A stretch of DNA of 64,000 bases from Demequina pelophila (GTDB lineage Bacteria > Actinomycetota > Actinomycetes > Actinomycetales > Demequinaceae). The notes beneath the pieces are model-generated. The model was given only the letters and a program-made list of their open reading frames with translations. It made no database searches and had not been told where the DNA came from. Location of the stretch: NCBI RefSeq assembly GCF_000971175.1, contig NZ_BBLY01000007.1, positions 62,001-126,000 of the forward strand. Direction: 5' to 3'. The translations under genes were made by a program, and so were the position numbers. Below, one piece after another: positions 1 through 64,000 of the stretch. Within the stretch, counting starts at the first letter, position 1. Each line of letters begins with the position of its first letter.

Positions 1-1512
1 CTGATGATCGACGAGGGCTACGACCTGATCGTCCGCGGCGACCAGCACGCGACCCTGCAGCGGGCGCGCGCGAACTCGCTCGACCCGGCGTCCATCTGGG
101 TGTACCGCTTCTACGACCTGCACTCGCGCACCTTCGGCGGCGCCAACCCGGACGTCTTCGACCTGCGCGCGGCCGCGCTGGGCCTGTACGACTTCATCGA
201 GCTCATCCGCGACCGGGTGCACGGGCGCCCGCCGGTCTACCTGGTCGCCCACTCGATGGGCGGGCTCGTGTGCCGGTCGATGCTGCAGACGGTGTGCGGC
301 ACGCCCCGCGAGGACGGCGCCGTGCGCGACGCGGGGCCGGACACGGTGGCCAAGCTGCTCACCATGGGCACCCCGCACGGCGGCATCGAGACCCGTTTCG
401 CGCTGGCGGACCTGCTCAACGAGCACGTGGGCATCTTCGGCTCGGAGATGTTCGCGCGCGCCAACATGCACGAGTTCCTCGCGCCCGCCGCCCAGGACAC
501 CGGCGACTACGACCCGCAGGTGATGCCCGAGGAGGCGCTGCCGTCCGACCGCGCGTTCTGCGTGGTGGGCACCAACCCGTCCGACTACGGGCTCGCGCGC
601 AAGGCCATCGGGGTGAAGTCGGACGGCCTGGTGCGCATCGAGAACGCGTACGTCAAGGGTGCGCCGCGCGCGTTCGTCCACCGCGCGCACTCGGGCTCGT
701 ACGGCCTGGTCAACTCGGAGGAGGCCTACCAGAACCTGCGCCGCTTCCTGTTCGCGAAGTGGCGGGTGCGCGTGCACCTGGTGGGCGTGGACTTCACGCA
801 CGAGGACTCGCTGGCGGGGCTGTCGCTCGAGCAGCTGCGGCAGCGGCTGGCGAGGCTCGAGGGCGGCGCCGAGTTCGACCGTCCGGACCTCGACTCCTTC
901 TGGCAGGCCGACGTCCAGGTCACCGTCCGCGGCCTGCCCGTGATCCTCCACGAGCAGTCGGTCGACAAACACTGCCCCATCCAGCTCACCGAGGAGCAGT
1001 TGCGCCGGCGCATCGCGGCGCTCACCGCGGGTGCCGACCTCACGGACACGGACACCGCCGACACGCCCGTGCCCCTCGCGAGCGTCTACCTGCTCGGGAA
1101 GGCAAGGTTCAATCGGGACCGGAGCCGAGCATCGTCCACCACCCATCCCGGGCCGGTGCCGCGCGACCCGCGGGCGGCCCCCGACTCCGGCCTGAGCCGC
1201 TACGCCCTGCGCATGCGCGTGTTCCGCCTCACCGAGACGGGCGGCTTCTTGGGGATGGGCGGCCACCTCGAGCAGGTGGCGGACTGGGAGGACTCGCTCA
1301 TCGTCGACGTGGGTCCCGCAGGGGACGATGGACTGGTCGCCTGGGCGCGATGGGCCTCCGAGATCCCGGGTCCCAATGCGTCCTACGACCCGAGCGGCAC
1401 TCCCCCGCTCGACTTCCCCGGCTGGGTCGCCGAGGTGCCGCTGCCGCGGGCCGCGCGCGACGGGGTCCTGGGCGACCGAGCGCGGCTTCGCCTCGAGATC
1501 ACGGAGGCGTGA
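1..1512 (+). CDS. Alpha/beta-hydrolase, lipase-like (5' partial)
   Basis: Probable esterase or lipase of the alpha/beta-hydrolase fold. The reading frame is open to the first base of the window, so the true start is probably upstream; the first ATG is at base 4. The nucleophile elbow AHSMGGLVC lies near residue 85. A plausible acid is the Asp in VKSDGLVR (about residue 208) and the His is in FVHRAHSG, giving a complete Ser-Asp-His set. The C-terminal half (about residue 250 onward) shows no family I recognise. No signal peptide can be judged because the N-terminus is missing. It ends 27 bases before the convergent SDR gene. The substrate is unknown; a PGAP1/lipase-like esterase is the best guess. 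Confidence 0.75.
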   Translation: MMIDEGYDLIVRGDQHATLQRARANSLDPASIWVYRFYDLHSRTFGGANPDVFDLRAAALGLYDFIELIRDRVHGRPPVYLVAHSMGGLVCRSMLQTVCGTPREDGAVRDAGPDTVAKLLTMGTPHGGIETRFALADLLNEHVGIFGSEMFARANMHEFLAPAAQDTGDYDPQVMPEEALPSDRAFCVVGTNPSDYGLARKAIGVKSDGLVRIENAYVKGAPRAFVHRAHSGSYGLVNSEEAYQNLRRFLFAKWRVRVHLVGVDFTHEDSLAGLSLEQLRQRLARLEGGAEFDRPDLDSFWQADVQVTVRGLPVILHEQSVDKHCPIQLTEEQLRRRIAALTAGADLTDTDTADTPVPLASVYLLGKARFNRDRSRASSTTHPGPVPRDPRAAPDSGLSRYALRMRVFRLTETGGFLGMGGHLEQVADWEDSLIVDVGPAGDDGLVAWARWASEIPGPNASYDPSGTPPLDFPGWVAEVPLPRAARDGVLGDRARLRLEITEA

Positions 1513-1539
1513 GGGCCGTTGCTCCCGGCCGTGCGGCGG

Positions 1540-2214
1540 CTACTCCCGCCCGTCCTCGAGCGGGATGAGCATCTCGCGGAAGCCGCCGTCCGAGGCGTGC
1601 AGCGCCCAGATGCGCTCGGCCACGCCGTCGATCCCGTTCTCCACCTGGAGCTTCGGGATGGCGCCCGGGATGACCAGCTGATGGACGCGCACCGGCTCGT
1701 CCGCGAGGGCGTCGTGCAGCATCTCGCCGTACGCGGACTCGGCCGGGAACGCGACGGAGGTGCCGGCGAAGCCGTGCCGCGCCTGGATCGACGTGCCCCC
1801 GTTGATGAGGACGATGCTGCCCTCGCCCCGGGCGCGCATCCCCGGCAGCACGGCGCGCACCGCGTGGATGAGGCCCAGCGCGGAGAAGCGCAGCGCCTCG
1901 AGTGCGAGCTCCGGGGTGAGGTCGAGCACGGGCTTCAGGTAGTCGCGCGACGGGAGCGGGCTGTACTGCAGGACGGCGACGGGGCCGAGCGCCTCGCCGG
2001 CGGCCGCGAGCGCCTCCTCGAGCGCCCGACCATCGCGCACGTCGGCGGCGAAGCCCCGCGCGGTGACGCCCTGGTCCGTGAGCTCGGCGGCGAGCCGGTC
2101 GAGCTTGTCCTGATCGCGGGAGATCAGCGCGACCGCGTAGCCCTCCCGGCCGAACCTGCGGGCCACCGCGGCGCCCAGGCCCGGTCCCGCTCCGATGATC
2201 GCCAACGTCGCCAT
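1540..2214 (-). CDS. Atypical short-chain dehydrogenase/reductase (SDR)
   Basis: A 224-aa Rossmann-fold protein. The N-terminal dinucleotide-binding loop IIGAGPGLG is a variant of TGxxxGxG, and the basic residue in ISRDQDK suggests NADP(H). The usual NNAG is replaced by QYSP, and the region expected to hold the catalytic YxxxK reads SAYGEML, so the lysine is missing. Ser in INGGTS is present. This is a non-classical SDR whose activity is uncertain. It is divergent from the exporter gene at 2288 with a 73-bp shared promoter region, which suggests possible co-regulation. A GGAGAGG motif upstream of the ATG is a plausible ribosome-binding site. Confidence 0.8.
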   Translation of the reverse strand: MATLAIIGAGPGLGAAVARRFGREGYAVALISRDQDKLDRLAAELTDQGVTARGFAADVRDGRALEEALAAAGEALGPVAVLQYSPLPSRDYLKPVLDLTPELALEALRFSALGLIHAVRAVLPGMRARGEGSIVLINGGTSIQARHGFAGTSVAFPAESAYGEMLHDALADEPVRVHQLVIPGAIPKLQVENGIDGVAERIWALHASDGGFREMLIPLEDGRE

Positions 2215-2275
2215 GGGGAGGTCCTCTCCGTCGAGTTGCTCCGACCCTAGCGGGCGCCGGCCCCGCCTTCCGACC

Positions 2276-2281
2276 TACCGT
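2276..2281 (+). promoter_or_regulatory. -10 box TACCGT, leaderless start of MFS gene
   Basis: TACCGT fits the actinobacterial -10 consensus TAnnnT and ends exactly 6 nt before the ATG at 2288, so transcription would begin at or next to the start codon. No Shine-Dalgarno sequence is present, which agrees with a leaderless mRNA. Confidence 0.5.
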
Positions 2282-2287
2282 GACCCT

Positions 2288-3775
2288 ATGAGCGAGGCGC
2301 CCGCGGGCGGCAGGCAATCGGGCGACGACGCGTCACGCGCCACGGCCGCCGAGCGCCGCATCCTCACCATCGCGATCCTCGCGAGCTTCGTCGCGTTCCT
2401 CGACGGGAGCATCGTCACCGTCGCGCTCCCGGCGGTCGAGCGCGAGCTGGGCGGCGGCGTCTCCACCCAGCAGTGGGTGGTGGACGCGTACCTCATCACG
2501 CTCGGCGCCTTCATCCTGGTGGCCGGCGCCCTGTCGGACGCGTTCGGGCGCGTGCGGATCCTGCGCCTGGGGCTGCTCGGGTTCGGAGCGGCGTCGCTCG
2601 CGATCGCGGTCGCCCCCACCGCGGAGGTGCTGATCGGCGCGCGCCTCGCGCAGGGCGTCGCCGGCGCGCTGCTGGTCCCGTCGAGCCTCGCACTCATCAC
2701 CAGCACCTTCCGCGGCGCGGACCAGGCGCGAGCGATCGGAACCTGGACCGCGGCGACCACCGGCGCCTTCGTCGCGGGGCCGGTCCTGGGCGGGCTGCTG
2801 ACGGACCTCGCGTCGTGGCGCTGGGCGTTCGCGATCAACATCCTTCCCATCGCCGTCACGCTGGCGCTCCTGCGCGGGCTCACCGCGCCGAGCCCGTCGC
2901 TCGCGCCACAGGCGTCGCCCGCGACACAGGCGTCGCGCGCGATGCCCCGCGCCCGCGTCGACCTGCCCGGGGCACTGCTGTGCTCGCTCGGCCTGGGAGC
3001 GGCCGTGCTCGCGCTGATCGAGCAGCCGCGCCTGGGCTGGGGCCACCCGCTCGTCGCCGCGAGCGCGGCCACGGGCGCAGCGGCCCTGGCCGGCTTCCTG
3101 TGGCACGAGTCCCGCACCGCGCACCCGATGCTTCCACTTGCGATGTTCCGCGTCCGCAACTTCGGGTGGGGCAACGCGGCCACCACGTTCGTCTATGGGG
3201 CGCTCGCCCTCAACGGCTTCGTCCTGGGCGTCTACCTCCAACAGGGTGCCGGGCTCAGCGCCACCCAGGCGGGGCTGGCGAGCCTGCCCATCACCGTCCT
3301 CATGATCCTGGGCAGCTCCCGCATCGGCGCCCTCGCCGGCCGCCGCGGCCCCCGCGCCTTCATGACCGCCGGCCCCCTGATCATGGCGGCGGGCGCCCTG
3401 CTGCTGCTCGCCGTCGACACCGACTTCGCCTACGCCACCCAGGCGCTCCCGGGCATCCTCGCGCTCGGCGCGGGACTCACCGTCACCGTCGCACCGCTGA
3501 CGGCCGCGGTGCTCGGCGCGATCGAACCGGCCCGATCCGGCATCGCGAGCGCGGTCAACAACGCGATCGCGCGCATCGCGGGGCTCATCACCGTCGCGCT
3601 GATCGGCACCATCGTGGGCGGCGAGCTCGACCTCGCGGGCTTCCACCGCGCCACCGTGGTGACGGCGGCGCTCCTGGTCGCGGGGGGCACGCTCGCCTGG
3701 GCGGGGATACGGAACGACGCGAAAGGGCAGGAATCCGGGTCATCGGAGGGCGCGCGACGCCCCGACGAGTCTTAG
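2288..3775 (+). CDS. MFS drug exporter, DHA2 (EmrB/QacA) family
   Basis: A 495-aa multi-pass membrane protein of the 14-helix DHA2 drug:H+ antiporter family. Helix 1 contains FVAFLDGSIVTVALPA, a DHA2 signature. The loop after helix 2 carries motif A (LSDAFGRVRIL), and motif C-like residues GPVLGGLL occur near residue 160. A charged, Ala/Pro-rich linker near residue 200-225 separates the halves. The start was chosen at the ATG at 2288 because of the TACCGT -10 box 6 nt upstream; an in-frame upstream extension to 2195 lacks support. It likely exports toxic organic compounds; the substrate is unknown. Its stop overlaps the stop of the convergent RraB-like gene by 4 nt. Confidence 0.85.
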   Translation: MSEAPAGGRQSGDDASRATAAERRILTIAILASFVAFLDGSIVTVALPAVERELGGGVSTQQWVVDAYLITLGAFILVAGALSDAFGRVRILRLGLLGFGAASLAIAVAPTAEVLIGARLAQGVAGALLVPSSLALITSTFRGADQARAIGTWTAATTGAFVAGPVLGGLLTDLASWRWAFAINILPIAVTLALLRGLTAPSPSLAPQASPATQASRAMPRARVDLPGALLCSLGLGAAVLALIEQPRLGWGHPLVAASAATGAAALAGFLWHESRTAHPMLPLAMFRVRNFGWGNAATTFVYGALALNGFVLGVYLQQGAGLSATQAGLASLPITVLMILGSSRIGALAGRRGPRAFMTAGPLIMAAGALLLLAVDTDFAYATQALPGILALGAGLTVTVAPLTAAVLGAIEPARSGIASAVNNAIARIAGLITVALIGTIVGGELDLAGFHRATVVTAALLVAGGTLAWAGIRNDAKGQESGSSEGARRPDES

Positions 3776-4182
3776 ACGATCGACTCCGAGTCGGGGCCCT
3801 TCTCCTCGTCGGTGAGCAGGCCGGCCCAGCCGTCGTACTCGCCGCCGTGGCGGGCGACCAGGTCCTCGCACAGGTCGATGGTCTCGCGCAGGAAGTCGGG
3901 CACCAGCGGCTTGCGGAACCCGCGCACGAAGATCATCCACTCGGGGATGTCGTGGCTGGGCTCGACGAACTCGTGCGTGACGCGCGCGGACCGGAGCTCG
4001 TCGGCGGCGGCGCGGGCACGCGGCTCGGAGGTGAAGCTCAGGAAGAACTCGGACTCGCGCGGCGCGCCCACGTCCGCGCCGCGCGCGGCCAGCGCCGCGA
4101 GCTGCTCGGCGTCGGCGGCGTAGAGGTCGTATGGCGGGACGCGACGGCGCGACCGACCGGTCAACTTCGACAGGAAACCCAT
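3772..4182 (-). CDS. RraB-like (regulator of RNase E) domain protein
   Basis: A 136-aa cytoplasmic protein. After a short basic N-terminus it shows the RraB pattern: Ala/Arg-rich helix with RGADV, FFLSFTSE strand, RARAAADELR helix, then IPEWMIFVRG, and the diagnostic C-terminal GGEYDGWAG. Known RraB proteins bind RNase E and lower its activity; whether that applies here is inference. The start codon is preceded by TAGCGT and 6 nt, indicating a leaderless transcript. It is convergent with the MFS gene (4-nt overlap) and divergent from the Cys-rich micro-protein gene. Confidence 0.75.
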   Translation of the reverse strand: MGFLSKLTGRSRRRVPPYDLYAADAEQLAALAARGADVGAPRESEFFLSFTSEPRARAAADELRSARVTHEFVEPSHDIPEWMIFVRGFRKPLVPDFLRETIDLCEDLVARHGGEYDGWAGLLTDEEKGPDSESIV

Positions 4183-4188
4183 GGCCTC

Positions 4189-4194
4189 ACGCTA
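4189..4194 (-). promoter_or_regulatory. -10 box TAGCGT for RraB-like gene
   Basis: On the minus strand TAGCGT is followed by GAGGCC and the ATG, the 6-nt spacing expected for a leaderless transcript. Confidence 0.45.
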
Positions 4195-4234
4195 CCGGCC
4201 GGCGGCGCCCGGAAACCCGGGACCGGCCCTCTAG

Positions 4235-4254
4235 ACATACCCCCCCGGGTATGT
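4235..4254 (+). promoter_or_regulatory. CsoR-type palindrome ACATACCC-CCCC-GGGTATGT
   Basis: A perfect inverted repeat with 8-bp arms and a 4-nt C spacer, centred about 70 bp upstream of the Cys-rich micro-protein start. The ATACCC...GGGTAT layout resembles operators of the CsoR/FrmR/CstR family (copper, formaldehyde or persulfide sensors). The same core occurs at 13756-13771 upstream of the sulfide:quinone oxidoreductase. The candidate repressor gene is not in this window. Confidence 0.6.
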
Positions 4255-4314
4255 GCTACGGTGTTCCACGTGCGGCAGACCGGCCGCGACCAACGACCTC
4301 TCAGGAGAATCCCC

Positions 4315-4485
4315 ATGTGCTCTCGCATCACCTGCAACCAGTGCGGCAAGGCCACCTGGACCGGCTGCGGCAACCACGTCGAGCAGGCCCTGGCGGGCGT
4401 CGCCCAGGACCAGCGCTGCTCCTGCGAGCAAAAGTCGAGCGCGGGGTCCTTCAACTCGATCTTCGGTTCGATCTTCTCGCGCTGA
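4315..4485 (+). CDS. Cys-rich micro-protein (CxxCGK-TW-GCG motif)
   Basis: A 56-aa protein with Cys at positions 2, 7, 10 and 18 and a CSC pair near 39-41. The core reads CNQCGKATWTGCGNH, followed by a His and later RCSCEQK. The pattern suggests metal or persulfide binding, but I do not know a proven function. The C-terminus is Ser/Phe-rich (FNSIFGSIF). CTCAGGAGAATCCCC provides a good ribosome-binding site before the ATG. The operator-like palindrome at 4235-4254 lies just upstream, hinting at metal- or sulfur-responsive control. A strong terminator follows at 4530. Confidence 0.75.
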   Translation: MCSRITCNQCGKATWTGCGNHVEQALAGVAQDQRCSCEQKSSAGSFNSIFGSIFSR

Positions 4486-4529
4486 CCGCGCGACAAGGCG
4501 GGTCCACGCTCCCGCACTCCCCCCTCCGC

Positions 4530-4568
4530 AGGGCCCGGCATCCCATCAGGATGTCGGGCCCTGTCTTT
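4530..4568 (+). terminator. Rho-independent terminator after Cys-rich gene
   Basis: A 14-bp stem (AGGGCCCGGCATCC pairing with GGATGTCGGGCCCT, one G-U) with a CATCA loop at 4530-4562, followed by TGTCTTT. It ends the micro-protein transcript and also abuts the -10 box of the next gene. Confidence 0.8.
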
Positions 4569-4573
4569 ACGCT
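4568..4573 (+). promoter_or_regulatory. -10 box TACGCT, leaderless start of PH-domain gene
   Basis: TACGCT is followed by GGAAGC and the ATG at 4580. It directly follows the terminator stem, so the PH-domain gene has its own promoter. Confidence 0.45.
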
Positions 4574-4579
4574 GGAAGC

Positions 4580-4957
4580 ATGATCGATTTCCAGAACCCG
4601 TCCTTCGCCAAGCTCTCCCACGTCGACAACGCCTCCGCCGACTCCCAGTTCGCCCACCTCCTCCTCGACGGCGAGCAGGTGATGATGTCCTTCCGCGGCA
4701 TGCGCGACATGGTGGTCTTCACCTCGAAGCGCATCATCGCCCTCAACGTCCAGGGCGTCACCGGCAAGAAGAAGGACTTCACGTCCCTGCCGTACAACAA
4801 GATCCAGACGTGGTCCGTGGAGACCGCCGGCACCTTCGACCGCGACGCCGAGCTCGAGGTCTACTTCTCCGCCGTCGGCAAGGTGAAGTTCGAGTTCGCC
4901 GGCAACACGGACGTCGCGTACCTCTCGAAGCTCATCGGCCACTACGTCCTGGGCTAG
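4580..4957 (+). CDS. PH domain-containing protein (bacterial PH, YvbH-like)
   Basis: A 125-aa soluble protein that looks like a single bacterial pleckstrin-homology domain: strands around [28 protein letters not shown] and [13 protein letters not shown], followed by [16 protein letters not shown] and a C-terminal helix [13 protein letters not shown]. The TSKRIIALN...[10 protein letters not shown] pattern is characteristic of the family. The biological role is unknown. It is preceded by a terminator and its own -10 box, so it is probably monocistronic. Confidence 0.75.
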
Positions 4958-4968
4958 GAGATCGACGG

Positions 4969-4978
4969 GGGACGATGC
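4969..4978 (+). repeat. GGGACGATGC motif copy (representative)
   Basis: One of 24 exact copies of GGGACGATGC in the window. Plus-strand copies start at 4969, 13793, 17278, 23430, 25015, 27943, 31493, 33306, 36569, 37303, 41681 and 47039. Minus-strand copies (GCATCGTCCC) start at 5322, 17903, 25003, 25622, 28022, 28442, 30783, 39645, 45293, 51769, 53899 and 62832. Many continue as RNGGGCCGGG. Function unknown. Confidence 0.8.
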
Positions 4979-5074
4979 ACTCCCCCGCCCCGATTGGGGG
5001 GCTTCCCCCAGGGTGGGCGCACCCGGGCGCGCCTAGGCTGGCACCAGTCCCGCCCCGACGCTTTGGAGACCGCC

Positions 5075-5299
5075 ATGTACGCCACCCCGCTTCCGCCCAA
5101 GGACACCGCGATCACCTACATCCTGTGGTTCTTCCTCGGGATCTGGGGCATCCACCACTTCTACCTGGGCAAGATCGGCCGCGGCATCCTGTGGCTGCTC
5201 ACCTTCGGCCTGTTCGGCATCGGCTGGCTGGTGGACCTGTTCACCATCCCCGGCCAGGTGCGCACGGTGAACGCCCAGCGCGCCGCCGGGATCCGGTAG
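5075..5299 (+). CDS. TM2 domain-containing small membrane protein
   Basis: A 74-aa protein with two transmembrane helices, roughly residues 12-29 and 38-56. The family signature is clear: [17 protein letters not shown], then [28 protein letters not shown]2 proteins are common small membrane proteins of unknown function. The ATG was chosen because TTTGGAGACCGCC supplies a Shine-Dalgarno; a longer frame from 4994 has no support. A GGGACGATGC motif lies about 100 bp upstream. Confidence 0.85.
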
Positions 5300-5373
5300 C
5301 CGGGAGCGAAAGCCGGCCCGGGCATCGTCCCCTGCTAGGTTCGTTGTTGCCTGAACCCGACCCGGAGACGACG

Positions 5374-6633
5374 ATGCCCGAGCCGCTTGCCCCGCCCATC
5401 ACCATGCCGGAGTACGGCGTGCACTCGGAGGTGGGCCGCCTCCACACCGTCCTCACCTGCTCCCCCGGGCTGGCGCACCGGCGCCTCACCCCGCGCAACT
5501 GCCACGACCTGCTGTTCGACGACGTGATGTGGGTGGAGAACGCCGAGCGCGACCACGCCGCCTTCGTCGAACTCATGCGCGAGCGCGACATCGAGGTCAA
5601 GGAGCTGCACAAGCTGCTCGCGGAGACGCTCGCCATCCCGCACGCGCGCGACTGGCTGCTCGACCGCAAGATCACGCCGGACGAGGTGGGGCTGGGCCTC
5701 GCGCTCGACATCCGCACCTACCTGGGCGAGCTCGACAGCGCGACGCTCGCGCGCTACATCCTGGGCGGCCTCAGCACCACCGACCTGCCGCGCGACTTCT
5801 CCCCGCCGGGCATCCAGCTGGTGCGCGAGTCCACCGGCATGCGCGACTACCTGCTGCCGCCGCTGCCCAACACGCTCTTCACGCGCGACACCACCAGCTG
5901 GATCTACGGCGGCGTCACGCTCAATCCGCTGTACTGGCCGGCCCGTCACGCCGAGACGCTCGTCATGAAGGCCGTCTACACCTTCCACCCCGACTTCGCC
6001 GACGCGGTGAACGTCTGGTGGGGCGACCCCGAGCTGCCCAGCGGGCTCGCGACGCTCGAGGGCGGCGACGTCATGCCCATCGGCAACGGCACCGTGGTGG
6101 TCGGCATGTCCGAGCGCTCCTCGCGCCAGGCGATCACCCAGCTCGCCATGGAGCTGTTCATGGCCGAGGGCGCGGAGCGCGTGATCGTCGCGAAGATGCC
6201 GCGCCTGCGCGCCGCGATGCACCTCGACACGGTGTTCACCCTCGCGGACCGCGACATCGCCACGGTGTTCCCGGGCCTGGTCGACCGCATCGAGACCTTC
6301 ACGATCCGCGAGGCGCCGGCGCCCACGTTCCTGGACGTCACGCGCGAAGACAAGCCGTTCACCGAGGTGGTCGCGGACGCGCTGGGGCTGCCCCAGCTGC
6401 GCCTCATCGAGACCGGCGGCGACCGCTACGAGTCCGAGCGCCAGCAGTGGGACTCGGGCAACAACCTGCTCGCGCTCGAGCCCGGCGTGGTGGTCGCGTA
6501 CGACCGCAACACCCACACGAACACGGAGCTGCGCAAGGCCGGCGTCGAGGTGCTCGAGATCGTCGGAGCCGAGCTGGGACGGGGCCGCGGAGGCGCCCAC
6601 TGCATGACCCAGCCGCTGCTCCGCGACGCCTGA
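5374..6633 (+). CDS. arcA: Arginine deiminase
   Basis: Hydrolyses L-arginine to citrulline and ammonia. At 419 aa the length is normal for the family. Family motifs visible are [13 protein letters not shown] at the N-terminus, the [18 protein letters not shown] block, [20 protein letters not shown] with catalytic His, and the C-terminal [13 protein letters not shown] carrying the nucleophilic Cys. All catalytic positions appear intact. No ornithine carbamoyltransferase, carbamate kinase or antiporter is adjacent, so it is a stand-alone arcA. CCCGGAGACGACG precedes the ATG. A minus-orientation GCATCGTCCC motif lies about 45 bp upstream, followed by a TAGGTT -10-like hexamer. Confidence 0.95.
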
Positions 6634-6685
6634 GCGTCGGTCGCGCGCCGCGACGGTCCGCATCGTGCGGCCGGCGCCCCCGCGC

Positions 6686-8272
6686 TCAGGCCGGTGCGGG
6701 GATCGCCGCCGCGACGCGTGCGAAGTCCCGCTCGGCGCGGGCCGCGTGGGCGCGCAGCAGCAGCGCCCCACCACCCGCCGCCACCGCGAGCGCGATGAAG
6801 GCCGCCACGAGCGGGGGCACGTAGAAGCCGAGCGCCCAGGTGCCGATTCCGAGCACCGCCACCCCCAGGCCGCCAGCCAGCAGCACCAGGGTCAGCGAGC
6901 CGAAGACCCTGCCCATGTTCGTGGCCTTGCGGGTGACATCGACGGGGGCGAACACGCCCGCCCCGACGGCGACGGCGCACGCCCACGCCGAGCCCGCGCC
7001 CGCCATGACCAGGCCGGAGGCGAGTCCCGCCCAGTTCCCGCTCACCGCCGCGAGAACCACCACGTAGACGGCGCCCATGATCCACACCAGCGCGGTGGAC
7101 ACGAGCGCCTTGCCCCACAGCACGGGCCGCACGCGACCGGCCGCCGCGTCCAGGTAGGTGATGCCGGGGCCGTCGAAGCCGAAGACCGGCATAGCCACCT
7201 GCAGCGCCGCATAGGCGCAGAAGCCCAGCGCGCCTCCCACGAGGTCGCCGTCCCCGGCCATCGGGAAGCAGATCACGCCGCCCAGCACCGCCGCCATCGC
7301 GAGGCGCTGCGCGGCGGTCGCGTGACGGAAGCACAGGTAGCGCACGTGCTGGGCGGCCGCGGCGAGCGCGACGCGCGCGTCGGGGCCCGTGGCGAGCGCC
7401 TCGAGCGGCCGCATCCACCACGGGACGAGGGCGAGGCGCGGACCAGACTCCGCATCGGTCCGGCGCCCGCGCGAGCGGCCGCCTCCCCCGCTGCCGGACT
7501 CGCGGCGCGCGAAGACCAGGACCCACGAGCCCAGCAGCGCGGCGACGCACGCGGCCAACACCACGACGGCGATCGCTGCGGCCGCGGGGCCGTCGGCCGC
7601 CTCGGTGACCGCCCGCGCCGTGACGCCGCCCGGCGTCCACGCGAGCCAGCCGCCGGCGCCGGCGCGCTCGGCCGCGGCCACCGCCTCCCCGGTCACGCCG
7701 CCCAGGGCCTGCGAGCCCAGGTAGACGGCGAGGGTGAAGGCCGCGGCGAGGATCACACCCACGTCGCGGCCACGGCGGGAGGACGCGAAACGCGCGAGCG
7801 TCGCCTGCACGGTCCGCGAGGCGATGACGCACACGGCCGTGTAGAGGGCGGCGAGCACCGGCACGAGCAGGCGCGCCCAGAGCGGGGCACCCGCGACGAC
7901 GGCGAGGCCGCACACCGTGAGGAAGGTCGGCAGCGCGGTGCGCGACAGCACGGCGCCGGCGGCGAGCCCGGCGACCTTCTCCCTGGTGGTCAGCGGGAAC
8001 ATCTCGAGGCGCGCCGGGTCCACCGTCTGATCGGCGAACTGCGGCGCGGCCAGGGGCAGCAGGAGCCAGCACACCAGGATTCCGGACAGGAGGGCCGGGA
8101 GGACCAGGTGGGTCGTGCCCGGCGCGGCCCCGTTCCATCCAAGGAAGGCGACCAGGGCGAAGCCCCCGAGCCCCGCGGCCACGAGCCCCATCCAGATGAG
8201 GACGCGCGTCGCGGTGCCCTCGCGAGCCCCGCGCTGCAGCGCGCGGCGGAGCCCTACGAGGACTGCAACCAT
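6686..8272 (-). CDS. ABC-2 type exporter permease subunit
   Basis: A 528-aa integral membrane protein with many hydrophobic helices (for example VLIWMGLVAAGLGGFALVAF, ALLSGILVCWLLLPLAA, ALVSTALVWIMGAVYVVVLA). A soluble Arg/Gly-rich stretch SGSGGGGRSRGRR near the middle probably marks a cytoplasmic loop between two six-helix halves. It overlaps the upstream ATPase gene by 19 nt, so the two are translationally coupled and form one transporter. Substrate unknown. Confidence 0.8.
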   Translation of the reverse strand: MVAVLVGLRRALQRGAREGTATRVLIWMGLVAAGLGGFALVAFLGWNGAAPGTTHLVLPALLSGILVCWLLLPLAAPQFADQTVDPARLEMFPLTTREKVAGLAAGAVLSRTALPTFLTVCGLAVVAGAPLWARLLVPVLAALYTAVCVIASRTVQATLARFASSRRGRDVGVILAAAFTLAVYLGSQALGGVTGEAVAAAERAGAGGWLAWTPGGVTARAVTEAADGPAAAAIAVVVLAACVAALLGSWVLVFARRESGSGGGGRSRGRRTDAESGPRLALVPWWMRPLEALATGPDARVALAAAAQHVRYLCFRHATAAQRLAMAAVLGGVICFPMAGDGDLVGGALGFCAYAALQVAMPVFGFDGPGITYLDAAAGRVRPVLWGKALVSTALVWIMGAVYVVVLAAVSGNWAGLASGLVMAGAGSAWACAVAVGAGVFAPVDVTRKATNMGRVFGSLTLVLLAGGLGVAVLGIGTWALGFYVPPLVAAFIALAVAAGGGALLLRAHAARAERDFARVAAAIPAPA

Positions 8273-9072
8273 GCCAACTCGCCCTCGTCGAGATCGCGCG
8301 CGCCGATGAGCCGCACGAACGCGTCCTGCAGCGTGGGCGCGTCGCCGCGTACCTCGGACACGGCGCCCTCGGTGCGGACGCGCCCGTCAGCGATCACCAC
8401 CACGCGGTCGCACAGCCGCTCCACCACGTCCATGACGTGCGAGGAGAACACCACGGTGCCGCCGCCGGCGCGGTAGCGCTGCAGCATCTCCTCCATCACC
8501 TGCGTGTTGACGGGGTCCAGCGAGCCGAATGGCTCGTCGAGCACCAGCACGCGCGGCGAGTGCAGCAGCGCCACGGCGAGGCCGATGCGCTTGGTCATGC
8601 CCAGCGAGTAGTCGACGATGAGCTTGTCCTGGGCGTCCTCGAGGTCCAGGATGCGCAGCAGCTCGGCGGTGCGCCGCGCCACGTCCTCGCGCGCCAGCCC
8701 GTGCAGCAGGCCCGCGTACTCGAGCATCTCGCGGCCGGTCAGCCTCTCGAAGAGGGGCGGGTTGTCCGCGACGAAGCCCACGCGGCGCTTAGCCTCGCGC
8801 GCGTCCGGCCACACGGACACCCCGTCGACCACGACGCTGCCGGCGTCGGGGCGCAGCGCGCCGATGACCATGCGGATCGCGGTGGTCTTGCCCGCGCCGT
8901 TGGGGCCGGCGATGCCGTAGAACGAGCCCGCGGGGATCGAGAGATCGATCCCGTCGACGGCGCGCGTGTCGCCGAAGGCCTTGGCGAGACCCCTGACCGC
9001 GACGGCCGGGGCGACCGTTGCATCGGCTCGGGTGGACTCGACCCCAGTGGCCTCGCTCCGGTCGGACGTCAT
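8254..9072 (-). CDS. ABC transporter ATP-binding protein
   Basis: A 272-aa nucleotide-binding subunit. Walker A is GPNGAGKTT, the signature segment is YSLGMTKR (typical degenerate form in ABC-2 exporters), Walker B is VLVLDEPFG, and the switch His is in VFSSHVMD. The N-terminal 25 residues are a Thr/Ala-rich extension before the ATPase core. The start at 9072 overlaps the stop of the small membrane gene by 4 nt. A longer frame to 9234 lies entirely over that gene and was rejected. It powers the permease encoded downstream. Confidence 0.9.
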   Translation of the reverse strand: MTSDRSEATGVESTRADATVAPAVAVRGLAKAFGDTRAVDGIDLSIPAGSFYGIAGPNGAGKTTAIRMVIGALRPDAGSVVVDGVSVWPDAREAKRRVGFVADNPPLFERLTGREMLEYAGLLHGLAREDVARRTAELLRILDLEDAQDKLIVDYSLGMTKRIGLAVALLHSPRVLVLDEPFGSLDPVNTQVMEEMLQRYRAGGGTVVFSSHVMDVVERLCDRVVVIADGRVRTEGAVSEVRGDAPTLQDAFVRLIGARDLDEGELAWLQSS

Positions 9073-9266
9073 CGCCGCGAGCGGCTGGCCCAGCCGGCGA
9101 GCACGCCCACCAGGTACAGGCCGCAGTACACGACCCACGGGTTGATCGCGTGTCCGTACACGTCGATCGAGGAATCGGTGTCCAGGCCCATGGTGACGGC
9201 GACGAACAAGCCCAGCGCCACGAAGAGGAGCCACTTGGTCGAGTTGGTGCCGGTCGAGTCAGACAT
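9069..9266 (-). CDS. Small two-helix membrane protein of an ABC operon
   Basis: A 65-aa protein with two predicted transmembrane helices (WLLFVALGLFVAVTMGL and NPWVVYCGLYLVGVLAG) and a basic C-terminus. I do not recognise the family. It is the first gene of a three-gene unit with the ABC ATPase and permease (4-nt stop/start overlap), which suggests an accessory role. GATAAC about 30 nt upstream could be a -10 box, and GGAGGGCTCCC precedes the ATG. Confidence 0.6.
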   Translation of the reverse strand: MSDSTGTNSTKWLLFVALGLFVAVTMGLDTDSSIDVYGHAINPWVVYCGLYLVGVLAGWASRSRR

Positions 9267-9447
9267 GGGAGCCCTCCGCATCACTTGGTGTTATCCAATA
9301 ATCCTGACGCGCCGATGCCCCGATGCGCAGGGACCGAGGTCACGGACACCAACCGCGCCCCGCACCCGCGGCATCGCGCAGTCGAATGCGGCCGCGGGGC
9401 TTGCACCTTCGCGCGGGCCGCGCGACCATCGCAGAAGGGGGCCGACC

Positions 9448-9645
9448 ATGCAACGCACGCCCGAGCACCACGCCTGCGTGCTGATGCTCGCCGTCGGCCG
9501 ATGGCTGTGGATCGGGGCGGCCGTGGCGGTGCTCGGCGGCGCGACGCTGCTGTGGTGGCTCGCGGGAGGGCGGCTCGACCCAGAGGGGTCCGCGCCCGGC
9601 CCATCGCTCGCGCCGGCGTGCGCGCCCACGGATCCGGGGTGCTGA
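9448..9645 (+). CDS. Hypothetical small membrane protein
   Basis: A 65-aa open frame with one hydrophobic helix (LWIGAAVAVLGGATLLWWLA), then a Pro/Ala-rich tail containing two Cys (PACAPTDPGC). AGAAGGGGGCC is an acceptable ribosome-binding site. No family is recognised and composition alone could produce such a frame, so it is tentative. Confidence 0.4.
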   Translation: MQRTPEHHACVLMLAVGRWLWIGAAVAVLGGATLLWWLAGGRLDPEGSAPGPSLAPACAPTDPGC

Positions 9646-9950
9646 AGGGGGCCGGGTCCCCGCCTCAGATCCCACTCACGTTGAGGTGCGCTCACGCCGT
9701 TGTGACCGCACGCCCACGACGGTAGCGCGCCTGGTAGCCGCCATCCGCCCTGGTTACCGAACCGTAACCAAGTGTGCTCGGTCCCAGGTCTCGACACTCG
9801 ACCAATAGCCCCGACCGGGTGCGCGAGCGCGACCAGGAGGCCCCGCATCGGCCCGATTCGTGTACCCGACCACAAATCCGGGCGCGCGGCCCCGCCCTCC
9901 CCCGGCCCAGGGTTTCGCGGATACAGTCGAGCGCAGGGGAAGGAGGCGCC
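9646..9950. other. Intergenic region with palindrome, no gene seen
   Basis: A 305-bp region between the small membrane gene and the membrane hydrolase gene. The only structure seen is the palindrome at 9751-9770. Frames crossing it lack ribosome-binding sites. Confidence 0.5.
9751..9770 (+). promoter_or_regulatory. Palindrome TGGTTAC-CGAACC-GTAACCA
   Basis: A perfect inverted repeat with 7-bp arms and a 6-nt spacer, about 180 bp upstream of the membrane hydrolase start. It is AT-richer than its surroundings, as expected of a repressor operator. No cognate regulator is adjacent. Confidence 0.4.
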
Positions 9951-11843
9951 GTGGAGACGGAGGCCGATGCGGGTGCGGGGGGCGCGACCACGGCCCCCGG
10001 GCGCCCGGCGGACCCGGGCGGGCCGCGCCGACTCCGCAGGCGCGCCGGGTCGAGCGCGCGCCGGTCAAGCGCGCGCCGGTCAACCGAGCGCGCCCGACGC
10101 CGCCCCCGGCGCACCTACGAACACCCGCCGCGCAGCGAGCGGGTCCGCCTGCGCCGCGGCCGCCCCCGCCCCCCGCGCATCCTCGAGCCGAGCTTCTCCG
10201 GGGTGGGACTCGTGTTCGCGGCGATGTTCGTGTCGATCTCGCTGCTGCCGTCGCTGCTGCCCCGCGTGCCGGCCGTGCAGGGGGTCGCGTCGGGGGTGTC
10301 GTTCATCGTGGGCTACGGGATCGGCGCCGCGACCCACTACGTGTGGAACTACCTGGGCATCCCCGACCTCAAGGGTCGGGCGCGGCAGATCGTCGTCGGG
10401 CTCTTCCTCGCGTGGATCGCGATCAACCTGTCGATCGGCATCTGGCGGTGGGTGGGCTGGCAGAACGAGACGCGCATCGCCTTCGGCATGGAGGACCTGC
10501 ACCCCACGGCGTGGCCCATCGTCATCGGCGTGGGCGTGCTCGTGGCGACGCTGCTGCTGATCGTCTCGCGCGCGCTGCGCACGCTGTTCCGCTGGGCCGG
10601 CGACACGCTCGACCGCTGGCTCCCCCGGCGGCTCGCGATCACGCTCGCGACCGGCGGACTCCTGCTGCTGCTGTGGCTGCTCGCCACCGGCCTGCTGGTG
10701 CAGGGCTTCTTCACCGTGTCGAACGCGGTCTTCTCCGTGCGCGACGGCGAGGACAAGGCGGGCGTCGAGCCCGTCGACTCCGCGCTGCGATCCGGTGGGA
10801 CGGGGTCGCTGGTCGCGTGGGAGGACCTGGGGCGCCAGGGACGCAGCTTCGTGTCCTCGGGACCCACGACCGACGAGCTGGACGACTGGTCCGGGGGTGG
10901 CGCGACCGAGCCGATCCGGGTCTACGTGGGGCTCAAGTCCGCGGACACCGTCGAGGATCGCGCCCGACTGCTGCTCGACGAGCTGGTGCGCACCGGCGCG
11001 TTCGAGCGCCAGGCGCTGGTGCTCGGGACCACCACCGGCACAGGGTTCCTCGAACCCAATGCAGTCGACTCGCTCGAATTCCTCTTCGACGGCGACACCG
11101 CCATCGCGGGCCTGCAGTACTCGTACCTGCCCAGCTGGATCTCGCTGCTCGCGGACCAGGCCGCCGTCAAGGAGGCCTCGCTCACCGTGTTCCGCACGGT
11201 GCACGACCACTGGGCCGCGCTCCCCGAGGACGACCGCCCCGAGCTCTACCTGTACGGGCTGTCGCTGGGCTCGTACGGCGTCGAGTCCGTGCTGGGCGGC
11301 ATCGACATCATCAACGAGCCCATCGACGGCGCGTTCATGTCCGGCCCGCCCTTCGTCAACCCGCTGCACAACGAGCTCACCGCGGGCCGCGACGCCGGCT
11401 CCCCCGCGTGGCTCCCGGTCGTCTCGGACGGCCGGACGGTCCGCTTCACCGGCGCCGAGAACACCCTGTCCGAGCCCACCGCCACCTGGGGCGAGACCCG
11501 CGTGGTGTACCTCCAGCACGGCTCGGACCCCGTGGTGTTCTTCCACCCCACCGCGTTCTACCGGGAGCCCGCGTGGCTGGAGGGCGACCGCGCACCGGGA
11601 GTCTCGGACACGATGCAGTGGTTCCCGCTCATCACGGGCTGGCAGACCCTGCTCGACATGCCCGGAGCAGGCTCGGTGCCGGAGGGCTTCGGGCACATGT
11701 ACTCCGCGACCTCCAACCTCGAGTGCTGGGTCGCGGTGACGAACCCGGAGGGCTGGACCGACGCCCAGACGACCGCGCTGGCGGCCCACCTCGAAGAGCG
11801 GGCCGCCGAGCAGCGTTCACTGCTGGAGCAACTGGGCGACTGA
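9951..11843 (+). CDS. Membrane-anchored alpha/beta-hydrolase (Abhydrolase_9/DUF2319 type)
   Basis: A 630-aa protein. Residues 1-80 are a strongly basic Arg-rich cytoplasmic tail (RRSSARRS-like repeats). Four or more transmembrane helices follow (about 85-300), then a C-terminal hydrolase domain. The likely nucleophile is Ser in YGLSLGSYG; other family blocks are PIRVYVGLKSA, EFLFDGDTAIAGLQYSYLPS and VYLQHGSDPVVFF (possible acid), with His in GFGHMYS. This matches the actinobacterial two-domain family of unknown substrate. The GTG start was chosen because GGGAAGGAGGCGCC sits at ideal spacing; the longer frame to 9774 has none. Confidence 0.8.
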   Translation: METEADAGAGGATTAPGRPADPGGPRRLRRRAGSSARRSSARRSTERARRRPRRTYEHPPRSERVRLRRGRPRPPRILEPSFSGVGLVFAAMFVSISLLPSLLPRVPAVQGVASGVSFIVGYGIGAATHYVWNYLGIPDLKGRARQIVVGLFLAWIAINLSIGIWRWVGWQNETRIAFGMEDLHPTAWPIVIGVGVLVATLLLIVSRALRTLFRWAGDTLDRWLPRRLAITLATGGLLLLLWLLATGLLVQGFFTVSNAVFSVRDGEDKAGVEPVDSALRSGGTGSLVAWEDLGRQGRSFVSSGPTTDELDDWSGGGATEPIRVYVGLKSADTVEDRARLLLDELVRTGAFERQALVLGTTTGTGFLEPNAVDSLEFLFDGDTAIAGLQYSYLPSWISLLADQAAVKEASLTVFRTVHDHWAALPEDDRPELYLYGLSLGSYGVESVLGGIDIINEPIDGAFMSGPPFVNPLHNELTAGRDAGSPAWLPVVSDGRTVRFTGAENTLSEPTATWGETRVVYLQHGSDPVVFFHPTAFYREPAWLEGDRAPGVSDTMQWFPLITGWQTLLDMPGAGSVPEGFGHMYSATSNLECWVAVTNPEGWTDAQTTALAAHLEERAAEQRSLLEQLGD

Positions 11844-11863
11844 GGGCGCCGGTCACCGGGCTC

Positions 11864-11994
11864 GGGACACTGAGGACCGCCGAACCGCCCTCCGTGCGCC
11901 CTGCGGGACGCTGAGGACCGCGGCACCCCTGCAGCACCGGTCCAGAGTGTCCCGCAGCGCGCAGGAACGCCTCAGAAGCGGTCCTCACTGTCCC
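11864..11994. terminator. Nested inverted repeats between convergent genes
   Basis: GGGACACTGAGGACCGC (11864-11880) pairs with GCGGTCCTCACTGTCCC (11978-11994) at 16 of 17 positions. Inside, CTGCGGGAC (11901-11909) pairs with GTCCCGCAG (11949-11957). It lies between two convergent genes, so a bidirectional terminator or cruciform is plausible. A tandem pair of GAACCGCGGGAGC follows at about 11995-12025. Confidence 0.5.
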
Positions 11995-12076
11995 GAACCG
12001 CGGGAGCGCCCGAACCGCGGGAGCACCCGGACCGGAGGTGTGCACACGCACGCACCCACCGAACGCACCACCCCGC

Positions 12077-12220
12077 CTAGTGATGCTTCTGCGCGAGCCT
12101 CCACATGGTCCACGAGGTGCCGATGAACCTCAGCAGCTGGAAGAACGGGTTGCGCCGGCGCTTGAGCTCCTCGCGCGTGGGCAGCGGCGCGTTCGAGATG
12201 CGCTCGTCGGTGGTATCCAT
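12077..12220 (-). CDS. 47-aa protein following sulfide:quinone oxidoreductase
   Basis: A small gene starting MDTTDERISNAPLPTREE and ending WRLAQKHH. The middle has KRRRNPFFQLLRFIGTSWTMW, an amphipathic or weakly hydrophobic stretch preceded by basic residues, suggesting membrane association. It begins 13 nt after the stop of the sulfide:quinone oxidoreductase gene on the same strand, with AGGCCTGTG upstream. No function is known to me. The tight linkage suggests an accessory or anchoring role for the flavoprotein. Confidence 0.6.
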   Translation of the reverse strand: MDTTDERISNAPLPTREELKRRRNPFFQLLRFIGTSWTMWRLAQKHH

Positions 12221-12233
12221 CACAGGCCTCCGA

Positions 12234-13691
12234 TCACTCCGGGATCCAGGTCCAGCCCGGGCGGGCCTTCGCCTTGTAGATGAACAGGGTGTGGAGCATG
12301 CGCTTCACCCAGTGGCCGGACAACCCGATCTCGCCGCGGGTGGCCTTGAGGTCGCGCCCCGTCTCGGGGTACTTCTCCCAGTCGGGCACCACGGGGCTCA
12401 TGGTCATCGCGGCGGCCGTGCCGGTGCGCATGCCGTGGCCGGCGGACGCGACGCACGCCGCGGCCATCTCGGCCATCGACGCGGAGTGGGTGGGAGCCTC
12501 GGCCCCCTTGACGATCATGTCCGCGATCGACTTGGCGACCACCTTGCCCATGGTCCCCGACGGCATGCCGGTGCGCGGCGGCGACGGCGCGACGGGCACC
12601 CCGTCGGGCGTCTTGCGCGGCTGGGAGATCTGGTGCGGGGGCGCGAACGCGATGCCCACCGCGAACACGTTGGGGTACGCGGGGCTCTGGTAGGTGCGCG
12701 GCCAGTCCTTCGCCGTCCACTCCTCGTAGGGCTTGGCGGTGTAGTCGGCGTCGACCTTGAGGAACCCGGACGGCGCGAAGACCGTGCCCGTGATGTCCTC
12801 GCCCGCACGGTCGAACGCCTTCCAGTCGTTGCCCTTGAACGGCGGCAGCAGCATGGCGAAGTCGTAGGCGAGGTCGTTGTGGGACCCGTCGAGCTGGTCG
12901 TAGTGGATGACGCCTGGGTCGATCGAGGTGACGGCCGCACCCGTGATGGCGCGCACGCCGCGCTCGCGGAACAGCGACTCCGTCCACAGCTGCGACGAGG
13001 TCCGGTAGCCGTTCTGCTCGAACTGCATGCCGCCCACGCCGAAGTCGCCCAGCTCGTTCTCGTTGGTGAGGTAGACGATGTCCGCGTTGTCGCGCACGCC
13101 CGCCTCGCGCAGCTCGTGCTCGACGTTGAACGTGTACTCGAACGCCGCGCCCTCGCAGGTGCACGTGCCGTGGCCCACGCCGATCACCACGGTCTGCTTG
13201 CGCGTCCGCAGCACCTCCGTGAGCGCCGCGAGCCTGGCGGAGGCCTCCGTCGCGTGATCGGGCGTGCACACGGAGACCGTGTGGCCGCCGTCCGGCCCGA
13301 GCCCCGGCGTCGCGCCGAAGTTCAGCTTGGGGCCGGTCGCGTTGATGACGTAGTCGTAGCGGAGCCTCTCGGTCTCCCCGTCCCGTCCGGGAGAGGTGTG
13401 CTCGATCTCCACGGCGGGCCGCGCATCGGCCTCATCCCCCTCGGGCCACAGCGCGAAGGCCTTGCCCTGCACGAACGTGACGCCCGCCTTCTTGTAGACC
13501 GGCGCGAGGTCGAACACCACCTTCTCCGGCGCCATCCGTCCCACGCCCACCCAGATGTTGGACGGGATCCAGTTGTAGGTGGGCTTGGGATTGACCACCA
13601 CCACCTCATGCTCGCGCGGGAGCAGCTTGCGCAGGTAGAGGGCGGCGGTGTGCCCGGACACGCCGGCGCCGAGGACGACCACGCGGGCCAT
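12234..13691 (-). CDS. Sulfide:quinone oxidoreductase-like flavoprotein (type III)
   Basis: A 485-aa FAD-dependent pyridine-nucleotide-disulfide family enzyme. The FAD-binding loop VVVLGAGVSGHTAA begins at residue 4. A Cys occurs in SVCTPDHA (about residue 140), and a Cys-x-Cys in GHGTCTCEGAAFEYTFN replaces the usual redox Cys region; PSGFLKVDADY and VGIAFAPP are family blocks near the quinone site. It probably oxidises sulfide to polysulfide and reduces menaquinone at the membrane. The ATG at 13691 was preferred to an in-frame GTG 9 nt earlier because GAGGAAGG is 8 nt upstream of it. An operator-like palindrome lies at 13756-13771. The 47-aa gene follows. Confidence 0.8.
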   Translation of the reverse strand: MARVVVLGAGVSGHTAALYLRKLLPREHEVVVVNPKPTYNWIPSNIWVGVGRMAPEKVVFDLAPVYKKAGVTFVQGKAFALWPEGDEADARPAVEIEHTSPGRDGETERLRYDYVINATGPKLNFGATPGLGPDGGHTVSVCTPDHATEASARLAALTEVLRTRKQTVVIGVGHGTCTCEGAAFEYTFNVEHELREAGVRDNADIVYLTNENELGDFGVGGMQFEQNGYRTSSQLWTESLFRERGVRAITGAAVTSIDPGVIHYDQLDGSHNDLAYDFAMLLPPFKGNDWKAFDRAGEDITGTVFAPSGFLKVDADYTAKPYEEWTAKDWPRTYQSPAYPNVFAVGIAFAPPHQISQPRKTPDGVPVAPSPPRTGMPSGTMGKVVAKSIADMIVKGAEAPTHSASMAEMAAACVASAGHGMRTGTAAAMTMSPVVPDWEKYPETGRDLKATRGEIGLSGHWVKRMLHTLFIYKAKARPGWTWIPE

Positions 13692-13755
13692 GTCGATCAC
13701 CTTCCTCGCTGATCTGCGGGGACCGTCCCCATTGACGGTCCCTCGTTACCACTCT

Positions 13756-13771
13756 ATACCCCTCGGGGTAT
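13756..13771 (-). promoter_or_regulatory. CsoR/CstR-like operator ATACCCCTCGGGGTAT
   Basis: A perfect palindrome with 7-bp arms about 65 bp upstream of the sulfide:quinone oxidoreductase start. G/C tracts flanked by ATA/TAT are typical of CsoR-family operators. In other bacteria persulfide-sensing CstR or CsoR-like repressors control sulfide oxidation genes. A related site is at 4235-4254. Confidence 0.65.
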
Positions 13772-13808
13772 GCCTCACCACCGCCCCGCCACGGGACGAT
13801 GCACGGGT

Positions 13809-14195
13809 TCAGCCCTTGCGCTTCTCCGCCTGATTGCGCAGGAAGATGAGCGGCAGGAGCAGCGTCGCGAGCGCCGTGACGAGCCACACGAGCACCGTCG
13901 CGAAGACCCACGTGCTCACGCCGTCGATCTGCAGGTCGTCGGCGAGGAGCGAGGTCAGGAGCAGCGACACGAACGTCGACACCAGGCCCACCCCGCCCGT
14001 GAACGCGGAGGCGTACTTGGCCGTCATCTTGAGGATGAACGGGGACAGCAGGCTCTGCAGCACCGCGAAGATCACCGTGGCGACCACCAGGCCCGTCGCC
14101 GTGATCGTGAAGCCGTCGAGGACCATCGCCGTGATCCACAGACCCAACGCGGCCGACCCGAGGAAGATCGCCGCACTCACCAGGAATCTCACCAT
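13809..14195 (-). CDS. Phage holin family 4 (superfamily IV) membrane protein
   Basis: A 128-aa protein with four hydrophobic helices: MVRFLVSAAIFLGSAALGLW, TGLVVATVIFAVLQSLL, TGGVGLVSTFVSLLLTSLL and STWVFATVLVWLVTALATLL. Short polar loops (LKMTAKYASAF) fit the actinobacterial 4-TMS holin-like family. These proteins are common in chromosomes without prophages and nothing phage-like is adjacent, so a lysis role is not implied. The start at 14195 was chosen because TAACGT lies 7 nt upstream, giving a leaderless start. Confidence 0.75.
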   Translation of the reverse strand: MVRFLVSAAIFLGSAALGLWITAMVLDGFTITATGLVVATVIFAVLQSLLSPFILKMTAKYASAFTGGVGLVSTFVSLLLTSLLADDLQIDGVSTWVFATVLVWLVTALATLLLPLIFLRNQAEKRKG

Positions 14196-14534
14196 GTACC
14201 TGACGTTACGCCGGTGCAACGGAGCGCGCGCGGGATGGGCGAGCGATGCCGGAAACGTGCGTCGAGGGCGCGTCCAGCGCGACGCGCCCTCGAGGCTGGG
14301 AACCACCCGCGCACCCTCGGCCGGCAGGGACCACCGGCCGCGCACTACGGGACCTGTTGCCTAGGACTCTAACCCACGACACGTGCGATGAGGGGTCGCA
14401 GAGTGCCACAAATCGGGTCACGATTCGGCGTCGGTCGGAGGGCGGCCGGCTGTCGGCCGCGCGCCCGCCCCGCGCCCGCCCCGCGCCCGCCGCGAGCCTG
14501 CCGGGGCGTCGGTGCCGTCCGGTAGATTCGCGAC
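14196..14534. other. Intergenic region with hairpin and GC-rich tandem repeats
   Basis: A 339-bp region between divergent genes. It holds a 13-bp perfect hairpin at 14262-14293 (TCGAGGGCGCGTC, CAGCGC loop) and a run of GCGCCCGCCCC-type units at about 14459-14495. Promoters for both flanking genes sit at its ends. No gene was seen. Confidence 0.5.
14523..14528 (+). promoter_or_regulatory. -10 box TAGATT, leaderless start of antiporter gene
   Basis: TAGATT followed by CGCGAC and the ATG at 14535; there is no Shine-Dalgarno sequence. Confidence 0.5.
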
Positions 14535-16157
14535 ATGCTGCATCATGCGCCGCTGGTCATGACGATCGGCGTGGGCCTGGTGGCGGCCTTCGTGCTCGGG
14601 TTCGCGGCGCAGAAGGCGCGGCTGTCGCCCATCGTCGGCTACCTCGCTGCGGGCCTGATGATCGGGCCCTACACGCCCGGCTACGTGGGCGACGTCGACC
14701 TGGCCACCCAGCTCAGCGAGATCGGCGTGATCCTGCTGATGTTCGGCGTGGGCCTGCACTTCTCCTTCCGCGAGCTGCTCGCCGTCCGCAAGGTCGCTCT
14801 CCCCGGCGCGATCGCGCAGATGACCGTCGCCACGGCGCTCGGCACCGGCCTGGGCCTCGCGCTGGGCTGGTCGCTCGACGCATCGCTGCTGTTCGGGCTC
14901 GCGCTGTCGGTGGCGTCGACGGTGGTGATGCTCCGCGCGCTCGAGGAGCGACAGCTGCTCGACACGCGCGCCGGACACATCGCGGTCGGCTGGCTCATCG
15001 TCGAGGACCTGGCGATGGTGCTCGCCCTCGTCGTGGTGCCGGTGCTCGCCACCGACGGCGCCACCGCGGGCGCCGTGGCCGGCGAGCTCGCCTGGACGCT
15101 CGTCAAGGTGGGCGGGTTCGCGGCGATCATGCTGATCGTGGGCACGCGCGCCATTCCCTGGCTGCTCGCCCGGGTGGCCGATGCGGGGTCGCGCGAGCTC
15201 TTCACCCTCGCCGTCCTCGCGATCGGCCTGGGCGTCGCGGTGGGCGCCGCTCAGCTGTTCGGCGTCTCGCTCGCCCTGGGCGCCTTCTTCGCGGGCATGG
15301 TGCTGCGGGAGTCCGAGCTGTCGCATCGGGCGGCGGAGGACTCGCTGCCGCTGCGCGACGCCTTCGCGGTGCTGTTCTTCGTCTCCGTGGGCATGCTCGT
15401 CGACCCGCGCATCGTCCTCGAGCGCCCGCTCGCGCTGGTCGCCACGGTGGCCGTGATCATCCTGGGCAAGGGCATCGTCGCGTTCGCCCTGGTCCGCGCG
15501 ATGCGGTACTCGCGGTCGATGGCGCTCGTCGTGGCCGCCTCGCTCGCGCAGATCGGCGAGTTCTCCTTCATCCTCGTCACGCTCGGCGCGGACCTCGACG
15601 TCCTCCCCGGCGAGGCGCAGGACCTGGTGCTCGCGGCCGCGATCCTGTCGATCATCGTCAACCCGCTGCTGTTCGTCGTCGTGGAGCGCGCGACGCGCAA
15701 GCGCCACGGGGGCGAGCGCCCGCTCACCGCGGAGGCGCGCGGCCACGTGATCGTCGTGGGCCACGGGCGCGTGGGCCGGCGCGCGGCGCGCGGGCTGCGC
15801 GACGGCGGGGTCGATGTGGTGGTGGTCGACGACGACGAGCGCCGGGTCGAGGCGGTGCGCGAGTCCGGCCACGAGGCGATCCTGGGCAACGGCTCGCGCG
15901 ACGGCGTGCTCACGGCCGCGGGCATCGCGACGGCACGGGCGGTGCTCATCAGCGTGCCCGACCCCCTCAACGCGGGCGCGATCGCCGCGACCGCACGCGC
16001 GCTCGCGCCGCGCGTCGCGATCCTGGCGCGGGGCCACGGCCGCCGCGACATCGAGTACCTCACGGAGCAGGGCGCCTCCCGGGTGGTGGTCGGGGTGCAC
16101 GAGGCCGCGGACCTCATGGTCCGGCTCGCGAGCGACGGCGACGCGCGCGGCTCCTGA
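14535..16157 (+). CDS. CPA2 monovalent cation:H+ antiporter with TrkA-N domain (KefB/YbaL-like)
   Basis: A 540-aa protein. Residues 1-390 form a 12-helix Na+/H+ exchanger domain with ARLSPIVGYLAAGLMIGP, FGVGLHFSFREL and the ion-site region FGLALSVASTVVMLRALEE. Residues about 400-535 form a Rossmann TrkA-N (RCK) domain with VIVVGHGRVGRRAARGL. It most likely moves K+ or Na+ against protons, gated by nucleotide. The family is common in osmotic and electrophile defence. A leaderless promoter precedes it. It is convergent with the AhpD-like gene (5 bp apart). Confidence 0.88.
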   Translation: MLHHAPLVMTIGVGLVAAFVLGFAAQKARLSPIVGYLAAGLMIGPYTPGYVGDVDLATQLSEIGVILLMFGVGLHFSFRELLAVRKVALPGAIAQMTVATALGTGLGLALGWSLDASLLFGLALSVASTVVMLRALEERQLLDTRAGHIAVGWLIVEDLAMVLALVVVPVLATDGATAGAVAGELAWTLVKVGGFAAIMLIVGTRAIPWLLARVADAGSRELFTLAVLAIGLGVAVGAAQLFGVSLALGAFFAGMVLRESELSHRAAEDSLPLRDAFAVLFFVSVGMLVDPRIVLERPLALVATVAVIILGKGIVAFALVRAMRYSRSMALVVAASLAQIGEFSFILVTLGADLDVLPGEAQDLVLAAAILSIIVNPLLFVVVERATRKRHGGERPLTAEARGHVIVVGHGRVGRRAARGLRDGGVDVVVVDDDERRVEAVRESGHEAILGNGSRDGVLTAAGIATARAVLISVPDPLNAGAIAATARALAPRVAILARGHGRRDIEYLTEQGASRVVVGVHEAADLMVRLASDGDARGS

Positions 16158-16162
16158 CCCCG

Positions 16163-16576
16163 CTACTCGGTTCCGCGCAGCACCCGGTTCCAGGCGTTCG
16201 TCAGCGCGACCGCCTCGACGATCGCGCCCATCTGCACCGGGTTGAAGAACCGGCCCGCGCTCGCCCGCGCCTGCGGCTCGAGCCCGCGCGGCGGGTCCGT
16301 GAGCACCTCGGCCAGGCGCAGCGCGGCGGACTCCCCGTGCGTGAGCAGCCCGTCACGGGAGAGCAGCACCGGCCGCGCGAGCGCCGCGATCACGTCGGGC
16401 CGCACGCCCTCCATCGCGAGGGACTCGGAGTGGAGGCGCACCGAGTGCGTGCAGCCGTTGAGGTGGGAGACCCGCAGCCGGATCATGTCGCGCAGGCGCG
16501 GGTCGAGCACGGAGCCCGCGTGCGCGTCGAGCGCCTCGAGCTCCTTGAGCACCTCCCCCGCGACCTGGGCCCGCAT
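16163..16576 (-). CDS. Carboxymuconolactone decarboxylase (AhpD-like) family protein
   Basis: A 137-aa all-helical protein. The family core is LRDMIRLRVSHLNGCTHSVRLHSESL. AhpD enzymes have CxxC followed by a His; here the second Cys is Ser (C-T-H-S), so thiol redox chemistry of the AhpD type is unlikely while the His is kept. FFNPVQMGAIVEAVALTNAWNR is a typical C-terminal half. TAACCT lies 6 nt upstream of the start (leaderless). It is divergent from the sigma factor gene. Confidence 0.8.
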   Translation of the reverse strand: MRAQVAGEVLKELEALDAHAGSVLDPRLRDMIRLRVSHLNGCTHSVRLHSESLAMEGVRPDVIAALARPVLLSRDGLLTHGESAALRLAEVLTDPPRGLEPQARASAGRFFNPVQMGAIVEAVALTNAWNRVLRGTE

Positions 16577-16683
16577 GGGACGAGGTTATTCCGGCCGCGC
16601 CGCAGGATGCGGGAGGCGTGCGGGAGGCGTGCGGGAAGCCCCGCGCCCTTGCCGCTGTTCCTACCGGTCGGGAGGATGACACG

Positions 16684-17133
16684 GTGGACGTCGACGCAGC
16701 GCTGCAGGCCGCGGGCCGCGGCGACCGCCGCGCGTTCGACCGGGTCATCGACGCGACGCTGCCGGCCGCCTGGTCCCACGCGCTGGCCGTCTGCGGCGAC
16801 CCCGACGCCGCCGCGCGCGCCGCCGAGCGCGCCCTCGTCGAGGCCTGGAGGTCCGCCCCCGCGCTGGAATCCCCGGCCGATGCGCGGGCCTGGGTCCTCG
16901 CCCTCGCCCACCGGTTCGCCCGGGCCGAGCGGGCGGGCGGCCCCCTCCCCCTGCCCGACGCGGCCCGCGGATCCCTCGCCCGCCTGCCCGTGCCGCAGCG
17001 CGAGGCGCTCGAGGCCTGCTGGGCCGGCGGCCTCACGGTCGATCAGGCCGCGCGCCGGCTGGACACGGACGCCGACACGGTCGCGCTGCGGCTCGGCGGC
17101 GCCCTCGCCGCCCTCGCGGGGACGCGCCCATGA
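16684..17133 (+). CDS. Degenerate ECF RNA polymerase sigma factor
   Basis: A 149-aa sigma70-family protein, shorter than the usual 170-200 aa. Region 2 is recognisable (GDRRAFDRVID, then GDPDAAARAAERALVEAW replacing the usual DAEDxxQExFxxxW), and region 4 reads LPVPQREALEACWAGGLTVDQAARRL. Conserved acidic and aromatic residues of region 2 are weakened. The GTG start at 16684 has GGGAGG 8 nt upstream. It overlaps the anti-sigma gene by 4 nt, the classical sigma/anti-sigma arrangement. Confidence 0.7.
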   Translation: MDVDAALQAAGRGDRRAFDRVIDATLPAAWSHALAVCGDPDAAARAAERALVEAWRSAPALESPADARAWVLALAHRFARAERAGGPLPLPDAARGSLARLPVPQREALEACWAGGLTVDQAARRLDTDADTVALRLGGALAALAGTRP

Positions 17134-17870
17134 TGGAGCCGCACGACCACGCGGGCGCCTTCGCGCTCGGCGCGCTGCCTCCGGGGCGAGCGGAGGCCTT
17201 CGAGACGCATCTGCGCGGCTGCGCCGCCTGCCGGCGGCACCTGGTCGCGCTCTCCCCCGGCGTCGCCCTCCTGGCGGGGGACGATGCGCCGGTCGCCCCG
17301 GGCGGCTCTCTCGCCACTCCCGACGGCCTCGCCACGCGCATCCGGGCGGCGGTCGATGCCACGGAGCAGGAGGTGCCCGGCGGCGCGCCGCCTCGCCCCG
17401 GGTGGACCCGGGTCGCGATCGGGGCGGGACTGGTGCTGGCGGCCGCGGGCGTGATCATCGGCACGGTGACCGTCATCGACGACTTCAACCGGCCGCCGGT
17501 CGTCGAGGCGCGCTCGGACCACGACCGCATCCGCACGGCCGCGGACCGGGTCGACTACGCGATCGGCGACGCGTCCGTGTGGGTCTCGCGCGCGGTGGGC
17601 GGGGAGGAGCTCGACGGCGTCGCGCTCGGCGGCGACCTGCCCGAGCCCGCCGAGGGACGCACCTACCAGCTGTGGGTGCGCGGCGCGGACCAGGTCACCG
17701 CCGGTCCGCAGGCGGTCCGCACCCCGGACGGGAGCTGGGCGGCGGCGTGGCTCGCGGACCTCACCGGCGCGACGGCCATCGTGCTGTCGACCGAGCCCGA
17801 GGGAGGGTCGGGCGCGCCCACCGACGTCGTCGCGGAGGTCGACCTCGCCCGACCGGTCGGCGACGACTGA
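17130..17870 (+). CDS. RskA-type transmembrane anti-sigma factor
   Basis: A 246-aa protein. The N-terminal zinc-binding anti-sigma domain has the HxxxCxxC motif in THLRGCAACRRHL (residues 28-40). A single transmembrane helix follows (VAIGAGLVLAAAGVIIGTVTV, about residues 93-113) and a C-terminal extracytoplasmic RskA domain (EGRTYQLWVRGADQV, IVLSTEPEGG). It should hold the partner sigma at the membrane until proteolysis. The ATGA overlap with the sigma gene supports co-translation. The codons at 17278 contain a GGGACGATGC copy encoding GDDA in the linker. Confidence 0.85.
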   Translation: MMEPHDHAGAFALGALPPGRAEAFETHLRGCAACRRHLVALSPGVALLAGDDAPVAPGGSLATPDGLATRIRAAVDATEQEVPGGAPPRPGWTRVAIGAGLVLAAAGVIIGTVTVIDDFNRPPVVEARSDHDRIRTAADRVDYAIGDASVWVSRAVGGEELDGVALGGDLPEPAEGRTYQLWVRGADQVTAGPQAVRTPDGSWAAAWLADLTGATAIVLSTEPEGGSGAPTDVVAEVDLARPVGDD

Positions 17871-17962
17871 GGCGACCGGCGCATCGTCCTCGGGCGACCC
17901 GCGCATCGTCCCTGGGACCGCAGGTGCCGCCCGCGGGCGGGCGGAATGGAACAATGTCCCCC

Positions 17963-20773
17963 ATGACTTCTCGCATCCCTGACAAGGCCACCGTCGACGG
18001 ACTCGAGGACCGCTGGAACGAGGCGTGGGAGGCCCAGGGCACCTACCGCTTCGACGCGTCGAAGACCCGCGAGGAGGTCTACTCGATCGACACGCCGCCG
18101 CCGACGGTCTCGGGCTCGCTGCACGTGGGCCACGTGTTCAGCTACACGCACACCGACGTGGTGGCGCGCTACCAGCGCATGCGCGGCCGCGAGGTGTTCT
18201 ACCCCATGGGGTGGGACGACAACGGCCTGCCCACCGAGCGCCGCGTGCAGAACTACTACGGCGTCCGCTGCGACCCGTCCCTGCCGTACACCGAGGGCTT
18301 CGTGCCCCCGCACTCGGGCGGGGCCAAGTCCGTCAAGGCCGCGGACCAGGTGCCCATCTCGCGCCGCAACTTCGTGGAGCTGTGCGAGGAGCTCACCGAG
18401 CAGGACGAGCAGCAGTTCGAGGCGCTGTGGCGCCACCTGGGCCTGTCCGTCGACTGGTCGCGCACATACCAGACCATCTCCCCGTCGTCGCAGGCGGTCG
18501 CCCAGCAGGCGTTCCTGCGTGGCCTCGCGCGCGGCGAGTGCTACCAGGCCGAGGCCCCCACCCTGTGGGACGTCACCTTCCGCACCGCGGTCGCTCAGGC
18601 CGAGCTCGAGGACCGCGACCGCCCCGGCGCCTACCACCGCCTCGCGTTCGAGCCCGCCGCGGACCTCGAGGAGGCCACCGGCTCGTACGGCTCGGTGTAC
18701 ATCGAGACCACCCGCCCCGAGCTGCTCGCCGCGTGCGTGGCGCTCGTGGCGCACCCGGACGACGAGCGCTACCAGCCGATGTTCGGCAAGCACGTGCGCA
18801 CGCCGCTGTTCGGCGTCGAGGTGCCCATCGTCCCCCACCACCTCGCGCAGCCGGACAAGGGCTCGGGCATCGCGATGATCTGCACCTTCGGCGACATCAC
18901 CGACGTGACGTGGTGGCGCGAGCTGCGCCTGCCCACGCGCCCGGTGGTCGGCTGGGACGGCAGGATCCTGGCCGATGCACCGGCCGGGATCACCTCGGAG
19001 GAGGGCCTGGCCGCGTATGCCGAGATCGCCGGGCTCACCGTGTTCTCCGCGCAGAAGCGCATCGTCGAGATGCTGGTCGAGGCCGGCCTCATGGAGGGCG
19101 AGCCGCGCACCATCTCCCACCCGGTGAAGTTCTTCGAGAAGGGCGACAAGCCGCTCGAGATCGTCTCCACCCGCCAGTGGTACATCCGCAACGGCGGCAC
19201 CGACGCGGACCTCAACGAGGCGCTGGTGGCGCGCGGCGCGGAGCTGGGCTTCGAGCCCGACTTCATGCGCGTGCGCTACGAGAACTGGGTCAAGGGCCTC
19301 ACCGGCGACTGGCTCATCTCGCGCCAGCGCTTCTTCGGCGTGCCCATCCCCGTCTGGTACCCGGTGCTCGCGGACGGCTCGCCCGACTACGACCACCCGC
19401 TGGTGCCGTCCGAGGACGCGCTGCCCGTCGACCCGTCCACCGATGTCCCCGCGGGCTACAGCGCAGACCAGCGCGACGTGCCCGGCGGCTTCACCGGCGA
19501 GAAGGACATCATGGACACGTGGGCGACGTCCTCGCTCACCCCGCAGATCGTGTGCGGCTGGCGCGACGACCCGGCGCTGTTCGCCGCGACGTTCCCCATG
19601 GACCTGCGCCCCCAGGGCCAGGACATCATCCGCACCTGGCTCTTCTCGACCGTGGTGCGCTCGCACGCCGAGCACGGCTGCCTGCCGTGGAAGCACGCCG
19701 CGATCTCCGGCTGGATCCTCGACCCCGACCGCAAGAAGATGTCGAAGTCCAAGGGCAATGTGGTCACGCCCATGGGCCTGCTCGAGCAGCACGGCTCGGA
19801 CGCGGTGCGCTACTGGGCCGCCGCGGCGCGCCTGGGCACCGACGCGGCGTTCGACGAGGGCCAGATGAAGATCGGCCGTCGCCTCGCGATGAAGATCCTC
19901 AACGCCTCGAAGTTCGTGCTGGGCGCGACCGGGATCTCCACGGCGGCGAACGAGTCGCTCGAGTCCGGGATCGACGCCGCGGCGCACGTCACCGCCGCGC
20001 CGGTGACCGAGCCGCTCGACCAGGCCATGCTCGGCGCTCTCGCCGACGTGGTGGACGCCGCCACCGCGGCGCTCGAGGCGTACGACCACACGCGTGCGCT
20101 CGAGGTCGCGGAGACGCTGTTCTGGACGTTCTGCGACGACTATGTGGAGCTGGTCAAGGCCCGCGCCTACGATGGCGCCGCGCCGGGTGCCGCGATCGAC
20201 CCGCTGGCGCCGTGCGCGCCGGAGGCCGCCTCCGCGCGTGCCGCGCTGACGCTCGCGCTCGACACCTTCCTGCGCCTGTTCGCGCCGGTGCTGCCCTTCG
20301 CGACCGAGGAGGTGTGGTCGTGGTTCCGCTCGGGTTCCATCCACCGCGCCCCGTGGCCGGAGTCGGCGCCGCTGCGCGAGGCCGTGGGTGGTGGGGCCGG
20401 GGCCTCCTCCCCCGCCTCCGCCTCCTCCCCCGTCTCCTCCCCCGTCTCCTCCGCGCTCTCGGGCGCCGCGTTCCTCACCGCCACCGGTGAGGCGCTCTCG
20501 GCGCTGCGCAAGCTCAAGTCGGACGCCAAGGTGCCCCAGCGCACGCCCATCGAGTCGGTGGACCTGCTGGTGCCCGAGGCCAAGGTCGCGGCCGTGCGTG
20601 CCGCCGAGCCCGACCTCAAGGCCGCCGGCCGCGTGGTCACGATGCAGATCGTGGACGCGATGGCGGCCCTCGAGCCGGGCGTGGACGGACTCGTCAACAC
20701 GGACGGCGCCCCCGACGAGATCGCGGACCCCAACGTCATGCGCACGGAGAACGTGGTCCTGGGCGAGGCGTAG
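17963..20773 (+). CDS. valS: Valine--tRNA ligase
   Basis: Class I aminoacyl-tRNA synthetase charging tRNA-Val; about 936 aa. The HIGH motif is HVGH in SGSLHVGHVF, and the KMSKS motif is intact in KKMSKSKGN. The editing domain (VYIETTRPELLAACVALVAHPDD) is present. YYGVRCDPSLPYTEGF marks the variant form with an elongated N-terminal catalytic insert. A Ser/Pro-rich segment (SSPVSSPVSS) at nucleotides 20400-20460 comes from a 12-nt tandem repeat inside the anticodon-binding domain. ATG 17963 was preferred over an ATG 9 nt earlier because AACAAT precedes it by 7 nt, as in leaderless genes. Confidence 0.95.
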   Translation: MTSRIPDKATVDGLEDRWNEAWEAQGTYRFDASKTREEVYSIDTPPPTVSGSLHVGHVFSYTHTDVVARYQRMRGREVFYPMGWDDNGLPTERRVQNYYGVRCDPSLPYTEGFVPPHSGGAKSVKAADQVPISRRNFVELCEELTEQDEQQFEALWRHLGLSVDWSRTYQTISPSSQAVAQQAFLRGLARGECYQAEAPTLWDVTFRTAVAQAELEDRDRPGAYHRLAFEPAADLEEATGSYGSVYIETTRPELLAACVALVAHPDDERYQPMFGKHVRTPLFGVEVPIVPHHLAQPDKGSGIAMICTFGDITDVTWWRELRLPTRPVVGWDGRILADAPAGITSEEGLAAYAEIAGLTVFSAQKRIVEMLVEAGLMEGEPRTISHPVKFFEKGDKPLEIVSTRQWYIRNGGTDADLNEALVARGAELGFEPDFMRVRYENWVKGLTGDWLISRQRFFGVPIPVWYPVLADGSPDYDHPLVPSEDALPVDPSTDVPAGYSADQRDVPGGFTGEKDIMDTWATSSLTPQIVCGWRDDPALFAATFPMDLRPQGQDIIRTWLFSTVVRSHAEHGCLPWKHAAISGWILDPDRKKMSKSKGNVVTPMGLLEQHGSDAVRYWAAAARLGTDAAFDEGQMKIGRRLAMKILNASKFVLGATGISTAANESLESGIDAAAHVTAAPVTEPLDQAMLGALADVVDAATAALEAYDHTRALEVAETLFWTFCDDYVELVKARAYDGAAPGAAIDPLAPCAPEAASARAALTLALDTFLRLFAPVLPFATEEVWSWFRSGSIHRAPWPESAPLREAVGGGAGASSPASASSPVSSPVSSALSGAAFLTATGEALSALRKLKSDAKVPQRTPIESVDLLVPEAKVAAVRAAEPDLKAAGRVVTMQIVDAMAALEPGVDGLVNTDGAPDEIADPNVMRTENVVLGEA
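20404..20458 (+). repeat. 12-nt tandem repeat within valS
   Basis: Units of TCCTCCCCCGTC (two exact, with TCCTCCCCCGCC and TCCTCCGCGCTC as degenerate neighbours) encode a Ser-Ser-Pro-Val run. Such in-frame repeats can change length by slippage. Confidence 0.6.
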
Positions 20774-20845
20774 CCCCGACCCTCGACGCTCCAGCAGCCT
20801 CGCGAACCGATCCCCTGCCCGTCCCCGCGCGGGTAGGCCCCCTCC

Positions 20846-20906
20846 CGAAATGGGTAGGTGGTGGTCGGTTTCGCGAGGTTGCTGCGTCTGAGGGGTAGCT
20901 CATGGT
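20846..20906 (-). repeat. 55-nt dispersed repeat, copy 1
   Basis: Read on the minus strand this is CTACCCCTCAGACGCAGC followed by AACCTCGCGAAACCGACC and ACCACCTACCCATTTCG. It matches copies at 21960-22022 (inverted relative to this one) and 32068-32122. Copies 1 and 2 flank the endonuclease-like gene. Confidence 0.8.
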
Positions 20907-21027
20907 CGTTTCCCGCGACCACCACCCCGTCCCGGCCGATGTCCCCAGGCCCCGACGCAAAGGCGCAGTCCGCAGCCGGGACCGGGAAGGCGCGCTCGCA
21001 GTCCCTCGCCCCGCCTACAACGGTGGC

Positions 21028-21957
21028 GTGACACACCTGCGATCACTCCCCGATCTCGCGCCGGGACTGACCCTCGCCGAGGCCCTGGCGCGCGAACCTC
21101 GCGCCTTCACCTTCGCCGAGCTCGCCGGCCTCGCGACCGCGCGCAAGGCTCGCACCGCGATCGCTCGCGGCGAGGTCACGCGCCTCCTCCCCGACGCGTA
21201 CGTCGGCGCGATCCACCGCGACTCGTTCGCCGCCCGGGTCGACGCCGCGCTCCTGTGGGCCGGCCCCGCCGCGGCGGTGTCGGGCTCGTCAGCGATGTTC
21301 ATCTGGGGCTTCCTCGCACAGCCACCCGCGCAGGTCGAGATCGCGCTGCCGCACCCGAGCCATCCCCAGACCCCGGACTGGCTGCGCCTCCGCCGCGTGA
21401 CGTGGGATCCGCCCGTCAGCCGGGTGGGCGCCCTCACGGTCATGGGCCCGTCGCACGCCGTGATCCTCGGATACGGCCGCCTGCCCAGGAGGGATCGCGC
21501 CTCCGCGCTGTACCGGGCGATCCGCACGGGACTCGTCTCCGCCGCCGGCCTGCAGGCCACCCTGGAGTCGGTCCCCCGCGTGCCCGAACGCCGCGAACTC
21601 GTGGACCGGCTCCAAGCCGCGGCAGCCGGGTCGGAGAGCTACCTCGAGGAGGCGGGCCTGCGCCGCGTGTTCAACACCCGCGAGTTCTCGCGCTTCATCC
21701 GGCAGCACTCGGTGGTCGTGCAAGGCCTCCGGTTCAGACTCGACATGTTCGACGCCGAGACGCTCACCGCCGTCGAGCTCGACGGCGCCGCCTACCACTC
21801 GAGCCCCGAGCAGCGCCTGCGCGACAACCAGCGCGACGCGTTGCTCGCGACGGTCGGGATTCAGACGATCCGCCTGCCGTATCACGATGTGGTCGAACGG
21901 CCCGACTGGTGTCGAGCGCTCGTCAGAGGGGTCCTCGTGTCGCGGTCCGGCACGTGA
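21028..21957 (+). CDS. AbiEi-like / DUF559-type endonuclease-domain protein
   Basis: A 309-aa protein of a type common as multicopy genes in Micrococcales. Residues 1-100 resemble a winged-helix AbiEi-like region (FTFAELAGLATARKARTAIARGE). The C-terminal domain (about 200-309) resembles the Vsr/DUF559 nuclease fold: GSESYLEE, FRLDMFDAETLTAVELDG, RDNQRDALLATVGIQTIRLPY. The ExD/D pattern suggests a PD-(D/E)xK-like active site. The GTG start at 21028 has TACAAC 6 nt upstream. The upstream ATG at 20902 falls inside the repeat and was rejected. Function unproven. It is bracketed by inverted copies of a 55-nt repeat. Confidence 0.7.
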   Translation: MTHLRSLPDLAPGLTLAEALAREPRAFTFAELAGLATARKARTAIARGEVTRLLPDAYVGAIHRDSFAARVDAALLWAGPAAAVSGSSAMFIWGFLAQPPAQVEIALPHPSHPQTPDWLRLRRVTWDPPVSRVGALTVMGPSHAVILGYGRLPRRDRASALYRAIRTGLVSAAGLQATLESVPRVPERRELVDRLQAAAAGSESYLEEAGLRRVFNTREFSRFIRQHSVVVQGLRFRLDMFDAETLTAVELDGAAYHSSPEQRLRDNQRDALLATVGIQTIRLPYHDVVERPDWCRALVRGVLVSRSGT

Positions 21958-21959
21958 AC

Positions 21960-22022
21960 GACACTGAGCTACCCCTCAGACGCAGCAACCTCACGGAACC
22001 GACCACCATCTACCCATTCCGA
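21960..22022 (+). repeat. 55-nt dispersed repeat, copy 2
   Basis: CTACCCCTCAGACGCAGC is followed by AACCTCACGGAACCGACC and ACCATCTACCCATTCCG. About 4 differences from copy 1. It starts right after the stop codon of the endonuclease-like gene and is inverted relative to copy 1. Confidence 0.8.
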
Positions 22023-22072
22023 GGAAGGGGCCGTGGGGCGGAGGCGGGGCTCGCCCGAGAACGCGAAGCCGG

Positions 22073-23326
<1,254 letters not shown>

Positions 23327-23533
23327 CGAGAGACTCCTCGTTAGACTTCCGTGCCCTTCTAGAGTAGGGCCCGCCTCCGACATCCGTGCGGGCGGCGCGC
23401 CGCCCGCCCTCGGCAACCGCGCCGGAGCAGGGACGATGCGCGCCTCACCGACGCCCTCACACCTCGCCGTGCGCCCGAGCGGGACACCGTCCGAGGCCCG
23501 CGCGCACGCCTCACCGCAGCCCGGATACGCGCG

Positions 23534-23573
23534 AGGGGCGCCGGCCCCGGCACGAGGCCGGCACCGACGCCCC
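23534..23573 (-). terminator. GC-rich hairpin after clpP2
   Basis: GGGGCGCCGGCC pairs with GGCCGG and CGCCCC, interrupted by CACCGA, just downstream of the clpP2 stop. No U-tract is evident. It may attenuate read-through into clpX. Confidence 0.35.
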
Positions 23574-23588
23574 AGGCGTCACAGCAGG

Positions 23589-24290
23589 TCAGGCGGGCTT
23601 GACCACCGGGTTCACGCCCTTGCGCGACTCGAGCACCTGGTCGACCAGGCCGTACTCGCGGGCCTGCTCGGCCGAGAGGAACGTGTCGCGCTCGATGTCC
23701 TCGCGCACCTTCTCGGGCGTCTGGCCCGAGTGGAAGGCGAGCGTGTTCTCGAGCCACTCGCGCATGCGGAGCATCTCCTCCGCGTAGATCTCGATGTCCG
23801 AGGCCTGCGCGCGGGCGCCGCCCTCGATGCGCGGCTGGTGGATCATCACGCGGGCGTTGGGCAGCGCGAGGCGCTTGCCGGGCGAGCCCGCCGCGAGCAC
23901 CACGGCCGCCGCGGAGGCGGCCTGGCCCAGGCACACCGTCTGGATCTCCGGCTTGATGTACTGCATCGTGTCGTAGATCGCGGTGAGCGCGGTCTGCGAG
24001 CCACCGGGCGAGTTGATGTACAGGGTGATGAGGCGGTCCGGGTCCTGCGACTCGAGCACGAGCAGCTGGGCCATCACGTCGTCCGCCGAGGCGTCGTCGA
24101 TCTGGACGCCCAGGAAGATGATGCGGTCCTCGAACAGCTTCGCGTACGGGTCCTGGCGCTTGAAGCCGTAGGCCGTGCGCTCCTCGAACGACGGCAGGAT
24201 GTAGCGCGACGACGGTCCCGCCGGGGCCACGCCGCCGAAGGAGCCGGCCGTGCGACCGGCGGCCTCGAATGCTCGCTGGATGTCGCTCAC
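23589..24290 (-). CDS. clpP2: ATP-dependent Clp protease proteolytic subunit ClpP2
   Basis: A 233-aa serine protease subunit, with an N-terminal extension of about 30 residues and the ClpP fold after it. The catalytic triad is visible: Ser in [14 protein letters not shown], His in VMIHQPR, Asp in [16 protein letters not shown] forms the oligomer-interface loop. In actinobacteria ClpP1 and ClpP2 form a mixed tetradecamer. Start and stop overlap with clpP1 by 4 nt, ensuring coupled synthesis. Confidence 0.95.
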
Positions 24291-24901
24291 GCCTTGCCTC
24301 CCTGGGACTTGTCGCCGGCCTCGACGGCGTGCTTGATGACCTTGTCGACGAAGCCGTACTCGAGCGCCTCGTCCGCCGTGAACCAGCGGTCGCGGTCGGC
24401 GTCCTTGGTCACCTGCTCCAGGGACTTGCCGGTCTGCTCCGCCGTGAGCTCCGCGAGCACCTTCTTCATGTGCATGATGAGCTCCGCGTTGATGCGGATG
24501 TCCGTGGTGGTGCCGTAGATGCCGCCCGACGGCTGGTGCATCATCACGCGGGCGTGCGGGGTCGCGTAGCGCTTGCCCGGCGCGCCGGAGCTCAGCAGGA
24601 ACTGGCCCATCGACGCCGCCATGCCCATCGCGACGGTCGCGACGTCCGGCTTGATGTACTGCATCGTGTCGTAGATCGCCATGCCCGCGGTGATCGAGCC
24701 GCCGGGGCTGTTGATGTACAGGTAGATGTCCTTCTCGGGGTCCTCCGCCGCGAGCAGCATCATCTGGGCGCAGATGGCGTTCGCGTTGTCGTCGCGCACC
24801 TCGTCGCCCAGCCAGATGATGCGCTCACGCAGCAGCCTGTTGAAGATCGAGTCGTTGAGCGCCATCCCGGGCCCCTCGCCTCGCGCCGTGATCTCGTTCA
24901 C
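24287..24901 (-). CDS. clpP1: ATP-dependent Clp protease proteolytic subunit ClpP1
   Basis: A 204-aa serine protease subunit; pair of ClpP2. Ser is in [14 protein letters not shown], His in VMMHQPSG, Asp in [19 protein letters not shown] is intact. The GTG start at 24901 was chosen for the strong ACAGGAGGAGACTC upstream; an internal ATG (MALNDSIF) 36 nt later is possible. It is the first gene of the clpP1P2 operon. About 100 bp upstream lies a palindromic pair of GGGACGATGC motifs. Confidence 0.95.
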
Positions 24902-25002
24902 GAGTCTCCTCCTGTCAAGGGTTCTGCTTGACCCTAACGCGTGGCACCGACACCCACCCCCCGCGCCGCCCCAGGTTTCGCTACGGGGTGAACGGAACCC
25001 CT

Positions 25003-25024
25003 GCATCGTCCCCCGGGACGATGC
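25003..25024. repeat. Palindromic pair of GGGACGATGC motifs
   Basis: GCATCGTCCC, two C residues, then GGGACGATGC form a perfect 10-bp inverted repeat. It is placed 102-123 bp upstream of clpP1 and about 130 bp upstream of a divergent DUF4190 gene. It is the only place in the window where two exact copies face each other, so it may be a full operator. Confidence 0.7.
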
Positions 25025-25151
25025 GATGCCCCCTCGGGGCGGTCCCCGATGCCCCGGGCGCGGGGATCGGGCGGGCGGACGATGCGCGGGCGGGCCGCCG
25101 GGTCTAGCGTCGGGAGAGGAGGCACCCACCACCGCGACGAGGAGGGGCATC

Positions 25152-25598
25152 ATGACCACCGCACCCGAGAACGAGCCGGCGCCGCAGGGCGCGGCTCCCC
25201 CGCCCCAGGCGGGGCCGCCGCCCCAGTACGCGGCGCCGCAGCACCACGCCTATCAGCCCTACCCGCAGCAGGTGCCGCCGCCGGTGCCGCCGCGCGATCC
25301 GCGCACGGAGAAGAACTGGATGGGCACGCTCTCGCTCGTGCTGTCGCTGCTGGGCCTGTTCACGTGGTTCACGGCGATCGCGGGCATCGTGCTCGGCCAC
25401 CTGAGCCAGAGCGCGGCCAAGCGCGGCGAGGCGGACAACCAGGGCATGGGCCTCGCGGGGCTCATCGTCGGCTACGTGATCGTCGGCATCGGGATGCTGC
25501 TGCTCGTCGCGGTCGTGGCGCTCACCTTGGGCTTCGCCGGGTGGGCGATCGGCGAGTGCGCCGGCTCGAACCCCGCCGACTGGTGCACCGGCGACTGA
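25152..25598 (+). CDS. DUF4190 domain membrane protein, copy A
   Basis: A 148-aa protein. Residues 1-50 are a Pro/Gln/Ala-rich disordered tail; two transmembrane helices follow ([47 protein letters not shown]). [27 protein letters not shown] is the DUF4190 hallmark loop. A GACGAGGAGGGGCATC site precedes the ATG. It is a paralogue of the next gene. Function unknown. Confidence 0.8.
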
Positions 25599-25676
25599 GG
25601 CCGCCGGCTCGACCCGACACCGCATCGTCCCCCGCCTGGACTAGCGTGGAACCAGGCACGATCAAGGAGAACCGCC

Positions 25677-26192
25677 ATGAGCGACCAGCGACCCGACAAC
25701 GCCGACGACCCGTACCGCTCCCCCGAGGCCCAGCAGCCGCCCCAGCCGCAACAGCCTCCGCAGGGCGACCCCTACGCGGCGCCGCAGGGCCAGTACGCAC
25801 AGCCGCAGTACGGGCAGCCCCAGCCCGCCCAGCCCGGCCAGCCGCAGTACGCGCAGCAGCCGTACGGCCAGCAGCCCGGCTACCCGCCGCAGGCGGCGCC
25901 GGCGCAGTACGCCACGACCAAGCCGCGCACGTGGATGAACGTCGTGTCGCTGGTGACCAGCCTGCTGGGCATCGGGCTCGCGGGCGTGATCTTCGGCCAC
26001 CTGGGCGTGAGCGCCGCGAACAAGGGCGAGGCCGACTACAAGGGCCTGGGCATCGCGGGCCTGATCCTGGGCTACCTCCAGATCCTGCTGGGCATCGCGT
26101 TCCTCATCTTCGCGGTGATCGCGGTGACGTCCTGCGCCAACGACCCGGCGTGCACCGACTGGTGGAACTCGATCACGGTCGAGACCTCCTGA
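25677..26192 (+). CDS. DUF4190 domain membrane protein, copy B
   Basis: A 171-aa paralogue of the preceding gene. Its N-terminal 80 residues are Gln/Pro/Tyr-rich (for example QPQYGQPQPAQPGQPQ), then helices NVVSLVTSLLGIGLAGVIFG and LILGYLQILLGIAFLIFAVIAV flanking GHLGVSAANKGEADYKGLGIAG. Two Cys are near the C-terminus. CAAGGAGAACCGCC is a clear ribosome-binding site. A GCATCGTCCC motif begins 55 bp before the ATG. A strong bidirectional terminator follows. Confidence 0.8.
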   Translation: MSDQRPDNADDPYRSPEAQQPPQPQQPPQGDPYAAPQGQYAQPQYGQPQPAQPGQPQYAQQPYGQQPGYPPQAAPAQYATTKPRTWMNVVSLVTSLLGIGLAGVIFGHLGVSAANKGEADYKGLGIAGLILGYLQILLGIAFLIFAVIAVTSCANDPACTDWWNSITVETS

Positions 26193-26220
26193 GCGACCCC
26201 GGACGCCGCGTCCGGACAGC

Positions 26221-26258
26221 ACGACGCCCCGGTCACCGTGCGGTGACCGGGGCGTCGT
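26221..26258. terminator. Bidirectional terminator, 17-bp perfect stem
   Basis: ACGACGCCCCGGTCACC and GGTGACCGGGGCGTCGT pair perfectly around a GTGC loop between the convergent DUF4190 and trigger factor genes. Confidence 0.85.
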
Positions 26259-26286
26259 CGCGTGCGGGCCGGACGGCCCGGGCGGG

Positions 26287-27831
26287 TTACTTCTCGGCGT
26301 CCGCGGCGGCGGTGTCCGCAGCCTCGGCGTCCGCGGCGGCGGCCTTCTTGGTGGTCTTGCGCGCGCGGGTGGTCTTCGCGGGCTTCTTGGCGGGGGCCTC
26401 CTCGGCGGGGGCCTCGGCGGCCTCCTCCGCGGGCGCCTCGACGCTGCCCTCACCAGAGACCTCAACAACCTCGATGGTCTCCTCGACGGTCTCAACCACC
26501 TCGACGACCTCGGCGGCGGCCTCGGCCTCGGCGGCCTCCTCGCCCTTCTCGTCCTCGAGCGAGCCGATGACGCCGGACAGGTCCACGGCCGCACCGTTGG
26601 TGTCGACCACGGTGGCGCGGCGCAGGGCGAAGGCGGTGGCCTTCGAGCGCGCGACCTCGGACACCATCGCGGGCATCTGGCCGGCCTTCTCGACCTGGCC
26701 GATGAAGGTGCCCGGGTCCATCTGGTACTGGCGGGCGGCGTTGAGCAGGTAGTCCAGGAGCTCGGACTGCTCGACCTCGATCGAGAGGTCCTCGGCGAGC
26801 TGGTCGAGGATGATCTGCGTGCGCAGGGCCTTCTTGGCTTCCTCGGTCACCTCGGCGCGGTGCTCGTCGTCCTCGAGGCGGTTCTCGTTCTCGAGGTGCG
26901 CGTGGACCTCGGACTCGATGACCTTCTTGGGCAGCTCGAAGTCGGCGGCGTCGGCGAGGAGCTCGAGGAGCTTCTCGCGGGCCTCCATGGCCTGGTTGTT
27001 GGCCTTGATGCGCTTGGCCTGGCCCTCGAGGTCCTCGCGGAGCTCGGCGAGCGTGTCGAACTCGGAGGCGAGCTGGGCGAAGTCGTCGTCCGCCTCGGGC
27101 AGCTCGCGGGTCTTGACGGCGGTCACCTTGACGGTGATCTGCGCGGTCTCGCCGGCGTGGTCGCCCGCCGCGAGCGGACCCTCGTAGGTGGTCTCCTCGT
27201 CGGCCGAGAGGCCGGTGACGGCCTCGTCGAGGCCCTCGAGCATGTTGCCGGCACCGATCTGGTAGGAGGTGCCCTGCACGTTGTCGATGGTCTCGCCGTC
27301 GATGACCGCGGCGAGGTCGAGCGTCACGAAGTCGCCGTCGGCGGCGGGGCGGTCCACGGACACCAGGGTGCCGAAGCGCTCGCGGAGCGCGTCGAGGCGC
27401 TCGTCCACGTCGGCCTCGGAGACGTCGGCGGGCTCGATCTCGACCTTGAGGTCGGCGGCGGCGGGGAGCTTCACCTCGGGGCGAACCTCGACGGTGGCGA
27501 CGAACTCGGCGCCCTCGTCACCCTCGACCGAGCCGGGGACCTTGGTGACCTCGACCTCGGGCTGGCCGAACGGACGGATGTCCTGCTCGCGCACGGCCTC
27601 CGAGTACCAGCCGGCCAGGCCGTCGTTGATCGCGTGCTCGATGATCGCGCCCTTGCCCACGCGCTGCTCGAGGACCTTCGCCGGCACCTTGCCCTTGCGG
27701 AAGCCGGGGATCTGCACCTGCTTGCCCACGTGCTCGTAGGCGTGCTTCATGCTGTCGGCGAGGTCAGCCTCGGTGAGGGAGACCGTGAGCTTGACGGTCG
27801 TGGCGTCGATCTTCTCGAGGGCGCTGGTCAC
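26287..27831 (-). CDS. tig: Trigger factor (ribosome-associated chaperone, PPIase)
   Basis: A 514-aa protein. Ribosome-binding N-domain with the signature loop IPGFRKGKVPAKVLEQR (about residues 40-57); FKBP-type PPIase domain near 155-240 (VDRPAADGDFVTLDLAAVIDGE); C-terminal helical chaperone arms to about residue 430. An unusual tail of some 80 residues is Glu/Val/Ala-rich, then basic (EEAPAKKPAKTTRARKTTKK), then acidic Ala-rich. The GTG start at 27831 has CAGGAGTACGTA upstream. A GGGACGATGC copy is about 112 bp upstream. Confidence 0.95.
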   Translation of the reverse strand: MTSALEKIDATTVKLTVSLTEADLADSMKHAYEHVGKQVQIPGFRKGKVPAKVLEQRVGKGAIIEHAINDGLAGWYSEAVREQDIRPFGQPEVEVTKVPGSVEGDEGAEFVATVEVRPEVKLPAAADLKVEIEPADVSEADVDERLDALRERFGTLVSVDRPAADGDFVTLDLAAVIDGETIDNVQGTSYQIGAGNMLEGLDEAVTGLSADEETTYEGPLAAGDHAGETAQITVKVTAVKTRELPEADDDFAQLASEFDTLAELREDLEGQAKRIKANNQAMEAREKLLELLADAADFELPKKVIESEVHAHLENENRLEDDEHRAEVTEEAKKALRTQIILDQLAEDLSIEVEQSELLDYLLNAARQYQMDPGTFIGQVEKAGQMPAMVSEVARSKATAFALRRATVVDTNGAAVDLSGVIGSLEDEKGEEAAEAEAAAEVVEVVETVEETIEVVEVSGEGSVEAPAEEAAEAPAEEAPAKKPAKTTRARKTTKKAAAADAEAADTAAADAEK

Positions 27832-28042
27832 TACGTACTCCTGAATGTGGGGGTATCGGGCCCGCGGGGCGCGGAATGCTCCCGCTGGACGGGCAACCCG
27901 CCTATCGTACCCGCCGCACGCACGGCGCCCAATTCGAAGCGGGGGACGATGCACGGGCCGGGTTGCGCTCGCTCCCGGCACGGCGCCGCGGAAGGGGCGG
28001 GTTCCGCGCCTAGGCTGGCGAGCATCGTCCCAAGGAGGCCCG

Positions 28043-28438
28043 ATGCTCGCCGCCGCTCTCGTCCTCGCCGCGCTGGCCGCGCTGGTGCACGTGGCGATCT
28101 TCTGGCTCGAGTCCGTCGCGTGGATGCGGCCGGAGACGCGCGCGGTGTTCGGGATCCGCACGGAGCACGATGCCCGGGTCACCCGTCCGCTCGCCTTCAA
28201 CCAGGGGTTCTACAACCTGTTCCTCGCGCTGATCGCGGTCGTGGGCGTGGTGTTCACCGCCGCGGGATGGCGCGATGCGGGGCTGGCGCTGGTGCTGGCG
28301 GGCTGTGGCGCGATGGCCGCGGCCTCCGTGGTGCTGGTGGTCTCGGGCGGGCGGCGCTATCTGCGCGCCGCCGCGGTCCAGGCGGTCGCTCCCCTGCTGG
28401 CGGTGGCGCTCACCGTCGCCGCGGTCCTCAACGGTTGA
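28043..28438 (+). CDS. DUF1304 membrane protein
   Basis: A 131-aa protein with four transmembrane helices. Family features are AALVHVAIFWLESVAW at the N-terminus, AFNQGFYNLFLA after helix 1, and a GRRYLRAAAVQAVAPLLA block before the last helix. Function unknown. CAAGGAGGCCCG before the ATG is an ideal ribosome-binding site; a GCATCGTCCC motif sits immediately before it, inside the 5' leader. Its stop lies 11 bp from the left edge of the tRNA-Pro-associated islet. Confidence 0.8.
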   Translation: MLAAALVLAALAALVHVAIFWLESVAWMRPETRAVFGIRTEHDARVTRPLAFNQGFYNLFLALIAVVGVVFTAAGWRDAGLALVLAGCGAMAAASVVLVVSGGRRYLRAAAVQAVAPLLAVALTVAAVLNG

Positions 28439-28449
28439 GCCGCATCGTC

Positions 28450-28464
28450 CCGTCGGGGTGACAG
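28450..28464 (+). repeat. Candidate attachment site, left copy
   Basis: CCGTCGGGGTGACAG, identical over 15 nt to 30119-30133, the 3' end of the tRNA-Pro gene plus 3 flanking bases. Direct repetition of a tRNA 3' end is the hallmark of tyrosine-recombinase integration. The enclosed 1.7 kb carries only defence/TA-type genes. Confidence 0.6.
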
Positions 28465-28471
28465 TTCGGGC

Positions 28472-29059
28472 TCACAGCAGGATCTCCAGTGCCGCCCGGA
28501 TCGCCGGCCGCGCATTGGGGAACGATGCGGCCATCGCGAGGAGCGCCGACGGGTTGCTCTCTCGAGTGCGCAGCCATCGCTTCAACGCCTCGATAGCGAG
28601 GTCCGCGCCCCAGTCATGGCGCAGTCGGAACGAGTCGATGATCGTCCGCTCCGCCGAGTAGAGGCCGATCAGAAGTCCGCCGGGCAGGCGGTGCTCGCCA
28701 CGCCCGATGTCGAAAGTTACCGCGTCAAATCGATGCCACACGATCGGAGCCGTCGGCGCCTCGATCGGGTGCGTCCCGCGTGGGATCGCGATGTGGGAGC
28801 GGGTGGGGATCTCGTCGGCCAGCTCGTGTAAGGCGAGAGCCGAGAGCAGGCAGAGCGTCGCTTGCGGACGCTTGGCGGCGATCGCCATCCACGCCGCCGT
28901 CGTGTCGTCAGCCGCACCGGCACGCAGGAAAAGCCCCGGCGCGATGCGCGCGTACTCCCCTGCGCCAGTCAAGGCCCGAAGCTGATGACGGGTGATCCCG
29001 TGAGCCGCGAGCGAGCCGTAGTCGAGCGTCGTGGGATGAGCAGATGGATCCACGCTCAC
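28472..29059 (-). CDS. Orphan AbiEi-family antitoxin-like protein
   Basis: A 195-aa protein resembling type IV toxin-antitoxin AbiEi. The N-terminus has a winged-helix pattern (YGSLAAHGITRHQLRALTGAGEYARIAPGLFL), then LCLLSALALHELADEIPTRSHIAIPRG and a C-terminal part with AERTIIDSFRLRHDWGADLAIEALKRWL. No AbiEii nucleotidyltransferase gene is adjacent, so it is an orphan. The GTG start at 29059 follows GGGAGGGGGGGC; an upstream TTG at 29092 is less likely. It lies inside the islet bounded by the tRNA-Pro repeat. Confidence 0.7.
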   Translation of the reverse strand: MSVDPSAHPTTLDYGSLAAHGITRHQLRALTGAGEYARIAPGLFLRAGAADDTTAAWMAIAAKRPQATLCLLSALALHELADEIPTRSHIAIPRGTHPIEAPTAPIVWHRFDAVTFDIGRGEHRLPGGLLIGLYSAERTIIDSFRLRHDWGADLAIEALKRWLRTRESNPSALLAMAASFPNARPAIRAALEILL

Positions 29060-29135
29060 GCCCCCCCTCCCGACGAAATCCGGAACAGACAAAGCCTATC
29101 TGTGACGATTTCCGTTGAACCAGGTGGCAATGCGA

Positions 29136-29510
29136 TCAATCGGCTGGGGCGTCGAAGGCAGTGTCGAGGAGCCCCCGGAGCATGTCGCGCAGTTCCGGTC
29201 GGTGGGAGTACATCTCAAGTCGCGCAACGGCAACGTCGTAGCATTCGGCATCGACCCGCGAGCCGACCACCCAAACCACGACGATCGAACCGTCGGATTC
29301 GACGCGGTAGACGATGCGGTACTGGCGGTTGCCAACGACGAGCTTGCGCAGCCCGGTGAGGTTCCCCGAAGCGCGAGAGCCGAGGGGTGCGCCGCGCTGT
29401 TCGGGCAGATCCTTGAGCTTGTTCAGGCCGCTCACGACGAGCTTGCGGGCGGACCCGTCGAGCGCGCGGACGTCGTCCTGCGCCTCGGGGGTCAGGATGA
29501 TGGTTGCCAA
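29136..29510 (-). CDS. RelE/ParE-family toxin
   Basis: A 124-aa protein. The fold pattern is typical: an initial strand (ATIILTPEAQDDVRAL), helix with GLNKLKDLPEQRG, then LRKLVVGNRQYRIVYRVESDGSIVVVWVVGSR, the RelE/ParE core with basic residues and RIVYRV. It extends some 25 residues past the core. TTG at 29510 is the best start, with GAAAGG 7 nt upstream. It lies 22 nt after the antitoxin stop. Probable mRNA interferase or gyrase inhibitor; which is not visible. Confidence 0.75.
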   Translation of the reverse strand: MATIILTPEAQDDVRALDGSARKLVVSGLNKLKDLPEQRGAPLGSRASGNLTGLRKLVVGNRQYRIVYRVESDGSIVVVWVVGSRVDAECYDVAVARLEMYSHRPELRDMLRGLLDTAFDAPAD

Positions 29511-29532
29511 GGTGCGGCCTTTCGGCGTGACG

Positions 29533-29823
29533 TCAGTCGTCGAGGTCGATGCCAAGCTCGACGGCGAACTCCTCCAGGCTCTTTCGGCCAGCGCCGTCGT
29601 CGGTCGCGATACGGGTGAGGGCTACCGCGAGCAGGCGCATGTCCTCCTCCCGTTCGGCGATGCGGTCGAGCTGCTCCATGTCGGCCATCGGCACGATGGC
29701 GACGGAGGGTTCGTTGTTCTTGAGCACGACAACGCGGTTGCCGTCGGCGACTCGGGCCGTGATGCTGGCGAAGTCACGGGCCGCCTTCGTCGCGCTGACG
29801 AGATCACGCGTATCGGTCTTCAT
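29533..29823 (-). CDS. Phd/YefM-type antitoxin
   Basis: A 96-aa antitoxin preceding the toxin gene. The N-terminal DNA-binding part is MKTDTRDLVSATKAARDF, followed by the Phd/YefM core NRVVVLKNNEPSVAIVPMADME; the C-terminal part (LLAVALTRIATDD...ELGIDLDD) is the likely toxin-binding segment. GAGGAGGTTTCC is a strong ribosome-binding site. Palindromic and direct repeats at 29936-29970 are the likely autoregulatory operator. Confidence 0.8.
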   Translation of the reverse strand: MKTDTRDLVSATKAARDFASITARVADGNRVVVLKNNEPSVAIVPMADMEQLDRIAEREEDMRLLAVALTRIATDDGAGRKSLEEFAVELGIDLDD

Positions 29824-30118
29824 GGAAACCTCCTCGCTCGCGGCACCCAGCCGCGAGGCGAACACCCGGCACCCGGCCGGGGTGGAGCGAAAGCCTCGGC
29901 ACCTGGCCGGGACGTGGAGGGCACCTGGCCCAAGCCCATACGCATCACCATACGCATGATCATGCGCATTGTCGAGGAATCTCGATGAGCAGGCACTGCC
30001 ACGACAACGCGACATCCGCAGGCCGCCGGCGATCGCCACAAAGATGAGTAAACGATGACCTGGTCATGTTTCACGTCCAATGATGGTCGTGGGAACTCAC
30101 GAGTTACCAGGACTTTCA
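29824..30118. other. Low-GC region upstream of TA pair
   Basis: About 295 bp without a convincing gene. Bases 30061-30120 are about 50% G+C by hand count and 29941-30000 about 55%, far below the surroundings. Imperfect GGCACCTGGCCGGG units repeat at about 29869-29930. This fits imported DNA. Confidence 0.5.
29936..29970 (-). promoter_or_regulatory. Toxin-antitoxin operator with CGCATGATCATGCG palindrome
   Basis: CGCATGATCATGCG (29953-29966) is a perfect 14-bp palindrome preceded by two direct CATACGCAT units (29937-29945 and 29949-29957). It lies about 130 bp upstream of the antitoxin start in an AT-richer stretch, as expected of a Phd/YefM-type operator. Confidence 0.55.
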
Positions 30119-30133
30119 CCGTCGGGGTGACAG
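30119..30133 (+). repeat. Candidate attachment site, right copy (tRNA-Pro 3' end)
   Basis: CCGTCGGGGTGACAG overlaps the last 12 bases of the tRNA-Pro gene, including the discriminator base. It is the exact direct repeat of 28450-28464, 1669 bp away. Confidence 0.6.
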
Positions 30134-30195
30134 GATTTGAACCTGCGACCCTCTGCTCCCAAAGCAGATGCGCTACCAAGCTGCGCTACACCCCG
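30122..30195 (-). tRNA. tRNA-Pro (anticodon TGG)
   Basis: A 74-nt cloverleaf on the minus strand: acceptor CGGGGTG/CACCCCG with discriminator A, D-stem GCGC/GCGC, anticodon stem TCTGC/GCAGA with loop TTTGGGA (anticodon TGG), T-stem GCAGG/CCTGT with loop TTCAAAT. CCA is not encoded. Its 3' end is the right copy of the direct repeat. Confidence 0.95.
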
Positions 30196-30272
30196 TGGCC
30201 CCCGAACAGGGGGCGCTGTTCCCCGCATCGGCGGGGCTCGGCTACTCTAGTACGCGCCGCGCAGGCGGCGAT

Positions 30273-30346
30273 GCGGGTGTAGCTCAATGGTAGAGCCTCA
30301 GTCTTCCAAACTGATTACGCGGGTTCGATTCCCGTCACCCGCTCCA
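30273..30346 (+). tRNA. tRNA-Gly (anticodon TCC)
   Basis: Acceptor GCGGGTG/CACCCGC, D-stem GCTC/GAGC, anticodon stem TCAGT/ACTGA with loop CTTCCAA (anticodon TCC), T-stem GCGGG/CCCGT with loop TTCGATT. CCA is encoded at 30344-30346. It is divergent from tRNA-Pro. Confidence 0.95.
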
Positions 30347-30350
30347 TGAC

Positions 30351-30378
30351 GAAGGCCCCCTCCGCGGAGGGGGCCTTC
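30351..30378 (+). terminator. Terminator after tRNA-Gly
   Basis: GAAGGCCCCCTCC and GGAGGGGGCCTTC form a perfect 12-13 bp stem around GC, 5 nt after the tRNA end. Confidence 0.8.
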
Positions 30379-30517
30379 GGCGTCTCGGCTCTGCGGCGCG
30401 GTCAGACCCGTCGGCCCGCCGGCCCCCATTGCTGTGGTGGTAGATGCGCGCACGCTTTCGCACAGAGTCGTGCGCGGATCTACCACCAGCACCCCAACGC
30501 GAGGGCGCCCGCCCCCG

Positions 30518-31465
30518 TCAGGCGGAGGCCGCGCTCAGCGCCTCGAGCTCCTCCGCAGACAGCACCAGCGTCATCGAGGCGACCAGCGGCGCCAGCTGGT
30601 CGAGCGTGCGCGCCGAGGCGATGGGGGCGACCACCGTCGGCTGATCCCGCAGCCACGCCAGCGCGACCGCCGCCACGTGGGCGTCGTGCGCGGCGGCGAT
30701 GCGGTCGAGCTCCGCGAGCACGCGTCGGCCGCGCGCATCGAGGTACGCGCCCGCAGCCGCGGCGCGCCGGCTGTCGACCACCGCATCGTCCCGGTACTTG
30801 CCCGTGAGGAAGCCCTTCGCGAGCGACCAGTACGGCAGCACGCCCAGGCCGTGGCGCTCCGCGGCGGCGCGCAGCTCGCCCTCGAAGCCGCGCTCGACCA
30901 GGTTGTAGTGAGGCTGGAGGGCGACGGGCCGGTGGAGGCCGTCGCGATCGGCGATCGCGCACCACTCGTCGATGCGGGCGGCCGTGTAGTTGGAGATGCC
31001 GATCTCCCGCACCAGGCCGTCGTCGACCAGCGCGGAGAACGCCGCGGCCGTCTCCTCGAGCGGCGTGTCGGGGTGGTCGAAATGCGCGTAGTAGAGGTCG
31101 ATCCGATCCGTCCGGAGGCGCGCAAGGCTGGCCTCGGCCGCGGCGCGCACGGTGGCCGCGCCGAGCCCCGTGAACTCGGGGTGCTCGCTCACCTTCGTCG
31201 CGACGAGGACGTCGTCACGGCGACCGCGCGCGGCGAGCCACTCCCCGATCACGGTCTCGGACTCGCCGCCCGAGTTGCCGGGCGCCCACGCCGAGTAGAC
31301 GTCGGCCGTGTCGACCAGGCGCCCGCCGCCGGCGACGAACGCGTCGAGGATGGCGAAGGAGTCGTCGCGGTCGGCGGTCCAGCCGAACACGTTCCCACCA
31401 AGCGCCAGGGGCGCGTCGGTCAGGTCGAGGGTTCCGAGTGCGGAGGCGATCTGCTCAGTGGTCAT
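30518..31465 (-). CDS. Aldo/keto reductase family oxidoreductase
   Basis: A 315-aa NADPH-dependent (beta/alpha)8-barrel enzyme. The catalytic tetrad is visible: Asp and Tyr in DTADVYSAW, Lys in LVATKVSEH, His in YYAHFDHPD. ISNYTAARIDEW and VLPYWSLAKGFLTGKYR are family blocks. LGRWxxA-type C-terminal cofactor residues appear in VAPIASARTLDQL. Substrate unknown. A GGGACGATGC copy (31493) lies 28 bp upstream of the ATG, and another is inside the gene at 30783 (loop YRDDAVV). Confidence 0.88.
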   Translation of the reverse strand: MTTEQIASALGTLDLTDAPLALGGNVFGWTADRDDSFAILDAFVAGGGRLVDTADVYSAWAPGNSGGESETVIGEWLAARGRRDDVLVATKVSEHPEFTGLGAATVRAAAEASLARLRTDRIDLYYAHFDHPDTPLEETAAAFSALVDDGLVREIGISNYTAARIDEWCAIADRDGLHRPVALQPHYNLVERGFEGELRAAAERHGLGVLPYWSLAKGFLTGKYRDDAVVDSRRAAAAGAYLDARGRRVLAELDRIAAAHDAHVAAVALAWLRDQPTVVAPIASARTLDQLAPLVASMTLVLSAEELEALSAASA

Positions 31466-31619
31466 GCGGGCTCCTGTCGGGTAGCGGGCCCCGGGACGAT
31501 GCGATGGTCCGGGAAGCCTGGGTCGTTCAGTGTCGTCGAGGGAGTGGGGTGCCGGCGCGGAAGGTCGGCGCCGATGCGGCGGCCGGGTCGAGTGCCGGAG
31601 GCCCGGGTGCGGGCGCTCG

Positions 31620-32036
31620 CTAGAAGAGCCCGATCACCACGCCCGCAAGCGCGAGGCCCGCAGTGTCGTGCGCCGCATCGATGAGCGTGATGCCGGGGTG
31701 GCGCAGCGCGAAGCCGTTGTGGAGCGCATGGGCCCCGCCGCGGAACACCAGGCCGATGAGCGCGCCCAGCACGAGGCCGCCGGCCCAGTCGTCGATGCCG
31801 AGTCCGTTCATGAGCACGGCCAGGAGGATCACGCCCAGGGCGTTCGCGACAATGGTGCCGCCGAAGGCGACGCCCATGCTCGCGCCCTCCATGTCCTCGC
31901 GCGTCATCCCGTTGAGGCGCTGCCACAGCGGAAACAGACCCACCGGCGAGTACCACCAGAAGCCGAGCGCGAAGGCCGCGAGGAACGCCACGAGCACGGC
32001 GATCCAGTTGACGTCCGCGAGCGAGAGCCAGTCCAT
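31620..32036 (-). CDS. DUF1761 membrane protein
   Basis: A 138-aa protein with four transmembrane helices. NWIAVLVAFLAAFALGFWWYSP at the N-terminus and a GGAHALHNGFALRHPGITLIDAAHD block before the last helix are typical. Function unknown. TAGTCT is 7 nt upstream of the start, indicating a leaderless transcript. A copy of the 55-nt repeat lies just upstream. Confidence 0.8.
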   Translation of the reverse strand: MDWLSLADVNWIAVLVAFLAAFALGFWWYSPVGLFPLWQRLNGMTREDMEGASMGVAFGGTIVANALGVILLAVLMNGLGIDDWAGGLVLGALIGLVFRGGAHALHNGFALRHPGITLIDAAHDTAGLALAGVVIGLF

Positions 32037-32067
32037 GAGGCCGAGACTACGAGGCGAAACGACAACC

Positions 32068-32122
32068 CTCTACCCCTCAGGCGCAGCAACCTCGCGAAAG
32101 CGACCACCACCTACCCATTCCG
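32068..32122 (+). repeat. 55-nt dispersed repeat, copy 3
   Basis: CTACCCCTCAGGCGCAGC followed by AACCTCGCGAAAGCGACC and ACCACCTACCCATTCCG. Two or three differences from copies 1 and 2. It is intergenic between two minus-strand genes and no endonuclease-like gene is attached to it. Confidence 0.8.
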
Positions 32123-32203
32123 GATGGGGCGGGGGGCGGGGGCCGGGCGGGGCCGAGCTGGGCAGCGGGGTCGGGGGCCGGGCGGGGCCGGGCGGCGGGG
32201 GGC

Positions 32204-32662
32204 TCAGCCCTCGACGGCCGCGGCGATCTCCTCGAGGTCCGTGTCGAGCGCCTTGCGGGTCGCCTTCATCCCCGCCTTCCCGAACAGCAGCCATCCCACG
32301 CGCTGCGCCGGACCGGGGTGGGGCGTCTCGGCGGTGAAGCTCACCCGCAGGAGGGTGCCCTCGCCGTCGGGGATGAGCGTGAAGATGGTCTCGTACTCGG
32401 TGCCGCGGTTCTCGGCCACCACCACGGTGCGGTGCGGCGCGTCGACCTCGGCGACCTCCATGACCTCGTCGGCCTCGCGGCCGAACATGCGGCGCGTCTC
32501 CCGCCAGCGCACGCCCGGCTCGTAGCCGTCGCCCTCGAGCCGCTGGATCGCGACGATCGCGCTCATCACGTCGGCCGCGCCGTCGAGGTCCGTGACCACC
32601 TTCCAGACCGCCTCGGGCGACGCCTCGATGCGCCGCTCGGTCTCGATCCGATGCCCTGACAT
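32204..32662 (-). CDS. SRPBCC family protein (polyketide cyclase-like)
   Basis: A 152-aa START/Bet v1-like protein: RRIEASPEAVWKVVTDLDGAAD, then GVRWRETRRMFGREADEVMEV, TEYETIFTLIPDGEGTLLRVSF and a C-terminal helix. The fold binds hydrophobic ligands; the ligand is unknown. GAGGGGGAGCG precedes the ATG. It is in the same direction as a second, distinct SRPBCC-like gene upstream. Confidence 0.75.
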   Translation of the reverse strand: MSGHRIETERRIEASPEAVWKVVTDLDGAADVMSAIVAIQRLEGDGYEPGVRWRETRRMFGREADEVMEVAEVDAPHRTVVVAENRGTEYETIFTLIPDGEGTLLRVSFTAETPHPGPAQRVGWLLFGKAGMKATRKALDTDLEEIAAAVEG

Positions 32663-32718
32663 CGCTCCCCCTCGGTCCGTTGCCTCGGCCCCAGGCTAGC
32701 CCCGGCGCGCGCCCGGCC

Positions 32719-33195
32719 TCAGACCCGGACGGCGAAGTGCCGCGCCAGGTCCCCGATGTCGGCCTTGAGCCGCACGGTCCCGCCCAGCGAGAAGAACGTG
32801 GCGATCGCGCTGCGCATCGCACGCTCCGCGAGCGTCGGCTGCGGCTTGTACACGTGGAAGACGCGCCGCACGTGCGTGCCCTCGGCCGTCTCCTCGAGGA
32901 AGGTGGTCACGGTGAACTCGCCGTCGGGCCCCACCCGCTCCTGGACCAGCCGGGTATAGGGCTCCGCCTCGAGGGTGGTGAGGCGGATGACGTTGGGTTC
33001 GGCGCCCGCGTCGCGCTCGCTGAACTGCATGACGTGCCCCAGCTCCCCCGGCTGGCCCTCCTCGGTCACCGCCTGGATCACCATGGAGAACACCTCGACC
33101 CGCAGGTCCGGTTCTGTCAGGCACCGCCATACGTCCTTCGCGGTCGCGGGGATGGTCCCCTCCCGCTCGACGGACATATCCAGCGCCCCTGCCAT
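32719..33195 (-). CDS. SRPBCC-like protein
   Basis: A 158-aa protein with the same general helix-grip layout: VEREGTIPATAKDVWRCLTEPDL, ELGHVMQFSERDAGAEPNVIRL, FTVTTFLEETAEGTHVRRVF and a long C-terminal helix. Sequence similarity to the downstream gene is only structural by eye. GGGGAGGAATC precedes the ATG. An internal ATG (MSVEREG) 18 nt later is an alternative start. The two genes are 56 bp apart and probably co-transcribed. Confidence 0.65.
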   Translation of the reverse strand: MAGALDMSVEREGTIPATAKDVWRCLTEPDLRVEVFSMVIQAVTEEGQPGELGHVMQFSERDAGAEPNVIRLTTLEAEPYTRLVQERVGPDGEFTVTTFLEETAEGTHVRRVFHVYKPQPTLAERAMRSAIATFFSLGGTVRLKADIGDLARHFAVRV

Positions 33196-33671
33196 GATTC
33201 CTCCCCGCGGCGGAGCGACGAACGCGCCCCATCAGCCCACCGTAGTGCGCACGCGACCAAAGTTGCAGGTTGGCGCCGCCGGGCCGGCGGACACGCCGCG
33301 GTCGAGGGACGATGCACGGTCCGGCCCGGGGTCCAGGGTCGGCCAGGGATCCACGCAGCCGCCGCGAGGGGTGGGCGGGCGGGCCCGCCGCCTCGCGTCC
33401 GCGCGAGCGGGCCCGCCCACCCCCACGGGTGCCGCCCCCCGCGGGCACCCCTGGCACCTCCTACGCTACGAAGGCAGCCACGGTGCGGGTATCCCCATTT
33501 GTGGGGGAAGGGCATGCACCGGATCGGACACCGGCGCCCGCACGTCACGAATCGGGCGGCGGTACCGCGTGAGGTGCGCCACACGCACCCGTTCCCCTGG
33601 TCGACCAGGGGGTTGCCGCACGACTCGCGGCGCCGCTAGGCTCGCGTTATCCGCACCGGAGGGCACCCACG
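33196..33671. other. 476-bp intergenic region with stable hairpins
   Basis: No gene was seen. It holds a GGGACGATGC copy at 33306, a large inverted repeat (about 33368-33387 with 33407-33424, GGGCCCGC core), a second hairpin GGGTGCC/GGCACCC at 33427-33450, and a small CCCC/GGGG hairpin near 33491-33509. The promoter of the leader-cysK operon (TAGGCT near 33636) lies at its right end. Confidence 0.5.
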
Positions 33672-33764
33672 ATGAGCATCGAGAGCCGCGCATTCGCCGC
33701 CGCCTCTGCCGTCGTCGCACGCCCCGCCGCGCGCTCGTGCGCCTGCGGCTGCTGCTGTCTGTAG
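33672..33764 (+). CDS. Polycysteine leader peptide upstream of cysK
   Basis: A 30-aa frame (MSIESRAFAAASAVVARPAA, then RSCACGCCCL) with GGAGGGCACCCACG before its ATG. Five of the last eight residues are Cys, directly before the stop. This is the design of cysteine-responsive attenuator uORFs described in mycobacteria: when cysteinyl-tRNA is scarce, ribosomes stall and downstream expression rises. It ends 127 bp before cysK. A small hairpin CCGATCC-GA-GGATCGG at about 33780-33795 follows. The regulatory role is inferred from position and content. Confidence 0.75.
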   Translation: MSIESRAFAAASAVVARPAARSCACGCCCL

Positions 33765-33890
33765 AGCGCCGGCGCGCTCCCCGATCCGAGGATCGGAAGG
33801 TCTCACGCCGCCGCTCTGCCCGGCATTATTCCTGATAGATCAGCGTTGCACCCCCAGCATTTCCCCACCACCAAAGGAGAAGGACCGCTC

Positions 33891-34826
<936 letters not shown>

Positions 34827-34887
34827 TCCAGCACGGCGGCGCGTTGCCGCCCCCGGCACCACATCCCACCTGGAAGGGCTTCCTGCC

Positions 34888-35535
34888 ATGGCATCCGACA
34901 TCTCAGCGCTCGGCCGAGCGCTCGAGGACATCCGCACGGCGAGGCGGCGGGATCCCGCCGCGCCCGCGTGGTGGGTGATCGCGGGCTCCTACCAGGGCGT
35001 CCACGCCGTCTGGTATCACCGGGTGGCGCACTGGCTGTGGCGCCGGGGGCTGCGCTCGTACGCGCGGCTGGTCTCGCAGTACGCGCGGCGCGCGACGGGC
35101 ATCGAGATCCACCCCGGCGCGCAGCTGGGCCGGCGCGTGTTCATCGACCACGGCATGGGCGTGGTGATCGGCGAGACCGCCGTGGTGGGCGACGACGTGC
35201 TGATGTTCAACGGCATCAACCTGGGCGGCACCACGATGAGCCCGGGCAAGCGCCACCCCACGATCGGCGACCGCGTCGTGATCGGCGCGGGGGCCAAGGT
35301 GCTCGGCCCCCTTCACATCGGATGCGACGCGCGCATCGGCGCCAATGCCGTGGTCGTCAAGGACGTCCCGGACGGTGCGACCGCCGTCGGCATCCCCGCG
35401 GTGATCCGCAACCACCCGGGGCCCACGGAGGCCTCGACCGCCGCATCGGCCGTCGACTCGGGCGACTCGCACCGGCACCCCAACCCGGACGCCCCGCCGG
35501 AGCCGGTGCACGAGCCGGCCATGTACTACATCTGA
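34888..35535 (+). CDS. cysE: Serine O-acetyltransferase
   Basis: A 215-aa enzyme of the left-handed beta-helix hexapeptide family; makes O-acetylserine for CysK. Features: [33 protein letters not shown] (active-site His region), [28 protein letters not shown]. The tail is Pro/Asp/His-rich and ends MYYI; a C-terminal Ile is what anchors CysE in the CysK active site in known cysteine synthase complexes. GGAAGGGCTTCCTGCC precedes the ATG. Confidence 0.95.
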
Positions 35536-35543
35536 CGCGCCCC

Positions 35544-35549
35544 TAGGGT
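35544..35549 (+). promoter_or_regulatory. -10 box TAGGGT for aldo/keto reductase
   Basis: TAGGGT, GGGGCC, ATG: 6-nt spacing typical of a leaderless transcript. It lies 9 nt after the cysE stop, so the reductase gene is probably independent of cysKE. Confidence 0.5.
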
Positions 35550-35555
35550 GGGGCC

Positions 35556-36488
35556 ATGCGAACCTTCACCCTGCCGCACACCGACATCGTCGTCCCGGAC
35601 GTGGTCCTGGGCCTCATGCGCATCGTCGAGAAGTCCGACGAGGAGGTGCGCGCGCTCGTGAGCGCCGCCCTCGACGCGGGCATCGACTTCATGGACCACG
35701 CCGACATCTACGGCCCGCCGTACCACGGCTGCGAGCGCCGCTTCGCGGAGGCCCTCCGGCTCACCCCGTCCGAACGCGACCGCCTCACCCTCCAGACCAA
35801 GTGCGGCATCCGCCAGCCCGGGCCGTACTTCGACTTCTCGTACGAGCACATCGTGTCCTCCGTCGAGGGCTCGCTCGAGGCGCTCGGCACGGACCGCATC
35901 GACATCCTGCTCCTCCACCGTCCCGACGCGCTGGTCGAGCCCGAGGAGGTCGCGCGCGCCTTCGACGACCTCGAGGCCGCCGGCAAGGTGCGCCACTTCG
36001 GCGTCTCGAACCACACCCCGGGCCAGATGGATCTGCTGCGCAAGCACGTGCGCCAGCCGCTGGTCGCCAACCAGATCCAGCTCTCGATCACCCACGCCCC
36101 CACCATCGCGGGTCCGATGGCCATGAACATGGCGGCGCTCGACCAGTCGATCGCGCGCGACACCGGCGTCATCGACTACTGCCGCCTCCACGACATCACC
36201 CTTCAGGCCTGGTCGCCGTTCCAGGCCGGATTCTTCACCGGCCCGTTCCTGGGCTCGCCCGAGTACCCCGAGCTCAACGCCGTGATCGACCGGCTGGCCG
36301 CGCAGTATGACGTGCCCGCCGAGGCGATCGCGGTCGCGTGGCTCACCCGCCACCCCGCGCGCATGCAGGTGGTGCTGGGGACCACCACGCCGGCGCGCGT
36401 CGCCGCCGCGGCCCAGGGCTCGGACATCACCCTCACCCGCGCGGAGTGGTACGCGCTGTTCCGCGCCGCGGGCTACCTGGTGCCCTGA
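35556..36488 (+). CDS. Aldo/keto reductase (YdhF-like)
   Basis: A 310-aa barrel enzyme. Asp and Tyr are in FMDHADIYGPP, Lys in LTLQTKCGIR and His in ILLLHRPDAL. HFGVSNHTPGQMDLL, LQAWSPFQAGFF and VVLGTTTPARVAAA match the YdhF group of NADPH-dependent oxidoreductases. Substrate unknown. A leaderless promoter separates it from cysE. A perfect bidirectional terminator follows. Confidence 0.88.
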   Translation: MRTFTLPHTDIVVPDVVLGLMRIVEKSDEEVRALVSAALDAGIDFMDHADIYGPPYHGCERRFAEALRLTPSERDRLTLQTKCGIRQPGPYFDFSYEHIVSSVEGSLEALGTDRIDILLLHRPDALVEPEEVARAFDDLEAAGKVRHFGVSNHTPGQMDLLRKHVRQPLVANQIQLSITHAPTIAGPMAMNMAALDQSIARDTGVIDYCRLHDITLQAWSPFQAGFFTGPFLGSPEYPELNAVIDRLAAQYDVPAEAIAVAWLTRHPARMQVVLGTTTPARVAAAAQGSDITLTRAEWYALFRAAGYLVP

Positions 36489-36526
36489 CCGCCGGGGCCC
36501 CTGAGCCCGCGGCCCTCACACAGACG

Positions 36527-36558
36527 ACGAGGCCCCGGTCGATCGACCGGGGCCTCGT
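36527..36558. terminator. Bidirectional terminator, perfect 32-nt palindrome
   Basis: ACGAGGCCCCGGTC-GATC-GACCGGGGCCTCGT lies between the convergent aldo/keto reductase and dps genes. Confidence 0.85.
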
Positions 36559-36588
36559 GCCGTCTCGGGGGACGATGCGGTGGGCGGG

Positions 36589-37089
36589 CTATCCGGCGAA
36601 CGAGCGCAGCATCCAGGCGGCGTCCTCGTGCGCGGCGAGGCGCGCGTTGAACAGGTCCGCCGTGGCGCCGTCGCCGGCCTCCTCCGCGACCTCGACGAGC
36701 GGGCGCACCAGGCGCGCGACGGTCTCGTGGTCGCGGCGCAGGTTCTCGACCATGGTCATCGCGTCCGCGGTGCGGTCGTTGTCCTTGATGGACGTGTGCT
36801 CGGTGAACTCGGCGTACGAGCCCGGGGCGGGAGCCCCGAGGGCGCGCATGCGCTCGGCGAGGACGTCGGCGGCCTTCCACAGCTCCGTGTACTGCTCCTC
36901 GAACATGAGGTGGAGCGAGCGGAAGTGCGGGCCGGTCACGTTCCAGTGATAGCCGTGCGTCTTGAGATACAGGGTGAAGGTGTCGGACAGCACCTGCGCG
37001 AGGCCGGCGTTGATGGCCGTGAGATCCTCGGACTTGATGCCGATCCTGGGCTGGGTCGCGGTGGTCCTGGCGGGCGTGGCGGGCTTCAT
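36589..37089 (-). CDS. dps: Dps-family DNA-binding ferritin
   Basis: A 166-aa four-helix protein that stores iron and protects DNA in stress. The ferroxidase site is visible: KTHGYHWNVTGPHFRSLH, then FEEQYTELW. The N-terminus (MKPATPARTTATQPR) is a flexible basic tail that could bind DNA. IKDNDRTADAMTMVENLRRDHE is a typical C-terminal helix start. CGGAGGAGGAGAC precedes the ATG at 37089. A GGGACGATGC copy lies 10 bp past the stop. Confidence 0.92.
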   Translation of the reverse strand: MKPATPARTTATQPRIGIKSEDLTAINAGLAQVLSDTFTLYLKTHGYHWNVTGPHFRSLHLMFEEQYTELWKAADVLAERMRALGAPAPGSYAEFTEHTSIKDNDRTADAMTMVENLRRDHETVARLVRPLVEVAEEAGDGATADLFNARLAAHEDAAWMLRSFAG

Positions 37090-37229
37090 GTCTCCTCCTC
37101 CGTCGGGTTCGCAGGCCGCGGAAAGCGCCCCGCGGCTCCACTGGGGTGCAACCGGCCTGCCGCGGCCGACATTCCCGGGGCCAACGTCCGTACCGGAATC
37201 CGCTCCCACGCTGTTATGTTGCGAGCATC

Positions 37230-37730
37230 ATGGACATCTTCTCGCTCGACCCGCAGCCCGCCGCGGAGGCCTGCCCCGCCCCTGCCGTGCAGGACGCACC
37301 CGGGGACGATGCGATGGTCGAGATCCTCGCCCAGACCCGCCGGGTGGCGATCGTGGGAGCCTCCCCGAACCCGGCCCGCACGAGCTACCAGGTGGCGGTG
37401 TGGCTCATGGAGCACACCCCGTACGAGCTGTTCCTGGTGAACCCCGCCGCCGAGGGCGAGGAGATCCGTGGACACGGCTTCTTCCCCACCCTCGCCGAGG
37501 TGCCGGTCAAGGTCGACCAGGTCGTGGTGTTCCGCCGCGCCGAGTACACCCCGACCATCGCGCAGCACGCGGCCGACGCGGGCGCGGGCGGCGTGTGGCT
37601 CCAGCTGGGCATCGCGAACGCGCACGCGATGCGGATCGCGGCGGAGCACGACATGACCGCCGTGCAGAACCGCTGCATCAAGATCGAGTACCGCCGCCTG
37701 GCCGACCGCATCGAGGCAGCGCGCGACTGA
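37230..37730 (+). CDS. CoA-binding domain protein (YccU-like)
   Basis: A 166-aa Rossmann-fold protein of the succinyl-CoA synthetase-like CoA-binding family: VAIVGASPNPARTSYQVAVWL, LFLVNPAAEGEEIRGHGFFPTLAEVP, VVVFRRAEYTP, GGVWLQLGIANAHAMRIAAEHDM and CIKIEYRRL. Exact role unknown. The ATG at 37230 gives a 28-residue extension containing a GGGACGATGC copy (codons for GDDA); an ATG at 37314 would match the usual family start and put the motif in the leader. Start uncertain. Confidence 0.8.
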   Translation: MDIFSLDPQPAAEACPAPAVQDAPGDDAMVEILAQTRRVAIVGASPNPARTSYQVAVWLMEHTPYELFLVNPAAEGEEIRGHGFFPTLAEVPVKVDQVVVFRRAEYTPTIAQHAADAGAGGVWLQLGIANAHAMRIAAEHDMTAVQNRCIKIEYRRLADRIEAARD

Positions 37731-37808
37731 CGGCTCTCCCCCGAGGCGACACGCGCATCGGCCCCGTCCAATCCGCGCCATACCGTTTCAAGGTGCCACG
37801 ATGAGGGC

Positions 37809-39074
37809 ATGAGCCTCGCCGCCGGGTATCGACTCGTGTCCATCGACCGCGACCGTGGCGCGGAGATGCTCGAGGTCGACTCGTGGGCCTTCACCGGCGA
37901 CTTCGCGCCCGGCGAGGCCGAGGACTGGCTCGCGGCGATCCCGTTCGACCGGGCCCGCGCGATGGAGATCGCGGACCCCGGGCGCGGCCCGCTGGGCGAG
38001 CTCGCCGCGGTCAACTCCTCCTATACGTTCCGCATGGCCGTGCCGGGCGGCGAGCACGTGCCCGTCGCGGGCCTGACGTTCGTGGGCGTGCACACCGGGC
38101 ACCGAAGGCGCGGCCTGCTGCGCGCGATGATGGCCGACCATCTGGCCGACGCCCGCCGCCGCGGGGAGGTCGCCTCGGCGCTCTACGCCGCCGAGTCCGA
38201 GATCTACCAGCGGTTCGGCTACGGCCTCGCCGCGCAGCAGCTGACCCTGCGCGTGCCGCGCCGGGCGGATCTGCGGGAGGTGGCAGGCGCGGACGCGCTG
38301 ACCGTGCGCCTCGAACGGCTGAGCCTCGAGCGCCACGGCCGGGTCATGCGCACCGTCCAGGCGCGGCTCGCCCGCCCGGGCACCATGACGCTCGAGTCGG
38401 ACTACGCGCTGCAGGCACGTTTCTGCGATCCGGTCTCCGACCACCGCGACTCGGAGCGGCTGCGGATCGCGATCGTCGAGGACGGGGACGAGCCCGTCGC
38501 GTATGCCATCCTGCGCCGCAAGGCGGACTTCGGCGACGACTCGATGCCGTCGGGCAAGGTGACCGTGCAGCAGCACGCCGCGCTCACCCCGGCCGCCACG
38601 CATCGGCTCTGGTCCGTGCTCGCGGACATCGACCTGATGGCCACCGTCCACGCGGCGCCCTTCGCGGTGGACGATGCGCTGGTCCACATGCTCGTCGACC
38701 TCCGGTCCGCGGCCCCGCGCCTGCGCGACAACCTGTGGCTGCGCCTCGTCGACGTGCCCGCCGCGCTCACGGCACGCTCGTACGTCACCCCCGTCGACGT
38801 GGTCGTGCGCGTCGAGGACCCCCTGTTCCCGGACAACGCCGGCCCGTGGCGCATCACCACGCGCGACGGCGAGGGGCACGTGGAGGACGCGCACGGCGCC
38901 GAGCCACACGTCGTGATCGGGATCCAGGAGCTGTCCGCGGCCTACCTGGGCGGCGCGAGCGTCGAGGCGCTCGCCTCCGCCGGGCTCGTCGAGGAGCGCC
39001 GCCCGGGCGCGGTGCGCGCGCTGGCCGCGGCGCTGGGGTGGGTCCAGGCGCCCGTGTGCAACCTGTTCTTCTGA
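37809..39074 (+). CDS. Eis-like GNAT family N-acetyltransferase
   Basis: A 421-aa protein with the Eis three-part layout: N-terminal GNAT with acetyl-CoA loop VGVHTGHRRRGLLRAMM (about residues 96-112), a second atypical GNAT region, and a C-terminal sterol-carrier-like domain (AHGAEPHVVIGIQELSAAYLGG). It ends CNLFF; in Eis enzymes the terminal carboxylate is catalytic. It may acetylate amines such as aminoglycosides or lysines; the substrate is not visible. Confidence 0.85.
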   Translation: MSLAAGYRLVSIDRDRGAEMLEVDSWAFTGDFAPGEAEDWLAAIPFDRARAMEIADPGRGPLGELAAVNSSYTFRMAVPGGEHVPVAGLTFVGVHTGHRRRGLLRAMMADHLADARRRGEVASALYAAESEIYQRFGYGLAAQQLTLRVPRRADLREVAGADALTVRLERLSLERHGRVMRTVQARLARPGTMTLESDYALQARFCDPVSDHRDSERLRIAIVEDGDEPVAYAILRRKADFGDDSMPSGKVTVQQHAALTPAATHRLWSVLADIDLMATVHAAPFAVDDALVHMLVDLRSAAPRLRDNLWLRLVDVPAALTARSYVTPVDVVVRVEDPLFPDNAGPWRITTRDGEGHVEDAHGAEPHVVIGIQELSAAYLGGASVEALASAGLVEERRPGAVRALAAALGWVQAPVCNLFF

Positions 39075-39111
39075 CGCGGCGCGCTCGCCCGGGGCGCGCC
39101 GACGCGGAGGC

Positions 39112-39564
39112 TCAGCGGGACTGCTCGTAGCCCATCATGCGGTCGATGCGGCGCTGGTGGCGCTCGTCGCCGGAGAAGGGCTCGGCCACGAACGCGTCCG
39201 CGATCGCGGTGGCCTCCTCCAGCGAGTGCATGCGGGCTCCCAGCGAGCCGATCTGCGCGTCGTTGTGCTGGCGCGCGAGCTTCGCGGTCTCGACCGACCA
39301 GACGAGCGCCGCGCGGATGCCCGGCACGCGGTTGGCGGCGAGCTGCTCGCCGTTGCCCGAGCCGCCGATGACGATGCCCAGGTCCTCCCCCGCGCTCGCC
39401 GCCACGGCCTCGGCCGCGGCGATGCACATGGGCGGGTAGTCGTCGAGCGCGTCGTACTCGTACGCGCCGTGGTCGACCACCTCGAGGCCGGCCTGCGTGA
39501 AGTGGGCGAGAAGGTGCTGCTTGAGCTCGAACCCTGCGTGGTCCGCGGCGATGTGGAGGCGCAT
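39112..39564 (-). CDS. rpiB: Ribose-5-phosphate isomerase B
   Basis: A 150-aa RpiB/LacAB family enzyme interconverting ribose-5-phosphate and ribulose-5-phosphate. Motifs: IAADHAGFELKQHL, IGGSGNGEQLAANRVPGIRAALVWS, LARQHNDAQIGSLGARM. The start follows CACAAT and a 6-nt spacer (leaderless). GAYEYDALDDYPP is a family block near residue 33. It is divergent from the M13 peptidase gene. Confidence 0.92.
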   Translation of the reverse strand: MRLHIAADHAGFELKQHLLAHFTQAGLEVVDHGAYEYDALDDYPPMCIAAAEAVAASAGEDLGIVIGGSGNGEQLAANRVPGIRAALVWSVETAKLARQHNDAQIGSLGARMHSLEEATAIADAFVAEPFSGDERHQRRIDRMMGYEQSR

Positions 39565-39728
39565 GGCGCCATTGTGCCAGCGCCGCGCCGCGCCGGCCTC
39601 CCCGCGGGCCATCCGGCCGGAGGACGATGCGAAACCCGGCCCGCGCATCGTCCCTCGCCTCCCCTCCCGGCACCCAGGAAGACCCTCGCCGTGAGCGAAA
39701 CGTCCCGCCGTGTGTCGGACGTCACGCC

Positions 39729-39734
39729 TAGGGT
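39729..39734 (+). promoter_or_regulatory. -10 box TAGGGT for M13 peptidase
   Basis: TAGGGT, GAGTGC, ATG at 39741: the 6-nt spacing of a leaderless start. Confidence 0.5.
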
Positions 39735-39740
39735 GAGTGC

Positions 39741-41678
39741 ATGACATTGCATTCCGGCATCGACCAGTCCGAGTTCTCGCCGTCCGTGCGCGCGCAGGAC
39801 GACTTCTTCCGCTACGTCTCCGGCCCGTGGGAGGAGACGCACCAGATCCCCGCCGACCGCGCCGCGGACGGCTCGTTCTACACGCTCCGCGACGAGGCCG
39901 AGAAGCAGGTCCGCGTCATCATCGAGGAGGCGGCCGCGGACACGCAGATCGGCGCGCTGTACGCGTCCTTCATGGACGTCGACCGCGTCAACGGGCTGGG
40001 CGTGGCCCCGCTCGAGGCGGACCTCGCGCTGGTCGACGGCGCGACGTCGCACGACGACCTGGCGCGCGTGATCGGCGAGCTGCAGCGCTCCGGCGTGGGC
40101 GGCCCGGTGGGCTACTACGTGTTCGCGGACAAGTCGGACCCGGACCGCAACGTGGTGTACCTCGGCCAGTCGGGCCTGGGCCTGCCGGACGAGGCCTACT
40201 ACCGCGAGGACGCGCACGCCGCGACGCGCGAGAAGTACGTCGCCCACGTGGACCGCATGGCGGGCCTCACCGGCGCCGCCTTCGACGGCGCGGGCATCGT
40301 GGCGCTCGAGACGGCCATCGCGAAGGACCACTGGGACCGCGTCAAGACCCGCGAGGCGGACCTCACGTACAACCCGACCACGCTCGCGAGCCTCACCCAG
40401 GACGCGCCGGGCTTCCCGTGGGCCATCTGGGCGGACGCGATCCGCATGCCGGAGGCCGCGCACGAGCTGCTCATCGCGAGCGAGCCCTCCTACTTCACGG
40501 CGCTGGGCGCCGCCTGGGAGGCCACCGACCTGGAGGCGTGGAAGGCGTACCTGCGCTGGCGCATCGTCTCCTCGCGCGCGCCCTACCTCACGGAGGAGAT
40601 CTCCAAGGCGAACTTCGACTTCTACGGCACCGTGCTGTCCGGCGCGACCGAGCAGCGCGACCGCTGGAAGCGCGGCGTCAGCCTGGTCGAGGGAGTCGTC
40701 GGCGAGCTCGTGGGCCAGGAGTACGTGGCCCGCCACTTCCCGCCGGCGTACAAGGAGCAGATGGACCGCCTGGTCGCGAACCTCATCGAGGCGTACCGCC
40801 AGTCGATCGAGTCGCTGCCCTGGATGACGCCCGCGACCCGGCAGAAGGCGCTGGAGAAGCTGCGTCAGTTCACGCCCAAGATCGGCTACCCCGACAAGTG
40901 GCGCGAGTTCGACGGCCTCGAGCTGGCCGCGGACGACCTGCTGGGCAACGTGCGCGCCGCCTCCGCGTTCGAGGAGGACTACGACTGGGCGAAGATCGGC
41001 AAGCCGGTCGACCGCTCCGAGTGGCTGATGACCCCGCAGACGGTCAACGCCTACTACCTGCCCGTCGCCAACGAGATCGTGTTCCCCGCCGCAATCCTCC
41101 AGGCGCCGTTCTTCACCCCGGACGCGGACGACGCGATCAACTACGGCGGCATCGGCTCCGTGATCGGCCACGAGATCGGCCACGGCTTCGACGACCAGGG
41201 CTCGAAGTACTCGGGCACCGGCGCGCTCGAGGACTGGTGGACCGAGGAGGACCGCGCCGCGTTCATGGAGCGCGCCCAGCGCCTCATCGCCCAGTACGAC
41301 GGCTACTCCCCCAAGCAGCTCGACGACGCGCACCGCGTCAACGGCGCGCTCACGGTCGGCGAGAACATCGGCGACCTCGCCGGCGTGGAGATCGCGCTCA
41401 AGGCCTACGAGATCGCGCTGGGCCACCCCATCACCGCGGCGCCGGAGATCGACGGCCTCACCGCCGTGCAGCGCTTCTTCATCGGGTACGCGCTCACCGA
41501 GCGGATGATGGTCCGCGACGAGGCCCTGGTGACCCGCCTGGCCACGGACCCGCACTCGCCGTCGGAGTTCCGCGTCAACGGCATCGTGCGCAACCTCGAC
41601 GCCTGGTACGACGCCTTCGAGGTGACCGAGGCCGACGAGCTGTGGCTCGCCCCCGAGGAGCGCGTCTCCATCTGGTAG
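39741..41678 (+). CDS. M13 family metallopeptidase (neprilysin/PepO-like)
   Basis: A 645-aa zinc oligopeptidase. The HExxH motif is in VIGHEIGHGFDDQGSKY; the third ligand Glu is in GENIGDLAGVEIA. NAYYLPVANEIVFPAAILQ is the substrate-binding NAxY block and the C-terminal end has the expected LAPEERVSIW. There is no signal peptide, so it should be cytoplasmic and degrade peptides. A GGGACGATGC copy begins 3 nt after the stop, followed by a strong terminator. Confidence 0.95.
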   Translation: MTLHSGIDQSEFSPSVRAQDDFFRYVSGPWEETHQIPADRAADGSFYTLRDEAEKQVRVIIEEAAADTQIGALYASFMDVDRVNGLGVAPLEADLALVDGATSHDDLARVIGELQRSGVGGPVGYYVFADKSDPDRNVVYLGQSGLGLPDEAYYREDAHAATREKYVAHVDRMAGLTGAAFDGAGIVALETAIAKDHWDRVKTREADLTYNPTTLASLTQDAPGFPWAIWADAIRMPEAAHELLIASEPSYFTALGAAWEATDLEAWKAYLRWRIVSSRAPYLTEEISKANFDFYGTVLSGATEQRDRWKRGVSLVEGVVGELVGQEYVARHFPPAYKEQMDRLVANLIEAYRQSIESLPWMTPATRQKALEKLRQFTPKIGYPDKWREFDGLELAADDLLGNVRAASAFEEDYDWAKIGKPVDRSEWLMTPQTVNAYYLPVANEIVFPAAILQAPFFTPDADDAINYGGIGSVIGHEIGHGFDDQGSKYSGTGALEDWWTEEDRAAFMERAQRLIAQYDGYSPKQLDDAHRVNGALTVGENIGDLAGVEIALKAYEIALGHPITAAPEIDGLTAVQRFFIGYALTERMMVRDEALVTRLATDPHSPSEFRVNGIVRNLDAWYDAFEVTEADELWLAPEERVSIW

Positions 41679-41707
41679 CAGGGACGATGCACGGGTCGCC
41701 CGTGCGC

Positions 41708-41746
41708 GGAGGGCCCCGGGGCGTGCGCGCCCCGGGGCCCTCTCCG
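41708..41746 (+). terminator. Terminator after M13 peptidase
   Basis: GAGGGCCCCGGGGCG and CGCCCCGGGGCCCTC form a perfect 15-bp stem with a TGCG loop (41709-41742), followed by TCCGTCC. Confidence 0.8.
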
Positions 41747-41820
41747 TCCCCACCCAGCGGACACCACTGTCCGGTGCGAGACTTGAAGGCGGGGAGGTCG
41801 ACGGGGACGAGGTGGTTCCG

Positions 41821-42840
41821 ATGAAGACCTTGCGATGGCGTGCGGCGCTCGGGGCGGTCGCGCTCGGATGCCTGACCCTGACGCTCGGCGCGTGCACGGG
41901 CGACGCCGAGGAGACCCCCACCGCCGCCGGCACGGTGGAGGCCACCGCGACCGCGGACCCGAGTTCGACGCCGGAGCCGGCCGAGGCCACGGACGATGCC
42001 TCACCGGGGGTCGCCGACCTGCCCGACCCGTGCACGCTCGCGAGCGCCGACGAGCTCCAGGCCGCGACCGGCCTCGCGTGGGACGAGGGCGTGATCGAGG
42101 AGGAGCTGTCCGATGAGGACTCGCTCGCCTGCCTCTGGAGCGCGCGCCACCCCTTCCTCGCCGTGGCCGTCTCCCCCGGCACCGGGACCGTCGACACGTA
42201 TCGCGATCAGTGGAAGGGCCGACTCGTGGAGACCGACGAGGTGGTCGGCGCCACCCGTGCCTGGCTGAGCCCCGCGGGGCACACGCTCCACATGGTGGTG
42301 AACGACGTCTACGTCGAACTGGAGTACTCGTGGTACCCGGAGGAGGATCCCAGCGCGACGGTCCTGGCCATCGCCCACGTCGTGGCCGGCAACATCCTCG
42401 GCGACGACGCGTTCGCGGCGTCAGGGCTTCCCGATCCGTGCGCGCTGGTCTCGGAGGAGGAGCTGCTCGCGGCGACGGGATACGAGTTCACCGAGGAGGG
42501 GCTCGACAGCGACTCTTCGAACCTGACGCGGGGCGGATGCGGCTGGACCGCCGCAGAGGTGCCCACGATGCTGTTCCTCACGGTCTCGCGGGGCGACGCG
42601 ACGGCCGACCGCGCATACTGGGAGGACCTCTACATCGACACCGCGGACGCCACCGTCGCCGGCGCCACCGACGCGTGGACCAGGTGGGAGGGAACGTTCA
42701 TCGGCATGGAGGTGGGCGACCTCTACGTGACGATCGAGTACGACTGGCACCCGGACAACTTCGTGCCGGCGCGGACGATCGCCGACCTCGCCGAGGCGGT
42801 CGCGGGGAACCTCGCCGAGGCGACCGCGGGCGACGCCTGA
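41821..42840 (+). CDS. Lipoprotein with two DUF3558-like repeats
   Basis: A 339-aa exported lipoprotein: signal peptide with lipobox LTLGAC (Cys about residue 25), then a Thr/Ala/Glu-rich linker and two repeated domains of about 135 aa, beginning LPDPCTLASADELQAATG and LPDPCALVSEEELLAATG. Each repeat has a second Cys (ACLWSA; GCGWTA), so one disulfide per repeat is likely. A single such domain occurs in the lipoprotein at 51855. Function unknown. The start is the ATG at 41821; no perfect ribosome-binding site is seen (GGTGGTTCCG). Confidence 0.8.
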   Translation: MKTLRWRAALGAVALGCLTLTLGACTGDAEETPTAAGTVEATATADPSSTPEPAEATDDASPGVADLPDPCTLASADELQAATGLAWDEGVIEEELSDEDSLACLWSARHPFLAVAVSPGTGTVDTYRDQWKGRLVETDEVVGATRAWLSPAGHTLHMVVNDVYVELEYSWYPEEDPSATVLAIAHVVAGNILGDDAFAASGLPDPCALVSEEELLAATGYEFTEEGLDSDSSNLTRGGCGWTAAEVPTMLFLTVSRGDATADRAYWEDLYIDTADATVAGATDAWTRWEGTFIGMEVGDLYVTIEYDWHPDNFVPARTIADLAEAVAGNLAEATAGDA

Positions 42841-42880
42841 CGGGCGCCCCGCGCCCGCCGCCGCAACCGCGACGCGCCTC

Positions 42881-44578
42881 CTACCTCGCCAGGTAGACGC
42901 GCGCCTCCCAGGGCGCCAGGTGCATCGGCCCCACCACGGGCGGCGGGTCCACCGCCACGCCCTGGTTGTGCAGCACCAGCCGCGCGGCGCCCAGGTCGAT
43001 GTCCACGTCGACCGGCTCCCCCGAGAGGTTCGCGGCGACCGTCATCACCGAGCCGTCGAGCTCGCGGCGGAACGCGAACACGCGCGGATGCTCGGGCAGC
43101 AGCATCGCGAACGAGCCGTGCGACACCACGGCCTCCCCGTGACGCAGGTCGATGAGCGATCGGTAGAAGTTGAAGACGCTGTCGGGGTCCTCCACCTGCG
43201 CCTCGGCGTTGAGCCAGGCGTGGTTGGCGGGGACGTCGATCCACGGGGTGCCGGACGTGAAGCCGGCGTGCGGTCCCGCCGTCCACTGGACCGGGGTCCG
43301 CGCGTTGTCGCGGCTCATGGCGGACAGCCCGTCGAGCACGCGCTCCTCCCCCACGCCCAGCGCCCGCAGCTCGTCATACGCGTTGAGCGACTCGATGTCG
43401 CGGAACTGGTCGATCGACGTGAACCCGGCGTTCGTCATGCCCAGCTCGTCGCCCTGGTAGACGTAGGGCGTGCCGCGCTGGAGGTGCAGCACGGCCGCGA
43501 GCGCCTTGGCGGAGGCGGCCCAGTGGTCGCGGTCGTCGCCGAAGCGGGAGACCACGCGCGGCTGGTCGTGGTTGTCCCAGTACAGGCTGTTCCACCCGCG
43601 CTCGCCCAGCTCGTGCTGCCAACGCCCCAGGATCGACTTGAGGCGCACCAGATCCAGCGGCTGGGGATCGAACTTGCCGCCCGGCCCGTGGTCCACGTCG
43701 ACGTGCTCGAACTGGAAGACCATGTCGAGCTCGCGGCGGGCGGGGTCCGTGATGAGCAGCGCCTCGTCCGTGGTGATGCCCGGGGTCTCGCCCACGGTGA
43801 GCAGCTCCGCGTCGCGGCCGTCGAACACCTCGCGGCGCATCTCCTGCAGGTAGGCGTGCATGCGCGGCCCGTTGGCGTACAGCGGGAAGCCGTTGCCCAG
43901 CCCGCCCGGCAGCGGCGCGCCGTCGCGCAGCGGCAGCTCCTTGGAGATGAGGTTGATGACGTCCATGCGGAAGCCGTCGACGCCCTTGTCCAGCCACCAG
44001 CGCATCATCGCGTAGACCGCCTGACGCACCTCGCGGTTCTCCCAGTTGAGGTCCGGCTGCTTGGGGTGGAACAGATGGAGGAAGTACTCGCCCGACTCCT
44101 CGTCGAGCTCCCACGTCGATCCGGAGAAGAAGGCCCGCCAGTTGGTGGGCTCGGCGCCCACGTCGCCGGCCGCGAAGCCCTCGCGCGGGGGACGCCACCA
44201 GTACCAGTCGCGCTTGGGGCTGCGCCGCGACGAGCGCGACTCGAGGAACCACGGGTGCTCGTCCGACGTGTGGTTGACCACCAGGTCCATGACCAGCTTC
44301 ATGCCGCGCTCGTGGACCTCCGCGAGCAGCGCGTCGAAGTCCTCCATGGTGCCGAACGCCGGATCGATGGCGTGATAGTCGGAGATGTCGTAGCCGTTGT
44401 CCGCGTGCGGCGAGGCGTAGATGGGCGACAGCCACAGCACGTCGACGCCCAGATCCTGGAGGTGGCCCAGCCGGGAGCGGATGCCCGGCAGGTCGCCGAT
44501 CCCGTCGCCGTTCGAGTCCTGAAAGCTCCGGGGGTAGATCTGATAGACCACCGCGGACTTCCACCAGTCACTGCTCAC
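42881..44578 (-). CDS. GH13 alpha-glucosidase / oligo-1,6-glucosidase
   Basis: A 565-aa TIM-barrel glycosidase. The four family regions are present: VMDLVVNHTS, GVDGFRMDVI (nucleophile Asp), LLTVGETPGI (acid Glu), YWDNHDQPR. IYPRSFQDSNGDGIGDLPGI is the calcium-loop signature of the alpha-glucosidase subgroup. There is no signal peptide, so it acts on imported oligosaccharides. The GTG start has CAAGGAGGAGCGTCC upstream. It lies 35 bp downstream of the ABC exporter gene, possibly one transcript. Confidence 0.92.
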   Translation of the reverse strand: MSSDWWKSAVVYQIYPRSFQDSNGDGIGDLPGIRSRLGHLQDLGVDVLWLSPIYASPHADNGYDISDYHAIDPAFGTMEDFDALLAEVHERGMKLVMDLVVNHTSDEHPWFLESRSSRRSPKRDWYWWRPPREGFAAGDVGAEPTNWRAFFSGSTWELDEESGEYFLHLFHPKQPDLNWENREVRQAVYAMMRWWLDKGVDGFRMDVINLISKELPLRDGAPLPGGLGNGFPLYANGPRMHAYLQEMRREVFDGRDAELLTVGETPGITTDEALLITDPARRELDMVFQFEHVDVDHGPGGKFDPQPLDLVRLKSILGRWQHELGERGWNSLYWDNHDQPRVVSRFGDDRDHWAASAKALAAVLHLQRGTPYVYQGDELGMTNAGFTSIDQFRDIESLNAYDELRALGVGEERVLDGLSAMSRDNARTPVQWTAGPHAGFTSGTPWIDVPANHAWLNAEAQVEDPDSVFNFYRSLIDLRHGEAVVSHGSFAMLLPEHPRVFAFRRELDGSVMTVAANLSGEPVDVDIDLGAARLVLHNQGVAVDPPPVVGPMHLAPWEARVYLAR

Positions 44579-44613
44579 GGACGCTCCTCCTTGTCGACGG
44601 CGACCCGTCCACA

Positions 44614-46494
44614 CTAGTGCGTCTGGCGGGCCGCGAGCGCGGCGTACAGGCCTCCCGCCGCGAGCAGTTCGCCGTGCGTGCCGTCCTCGACGATGCGGCC
44701 GCCCTCGACCACGTGGATGACGTCCGCGTGCTGGATGGTCGAGAGACGATGCGCGACCACCAGGGTGGTGCGCCCCCGTGCCGCGCGGTCGAGGGCCTGC
44801 TGGACGATGCGCTCGGCCACCGTGTCGAGCGCGCTCGTCGCCTCGTCCAGCAGCAGCACGGGCGGGTCCTTGAGCAGCACGCGGGCGATCGCGATGCGCT
44901 GCTTCTCCCCGCCCGACAGCCGGTAACCCCGCTCCCCCACGATGGTGTCGTAGCCGTCCTCGAAGCCCTCGATGGCGTCGTGGATCGAGGCGGCGCGGCA
45001 GGCCTCGACCAGCTCCGCGTCCGTCGCGGACGGCCTCGCGTACCGCAGGTTGTCCGCGATGGACGCGTGGAACAGGTAGGTCTCCTGGCTCACGACGCCG
45101 ATGTGCGCCATCACCGACTCGTGCGCCAGCCGCCGCACGTCCTCGCCCGCGAAGCGCACCTCTCCGGCGGTCGCGTCGTAGAGCCGCGCGGCCAGGTAGA
45201 CCATGGTGGTCTTGCCCGCTCCGGAGGGGCCCACGAAGGCGTGCGTGGAGCCCGGCTCCGCCACGAACGACACCCCGCCCAGGGTGGGCCGTGCATCGTC
45301 CCGTGCCCCGGGGTAGCGGAAGGCGACGTCGCGGAACTCGACCCGGCCGAGCGGGCCCGGGGCGTCCTCGACGGGGACGGCGTCGGGCGCGTCGGTGATC
45401 GCGGGCTCGAGGTCCAGGTACTCGAAGATCCGCGCGAAGAGCGCGCGCGAGGTCTGGATCTCGAGCGCCGTGCGCATGAGCGCCATGAGCGGGAACAGCA
45501 GGCGCGACTGGACGGCGGTGAAGGCGACGATGGTGCCCGCCGTGAGCGTGGACGAGCCCGCGCCCAGCAGCCAGCCGGCGGCCAGGTAGATGACCGCGGG
45601 GACCGAGGACATGACGACCGACACCATCCCGAAGAACCACTGGCCGGTCATGGCCTGCTGGACCTGGAGGCGGATCTGGGTGGCGTTCTCGTCGGCGTAG
45701 CGGCGCGCGTCGAGCCGCTGGCGGCCGTAGGTCTTGGACAGCAGCACTCCCGAGACGGACAGGGTCTCCTGGGTGATCGCGGTCAGCTCGGACAGCGACT
45801 CCTGCGTGCGGGCGGCGATGCGCGCGCGCACCCGCCCCACGCGCCGCTGCACCCACACGAGGGCGGGCATGAGCACCACGGCGAGCAGGGTGAGGCGCCA
45901 GTCGAGCAGCACCATGGCGACCAGCGAGGCGGCCACCGTCACCGCGTTGCCCACGATGCTCGACACGAACGTGGTGAGCACGCCGGAGACGGCGCCCACG
46001 TCGTTGAGCAGGCGGGACTGGATCACGCCGGTGCGGGTGCGGGTGAAGAAGCCCAGTTCCATGGACTGCAGCCGCACGAACAGGCGCTCGCGCAGGTCGC
46101 CGGTGACGCGGTTGCCCACGGTCGAGGTGAGGTACGTCTGCCAGATGCCCAGCCCCGCCGCGGCGACGAAGATCGCGATCATGAGGCCCGTGAGCTCCGC
46201 GAGCAGGCCCAGGCGCACGCCGCCGTCGGGCGGGAACAGCGCGTGGTCGAAGATGCGCTCGACCAGCAGCGGCGGCACCACCGTCGCGGCGGCCGCGACG
46301 ACGACGAGCACCGCGGTGGTGACGAGCGCGCCGCGGTACGGCCGGAACAGGGCGAGGACCCGCGGCCACAGGTCGGGGATGTCGGGCGCCTGGGCGTTGA
46401 GGGCCCGCTGCGCCTCCTCGTCGCGGCTCGCGACGCCGCGGCCGGGCATCCCGCCCATGGCCGCGCGCCGGGGCCCGGGCGGTGGATGCGACAT
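44614..46494 (-). CDS. ABC transporter, fused transmembrane and ATPase domains (exporter)
   Basis: A 626-aa half-transporter. Residues about 50-350 form the six-helix membrane domain; the ATPase follows with Walker A VGPSGAGKTTMVY, Q-loop SQETYLF, signature RLSGGEKQRIAIARV and Walker B VLLLDEATSALD, and the H-loop VVAHRLS. All motifs are intact. TAGGCT lies 6 nt upstream of the start (leaderless). It is divergent from trmL. Substrate unknown. A GGGACGATGC copy at 45293 encodes part of the linker GARDDARP. Confidence 0.92.
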   Translation of the reverse strand: MSHPPPGPRRAAMGGMPGRGVASRDEEAQRALNAQAPDIPDLWPRVLALFRPYRGALVTTAVLVVVAAAATVVPPLLVERIFDHALFPPDGGVRLGLLAELTGLMIAIFVAAAGLGIWQTYLTSTVGNRVTGDLRERLFVRLQSMELGFFTRTRTGVIQSRLLNDVGAVSGVLTTFVSSIVGNAVTVAASLVAMVLLDWRLTLLAVVLMPALVWVQRRVGRVRARIAARTQESLSELTAITQETLSVSGVLLSKTYGRQRLDARRYADENATQIRLQVQQAMTGQWFFGMVSVVMSSVPAVIYLAAGWLLGAGSSTLTAGTIVAFTAVQSRLLFPLMALMRTALEIQTSRALFARIFEYLDLEPAITDAPDAVPVEDAPGPLGRVEFRDVAFRYPGARDDARPTLGGVSFVAEPGSTHAFVGPSGAGKTTMVYLAARLYDATAGEVRFAGEDVRRLAHESVMAHIGVVSQETYLFHASIADNLRYARPSATDAELVEACRAASIHDAIEGFEDGYDTIVGERGYRLSGGEKQRIAIARVLLKDPPVLLLDEATSALDTVAERIVQQALDRAARGRTTLVVAHRLSTIQHADVIHVVEGGRIVEDGTHGELLAAGGLYAALAARQTH

Positions 46495-46500
46495 GCCGAC

Positions 46501-46506
46501 AGCCTA
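46501..46506 (-). promoter_or_regulatory. -10 box TAGGCT for ABC exporter
   Basis: On the minus strand TAGGCT, GTCGGC, ATG with 6-nt spacing. Confidence 0.45.
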
Positions 46507-46536
46507 GGCCGCGGCGTGCCTGCGACAATGGCGCGC

Positions 46537-47019
46537 ATGACCGTCGCGCTGCCCTCGATCGCCTTCTACGAGCCCCGCATCCCCGAGAACACGGGCAACG
46601 CGATCCGGCTGTCGGCCGTCACGGGGGCGCCGCTGCGCCTCATCGAGCCGCTGGGCTTCTCCATGGAGGAGTCGAAGCTGCGCCGGGCCGGGCTCGACTA
46701 TCACGACCTCGCGAGCGTCACCATCCACCCGGACCTCGAGGCTCTGCTGGCGGACCTTCCGCAGGCGCGCGTGTTCGCCTTCACGGCCAGGGCGTCGGTC
46801 ACGTACACGGACGTGGACTTCCGCGCCGACGACGTGCTGCTGTTCGGCCCCGAGCCCACGGGCCTGCCCGAGGACGTGCTCGCACACCCGCGCATCACCG
46901 AGCGGCTGCGCATCCCGATGCTGCCGGGCCGACGCTCGCTCAACCTCGCGAACTGCGCCGCGATCACCATCTACGAGGCCGCACGCCAGTTGGGGTTCAA
47001 CCCGCCGGACGCCGCCTGA
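46537..47019 (+). CDS. trmL: tRNA (cytidine(34)-2'-O)-methyltransferase
   Basis: A 160-aa SPOUT methyltransferase modifying the wobble base of tRNA-Leu. Motifs: IAFYEPRIPENTGNAIRLSA at the N-terminus, LLFGPEPTGLPEDVL and the C-terminal knot IPMLPGRRSLNLANCAAITIYEA. The Asn-rich SLNLAN loop binds SAM. ATG 46537 was chosen because GACAAT is 7 nt upstream (leaderless); an in-frame ATG 9 nt earlier is possible. It is convergent with the MarR gene. Confidence 0.93.
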   Translation: MTVALPSIAFYEPRIPENTGNAIRLSAVTGAPLRLIEPLGFSMEESKLRRAGLDYHDLASVTIHPDLEALLADLPQARVFAFTARASVTYTDVDFRADDVLLFGPEPTGLPEDVLAHPRITERLRIPMLPGRRSLNLANCAAITIYEAARQLGFNPPDAA

Positions 47020-47078
47020 CGCGCAGGCGCGAGCACCGGGGACGATGCGGTGGCCGGGCGGCGTGCCCGGCCTCCTTC

Positions 47079-47534
47079 TCAGATGCCCAGCTCGAGCAGG
47101 TCCGCGGGGTCCGGCTCGCCGGCCGCGCGGGCGAAGAGCGTCATGCCCTGCTTCACCGTCTCCTGCTCCTCGGCGGGCAGGGTCTCGATGATCGACAGGA
47201 TGGTCGCGCGGCGCGCCTGGGTGACGGTCTCGACGAGCGCGGCGCCGCGCTCCTCGAGGCTCACGCGGATCTCGCGGCGGTTGCCGGGCACGGGGCTGCG
47301 GAGGATGAAGCCGTTCTGCTCGAGGCGCTCGACCGTGCGGGTGAGCGTCGAGGGGTGGACGCCGATCTGCTCCGCGAGGTCGCCCATGCGCATGCCTCCC
47401 TTGTTGGAGAGCACCACGAGGACACGGAACTGCGGGACCGTCACCTCCTCCAGCGCGGGCGACATGGAGCGCGCTACGATGCCCAGCAGGGCGCGAGAAG
47501 CGACGATGGTCGAATCGGTGACGTCGATGAGCAC
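47079..47534 (-). CDS. MarR family transcriptional regulator
   Basis: A 151-aa winged-helix regulator. The DNA-binding part reads MRMGDLAEQIGVHPSTLTRTVERLEQNGFILR with wing SPVPGNRREIRVSL. The GTG start lies 6 nt after TATCGT (leaderless). It is divergent from the ClC channel gene with 56 bp or more between; the imperfect palindrome at 47571-47590 is a candidate operator for both genes. Confidence 0.88.
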   Translation of the reverse strand: MLIDVTDSTIVASRALLGIVARSMSPALEEVTVPQFRVLVVLSNKGGMRMGDLAEQIGVHPSTLTRTVERLEQNGFILRSPVPGNRREIRVSLEERGAALVETVTQARRATILSIIETLPAEEQETVKQGMTLFARAAGEPDPADLLELGI

Positions 47535-47570
47535 ACCTGGACGATAGCAGAGATCCGTGCTACGGTCAAA

Positions 47571-47590
47571 AGGTTGCAATCGTACAATCT
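47571..47590. promoter_or_regulatory. Candidate MarR operator
   Basis: AGGTTGCAATCGTACAATCT is an imperfect palindrome (TTG-N-A...T-N-CAA) of the size and base pattern MarR proteins bind, in the AT-richer stretch between the divergent marR and ClC genes. Confidence 0.45.
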
Positions 47591-47608
47591 GTGAGGAAGC
47601 ACGCCCTC

Positions 47609-49381
47609 GTGACCGCCGCCGCCCCGTCACCCGCCCGCCCCTCCGCACCCCGCCGGGCCGCCGCCTGGTTCCGCCGCTCCGAGAACGGCGCCCTCATCGT
47701 GCTGTCCCTCGCGGTGGGCGTCCTCGCCGGATTCGGCGCCATCGCCTTCCGCTGGCTCATCGAGCGGGCTACCTGGATCTTCTCCGGCCACGCCGACTAC
47801 GCGGGCACCACCGGCCACCCCGAGCACCCGTGGCTCCCCTGGCTCGGCGGCTTCTTCGTGGTGCTCGCCCCCGCCGTCGGCGGCCTCATCTACGGCCCGC
47901 TCGTCGCGAAGTTCGCGCCCGAGGCCCGCGGCCACGGCGTCCCCGAGGTGATGTACGCGATCCACCGCCGCGGCGGCCGCATCCCTGCCAAGGTCGCGTT
48001 CGTCAAGGCGCTCGCCTCGGCCATCACCATCGGCTCGGGAGGCTCGGTGGGGCGTGAGGGGCCCATCGTCCAGATCGGCTCCGCCGTAGGCTCGACGCTC
48101 GGGCGCTGGGTGCGCCTCAACGAGTCCCAGCTGCGCCTCCTGGTCGCGTGCGGCGCCGCCGGCGGCATCGCGGCCACCTTCAACGCCCCCATCGCGGGCG
48201 TCTTCTTCGCGCTCGAGCTGCTGCTCGGCTCCGTGGCCGCCCGACACTTCGGCTCGATCGTCATCGCCGCCGTCACCGCATCGGTCATCGGACGCGCCGT
48301 CATGGGCGACGAGGCGTTCCTGGTCCTGCCCGAGTTCTCCGTCGAGCACCTGACCGAGTACGGCCTCTACGTGGTGCTCGGGCTCCTCGCCGCGCTCGTG
48401 GGGCTGGGCTTCACGCGCGCCCTGTACTGGATCGAGGACCTGTGCGACCGCGTCTGGCGCGGCCCCGAGTGGGCGCGGCCCGCGGTGGGCGGCCTCCTGC
48501 TGGGCCTGCTGCTGCTCGCGATCCCCCAGATGTACGGCGTGGGCTACCCCGTCCTCGAGGGCGCCGTGATGGGCCAGTACACCGTGGCGTTCCTGCTCGT
48601 CATGCTCGTCGCGAAGGTGATCGCGACGTCGCTCACCATCGGCATCGGCGGCTCCGGCGGCGTCTTCGCACCGTCGCTGTTCCTGGGCGCGATGTTCGGC
48701 GCCGCCTTCGGACAGACGGCGGACATGCTGATGCCCGGACTGGATCTCAATCCCGGCGCGTACGCGCTCGTCGCGATGGCCGCCGTGTTCGCCGGCTCCG
48801 CGCGCGCCCCGCTGACGGCCGTCATCATCCTGTTCGAGCTCACCGGCGAGTACACCATCATCCTGCCGCTCATGCTCGCCGTCGCCGTCGCGACGCTCGT
48901 CTCCGCGCGCCTGTCGAAGGACACCATCTACACGCTCAAGCTGCGCCGACGCGGCATCGACATCGGCGAGCGCCCCGCGCAGCACCCCCTCGAGGGGGTC
49001 ACCGTGGGCGACCTCATGGCGGCCACCCCGCCCACGCTCGGCGAGGACCTGCCGGCGGACGATGCGATGCGCGCCCTCATCGCGGCCCGTCGCCACGCGC
49101 TCCCGGTGGTCGACGCGCACGGCACCCTCACGGGCATCGCCACCACCTCGGCGGCGGCCTCCGCCGTCGCGGACGATGACGACGTCGCCGACGTCACCGT
49201 CGCCAGCCTCCTCGAGTGGCGCACGCCCGTGTCGCCCGAGACTCCGGTGACCGAGGTGCTCGACGCCGTGGTCGAGGACGACGGGGCCGACGGCCTCGCG
49301 GTCGTGGACCAGGCCGGCGTGCTGGTCGGCTGGCTCCCGCAGGAGGCCGTGCTCCGGCGCCTCACGCCCACGCGCGACTGA
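47609..49381 (+). CDS. ClC-type chloride transporter with CBS pair
   Basis: A 590-aa protein (596 if the upstream GTG at 47591 is used). The ClC filter motifs are clear: GSGGSVGREGPIVQIG with the gating Glu, GGSGGVFAPSLFLGAMFG, and AAVFAGSARAPLTAVIILFELTG. A pair of CBS domains follows (VGDLMAATPPTLGEDLPADDA; VASLLEWRTPVSPETPV). GAGGAAG supports GTG 47609; the GTG at 47591 overlaps the candidate operator. It may move Cl- or F-. Likely controlled by the divergent MarR. Confidence 0.88.
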   Translation: MTAAAPSPARPSAPRRAAAWFRRSENGALIVLSLAVGVLAGFGAIAFRWLIERATWIFSGHADYAGTTGHPEHPWLPWLGGFFVVLAPAVGGLIYGPLVAKFAPEARGHGVPEVMYAIHRRGGRIPAKVAFVKALASAITIGSGGSVGREGPIVQIGSAVGSTLGRWVRLNESQLRLLVACGAAGGIAATFNAPIAGVFFALELLLGSVAARHFGSIVIAAVTASVIGRAVMGDEAFLVLPEFSVEHLTEYGLYVVLGLLAALVGLGFTRALYWIEDLCDRVWRGPEWARPAVGGLLLGLLLLAIPQMYGVGYPVLEGAVMGQYTVAFLLVMLVAKVIATSLTIGIGGSGGVFAPSLFLGAMFGAAFGQTADMLMPGLDLNPGAYALVAMAAVFAGSARAPLTAVIILFELTGEYTIILPLMLAVAVATLVSARLSKDTIYTLKLRRRGIDIGERPAQHPLEGVTVGDLMAATPPTLGEDLPADDAMRALIAARRHALPVVDAHGTLTGIATTSAAASAVADDDDVADVTVASLLEWRTPVSPETPVTEVLDAVVEDDGADGLAVVDQAGVLVGWLPQEAVLRRLTPTRD

Positions 49382-49543
49382 CCCGACCCAGGCGGCCCCG
49401 CCCACCAGGACTCCGCCACCCGCCCCACCAGGGCTCCGACCGCCTCCCACTCGGGCGGCGCTCGGGCAACGTAGACGCCGCACTCCTGTGCGCATCGTCC
49501 ATCGCGGCGGATTCCGGGACCTCCCGGTGCGATCCTGGCAGGC

Positions 49544-50485
49544 GTGACCGACGACCTCCTGGGCCAGACCCTCCATCGACTCCGCCTCGAGGGCCTGCGC
49601 TACGACCTCACGTCGTTGCGCGGCGAGTGGGCGATCGACCTGCCGGCGAGCGACGGGCTCATGGTGCTGCACCTGGTGACCACCGGCTCGTGTGTGCTCA
49701 CGGCGGACGGCGGCCGCACCCTCGACCTGTCCGCGGGACACATGGCGCTGCTGCCGCACGGCCTCGCGCACACCCTGCGCGCCGGCGACGCCGCGCCCGT
49801 GCCGTTCGCGGACCTGCCGCGCACTCAGGCCGGCCGCCTCTCGCAGGCGACCGTGGGCGACTCGGGAGAGGAGACCCACCTCTTCACGGCCTTCGTGCGG
49901 GTCGCCTCGGGCCCCGCCCAGCGGCTCGTCACGGTGCTGCCGCCGCAGGTGCACGTGTTCGCCGCCGACGAGGCCGCCTCGTCGTGGCTGCTGGCCACCG
50001 TGCGCATGGTGCGGCGCGAGGCCACGTCCGCCCGCCCGGGCGGCGAGGTGATCATGACGCGGCTCGCGGACATCGTCACCGTCCTGGTGATCCGGGCCGC
50101 GCTCGAGGACGAGGCCGTGGGGCGCGACGGCTGGATCGCCGCGCTGCGCGATCCCCAGCTGGGCGCCGCGCTCGCCGCCTTCCACGCCGACCCGGGCGCG
50201 ACGTGGACCGTCGAGGAGCTCGCGCGCGCCGCCACCATGTCCCGCTCGGCGTTCTCGGAGCTGTTCACCGCGACCGTGGGCACCTCCCCCATGCGCTACG
50301 TCGCGCGCTGGCGCCTCGAGGAGGCGCGTGCCGCCCTCGAGTCGGAGAATGATCCCGTCGCCCAGGTGGCCGCCCGCCACGGCTACCAGTCCGAGGCGTC
50401 CTTCGCGCGCGCCTTCAAGCGGGAGTTCGGCCTGACGCCCTCGGAGGCGCGGACGCGCCGCACCACCGAGGAGGCGCGCCCGTGA
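49544..50485 (+). CDS. AraC-family regulator with N-terminal cupin
   Basis: A 313-aa regulator. The N-terminal 150 residues form a cupin sensor (WAIDLPASDGLMVLHLVTTGSCVL, DLSAGHMALLPHG), followed by two helix-turn-helix units: WTVEELARAATMSRSAFSELF and DPVAQVAARHGYQSEASFARAFKREFG. The GTG start has GATCCT 7 nt upstream. It overlaps the MFS gene by 4 nt, so it probably controls that exporter. A near-copy of the recurrent motif (GCATCGTCCA) lies about 52 bp upstream. Confidence 0.88.
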   Translation: MTDDLLGQTLHRLRLEGLRYDLTSLRGEWAIDLPASDGLMVLHLVTTGSCVLTADGGRTLDLSAGHMALLPHGLAHTLRAGDAAPVPFADLPRTQAGRLSQATVGDSGEETHLFTAFVRVASGPAQRLVTVLPPQVHVFAADEAASSWLLATVRMVRREATSARPGGEVIMTRLADIVTVLVIRAALEDEAVGRDGWIAALRDPQLGAALAAFHADPGATWTVEELARAATMSRSAFSELFTATVGTSPMRYVARWRLEEARAALESENDPVAQVAARHGYQSEASFARAFKREFGLTPSEARTRRTTEEARP

Positions 50486-51783
50486 CGCTGGTCCCCGTCG
50501 ACGCGCCGGTCGCCTCCGGCGGCCCGTCGCTGTGGCGCAACCGCGCCTACATGAGCCTCCTCACGGGCGAGACCATCAGCGCCGTGGGCGTCCAGGTCGC
50601 GCAGGTGGCCATGCCGATCATCGCGGTCACGTACCTCGCGGCGTCCGAGATGCAGGTGGGCGTCCTGGGCGCCGTGCCCGGCCTCGCCTTCCTCGCGCTG
50701 TCGCTGCCGGTGGGCGCCTGGGTCGACCGGGTCTCGCGCCGGGGCGTCATGGTCGCGGCCAATCTGGTGCGCTCCGCGGTGATGGCGACGGTGCCGCTGC
50801 TGTGGTGGCTGGGGGTGCTCGAGATGACGGGCCTCGTGGTCGCCGCGCTCGCGCTGTCCGCGGCGCAGGTGTTCTTCGACATGTCCTACATGTCGATGGT
50901 GCCGTCGCTGGTGCGGCGCGAGCAGCTGGACGACGCGAACGCGCGCCTCCAGATCACCGCGGAGACCGCGCGCGCCGCCGGGCCCGGGCTGGGCGGGCTG
51001 CTCGCCAAGGCGCTCGCCGCTCCCCTGCTCACGCTCGCCGCGACGGTGGGCTACCTCGCCTCCGCGATCGCGATCTGGCGGATCCCGCGCGACGTGCCGC
51101 CGCCGCGCCGGGAGGCGCGGCTCATCGGGGAGATGCGCGAGGGCGTCTCCTTCGTGCTCCGCAACATCTACATCCGGCCCGTGGTGGTGTCCGCGACCGT
51201 GTCCAACCTGTTCGCCACGCTGGGCATGACGATGGTGCCGGTGCTGCTGCTGCGCGAGCTCGAGATGTCCGCCACCGCGTACGGGCTGCTGCTGTCGTGC
51301 GGCTCGCTGGGCGGCATCCTGGGCGCGGTGTCCGCGCCGTGGTTCGGCCGCCGGTTCGGCCAGGGCCACGCGATCCCCGTGACCTACCTCATCGGCGGCA
51401 TCGCGTTCTTCGCCATGCCGCTCGCGCTCCACGTGCCCCGCGCCGCCGCGATCGCGCTCATCGGCGCCGGCGAGCTCGTGGTGGTCTTCTCGATCGTCGC
51501 CTTCAACGTGGTGCAGGTGTCGATGCGCCAACGGCAGTGCCCCCCGCGCATGATCGGCCGCATGACCGCGTCGATCCGCACGCTCATGTGGGGCGTGGGG
51601 CCGCTGGGCGCGCTCGGCGCGGGCGTGCTCGCGACCCATCTGGGCCTCGCCGCCACGTTCTGGATCGCGGCCGTGGGCAACCTCGCGGGGATCGCGCTGC
51701 TGGTGCGCTCGCCGCTGTGGAGGCTGCGCACCGTGCCCGACCCGGCATGGCTGACCGACCCGGCCCACGCATCGTCCCCGTGA
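50482..51783 (+). CDS. MFS transporter (EntS/DUF894-like)
   Basis: A 433-aa 12-helix transporter. Motif A-like WVDRVSRRGVMVAAN follows helix 2 and PRMIGRMTASIRTLMWGVGPLG marks the second half. The pattern SLLTGETISAVGVQVAQVAMP resembles EntS-type exporters. The GTG start overlaps the AraC-family regulator stop. The last codons (DPAHASSP) derive from a GCATCGTCCC motif copy at 51769. Substrate unknown. Confidence 0.85.
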   Translation: MTLVPVDAPVASGGPSLWRNRAYMSLLTGETISAVGVQVAQVAMPIIAVTYLAASEMQVGVLGAVPGLAFLALSLPVGAWVDRVSRRGVMVAANLVRSAVMATVPLLWWLGVLEMTGLVVAALALSAAQVFFDMSYMSMVPSLVRREQLDDANARLQITAETARAAGPGLGGLLAKALAAPLLTLAATVGYLASAIAIWRIPRDVPPPRREARLIGEMREGVSFVLRNIYIRPVVVSATVSNLFATLGMTMVPVLLLRELEMSATAYGLLLSCGSLGGILGAVSAPWFGRRFGQGHAIPVTYLIGGIAFFAMPLALHVPRAAAIALIGAGELVVVFSIVAFNVVQVSMRQRQCPPRMIGRMTASIRTLMWGVGPLGALGAGVLATHLGLAATFWIAAVGNLAGIALLVRSPLWRLRTVPDPAWLTDPAHASSP

Positions 51784-51854
51784 CCTCCCTCCCGCGGTCC
51801 GCCGGCGCGACGGTGCTACCTTCGTCGTTGTCCCATCCCGAGGAGCACCCCCGC

Positions 51855-52451
51855 ATGACCTTCCGCCCCGGCCTCGTCGCCACCGCGCTCGCCGCCACCG
51901 CCCTGCTGGCCGCGTGCACGCCGAGCTCCACGCTCGACGACTCCACGACCCCCTCGCCGGGGGTCTCCGCGGAGCCGACCGCCGGGCCCACGAGCGACGC
52001 CGCGACCGAGGTCGAGGCCGCGCCGGAGCTCCCGGCGGGCGTGCCCGACCCGTGCGACCTGCTCACGGTCGAGGAGATCGCGGAGGCGAGCGGCGTGACG
52101 CTCGAGGAGGGCGTCGTCTACGGCGTGGTCACCAACTCCCAGCAGGCGGCCTGCCTGTGGCGCACGCCGGCGGAGGACTCCTCGACGCCGCGCCTGCAGG
52201 TCACCCTGAGCTGGTCCGACGCCTCCTTCGACGAGCGCCGGGCGATCGCGGAGGAGACGTTCGGCGAGGTCGAGGACGGCGAGATCGACGGGGCCGATGC
52301 CGTGTTCATCACGGGCGGCGGGCGTTCCGTCTCGATCGAGGCGGGCGGGTACTACGCCAAGATCTCGTACATCGACCCGGACCGCGACGTGCGCTCCAAC
52401 CGGTCGATCAACGGGTCCCTGTCCGCGGTGGTCGCGGGCAAGCTGGGCTGA
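51855..52451 (+). CDS. Lipoprotein with DUF3558-like domain
   Basis: A 198-aa exported lipoprotein: signal peptide and lipobox ALLAAC (Cys about residue 21), a Ser/Thr/Pro/Ala linker, then one domain starting VPDPCDLLTVEEIAEASG with a second Cys in AACLWRTP. It matches the repeated domains of the lipoprotein at 41821. CCCGAGGAGCACCCCCGC precedes the ATG. Function unknown. Confidence 0.78.
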   Translation: MTFRPGLVATALAATALLAACTPSSTLDDSTTPSPGVSAEPTAGPTSDAATEVEAAPELPAGVPDPCDLLTVEEIAEASGVTLEEGVVYGVVTNSQQAACLWRTPAEDSSTPRLQVTLSWSDASFDERRAIAEETFGEVEDGEIDGADAVFITGGGRSVSIEAGGYYAKISYIDPDRDVRSNRSINGSLSAVVAGKLG

Positions 52452-52469
52452 GCCGCCCTCGCCCCCGCG

Positions 52470-53837
52470 TCACGGCGTCGGGGTGCGCGCGTCGTAGTCC
52501 CGCCACGCGCGATTCGCGCGCGTGAGGATCGCGACCAGCGCGATGATCGCGACCCCGCCCAGCAGCGGCGGGAACCACAGCGCCACCACGGTGGCCAGCA
52601 CGCCGGCGTACATGTCGCCCAGGCGCGGCCCCCCGGTCACCACCACGATGAACACGCCCTGCATGCGGCCACGCATGTGATCGGGCGCCGCCTGCAGCAT
52701 CATGGTCTGGCGGAAGATCGCGCTCACCTCGTCCGTCGCGCCCATGCCGATCATGCACGCCGCGAGCGCGAGCAGGGCGCCCCCGTGGATGCCGGCCCAG
52801 CCCGGCTCGGCGGGGTGCTCCGAGCGCGACAGCGCCAGCGCGACCACGCCGAACACCATCGCGAAGACCCCGAACGCGGTGATCGCCCGCGAGATCGCGA
52901 TGCCGTGCCGGTGGACGTGCGCCACCGGCCCGGAGAACAGGCTCGCGAGGAGGGTGCCGATGGCACCGGCCGCGGTGAGCAGGCCCACCGCGAGCGGGCC
53001 GCCGCCCACCACCGTCGCCCCGAGCGCCGGGAACAGCACATATGGCCGGAAGAACGTCATCGCGACGATGTCGAGGATGAAGCTCATGCGCAGGTTGGGC
53101 GCCCGGCGCAGGAAGCCGATCCCCTCGCGCAGCATCGCCCAGCCGGCCTGGGCGCGCTCTCCCAGGCGCGGCAGGGACGGCAGCATCCACACGCCCAGGA
53201 AGCCCGCGGTGAACAGCACCGCATCGATCGCGAACGTCCACACGAACCCCACCGCCGCCACGAGCACGCCCGCGAGCGCCGGGCCTACCGTGAACTGCGC
53301 CCCGATCGACATGCCGTGCAGCGCGCTCGCCCGCGACAGCAGCTCGGGCGGCAGGATGCGCCCCACGACGGCCGACCGGGTGGTGCCGGTGATGGTCGCC
53401 GCGACGGCATGAATGGTGGTGACCACCAGGAACGGCCACGCCTCCGCGCGCCCGCCCGACTGCTGCGCGACCACGTCCCAGACCGAGAGCGAGACCAGGC
53501 CCAGCGTCGCCACCCAGGAGGTGATCGAAGAGGCGATGAGCAGCCGCCGGCGGTCCATCACGTCCGCGAGCATCCCGCCCCACAGGCCCGCGATGATCAT
53601 GGGGACGAGCGCGGTGCCGCCCACCAGTCCGACCATGAAGGTCGACTCGGTGATGTCGTAGATCTGCAGGCCCACCGCGACGATCGACATCTGGGCGCCG
53701 ACGCCCGCGATCGCGCCGCCGAGCCACAGCCGCGCGAAGGCGGGGCTCGCCCGGAGCGGCGTGAGGTCCACCAGGCGCCGGCGCCGGGGCGCCGGGCGGT
53801 CGTCGGCGCGCTCCGCCTCGTCCGCCCGCTCGGTCAC
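52470..53837 (-). CDS. MFS transporter, enterobactin-exporter-like
   Basis: A 455-aa 12-helix transporter with a basic cytoplasmic N-terminus (RPAPRRRRLVDL). Motif A-like GMLADVMDRRRLLIASS follows helix 2; GRMQGVFIVVVTGGPRLGDMYAG marks the second half. It shares the EntS-like layout with the MFS at 50482 but is clearly diverged. The GTG start is 6 nt after TAGACT (leaderless). Substrate unknown. It is divergent from pepN. Confidence 0.85.
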   Translation of the reverse strand: MTERADEAERADDRPAPRRRRLVDLTPLRASPAFARLWLGGAIAGVGAQMSIVAVGLQIYDITESTFMVGLVGGTALVPMIIAGLWGGMLADVMDRRRLLIASSITSWVATLGLVSLSVWDVVAQQSGGRAEAWPFLVVTTIHAVAATITGTTRSAVVGRILPPELLSRASALHGMSIGAQFTVGPALAGVLVAAVGFVWTFAIDAVLFTAGFLGVWMLPSLPRLGERAQAGWAMLREGIGFLRRAPNLRMSFILDIVAMTFFRPYVLFPALGATVVGGGPLAVGLLTAAGAIGTLLASLFSGPVAHVHRHGIAISRAITAFGVFAMVFGVVALALSRSEHPAEPGWAGIHGGALLALAACMIGMGATDEVSAIFRQTMMLQAAPDHMRGRMQGVFIVVVTGGPRLGDMYAGVLATVVALWFPPLLGGVAIIALVAILTRANRAWRDYDARTPTP

Positions 53838-53843
53838 GACCCG

Positions 53844-53849
53844 AGTCTA
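53844..53849 (-). promoter_or_regulatory. -10 box TAGACT for MFS gene
   Basis: TAGACT, CGGGTC, GTG on the minus strand; 6-nt spacing of a leaderless start. Confidence 0.5.
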
Positions 53850-53955
53850 GGGCGCTGCCGCGCACGAACCGGGGCCGATGCACCGCCCCCTCTCCCCCGC
53901 ATCGTCCCGTGCCGTGCGGAGGCACCGCCTTCCGGCGCGTGAAAGAATTCCCGCC

Positions 53956-56553
53956 ATGCCAGGTACCAACCTCACCCGCGCCGAGGCCGAGGCCCGCGCC
54001 GCCCTTGTCACCGTCGACTCGTACGCCGTGTCGCTCGACCTCACCACCTCGGAGGAGACCTTCCGGTCCGTCTCCACCGTCCGCTTCGCCGCCACGGCCG
54101 GTGCGTCGACCTTCATCGACCTCATCGCGCCGAGCGTCGAGCGCATCGTCCTCAACGGCGTCGAGCTCGACCCGGCCGCGCACTTCGCGGACAGCCGCAT
54201 CGCGCTGCCCGACCTCGCCGCGGACAACGAGCTCGTGATCGACGCGACGTGCGCCTACATGAACACCGGCGAGGGCCTGCACCGCTTCGTCGACCCCGAG
54301 GACGGCGAGGTGTACCTCTACTCGCAGTTCGAGGTCGCGGACACCCGTCGCGTGTTCGCCGTGTTCGAGCAGCCCGACCTCAAGGCCGCCTTCACCTTCT
54401 CCGTCACCGCCCCCGAGCACTGGCACGTGCTGTCGAACTCGCCGGCGACCCGGACCGGCGTGGACGGCTCGGTCGAGATCGCGGGCCAGGCGCGCGGCGT
54501 CGCGCGCTGGGACTTCTCCGCGACCACGCGCATCCCGTGCTACGTCACCGCGATCGTCGCGGGCCCGTACCACGAGGTGCAGGGCTCGGTGGAGTCGCGC
54601 AAGGGGACCCTGAGCGCCAACGTGTACTGCCGCAAGGCGCTCGCGGAGTTCCTCGACGCGGACGTCATCCTGGACGACACGCAGCGCGGCTTCACCTTCT
54701 TCGAGGACAAGTTCCAGATGGACTACCCCTTCGAGAAGTACGACCAGATCTTCGTGCCCGAGTTCAACGCGGGCGCGATGGAGAACGCAGGCTGCGTCAC
54801 GTTCCTCGAGGACTACGTGTTCCGCTCCAAGACCTCGCAGGCGCGCATCGAGCGCCGCACCGTCACCGTGCTGCACGAGCTCGCGCACATGTGGTTCGGC
54901 GACCTGGTGACCATGAAGTGGTGGAACGACCTGTGGCTCAACGAGTCGTTCGCGGAGTTCGCCTCGACGCTCGCGACCGCCGAGGTCACGCGGTACAAGA
55001 ACGCCTGGGTGAGCTTCAACTCGCTCGAGAAGTCGTGGGCGTACCGCCAGGACCAGCTGCCCTCGACCCACCCGATCATGGCGGACATCAAGGACCTCGA
55101 GGACGTCGAGGTGAACTTCGACGGCATCACCTACGCCAAGGGCGCGTCCGTGCTGCGCCAGCTGGTCGCCTACGTGGGACAGGACGAGTTCTTCGCGGGC
55201 GTCGCCGAGTACTTCCGCAAGCACCACCACGGCAACACGACCCTGCGCGACCTGCTGGTCGAGCTCGAGGCGACCTCGGGCCGCGACCTGTCCGAGTGGT
55301 CGTCCGTGTGGCTGGAGAAGGCCGGCGTCACGACGCTGCGCCCCTCGATCGAGACCGATGCGCACGGCACCGTCACGTCGTTCGCCGTGCTCCAGGAGAC
55401 CCCGGCCGAGCACCCCACGCAGCGCCCGCACCGCATCGGCATCGGCTGCTACGACCTGGTCGACTCCTACGACGGCGGCAAGGCCCTGGCGCGGACCACC
55501 TACCTCGAGGTGGACATCGACGGCGCCCGCACGGAGATCGCCGACCTGGTGGGCCGCTCGCGTCCGGCCCTGGTGCTGCTCAACGACGGCGACCTCGCGT
55601 ACGCCAAGGTGCGCATGGACGAGGTGTCGCTCGCGACGGCCGCCGAGCACGTGGGCACCCTCGACGCGCTGCCGCGCTCCATGGTGCTCGCCAACGCGTG
55701 GGACATGACCCGCGACGCGGAGATGCCCGCCCGTCAGTACGTCGACCTGGTGCTGCGCACCATCGGCGCGGAGACCGAGTCGACCGTGGTGCTCATGCTG
55801 CTGCGCCAGCTGTCGACCGCGCTGTCGCTGTACGTCGCGCCCGCCGTGGCGGACGAGACCCAGACGGCCGCGGCACGCGAGCTGTGGCAGCTCACCGTGG
55901 CCGCCGCGCCCGGCTCCGACGGCCAGCTCCAGCTGCTCAAGGCGTTCGCGTCGCTCGCGACCACCGAGGCGATGCACGAGACGATCGCCGCGGTGCTCGA
56001 GGGGCGCCTGGCGCTCGAGGGGCTGCCGGTGGACTCCGACCTCGCCTGGGACCTGCTCACCGCGCTGGTGGCCGGCGGCCGCGTCGAGGACATCGCGATC
56101 GAGCTCCAGCTCGCCAAGGACGCGACCGCGTCGGGTGAGCGGCGCGCCGCGCACGCCCGCGCCGCGATCGCGACCCCCGAGGCCAAGCGCACCGCGTGGG
56201 ACGCGCTGGTCAACGCGGAGAAGGACCTGCCCAACGCGCTGCAGTACGCGGCGACCGCGGGCTTCAACGACGTGCAGGACACCGCGCTGCTCGAGCCCTT
56301 CGTCGACGACTACTTCGCCTCGATCCGCCGGATCTACGAGACCAAGACGAACGAGATCGCCACGAACCTCATCGAGGGGCTCTACCCGGTGCTCCTCGCG
56401 GGCCGCGTCGAGGACCTCCAGGCCAAGGCCGATGCCTGGCTCGAGTCCAACGCGGACGCGCACGACGCCCTCAAGCGCCTGGTGGTCGAGGGCCGCGACG
56501 GCGTGCGCCGCGCCCTGGCCGCGCAGGCCGTGGACGCGGGGTACTCGGCCTAG
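53956..56553 (+). CDS. pepN: Aminopeptidase N (M1 family), first copy
   Basis: An 865-aa zinc aminopeptidase. Substrate motif FNAGAMENAG, zinc site HELAHMWFGDLVTMKWWNDL with the third ligand in LNESFAEF, and catalytic Tyr in DGITYAKG. The C-terminal half is the helical ERAP-like domain (LRTIGAE...LLRQLSTAL...LLTALVAGG). No signal peptide, so cytoplasmic. It lies 176 bp before a second pepN of exactly the same length. The start follows CGTGAAAGAATTCCCGCC. A GCATCGTCCC motif starts 57 bp upstream. Confidence 0.95.
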   Translation: MPGTNLTRAEAEARAALVTVDSYAVSLDLTTSEETFRSVSTVRFAATAGASTFIDLIAPSVERIVLNGVELDPAAHFADSRIALPDLAADNELVIDATCAYMNTGEGLHRFVDPEDGEVYLYSQFEVADTRRVFAVFEQPDLKAAFTFSVTAPEHWHVLSNSPATRTGVDGSVEIAGQARGVARWDFSATTRIPCYVTAIVAGPYHEVQGSVESRKGTLSANVYCRKALAEFLDADVILDDTQRGFTFFEDKFQMDYPFEKYDQIFVPEFNAGAMENAGCVTFLEDYVFRSKTSQARIERRTVTVLHELAHMWFGDLVTMKWWNDLWLNESFAEFASTLATAEVTRYKNAWVSFNSLEKSWAYRQDQLPSTHPIMADIKDLEDVEVNFDGITYAKGASVLRQLVAYVGQDEFFAGVAEYFRKHHHGNTTLRDLLVELEATSGRDLSEWSSVWLEKAGVTTLRPSIETDAHGTVTSFAVLQETPAEHPTQRPHRIGIGCYDLVDSYDGGKALARTTYLEVDIDGARTEIADLVGRSRPALVLLNDGDLAYAKVRMDEVSLATAAEHVGTLDALPRSMVLANAWDMTRDAEMPARQYVDLVLRTIGAETESTVVLMLLRQLSTALSLYVAPAVADETQTAAARELWQLTVAAAPGSDGQLQLLKAFASLATTEAMHETIAAVLEGRLALEGLPVDSDLAWDLLTALVAGGRVEDIAIELQLAKDATASGERRAAHARAAIATPEAKRTAWDALVNAEKDLPNALQYAATAGFNDVQDTALLEPFVDDYFASIRRIYETKTNEIATNLIEGLYPVLLAGRVEDLQAKADAWLESNADAHDALKRLVVEGRDGVRRALAAQAVDAGYSA

Positions 56554-56611
56554 CGACCCCGTCCCTCGCGCCGCGTCGCTCCCCACGCGACGTCGGCCCA
56601 CCGCCCGGACT

Positions 56612-56654
56612 CGGCCCCGGGCTCCCCGAAATCGTTTCGGGGGGCCCGGGGCCG
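56612..56654 (+). terminator. Terminator between the pepN copies
   Basis: CGGCCCCGGGC-T-CCCCGAAA and TTTCGGGG-GGCCCGGGGCCG form a long stem with a TCG loop, followed by TTCTC. Each pepN should therefore be a separate transcript. Confidence 0.75.
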
Positions 56655-56729
56655 TTCTCATGCGCCCGGGCGCCCTACCCGACCACCCGTCCCACGCATC
56701 GTCCATCCAGACCTGGAAGACTCACCCCC

Positions 56730-59327
<2,598 letters not shown>

Positions 59328-59352
59328 CGCCTTCCCGCGCCTTCCCCGCCGC

Positions 59353-59449
59353 GGACACTCCGCACGGATTCTGAGGCGACACGCCGGGCGCGAGCCCCCG
59401 AACGGGGCCCGCGCCCGGCGTGTCGAGCCGAGATCCGTGCGGAGTGTCC
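59353..59449. terminator. 97-bp nested inverted repeat between convergent genes
   Basis: Outer arms GGACACTCCGCACGGAT (59353-59369) and ATCCGTGCGGAGTGTCC (59433-59449) are a perfect 17-bp pair. Inner arms CGACACGCCGGGCGCG (59377-59392) and CGCGCCCGGCGTGTCG (59410-59425) are a perfect 16-bp pair, with CCCCG/CGGGG inside. It separates convergent pepN and malQ; likely a bidirectional terminator or cruciform. Confidence 0.7.
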
Positions 59450-59494
59450 AGAGTTCAGCGGCCGGCGTCCAGCGTCCGGCGGCCAGGGCTCGGG

Positions 59495-61651
59495 TCAGTC
59501 CGCGTCGCGCGCGGCCTTGATCGCCCGGAACAGGCGCCGGGCGCGCGGGTGCTCGAAGATCTCGTCGAGCAGCACGGGCACGCCGTTGCCGTCGGTCACG
59601 GGGATGCACCAGTTGGGGTACTCCGTGTCCGTGCCGGGCATGTTCTGCGCGCGGCGGTCGCCCACGGCGTCCGTGATCGCGATGCCGGTGAGCAGCGCGG
59701 GGCTCTCGAGCACCCAGCGGTGGAGCCCGGCGATGAGCTCCTCCTCGGTCGGGTCCTCGGGCACCCAGCCGCGCTCGCGCATGATCCCCACGTAGGCGTC
59801 GCGCTCGCGGGCGGCCTCCGCGCGGGCCTCCTCGACGGTTCCGCCCAGCATGCCCAGCTGCTCGCGCAGCGTGACGTGGTCGCCCGCGAGGTACGCCGCG
59901 GTGGGCGGGAGATCGTGGGTGGTGACGGCGGCGAGGGTGTCCGCGCGGTAGTGCTCGGGCAGGCGCGGCGTGCCGTCGTCGTGGCGCTCGAACCAGGCGA
60001 TCGAGCAGCCGAGCAGCCCGCGCTCGTGGAGGTACTCGCGCACCCACGGCTCGACGGTGCCCAGATCCTCGCCGATGACCAGCGCGCCGGCGCGGTGCGC
60101 CTCGAGCGCGATGATGCCGATGAGCGCCTCGTGGTCGACGTACATGTACACGCCGTCCAGCGGCAGGTGGCCGTTGGGCACCCACCACTGACGGAACATG
60201 CCCAGCACGTGGTCGATGCGCAGGGCGCCCGCGTTGCGCACGGACGCCCGCACCATGTCGCGGAACGGCAGGTACGCTGCGGCCTCGAGGGCGCGCGGCT
60301 GCCACGGCGGGATGGACCAGTCCTGGCCCAGCGCGTTGTAGAAGTCCGGCGGCGCGCCCATGGACATGCCCTGGGCGAGCACGCGGCGGAAGGCCCACGC
60401 GTCGGCACCCTCGGGGTGCACGCCCACGGCCAGGTCGATCATGACGCCGATGCTCATGCCGGCCCGGCGCGCGACGGACTGCGCCCGCTCGACCTGCTCC
60501 TCGGCGATCCACTGCAGCCACGCGTAGTAGAGGACGCGGTCCGCGTGCTCGTCGCGCCACCGGGCCACGGCGGGCGACGTGGGCGAGTCGAGCTCCTCGG
60601 GCCACGCGACGCCGCGGTGAGCCTCCGCGATGGAGCACCACGTCGCGAAGTCCTCGAGCGAGGAGCCCTCGCGCAGGCAGAAGGCCTCGAACAGGGCCTC
60701 GCGGCCGGCCGAGCGCGGCGCGCGGAACACCTCCTCCAGCGCGACGGACTTCGCGCGCCAGAGGGTGTTGCGATCGATGTTCTCGGAGCTGGCGTTCGCC
60801 CGCTGCGGCCGCTCGGCCTCCCAGCCGAGCACCGCGCGGCGCTGCGAGGGCAGGTACGCGACCTCGGGGATGTCCTCGACGCGGATGTACAGCGGCGACA
60901 GGTAGCGCTTCGACGTGGGCAGGTAGGGCGAGTTCGCGATGGGGGCGACCGGCTCCGTCGCGTGCAGCGGGTTGATGAGGACGAAGTCCGCGTCCGCGCG
61001 GGACTTGCCCAGCGCGCACAGGTCCGCCAGGTCGCTCAGGTCGCCGATCCCCCACGAGCGCTCGGAGCGCAGCGAATACAGCTGCGTGGTGAGGCCCCAG
61101 GGGCGCTTGTTCGTGACCTCCGAGGGCACGTCCAGGCGGCGCGGGGTGACGACCACGTAGCCGCGTCCGCGGCGGCCCTTGGTCTTGCCCTCGATGCGGT
61201 GCCACCCGAGCGGCAGGTCGCCGGGAATCTTGAACGTGGCACGGCCGACGCGGGTGCCGCCCACCTTGCGCGGCTCCACCCAGCGGTCGAGCTGCTTGAG
61301 CTTGCGCCGCTCGCCCGACTCGAGGTGGATCTTCACGGAGATGGAGTCGCCGTCGACCACGTGGGCCGGGATCTCGGCCGAGTCGCCCTCGCGCAGGACC
61401 GTCACGGGAGGCACCAGGCGGCTCCAGCGTTGGTCCTCGAGCGCCTCGAGCGAGCGCGCGCACGCCTCGTCCGACGAGGCGTCGAGCCCGATCGCGGTCA
61501 GGGCCGCACGAATGGCGGCGGCGGAGCACGTCACGAACGTGCCGTCGATGGCGTGGTAGTCGACCGAGACGCCGCACGCACGGGCCAGCGCGGCCAGCGC
61601 CTCCGACGGCATCTCGCGCTCGACCTCAGGAGCGTCAGTCACGCCCTCCAT
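59495..61651 (-). CDS. malQ: 4-alpha-glucanotransferase (amylomaltase)
   Basis: A 718-aa GH77 enzyme. Residues about 1-160 are an N-terminal accessory domain; the catalytic barrel begins near [25 protein letters not shown]. The nucleophile Asp is in [15 protein letters not shown], the acid Glu in [10 protein letters not shown] and the third Asp in TTHDLPP. It disproportionates maltodextrins in glycogen and maltose metabolism, and fits with the GH13 glucosidase 15 kb away. The start is uncertain: ATG at 61651 used, an in-frame GTG 9 nt later follows GGAGGGC. Confidence 0.93.
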
Positions 61652-61694
61652 CCTGCCACGCATCAGGGTCGATGCATGGAGCAAAGGTCACGGC

Positions 61695-61700
61695 TACTGT
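61695..61700 (+). promoter_or_regulatory. -10 box TACTGT for the mscS-glbO-tesB operon
   Basis: TACTGT, GGGCCC, GTG at 61707: 6-nt spacing of a leaderless start. Confidence 0.5.
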
Positions 61701-61706
61701 GGGCCC

Positions 61707-62816
61707 GTGCTACCTGTGATGACGTCCGCCTCGTCCGAGCCCGAACCGACCGCATCGGCCGTCCCCACGGTCGACGAGCTCCAGGAGCAGGCGCGGGAAT
61801 GGCTCACCAGCATCGAGACCGGCGCCATCGGCCTCGCGATCGTGGCGGTGCTGCTCGTCATCGGCTGGTTCGTGGGCCGCGCGCTCATCAACGGCGTCAC
61901 CGTGGGCATCGAGCGGGGCGCCCCCTTCCAGGACGCGCGCACGCGCAAGGCCCTGCGCCGGGCCCGGATCCCCGTCGCCGAACCCGAGACCATGGAGCTG
62001 CGCCTCGAGGCCGAGCGCCGCCGCCAGCGCGCCGCAACCCTGCGCCGGGTGCTCAACTCGGCGCTCGCGGTGGTCCTCGTGGGCATCGGCATCCTGACCC
62101 TGCTCACCACCCTGGGCATCCCCGTGGGGCCGATGCTCGCGTCCGCCGGCATCGTCGGCGTCGCCCTGGGCTTCGGCGCCCAGTCGCTCGTCAAGGACAT
62201 CCTCTCCGGCGTCTTCATGCTCATCGAGGACCAGTACGGCGTGGGCGACGTGGTGGACCTGGGCGAGGCCACCGGCGCGGTCGAGGAGGTGGGCCTGCGC
62301 TCCACCCGGCTGCGCTCGCTCGACGGCACGGTCTGGTACATCCCCAACGGACAGATCGCCCGTGTGGGCAACATGACCCGCATGTGGTCGCGCGCCCTCA
62401 TCGAGGTGCGGTTCGCCTACGACACGGACGTCGAGGCCGCACGCACGGCCATGCTCGACGCCGTCGAGTCGGCCCGCCACGAGTCCGACGAGGTCGCCGC
62501 CAACATCCTCGCCGAGCCCGAGGTCGCCGGCGTCGAGTCCCTCGAGTACAACGCGGTCATGCTGCGCCTCCTGGTCCAGGTCAACCCGGCCACGCAGTGG
62601 GACATCATGCGCGAGGTGCGCCGCGAGATGCGCCGTATCTTCTCCGAGCGCGGCATCGAGCTCGCGGTCCCCGGCGACGCGATGGTGATGGACGCGAAGA
62701 CCCCCAAGGTCAAGGTCGAGCTCCACGACGGCAAGCGCCCGTCCGACCACCACCAGCCCACCGACGACTCGGGCAAGCCCCTCCCTCCCCCGAACGACGC
62801 GGACGGCGACGAGTGA
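61707..62816 (+). CDS. MscS-type mechanosensitive channel
   Basis: A 369-aa membrane protein. Helices near residues 40-60 ([17 protein letters not shown]) and 118-140, then the pore helix [28 protein letters not shown]. The beta domain has [37 protein letters not shown]. It releases solutes upon hypo-osmotic shock. The charged C-terminal tail ([16 protein letters not shown]) is disordered. It is the first gene of a three-gene overlapping operon; the leaderless GTG is preferred over an ATG 12 nt later. Confidence 0.9.
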
Positions 62817-63247
62817 GCTCTCCCGGCCCGAGCATCGTCCCCGGTCAGGCCGCTGCCCAGCAGTCCTTCTTCGACACCGTGGGCGGCCACGCGACCTTCG
62901 ACGCGCTGGTGCGCGACTTCTACGCGGGCGTCGCGCAGGACCCGGTGCTGCGGCCCATGTACCCGGAGCAGGACATGGAGGGCGCGATCGAGCGCCTCAC
63001 CCTGTTCCTCGAGCAGTACTGGGGCGGGCCCACGACCTACTCCGAGACGCGCGGCCACCCGCGCCTGCGCATGCGCCACCTCCCCTTCCGCGTCGACGCG
63101 GACGCGCGGGACCGGTGGATCGCGTGCATGCGGGCCGCCGTGGCGAACCGCGCGCTCGCGCCCCTGCACGAGGCGACGCTCATGGACTACCTGGAGCGCG
63201 CGGCGCATTCGATGGTGAACTCGGCCGGGCCGAGCGAGGAGGCATGA
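62813..63247 (+). CDS. glbO: Truncated haemoglobin, group II (GlbO-like)
   Basis: A 144-aa haem protein. Core features: [56 protein letters not shown] with Tyr CD1-like residues, proximal His in RMRHLPF and Trp G8 in RDRWIACM, all typical of trHbO. It probably handles O2, peroxide or NO. The first 15 residues ([16 protein letters not shown]) are an extension encoded by a GCATCGTCCC motif copy. The GTG start overlaps the mscS stop (GTGA). Confidence 0.9.
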
Positions 63248-64000
63248 TGGAGGACGTCTGGGCGGACGATGCGATGGCCGGGGGCCTCGCGGCCCTTCAG
63301 TTGCGGCGCACGTCCGAGACGGGATTCGAGGGCGACTCGCTCCCCATGCCCGGCGGGCGCGTCTTCGGCGGCCAGGTGCTCGCCCAGGGCCTGCTCGCCG
63401 CGGGCGCCACGGTGGACGAGGACCGGCACGTGCACTCGCTGCACGGCTACTTCCTGCGCGCCGGCGACGCGTCGAAGCCGCTGCAGTTCGAGGTCGAGGT
63501 GCTGCGCGACGGGCGCTCCTTCTCCGCGCGGCGCACGCACGCGCTGCAGGAGGGCCGGCCCATCCTGTCGATGATCACGTCCTTCCAGGTGGATCAGGAG
63601 GGGCCCGAGCACGCGGCGGTGATGCCCGAGGTTCCCGGGCCCGACGAGGTGACCTCCGGCATCGAGGTGCTCGCGCCGTTCGCCGGGCATCCCTCTGCCG
63701 ACTTCTGGCTCACCAGCGCGCCGTTCGACGTGCGGCACATCGAGGGGTCGATCTTCACCGGCCCCGACGAGAGCCGCGGCACCTTCCAGCACACCTGGAT
63801 GCGCACGCGCAGGCCGGTCGAGGGCAGCCAGCTCATGCATCGCGCGCTCCTGGCCTTCGGCTCGGATCAGGTGATGCTCGAGCCGCTGCTGCGCCGCCAC
63901 GGCGCGTCGTGGGCCACCCGCGAGATCGCGATCGCCAGCCTCGACCACGCGATGTGGTGGCACCGGCCGGTGCGCGCGGACGAGTGGCTGCTGTTCGTCC
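63244..64000 (+). CDS. tesB: Acyl-CoA thioesterase II (TesB-like), 3' partial
   Basis: At least 252 aa of a double-hotdog thioesterase; the frame remains open at the window end. Motifs: [45 protein letters not shown] and, in the second domain, [19 protein letters not shown] with the catalytic Asp. It hydrolyses acyl-CoAs. The ATG overlaps the globin stop (ATGA). The N-terminal ADDAMAGG contains a near-copy (CGGACGATGC) of the recurrent motif. Confidence 0.9.

Follow-up and report, generated by a model that had tools for sequence, protein, structure and literature searches.

A short cysteine-ending leader frame upstream of cysK and cysE was found in the window (the whole stretch of 64,000 nucleotides that was analysed), joined through the G of its own stop codon to an RNA hairpin, P1, that is conserved among relatives. 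Taken together, the sequence comparisons and predicted folds are best explained by a ribosome-gated attenuator that reads cysteinyl-tRNA supply, with a Rho-type effect favoured as its output (probability about 0.7). Cysteine-responsive leader control in the general sense is very probable.

The leader frame and the cysK-cysE locus

The locus comprises the following elements:

33658-33663, + strand: leader Shine-Dalgarno (SD) site GGAGGG, read in the sequence ahead of the leader ATG
33672-33764, + strand: leader ORF of 30 codons, encoding MSIESRAFAAASAVVARPAARSCACGCCCL, with stop TAG
33891-34826, + strand: cysK, cysteine synthase A
34888-35535, + strand: cysE, serine O-acetyltransferase

An earlier sequence-only reading of this DNA had described a 30-aa frame with a ribosome-binding site and the end CACGCCCL ahead of cysK, a description confirmed by the sequence itself, by frame statistics and by conservation in 44/44 related upstream regions (see below). 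Its gap of 127 bp is corrected here to 126 nt between the leader stop and the cysK start at 33891. The frame carries 5 Cys within its last 8 codons and was the only one with at least 4 among the 525 stop-anchored frames (209 + 316) on the two strands of the window, and no frame with at least 5 was found in 40 first-order Markov strand-windows. The biosynthetic cysKE operon, named as the target in the same reading, was likewise upheld, since both genes exceeded their NCBIfam cut-offs (cysK, TIGR01139, 447.8 bits against 350.95; cysE, TIGR01172, 231.9 bits against 210.65). The absence of Cys codons from cysK, together with a single one in cysE, would suit enzymes made during cysteine shortage. 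Demequina provided the best named relatives, the cysK of D. rhizosphaerae being 96% identical to that of the window.

A fixed UGU codon two positions ahead of the stop

Codon comparison and genome-wide patterns defined a core at the end of the leader:

33756-33764, + strand: core UGU-CUG-UAG, made up of the last Cys codon, a final sense codon beginning with C, and the stop

The form UGU-CNN-UAG was present in all 44 distinct cysK upstream regions obtained from 51 loci of the window's genus and its sister genus; G013, G041 and G045, from the same group and with no or a partial cysK match, lay outside this comparison. Forty-two of the 44 leaders had been picked by Cys content and an MS start, with no nucleotide motif demanded, and the other two (L117 and L123) do not begin with MS in this way and share the core. 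Across the 42, codon -2 was always TGT, the stop was always TAG and the last sense codon always started with C (CTG 30, CTC 8, CGC 2, CAG 2). Codons -3 to -15 of these same leaders contained 188 TGC against 17 TGT, and the coding-like ORFs of the window 67 TGC against 5 TGT.

Among 110 leaders of a wider set, the number of Cys codons per leader ranged from 1 to 9, approximate counts given that the start codon was chosen by rule. Three of these leaders (L059, L132 and L178) contain a single Cys codon, a fourth such count (L238) being a chance hit, and the leader sequence outside its end differs between genera. As judged from these comparisons, the constant feature is one UGU two codons ahead of the stop, at a fixed distance from P1, and runs of Cys codons are optional.

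A covarying hairpin that begins at the stop codon

Hairpin P1, an inverted repeat, is built from the following parts:

33764-33774, + strand: P1 5' arm GAGCGCCGGCG, which opens on the stop codon's third base
33781-33796, + strand: small hairpin within the P1 loop, CCGATCC-GA-GGATCGG, varying in sequence among relatives
33806-33816, + strand: P1 3' arm CGCCGCCGCUC, pairing with 33764-33774

In the window, 10 of 11 positions of P1 are paired, with one C-C mismatch. An uninterrupted helix of at least 7 Watson-Crick pairs from the third base of the stop was found in 102 of 110 leaders, and at 7 of the 558 remaining stop codons of these regions, the partner RNA being sought 18-100 nt downstream of the stop and the best of about 80 positions being taken. 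Double-changed cells in the 110 sequences numbered 71, against a shuffled mean of 17.5 and a maximum of 33, in shuffles that leave relatedness in place and with invariant first pairs that reflect the arm search. This covariation set includes three leaders with an interrupted stem (L001, L117 and L213) that are missing from the 107-leader helix set; the window's genome is represented twice, by L001 and L082.

The MAFFT alignment of 63 distinct rows gave a similar picture: 91.9% of P1 cells pair, against 28-41% in slid versions, and 26 double-changed cells were counted against 6.3 after shuffling. Two of the five pair measures on this alignment stayed within the shuffles, namely the number of pairs showing a double change (reached in 66 of 500 shuffles) and the number of pair types (65 of 500). 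RNAalifold, run on the alignment trimmed around the arms, recovered P1's first 7 pairs as its sole helix. Four leaders with unclear arms (L021, L126, L035 and L009) were left out of alignment A1 and of the ribosome folding described below, and L059 was left out of A1; alignment A2 holds 40 of the 44 regions from the genus and sister genus. The window leader as a whole is not unusually stable relative to shuffles (z -1.04 and -1.33). On the evidence of the aligned leaders, P1 is kept by compensatory changes, and its first pair uses the G of the stop codon.

The structure constitutes an RNA element without a match in Rfam 15: tRNAs alone were matched in the window at the gathering score, 7 related loci likewise gave nothing but tRNAs, and positions 33560-33950 gave no match at E values up to 5. 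An extension of P1 by UGUC-GGCA pairing, suspected from the window fold, was rejected because the Cellulomonas loci listed lack GGCA at the corresponding position. The UGUC segment showed mean unpaired probabilities of 0.22-0.45, so that it is often paired in prediction, and base pairing might account for the choice of UGU, although no fixed partner was found for it.

Promoter-like pattern and leader start

A promoter-like pattern precedes the leader:

33613-33618, + strand: -35-like element TTGCCG of the putative leader promoter, part of a clade-wide pattern TTGnnn-16..19-TAnnnT
33637-33642, + strand: -10-like element TAGGCT, ending 29 nt ahead of the leader ATG, in the spacing TTGCCG-18-TAGGCT

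The pattern occurred at most 130 nt upstream in 42/42 leaders of the Demequina clade, including that of the window, compared with a mean of 0.2/42 after mononucleotide shuffling. The distance from the -10-like element to the ATG was 29-30 nt in 28 of the 42, with relatives at 23-33 nt and one at 60 nt. A stricter sigma-70 consensus scan of 33000-36500 yielded no promoter. Loosely defined SD-like sites, counted with no control set, were present in 106 of 111 leaders, and 110 of the 111 had an open frame starting within 60 codons. Given the promoter-like spacing and the SD site, the leader start is probably SD-led rather than leaderless, with a predicted 5' UTR of roughly 20 nt.

Directly ahead of the -35-like element, at 33594-33611, lies an 18-bp perfect palindrome, CCCCTGGTCGACCAGGGG, which might serve as an operator or mark where the upstream region ends. 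An operator role found no support by eye in the 41 other leader upstream regions, where the palindrome was not seen.

Spread among relatives and target specificity

Within 214 distinct cysK upstream regions, TGTCNNTAG was located within 450 nt of the gene in 111, one of them (L238) by chance. As this motif served as the selection criterion for the 111-leader set and for the P1 tests, its invariance there is by construction. Twenty-eight of 80 named cysK loci carry the core, from Demequina and a nearby MAG, Cellulomonas, Actinotalea, Pengzhenrongella, Promicromonospora, Isoptericola, Oerskovia, Myceligenerans, Antribacter, Georgenia and Gordonia. It was absent from the cysK loci examined in Arthrobacter, Agromyces, Cryobacterium, Terrabacter and Propionibacteriaceae. 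Conservation of the leader in relatives, which the earlier reading had named as a check, therefore extends beyond the genus and sister genus to further genera. In Gordonia the leader closes with DHCR and contains one Cys; in the presumed Mycobacteriaceae family, 1 of 30 cysK loci has the core, in a leader nearly identical to that of Gordonia. Downstream of cysK, cysE was found in 26/26 named core loci of at least 5 kb, and a cysE match was also found in 47/49 named loci that lack the core.

The unit was sought in whole genomes with the pattern TGTCNNTAGAGCG-N19..49-CGCTC, which found matches in 36 of the 44 genus genomes and in 43 of the 121 from a relative family; the misses are partly expected, since known arm variants fall outside the pattern. 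Places ending at most 400 nt upstream of cysK on the same strand made up 36/36 in the genus, one overlapping duplicate being omitted, and 43/44 in the relative family. In the genome sequences of these two groups, the pattern of the unit is thus found almost only ahead of cysK. A covariance model, R1, applied to 394 genomes of the class, gave matches at E 0.01 or better in 7; among the matches listed, with 11 candidates scored per genome, the convincing ones were those in the window's own genome and in G054, the latter upstream of cysK, a count that does not measure absence elsewhere. A class-wide pattern was found in 15 of the 394 genomes, and its reversed control also scored in many. A second place of TGTCNNTAGRGCG in the window's own genome has, by reading, no adjoining cysteine gene.

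Variant ends were also noted. Oerskovia flava has UGC-CGC-UAG in place of the core, and Cellulosimicrobium-type leaders (L014, L030, L031 and L227) end in UGU-CGC-UGA with arms of 5-6 pairs at the stop; with its changed stop codon, this group lends itself to a natural test of the hairpin model. In L187, a region of the presumed mycobacterial family that lacks the core, a 14-nt stem, CCGAATGTCACATC / GGTGTGACATTCGG, lies roughly 150-210 nt upstream of cysK and is a possible operator.

Proposed mechanism and alternatives

Two further elements between the leader and cysK enter the argument:

33765-33890, + strand: C-rich spacer from the leader stop to the cysK start, C-G skew 0.21
33822-33848, + strand: region of a second hairpin, P2, in Demequina relatives, followed by GCGTTG (33843-33848); recognised by covariation in the relatives, P2 being weak in the window

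Expression of cysKE would be higher at low cysteine, a direction expected from the biosynthetic role of the genes and from known amino-acid leaders. When charged tRNA-Cys is scarce, ribosomes would halt at the Cys codons of the leader, the wobble codon UGU being the last of these; a ribosome at this last UGU or at the stop would keep P1 open and cover the RNA beside the stop. With plentiful cysteine, the ribosome would finish at UAG and depart, P1 would close, and the unprotected C-rich spacer would be exposed to an early stop of transcription, most likely through Rho, leaving little cysKE mRNA. In this scheme P1 could act as a pause hairpin, in Rho positioning or as a processing site.

Folding of 65 leaders, with the ribosome modelled as a 28-nt mask, gave predicted P1 probabilities of 0.91 without a ribosome, 0.86 with a ribosome stalled six codons upstream, 0.04 once the last UGU occupied the A site and 0.00 for a ribosome at the stop. 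The two low values are in part built into the model, since the mask hides some (UGU state) or all 7 (stop state) of the scored pairs. Stalled and terminating ribosomes both melt P1, so that P1 alone cannot separate the two states, and its closure at the early stall fits badly with a simple opening of P1 by stalling in leaders rich in early Cys codons.

The Rho-type effect is favoured, as a presumption, because no intrinsic terminator, no alternative partner of P1 and no link to the cysK SD were found. A simple consensus scan of 33000-36500 detected no intrinsic terminator on the + strand, its sole hit lying on the minus strand at 33897-33882. Complementarity of the P1 3' arm to downstream RNA showed no excess over mononucleotide shuffles (mean z +0.22 in 43 Demequina-clade leaders and +0.20 in 65 others), with z below -1 in 3 of the 43 and 11 of the 65. 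In predicted ensembles about a quarter of the freed 3' arm finds a partner in the next 45 nt, the commonest distance being 27-35 nt. Lacking both a complementarity excess and a + strand terminator, the off-step is one that we infer. A rho gene is present (645.6 bits against a cut-off of 509.45), and the C-G skew at -110 to -10 averaged 0.26 in regions with the leader (n = 100) and 0.08 in those without (n = 112), a difference confounded with clade. Taken alone, the step of Rho-type early termination at plentiful cysteine is tentative, with somewhat less than an even chance of being correct.

The predictions support neither hiding of the SD site nor a terminator switch of the classical kind. 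In translation attenuation of the mycobacterial type, the leader RNA would hide the cysK SD and a stalled ribosome would free it, a mechanism described for the Cys leaders of M. smegmatis (cited in PMC13236596 and PMC9031893) and compatible with a cysK SD that is about half paired in predicted ensembles. Predicted SD accessibility, however, stayed flat across the ribosome states (0.52, 0.53, 0.52 and 0.53; 65 sequences), pairing of the P1 3' arm with the SD or coding sequence reached merely 0.03 with the ribosome on the stop (105 sequences), and no conserved anti-SD was seen by eye in the 40-sequence alignment, all of which makes this explanation unlikely.

A classical transcription attenuator, in which P1 or P2 would compete with an intrinsic terminator, was considered in view of P2 and the sequence that follows it. 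In Demequina relatives 77.1% of P2 cells are paired and P2 covaries, with 27 double-changed cells against 8.8 after shuffling; GCGTT follows some 5-7 nt later in many alignment rows, and freed 3' arms lean weakly to this place. Nevertheless, the GUU stretch is short, the scan and complementarity results above count against a terminator and an antiterminator arm, and no P2/GCGTT unit is evident among the other genera listed, although the leader and P1 persist there; this alternative is quite improbable. A third pairing, P3, between the P1 3' arm and the Demequina GCGTTG, seemed appealing by eye and was also rejected: variants of the motif (CCGUUG, GUGUUG, CUGUUG) are not accompanied by corresponding substitutions in the arm, and duplex testing revealed no surplus of pairing, the weak leaning of the freed arms notwithstanding.

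The peptide itself might act, either as a nascent chain sensing metal or redox state or in trans, as reported for peTrpL (PMC7298713), and the presence of up to 9 Cys per peptide would suit such a role. This is very unlikely in the face of the three single-Cys leaders (a count subject to the start-codon rule), the variation between genera of all but the end of the peptide, and the lack of any Pfam or NCBIfam match for 8 leader peptides at E values up to 10. Spurious frames are common in GC-rich DNA (90 ORFs of at least 20 aa overlap 30000-38000), yet the idea of a chance ORF is refuted by conservation, with the core in 44/44 regions, the promoter-like pattern at a similar distance, and covariation of codons and pairs.

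The ribosome-gated attenuator thus remains the preferred reading, and with it the earlier proposal of a cysteine-responsive attenuator, for which a conserved and probably translated Cys-codon leader speaks; the label "polycysteine" does not hold as a constant feature. A stricter version is possible and rather doubtful: a one-codon attenuator in which the single invariant UGU, 8 nt ahead of the stop-codon hairpin, would let the position of one ribosome decide directly whether that hairpin forms and would work without terminator, antiterminator or hidden ribosome-binding site, the extra Cys codons of Demequina merely sharpening the response, and which would serve cysKE alone in a large Micrococcales branch and Gordonia. 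If the hairpin does work without terminator or antiterminator, the unit would be an unusually compact attenuator, and its architecture is defined well enough for tests by single-codon changes.

Relation to known leader systems

Cysteine leaders are already known in Actinobacteria. In 2005, leaders with Cys runs were predicted before cys operons of Mycobacterium and Propionibacterium acnes and before cbs of Bifidobacterium longum (PMC1262725), and the present leader is therefore not the first case beyond mycobacteria. These leaders share with the present one short ORFs, Cys runs near the stop, association with cysteine genes, an actinobacterial host and the absence of a terminator, with Rho proposed as one possibility; they differ in their genes, cysK being unnamed in the section concerned. 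If the P1 hairpin works without terminator or antiterminator, the question raised in 2005 of how terminator-less actinobacterial cysteine leaders act would become directly testable.

The polycysteine leaderless sORFs of M. smegmatis (Canestrari et al., 2020, cited in PMC13236596, PMC9031893 and PMC9094748) were tested in mycobacteria and likewise combine Cys codons in an upstream ORF with cysteine-responsive control downstream. Their leaderless start contrasts with the predicted 5' UTR of the Demequina leader and its SD site, and the passages on mycobacterial sORFs in PMC13236596 make no mention of cysK. Accordingly, the suggestion that the mycobacterial mechanism applies here unchanged was not sustained: the attenuators described there act on translation from leaderless starts, and the promoter spacing and SD site point to a different start in the present case, with no predicted link to the cysK SD.

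Attenuators of the trp/ilv type in actinobacteria, such as that of ilvB1 in M. tuberculosis (PMC13236596), also use the position of a ribosome on regulatory codons to gate an RNA hairpin. They differ from the cysKE leader in that neither a U-tract terminator nor a competing antiterminator was found in the latter. The Rho-linked leader tnaC responds to free tryptophan by way of its nascent peptide. Similarly, a ribosome at the end of the cysKE leader would shield the RNA beside the stop codon from Rho; unlike tnaC, this leader bears no sign of a required peptide sequence beyond the Cys two codons ahead of the stop. The tna operon is also named as a comparison in PMC1262725.

Among the entries listed from the literature searched, which lay mostly outside subscription journals, none described a cysK leader of this design, and this holds for both the cysKE target and the stop-anchored hairpin architecture. 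The present data suggest that control by cysteine leaders extends to the final stages of cysteine biosynthesis (cysK and cysE) in a large actinobacterial group. Separately, a leader before metNIQ of Streptomyces lividans (PMC8079986, Table 4), interpreted there as a methionine leader, reads ...GARCMCRRMCAF with three Cys near its end and could also sense cysteine.

Neighbouring features

Two adjacent SRPBCC-type genes (Pfam Polyketide_cyc2) lie on the minus strand ahead of the leader, at 32204-32662 and 32719-33195; the first resembles NCBIfam TA_Rv0910_toxin, far below the cut-off (32.4 against 100 bits). Farther upstream, about 3.3-3.6 kb ahead of the leader, tRNA-Pro (30121-30195, - strand) and tRNA-Gly (30273-30346, + strand) form a divergent pair; a divergent tRNA pair was also found before cysK in L074 and L126, suggesting a partly conserved gene order.
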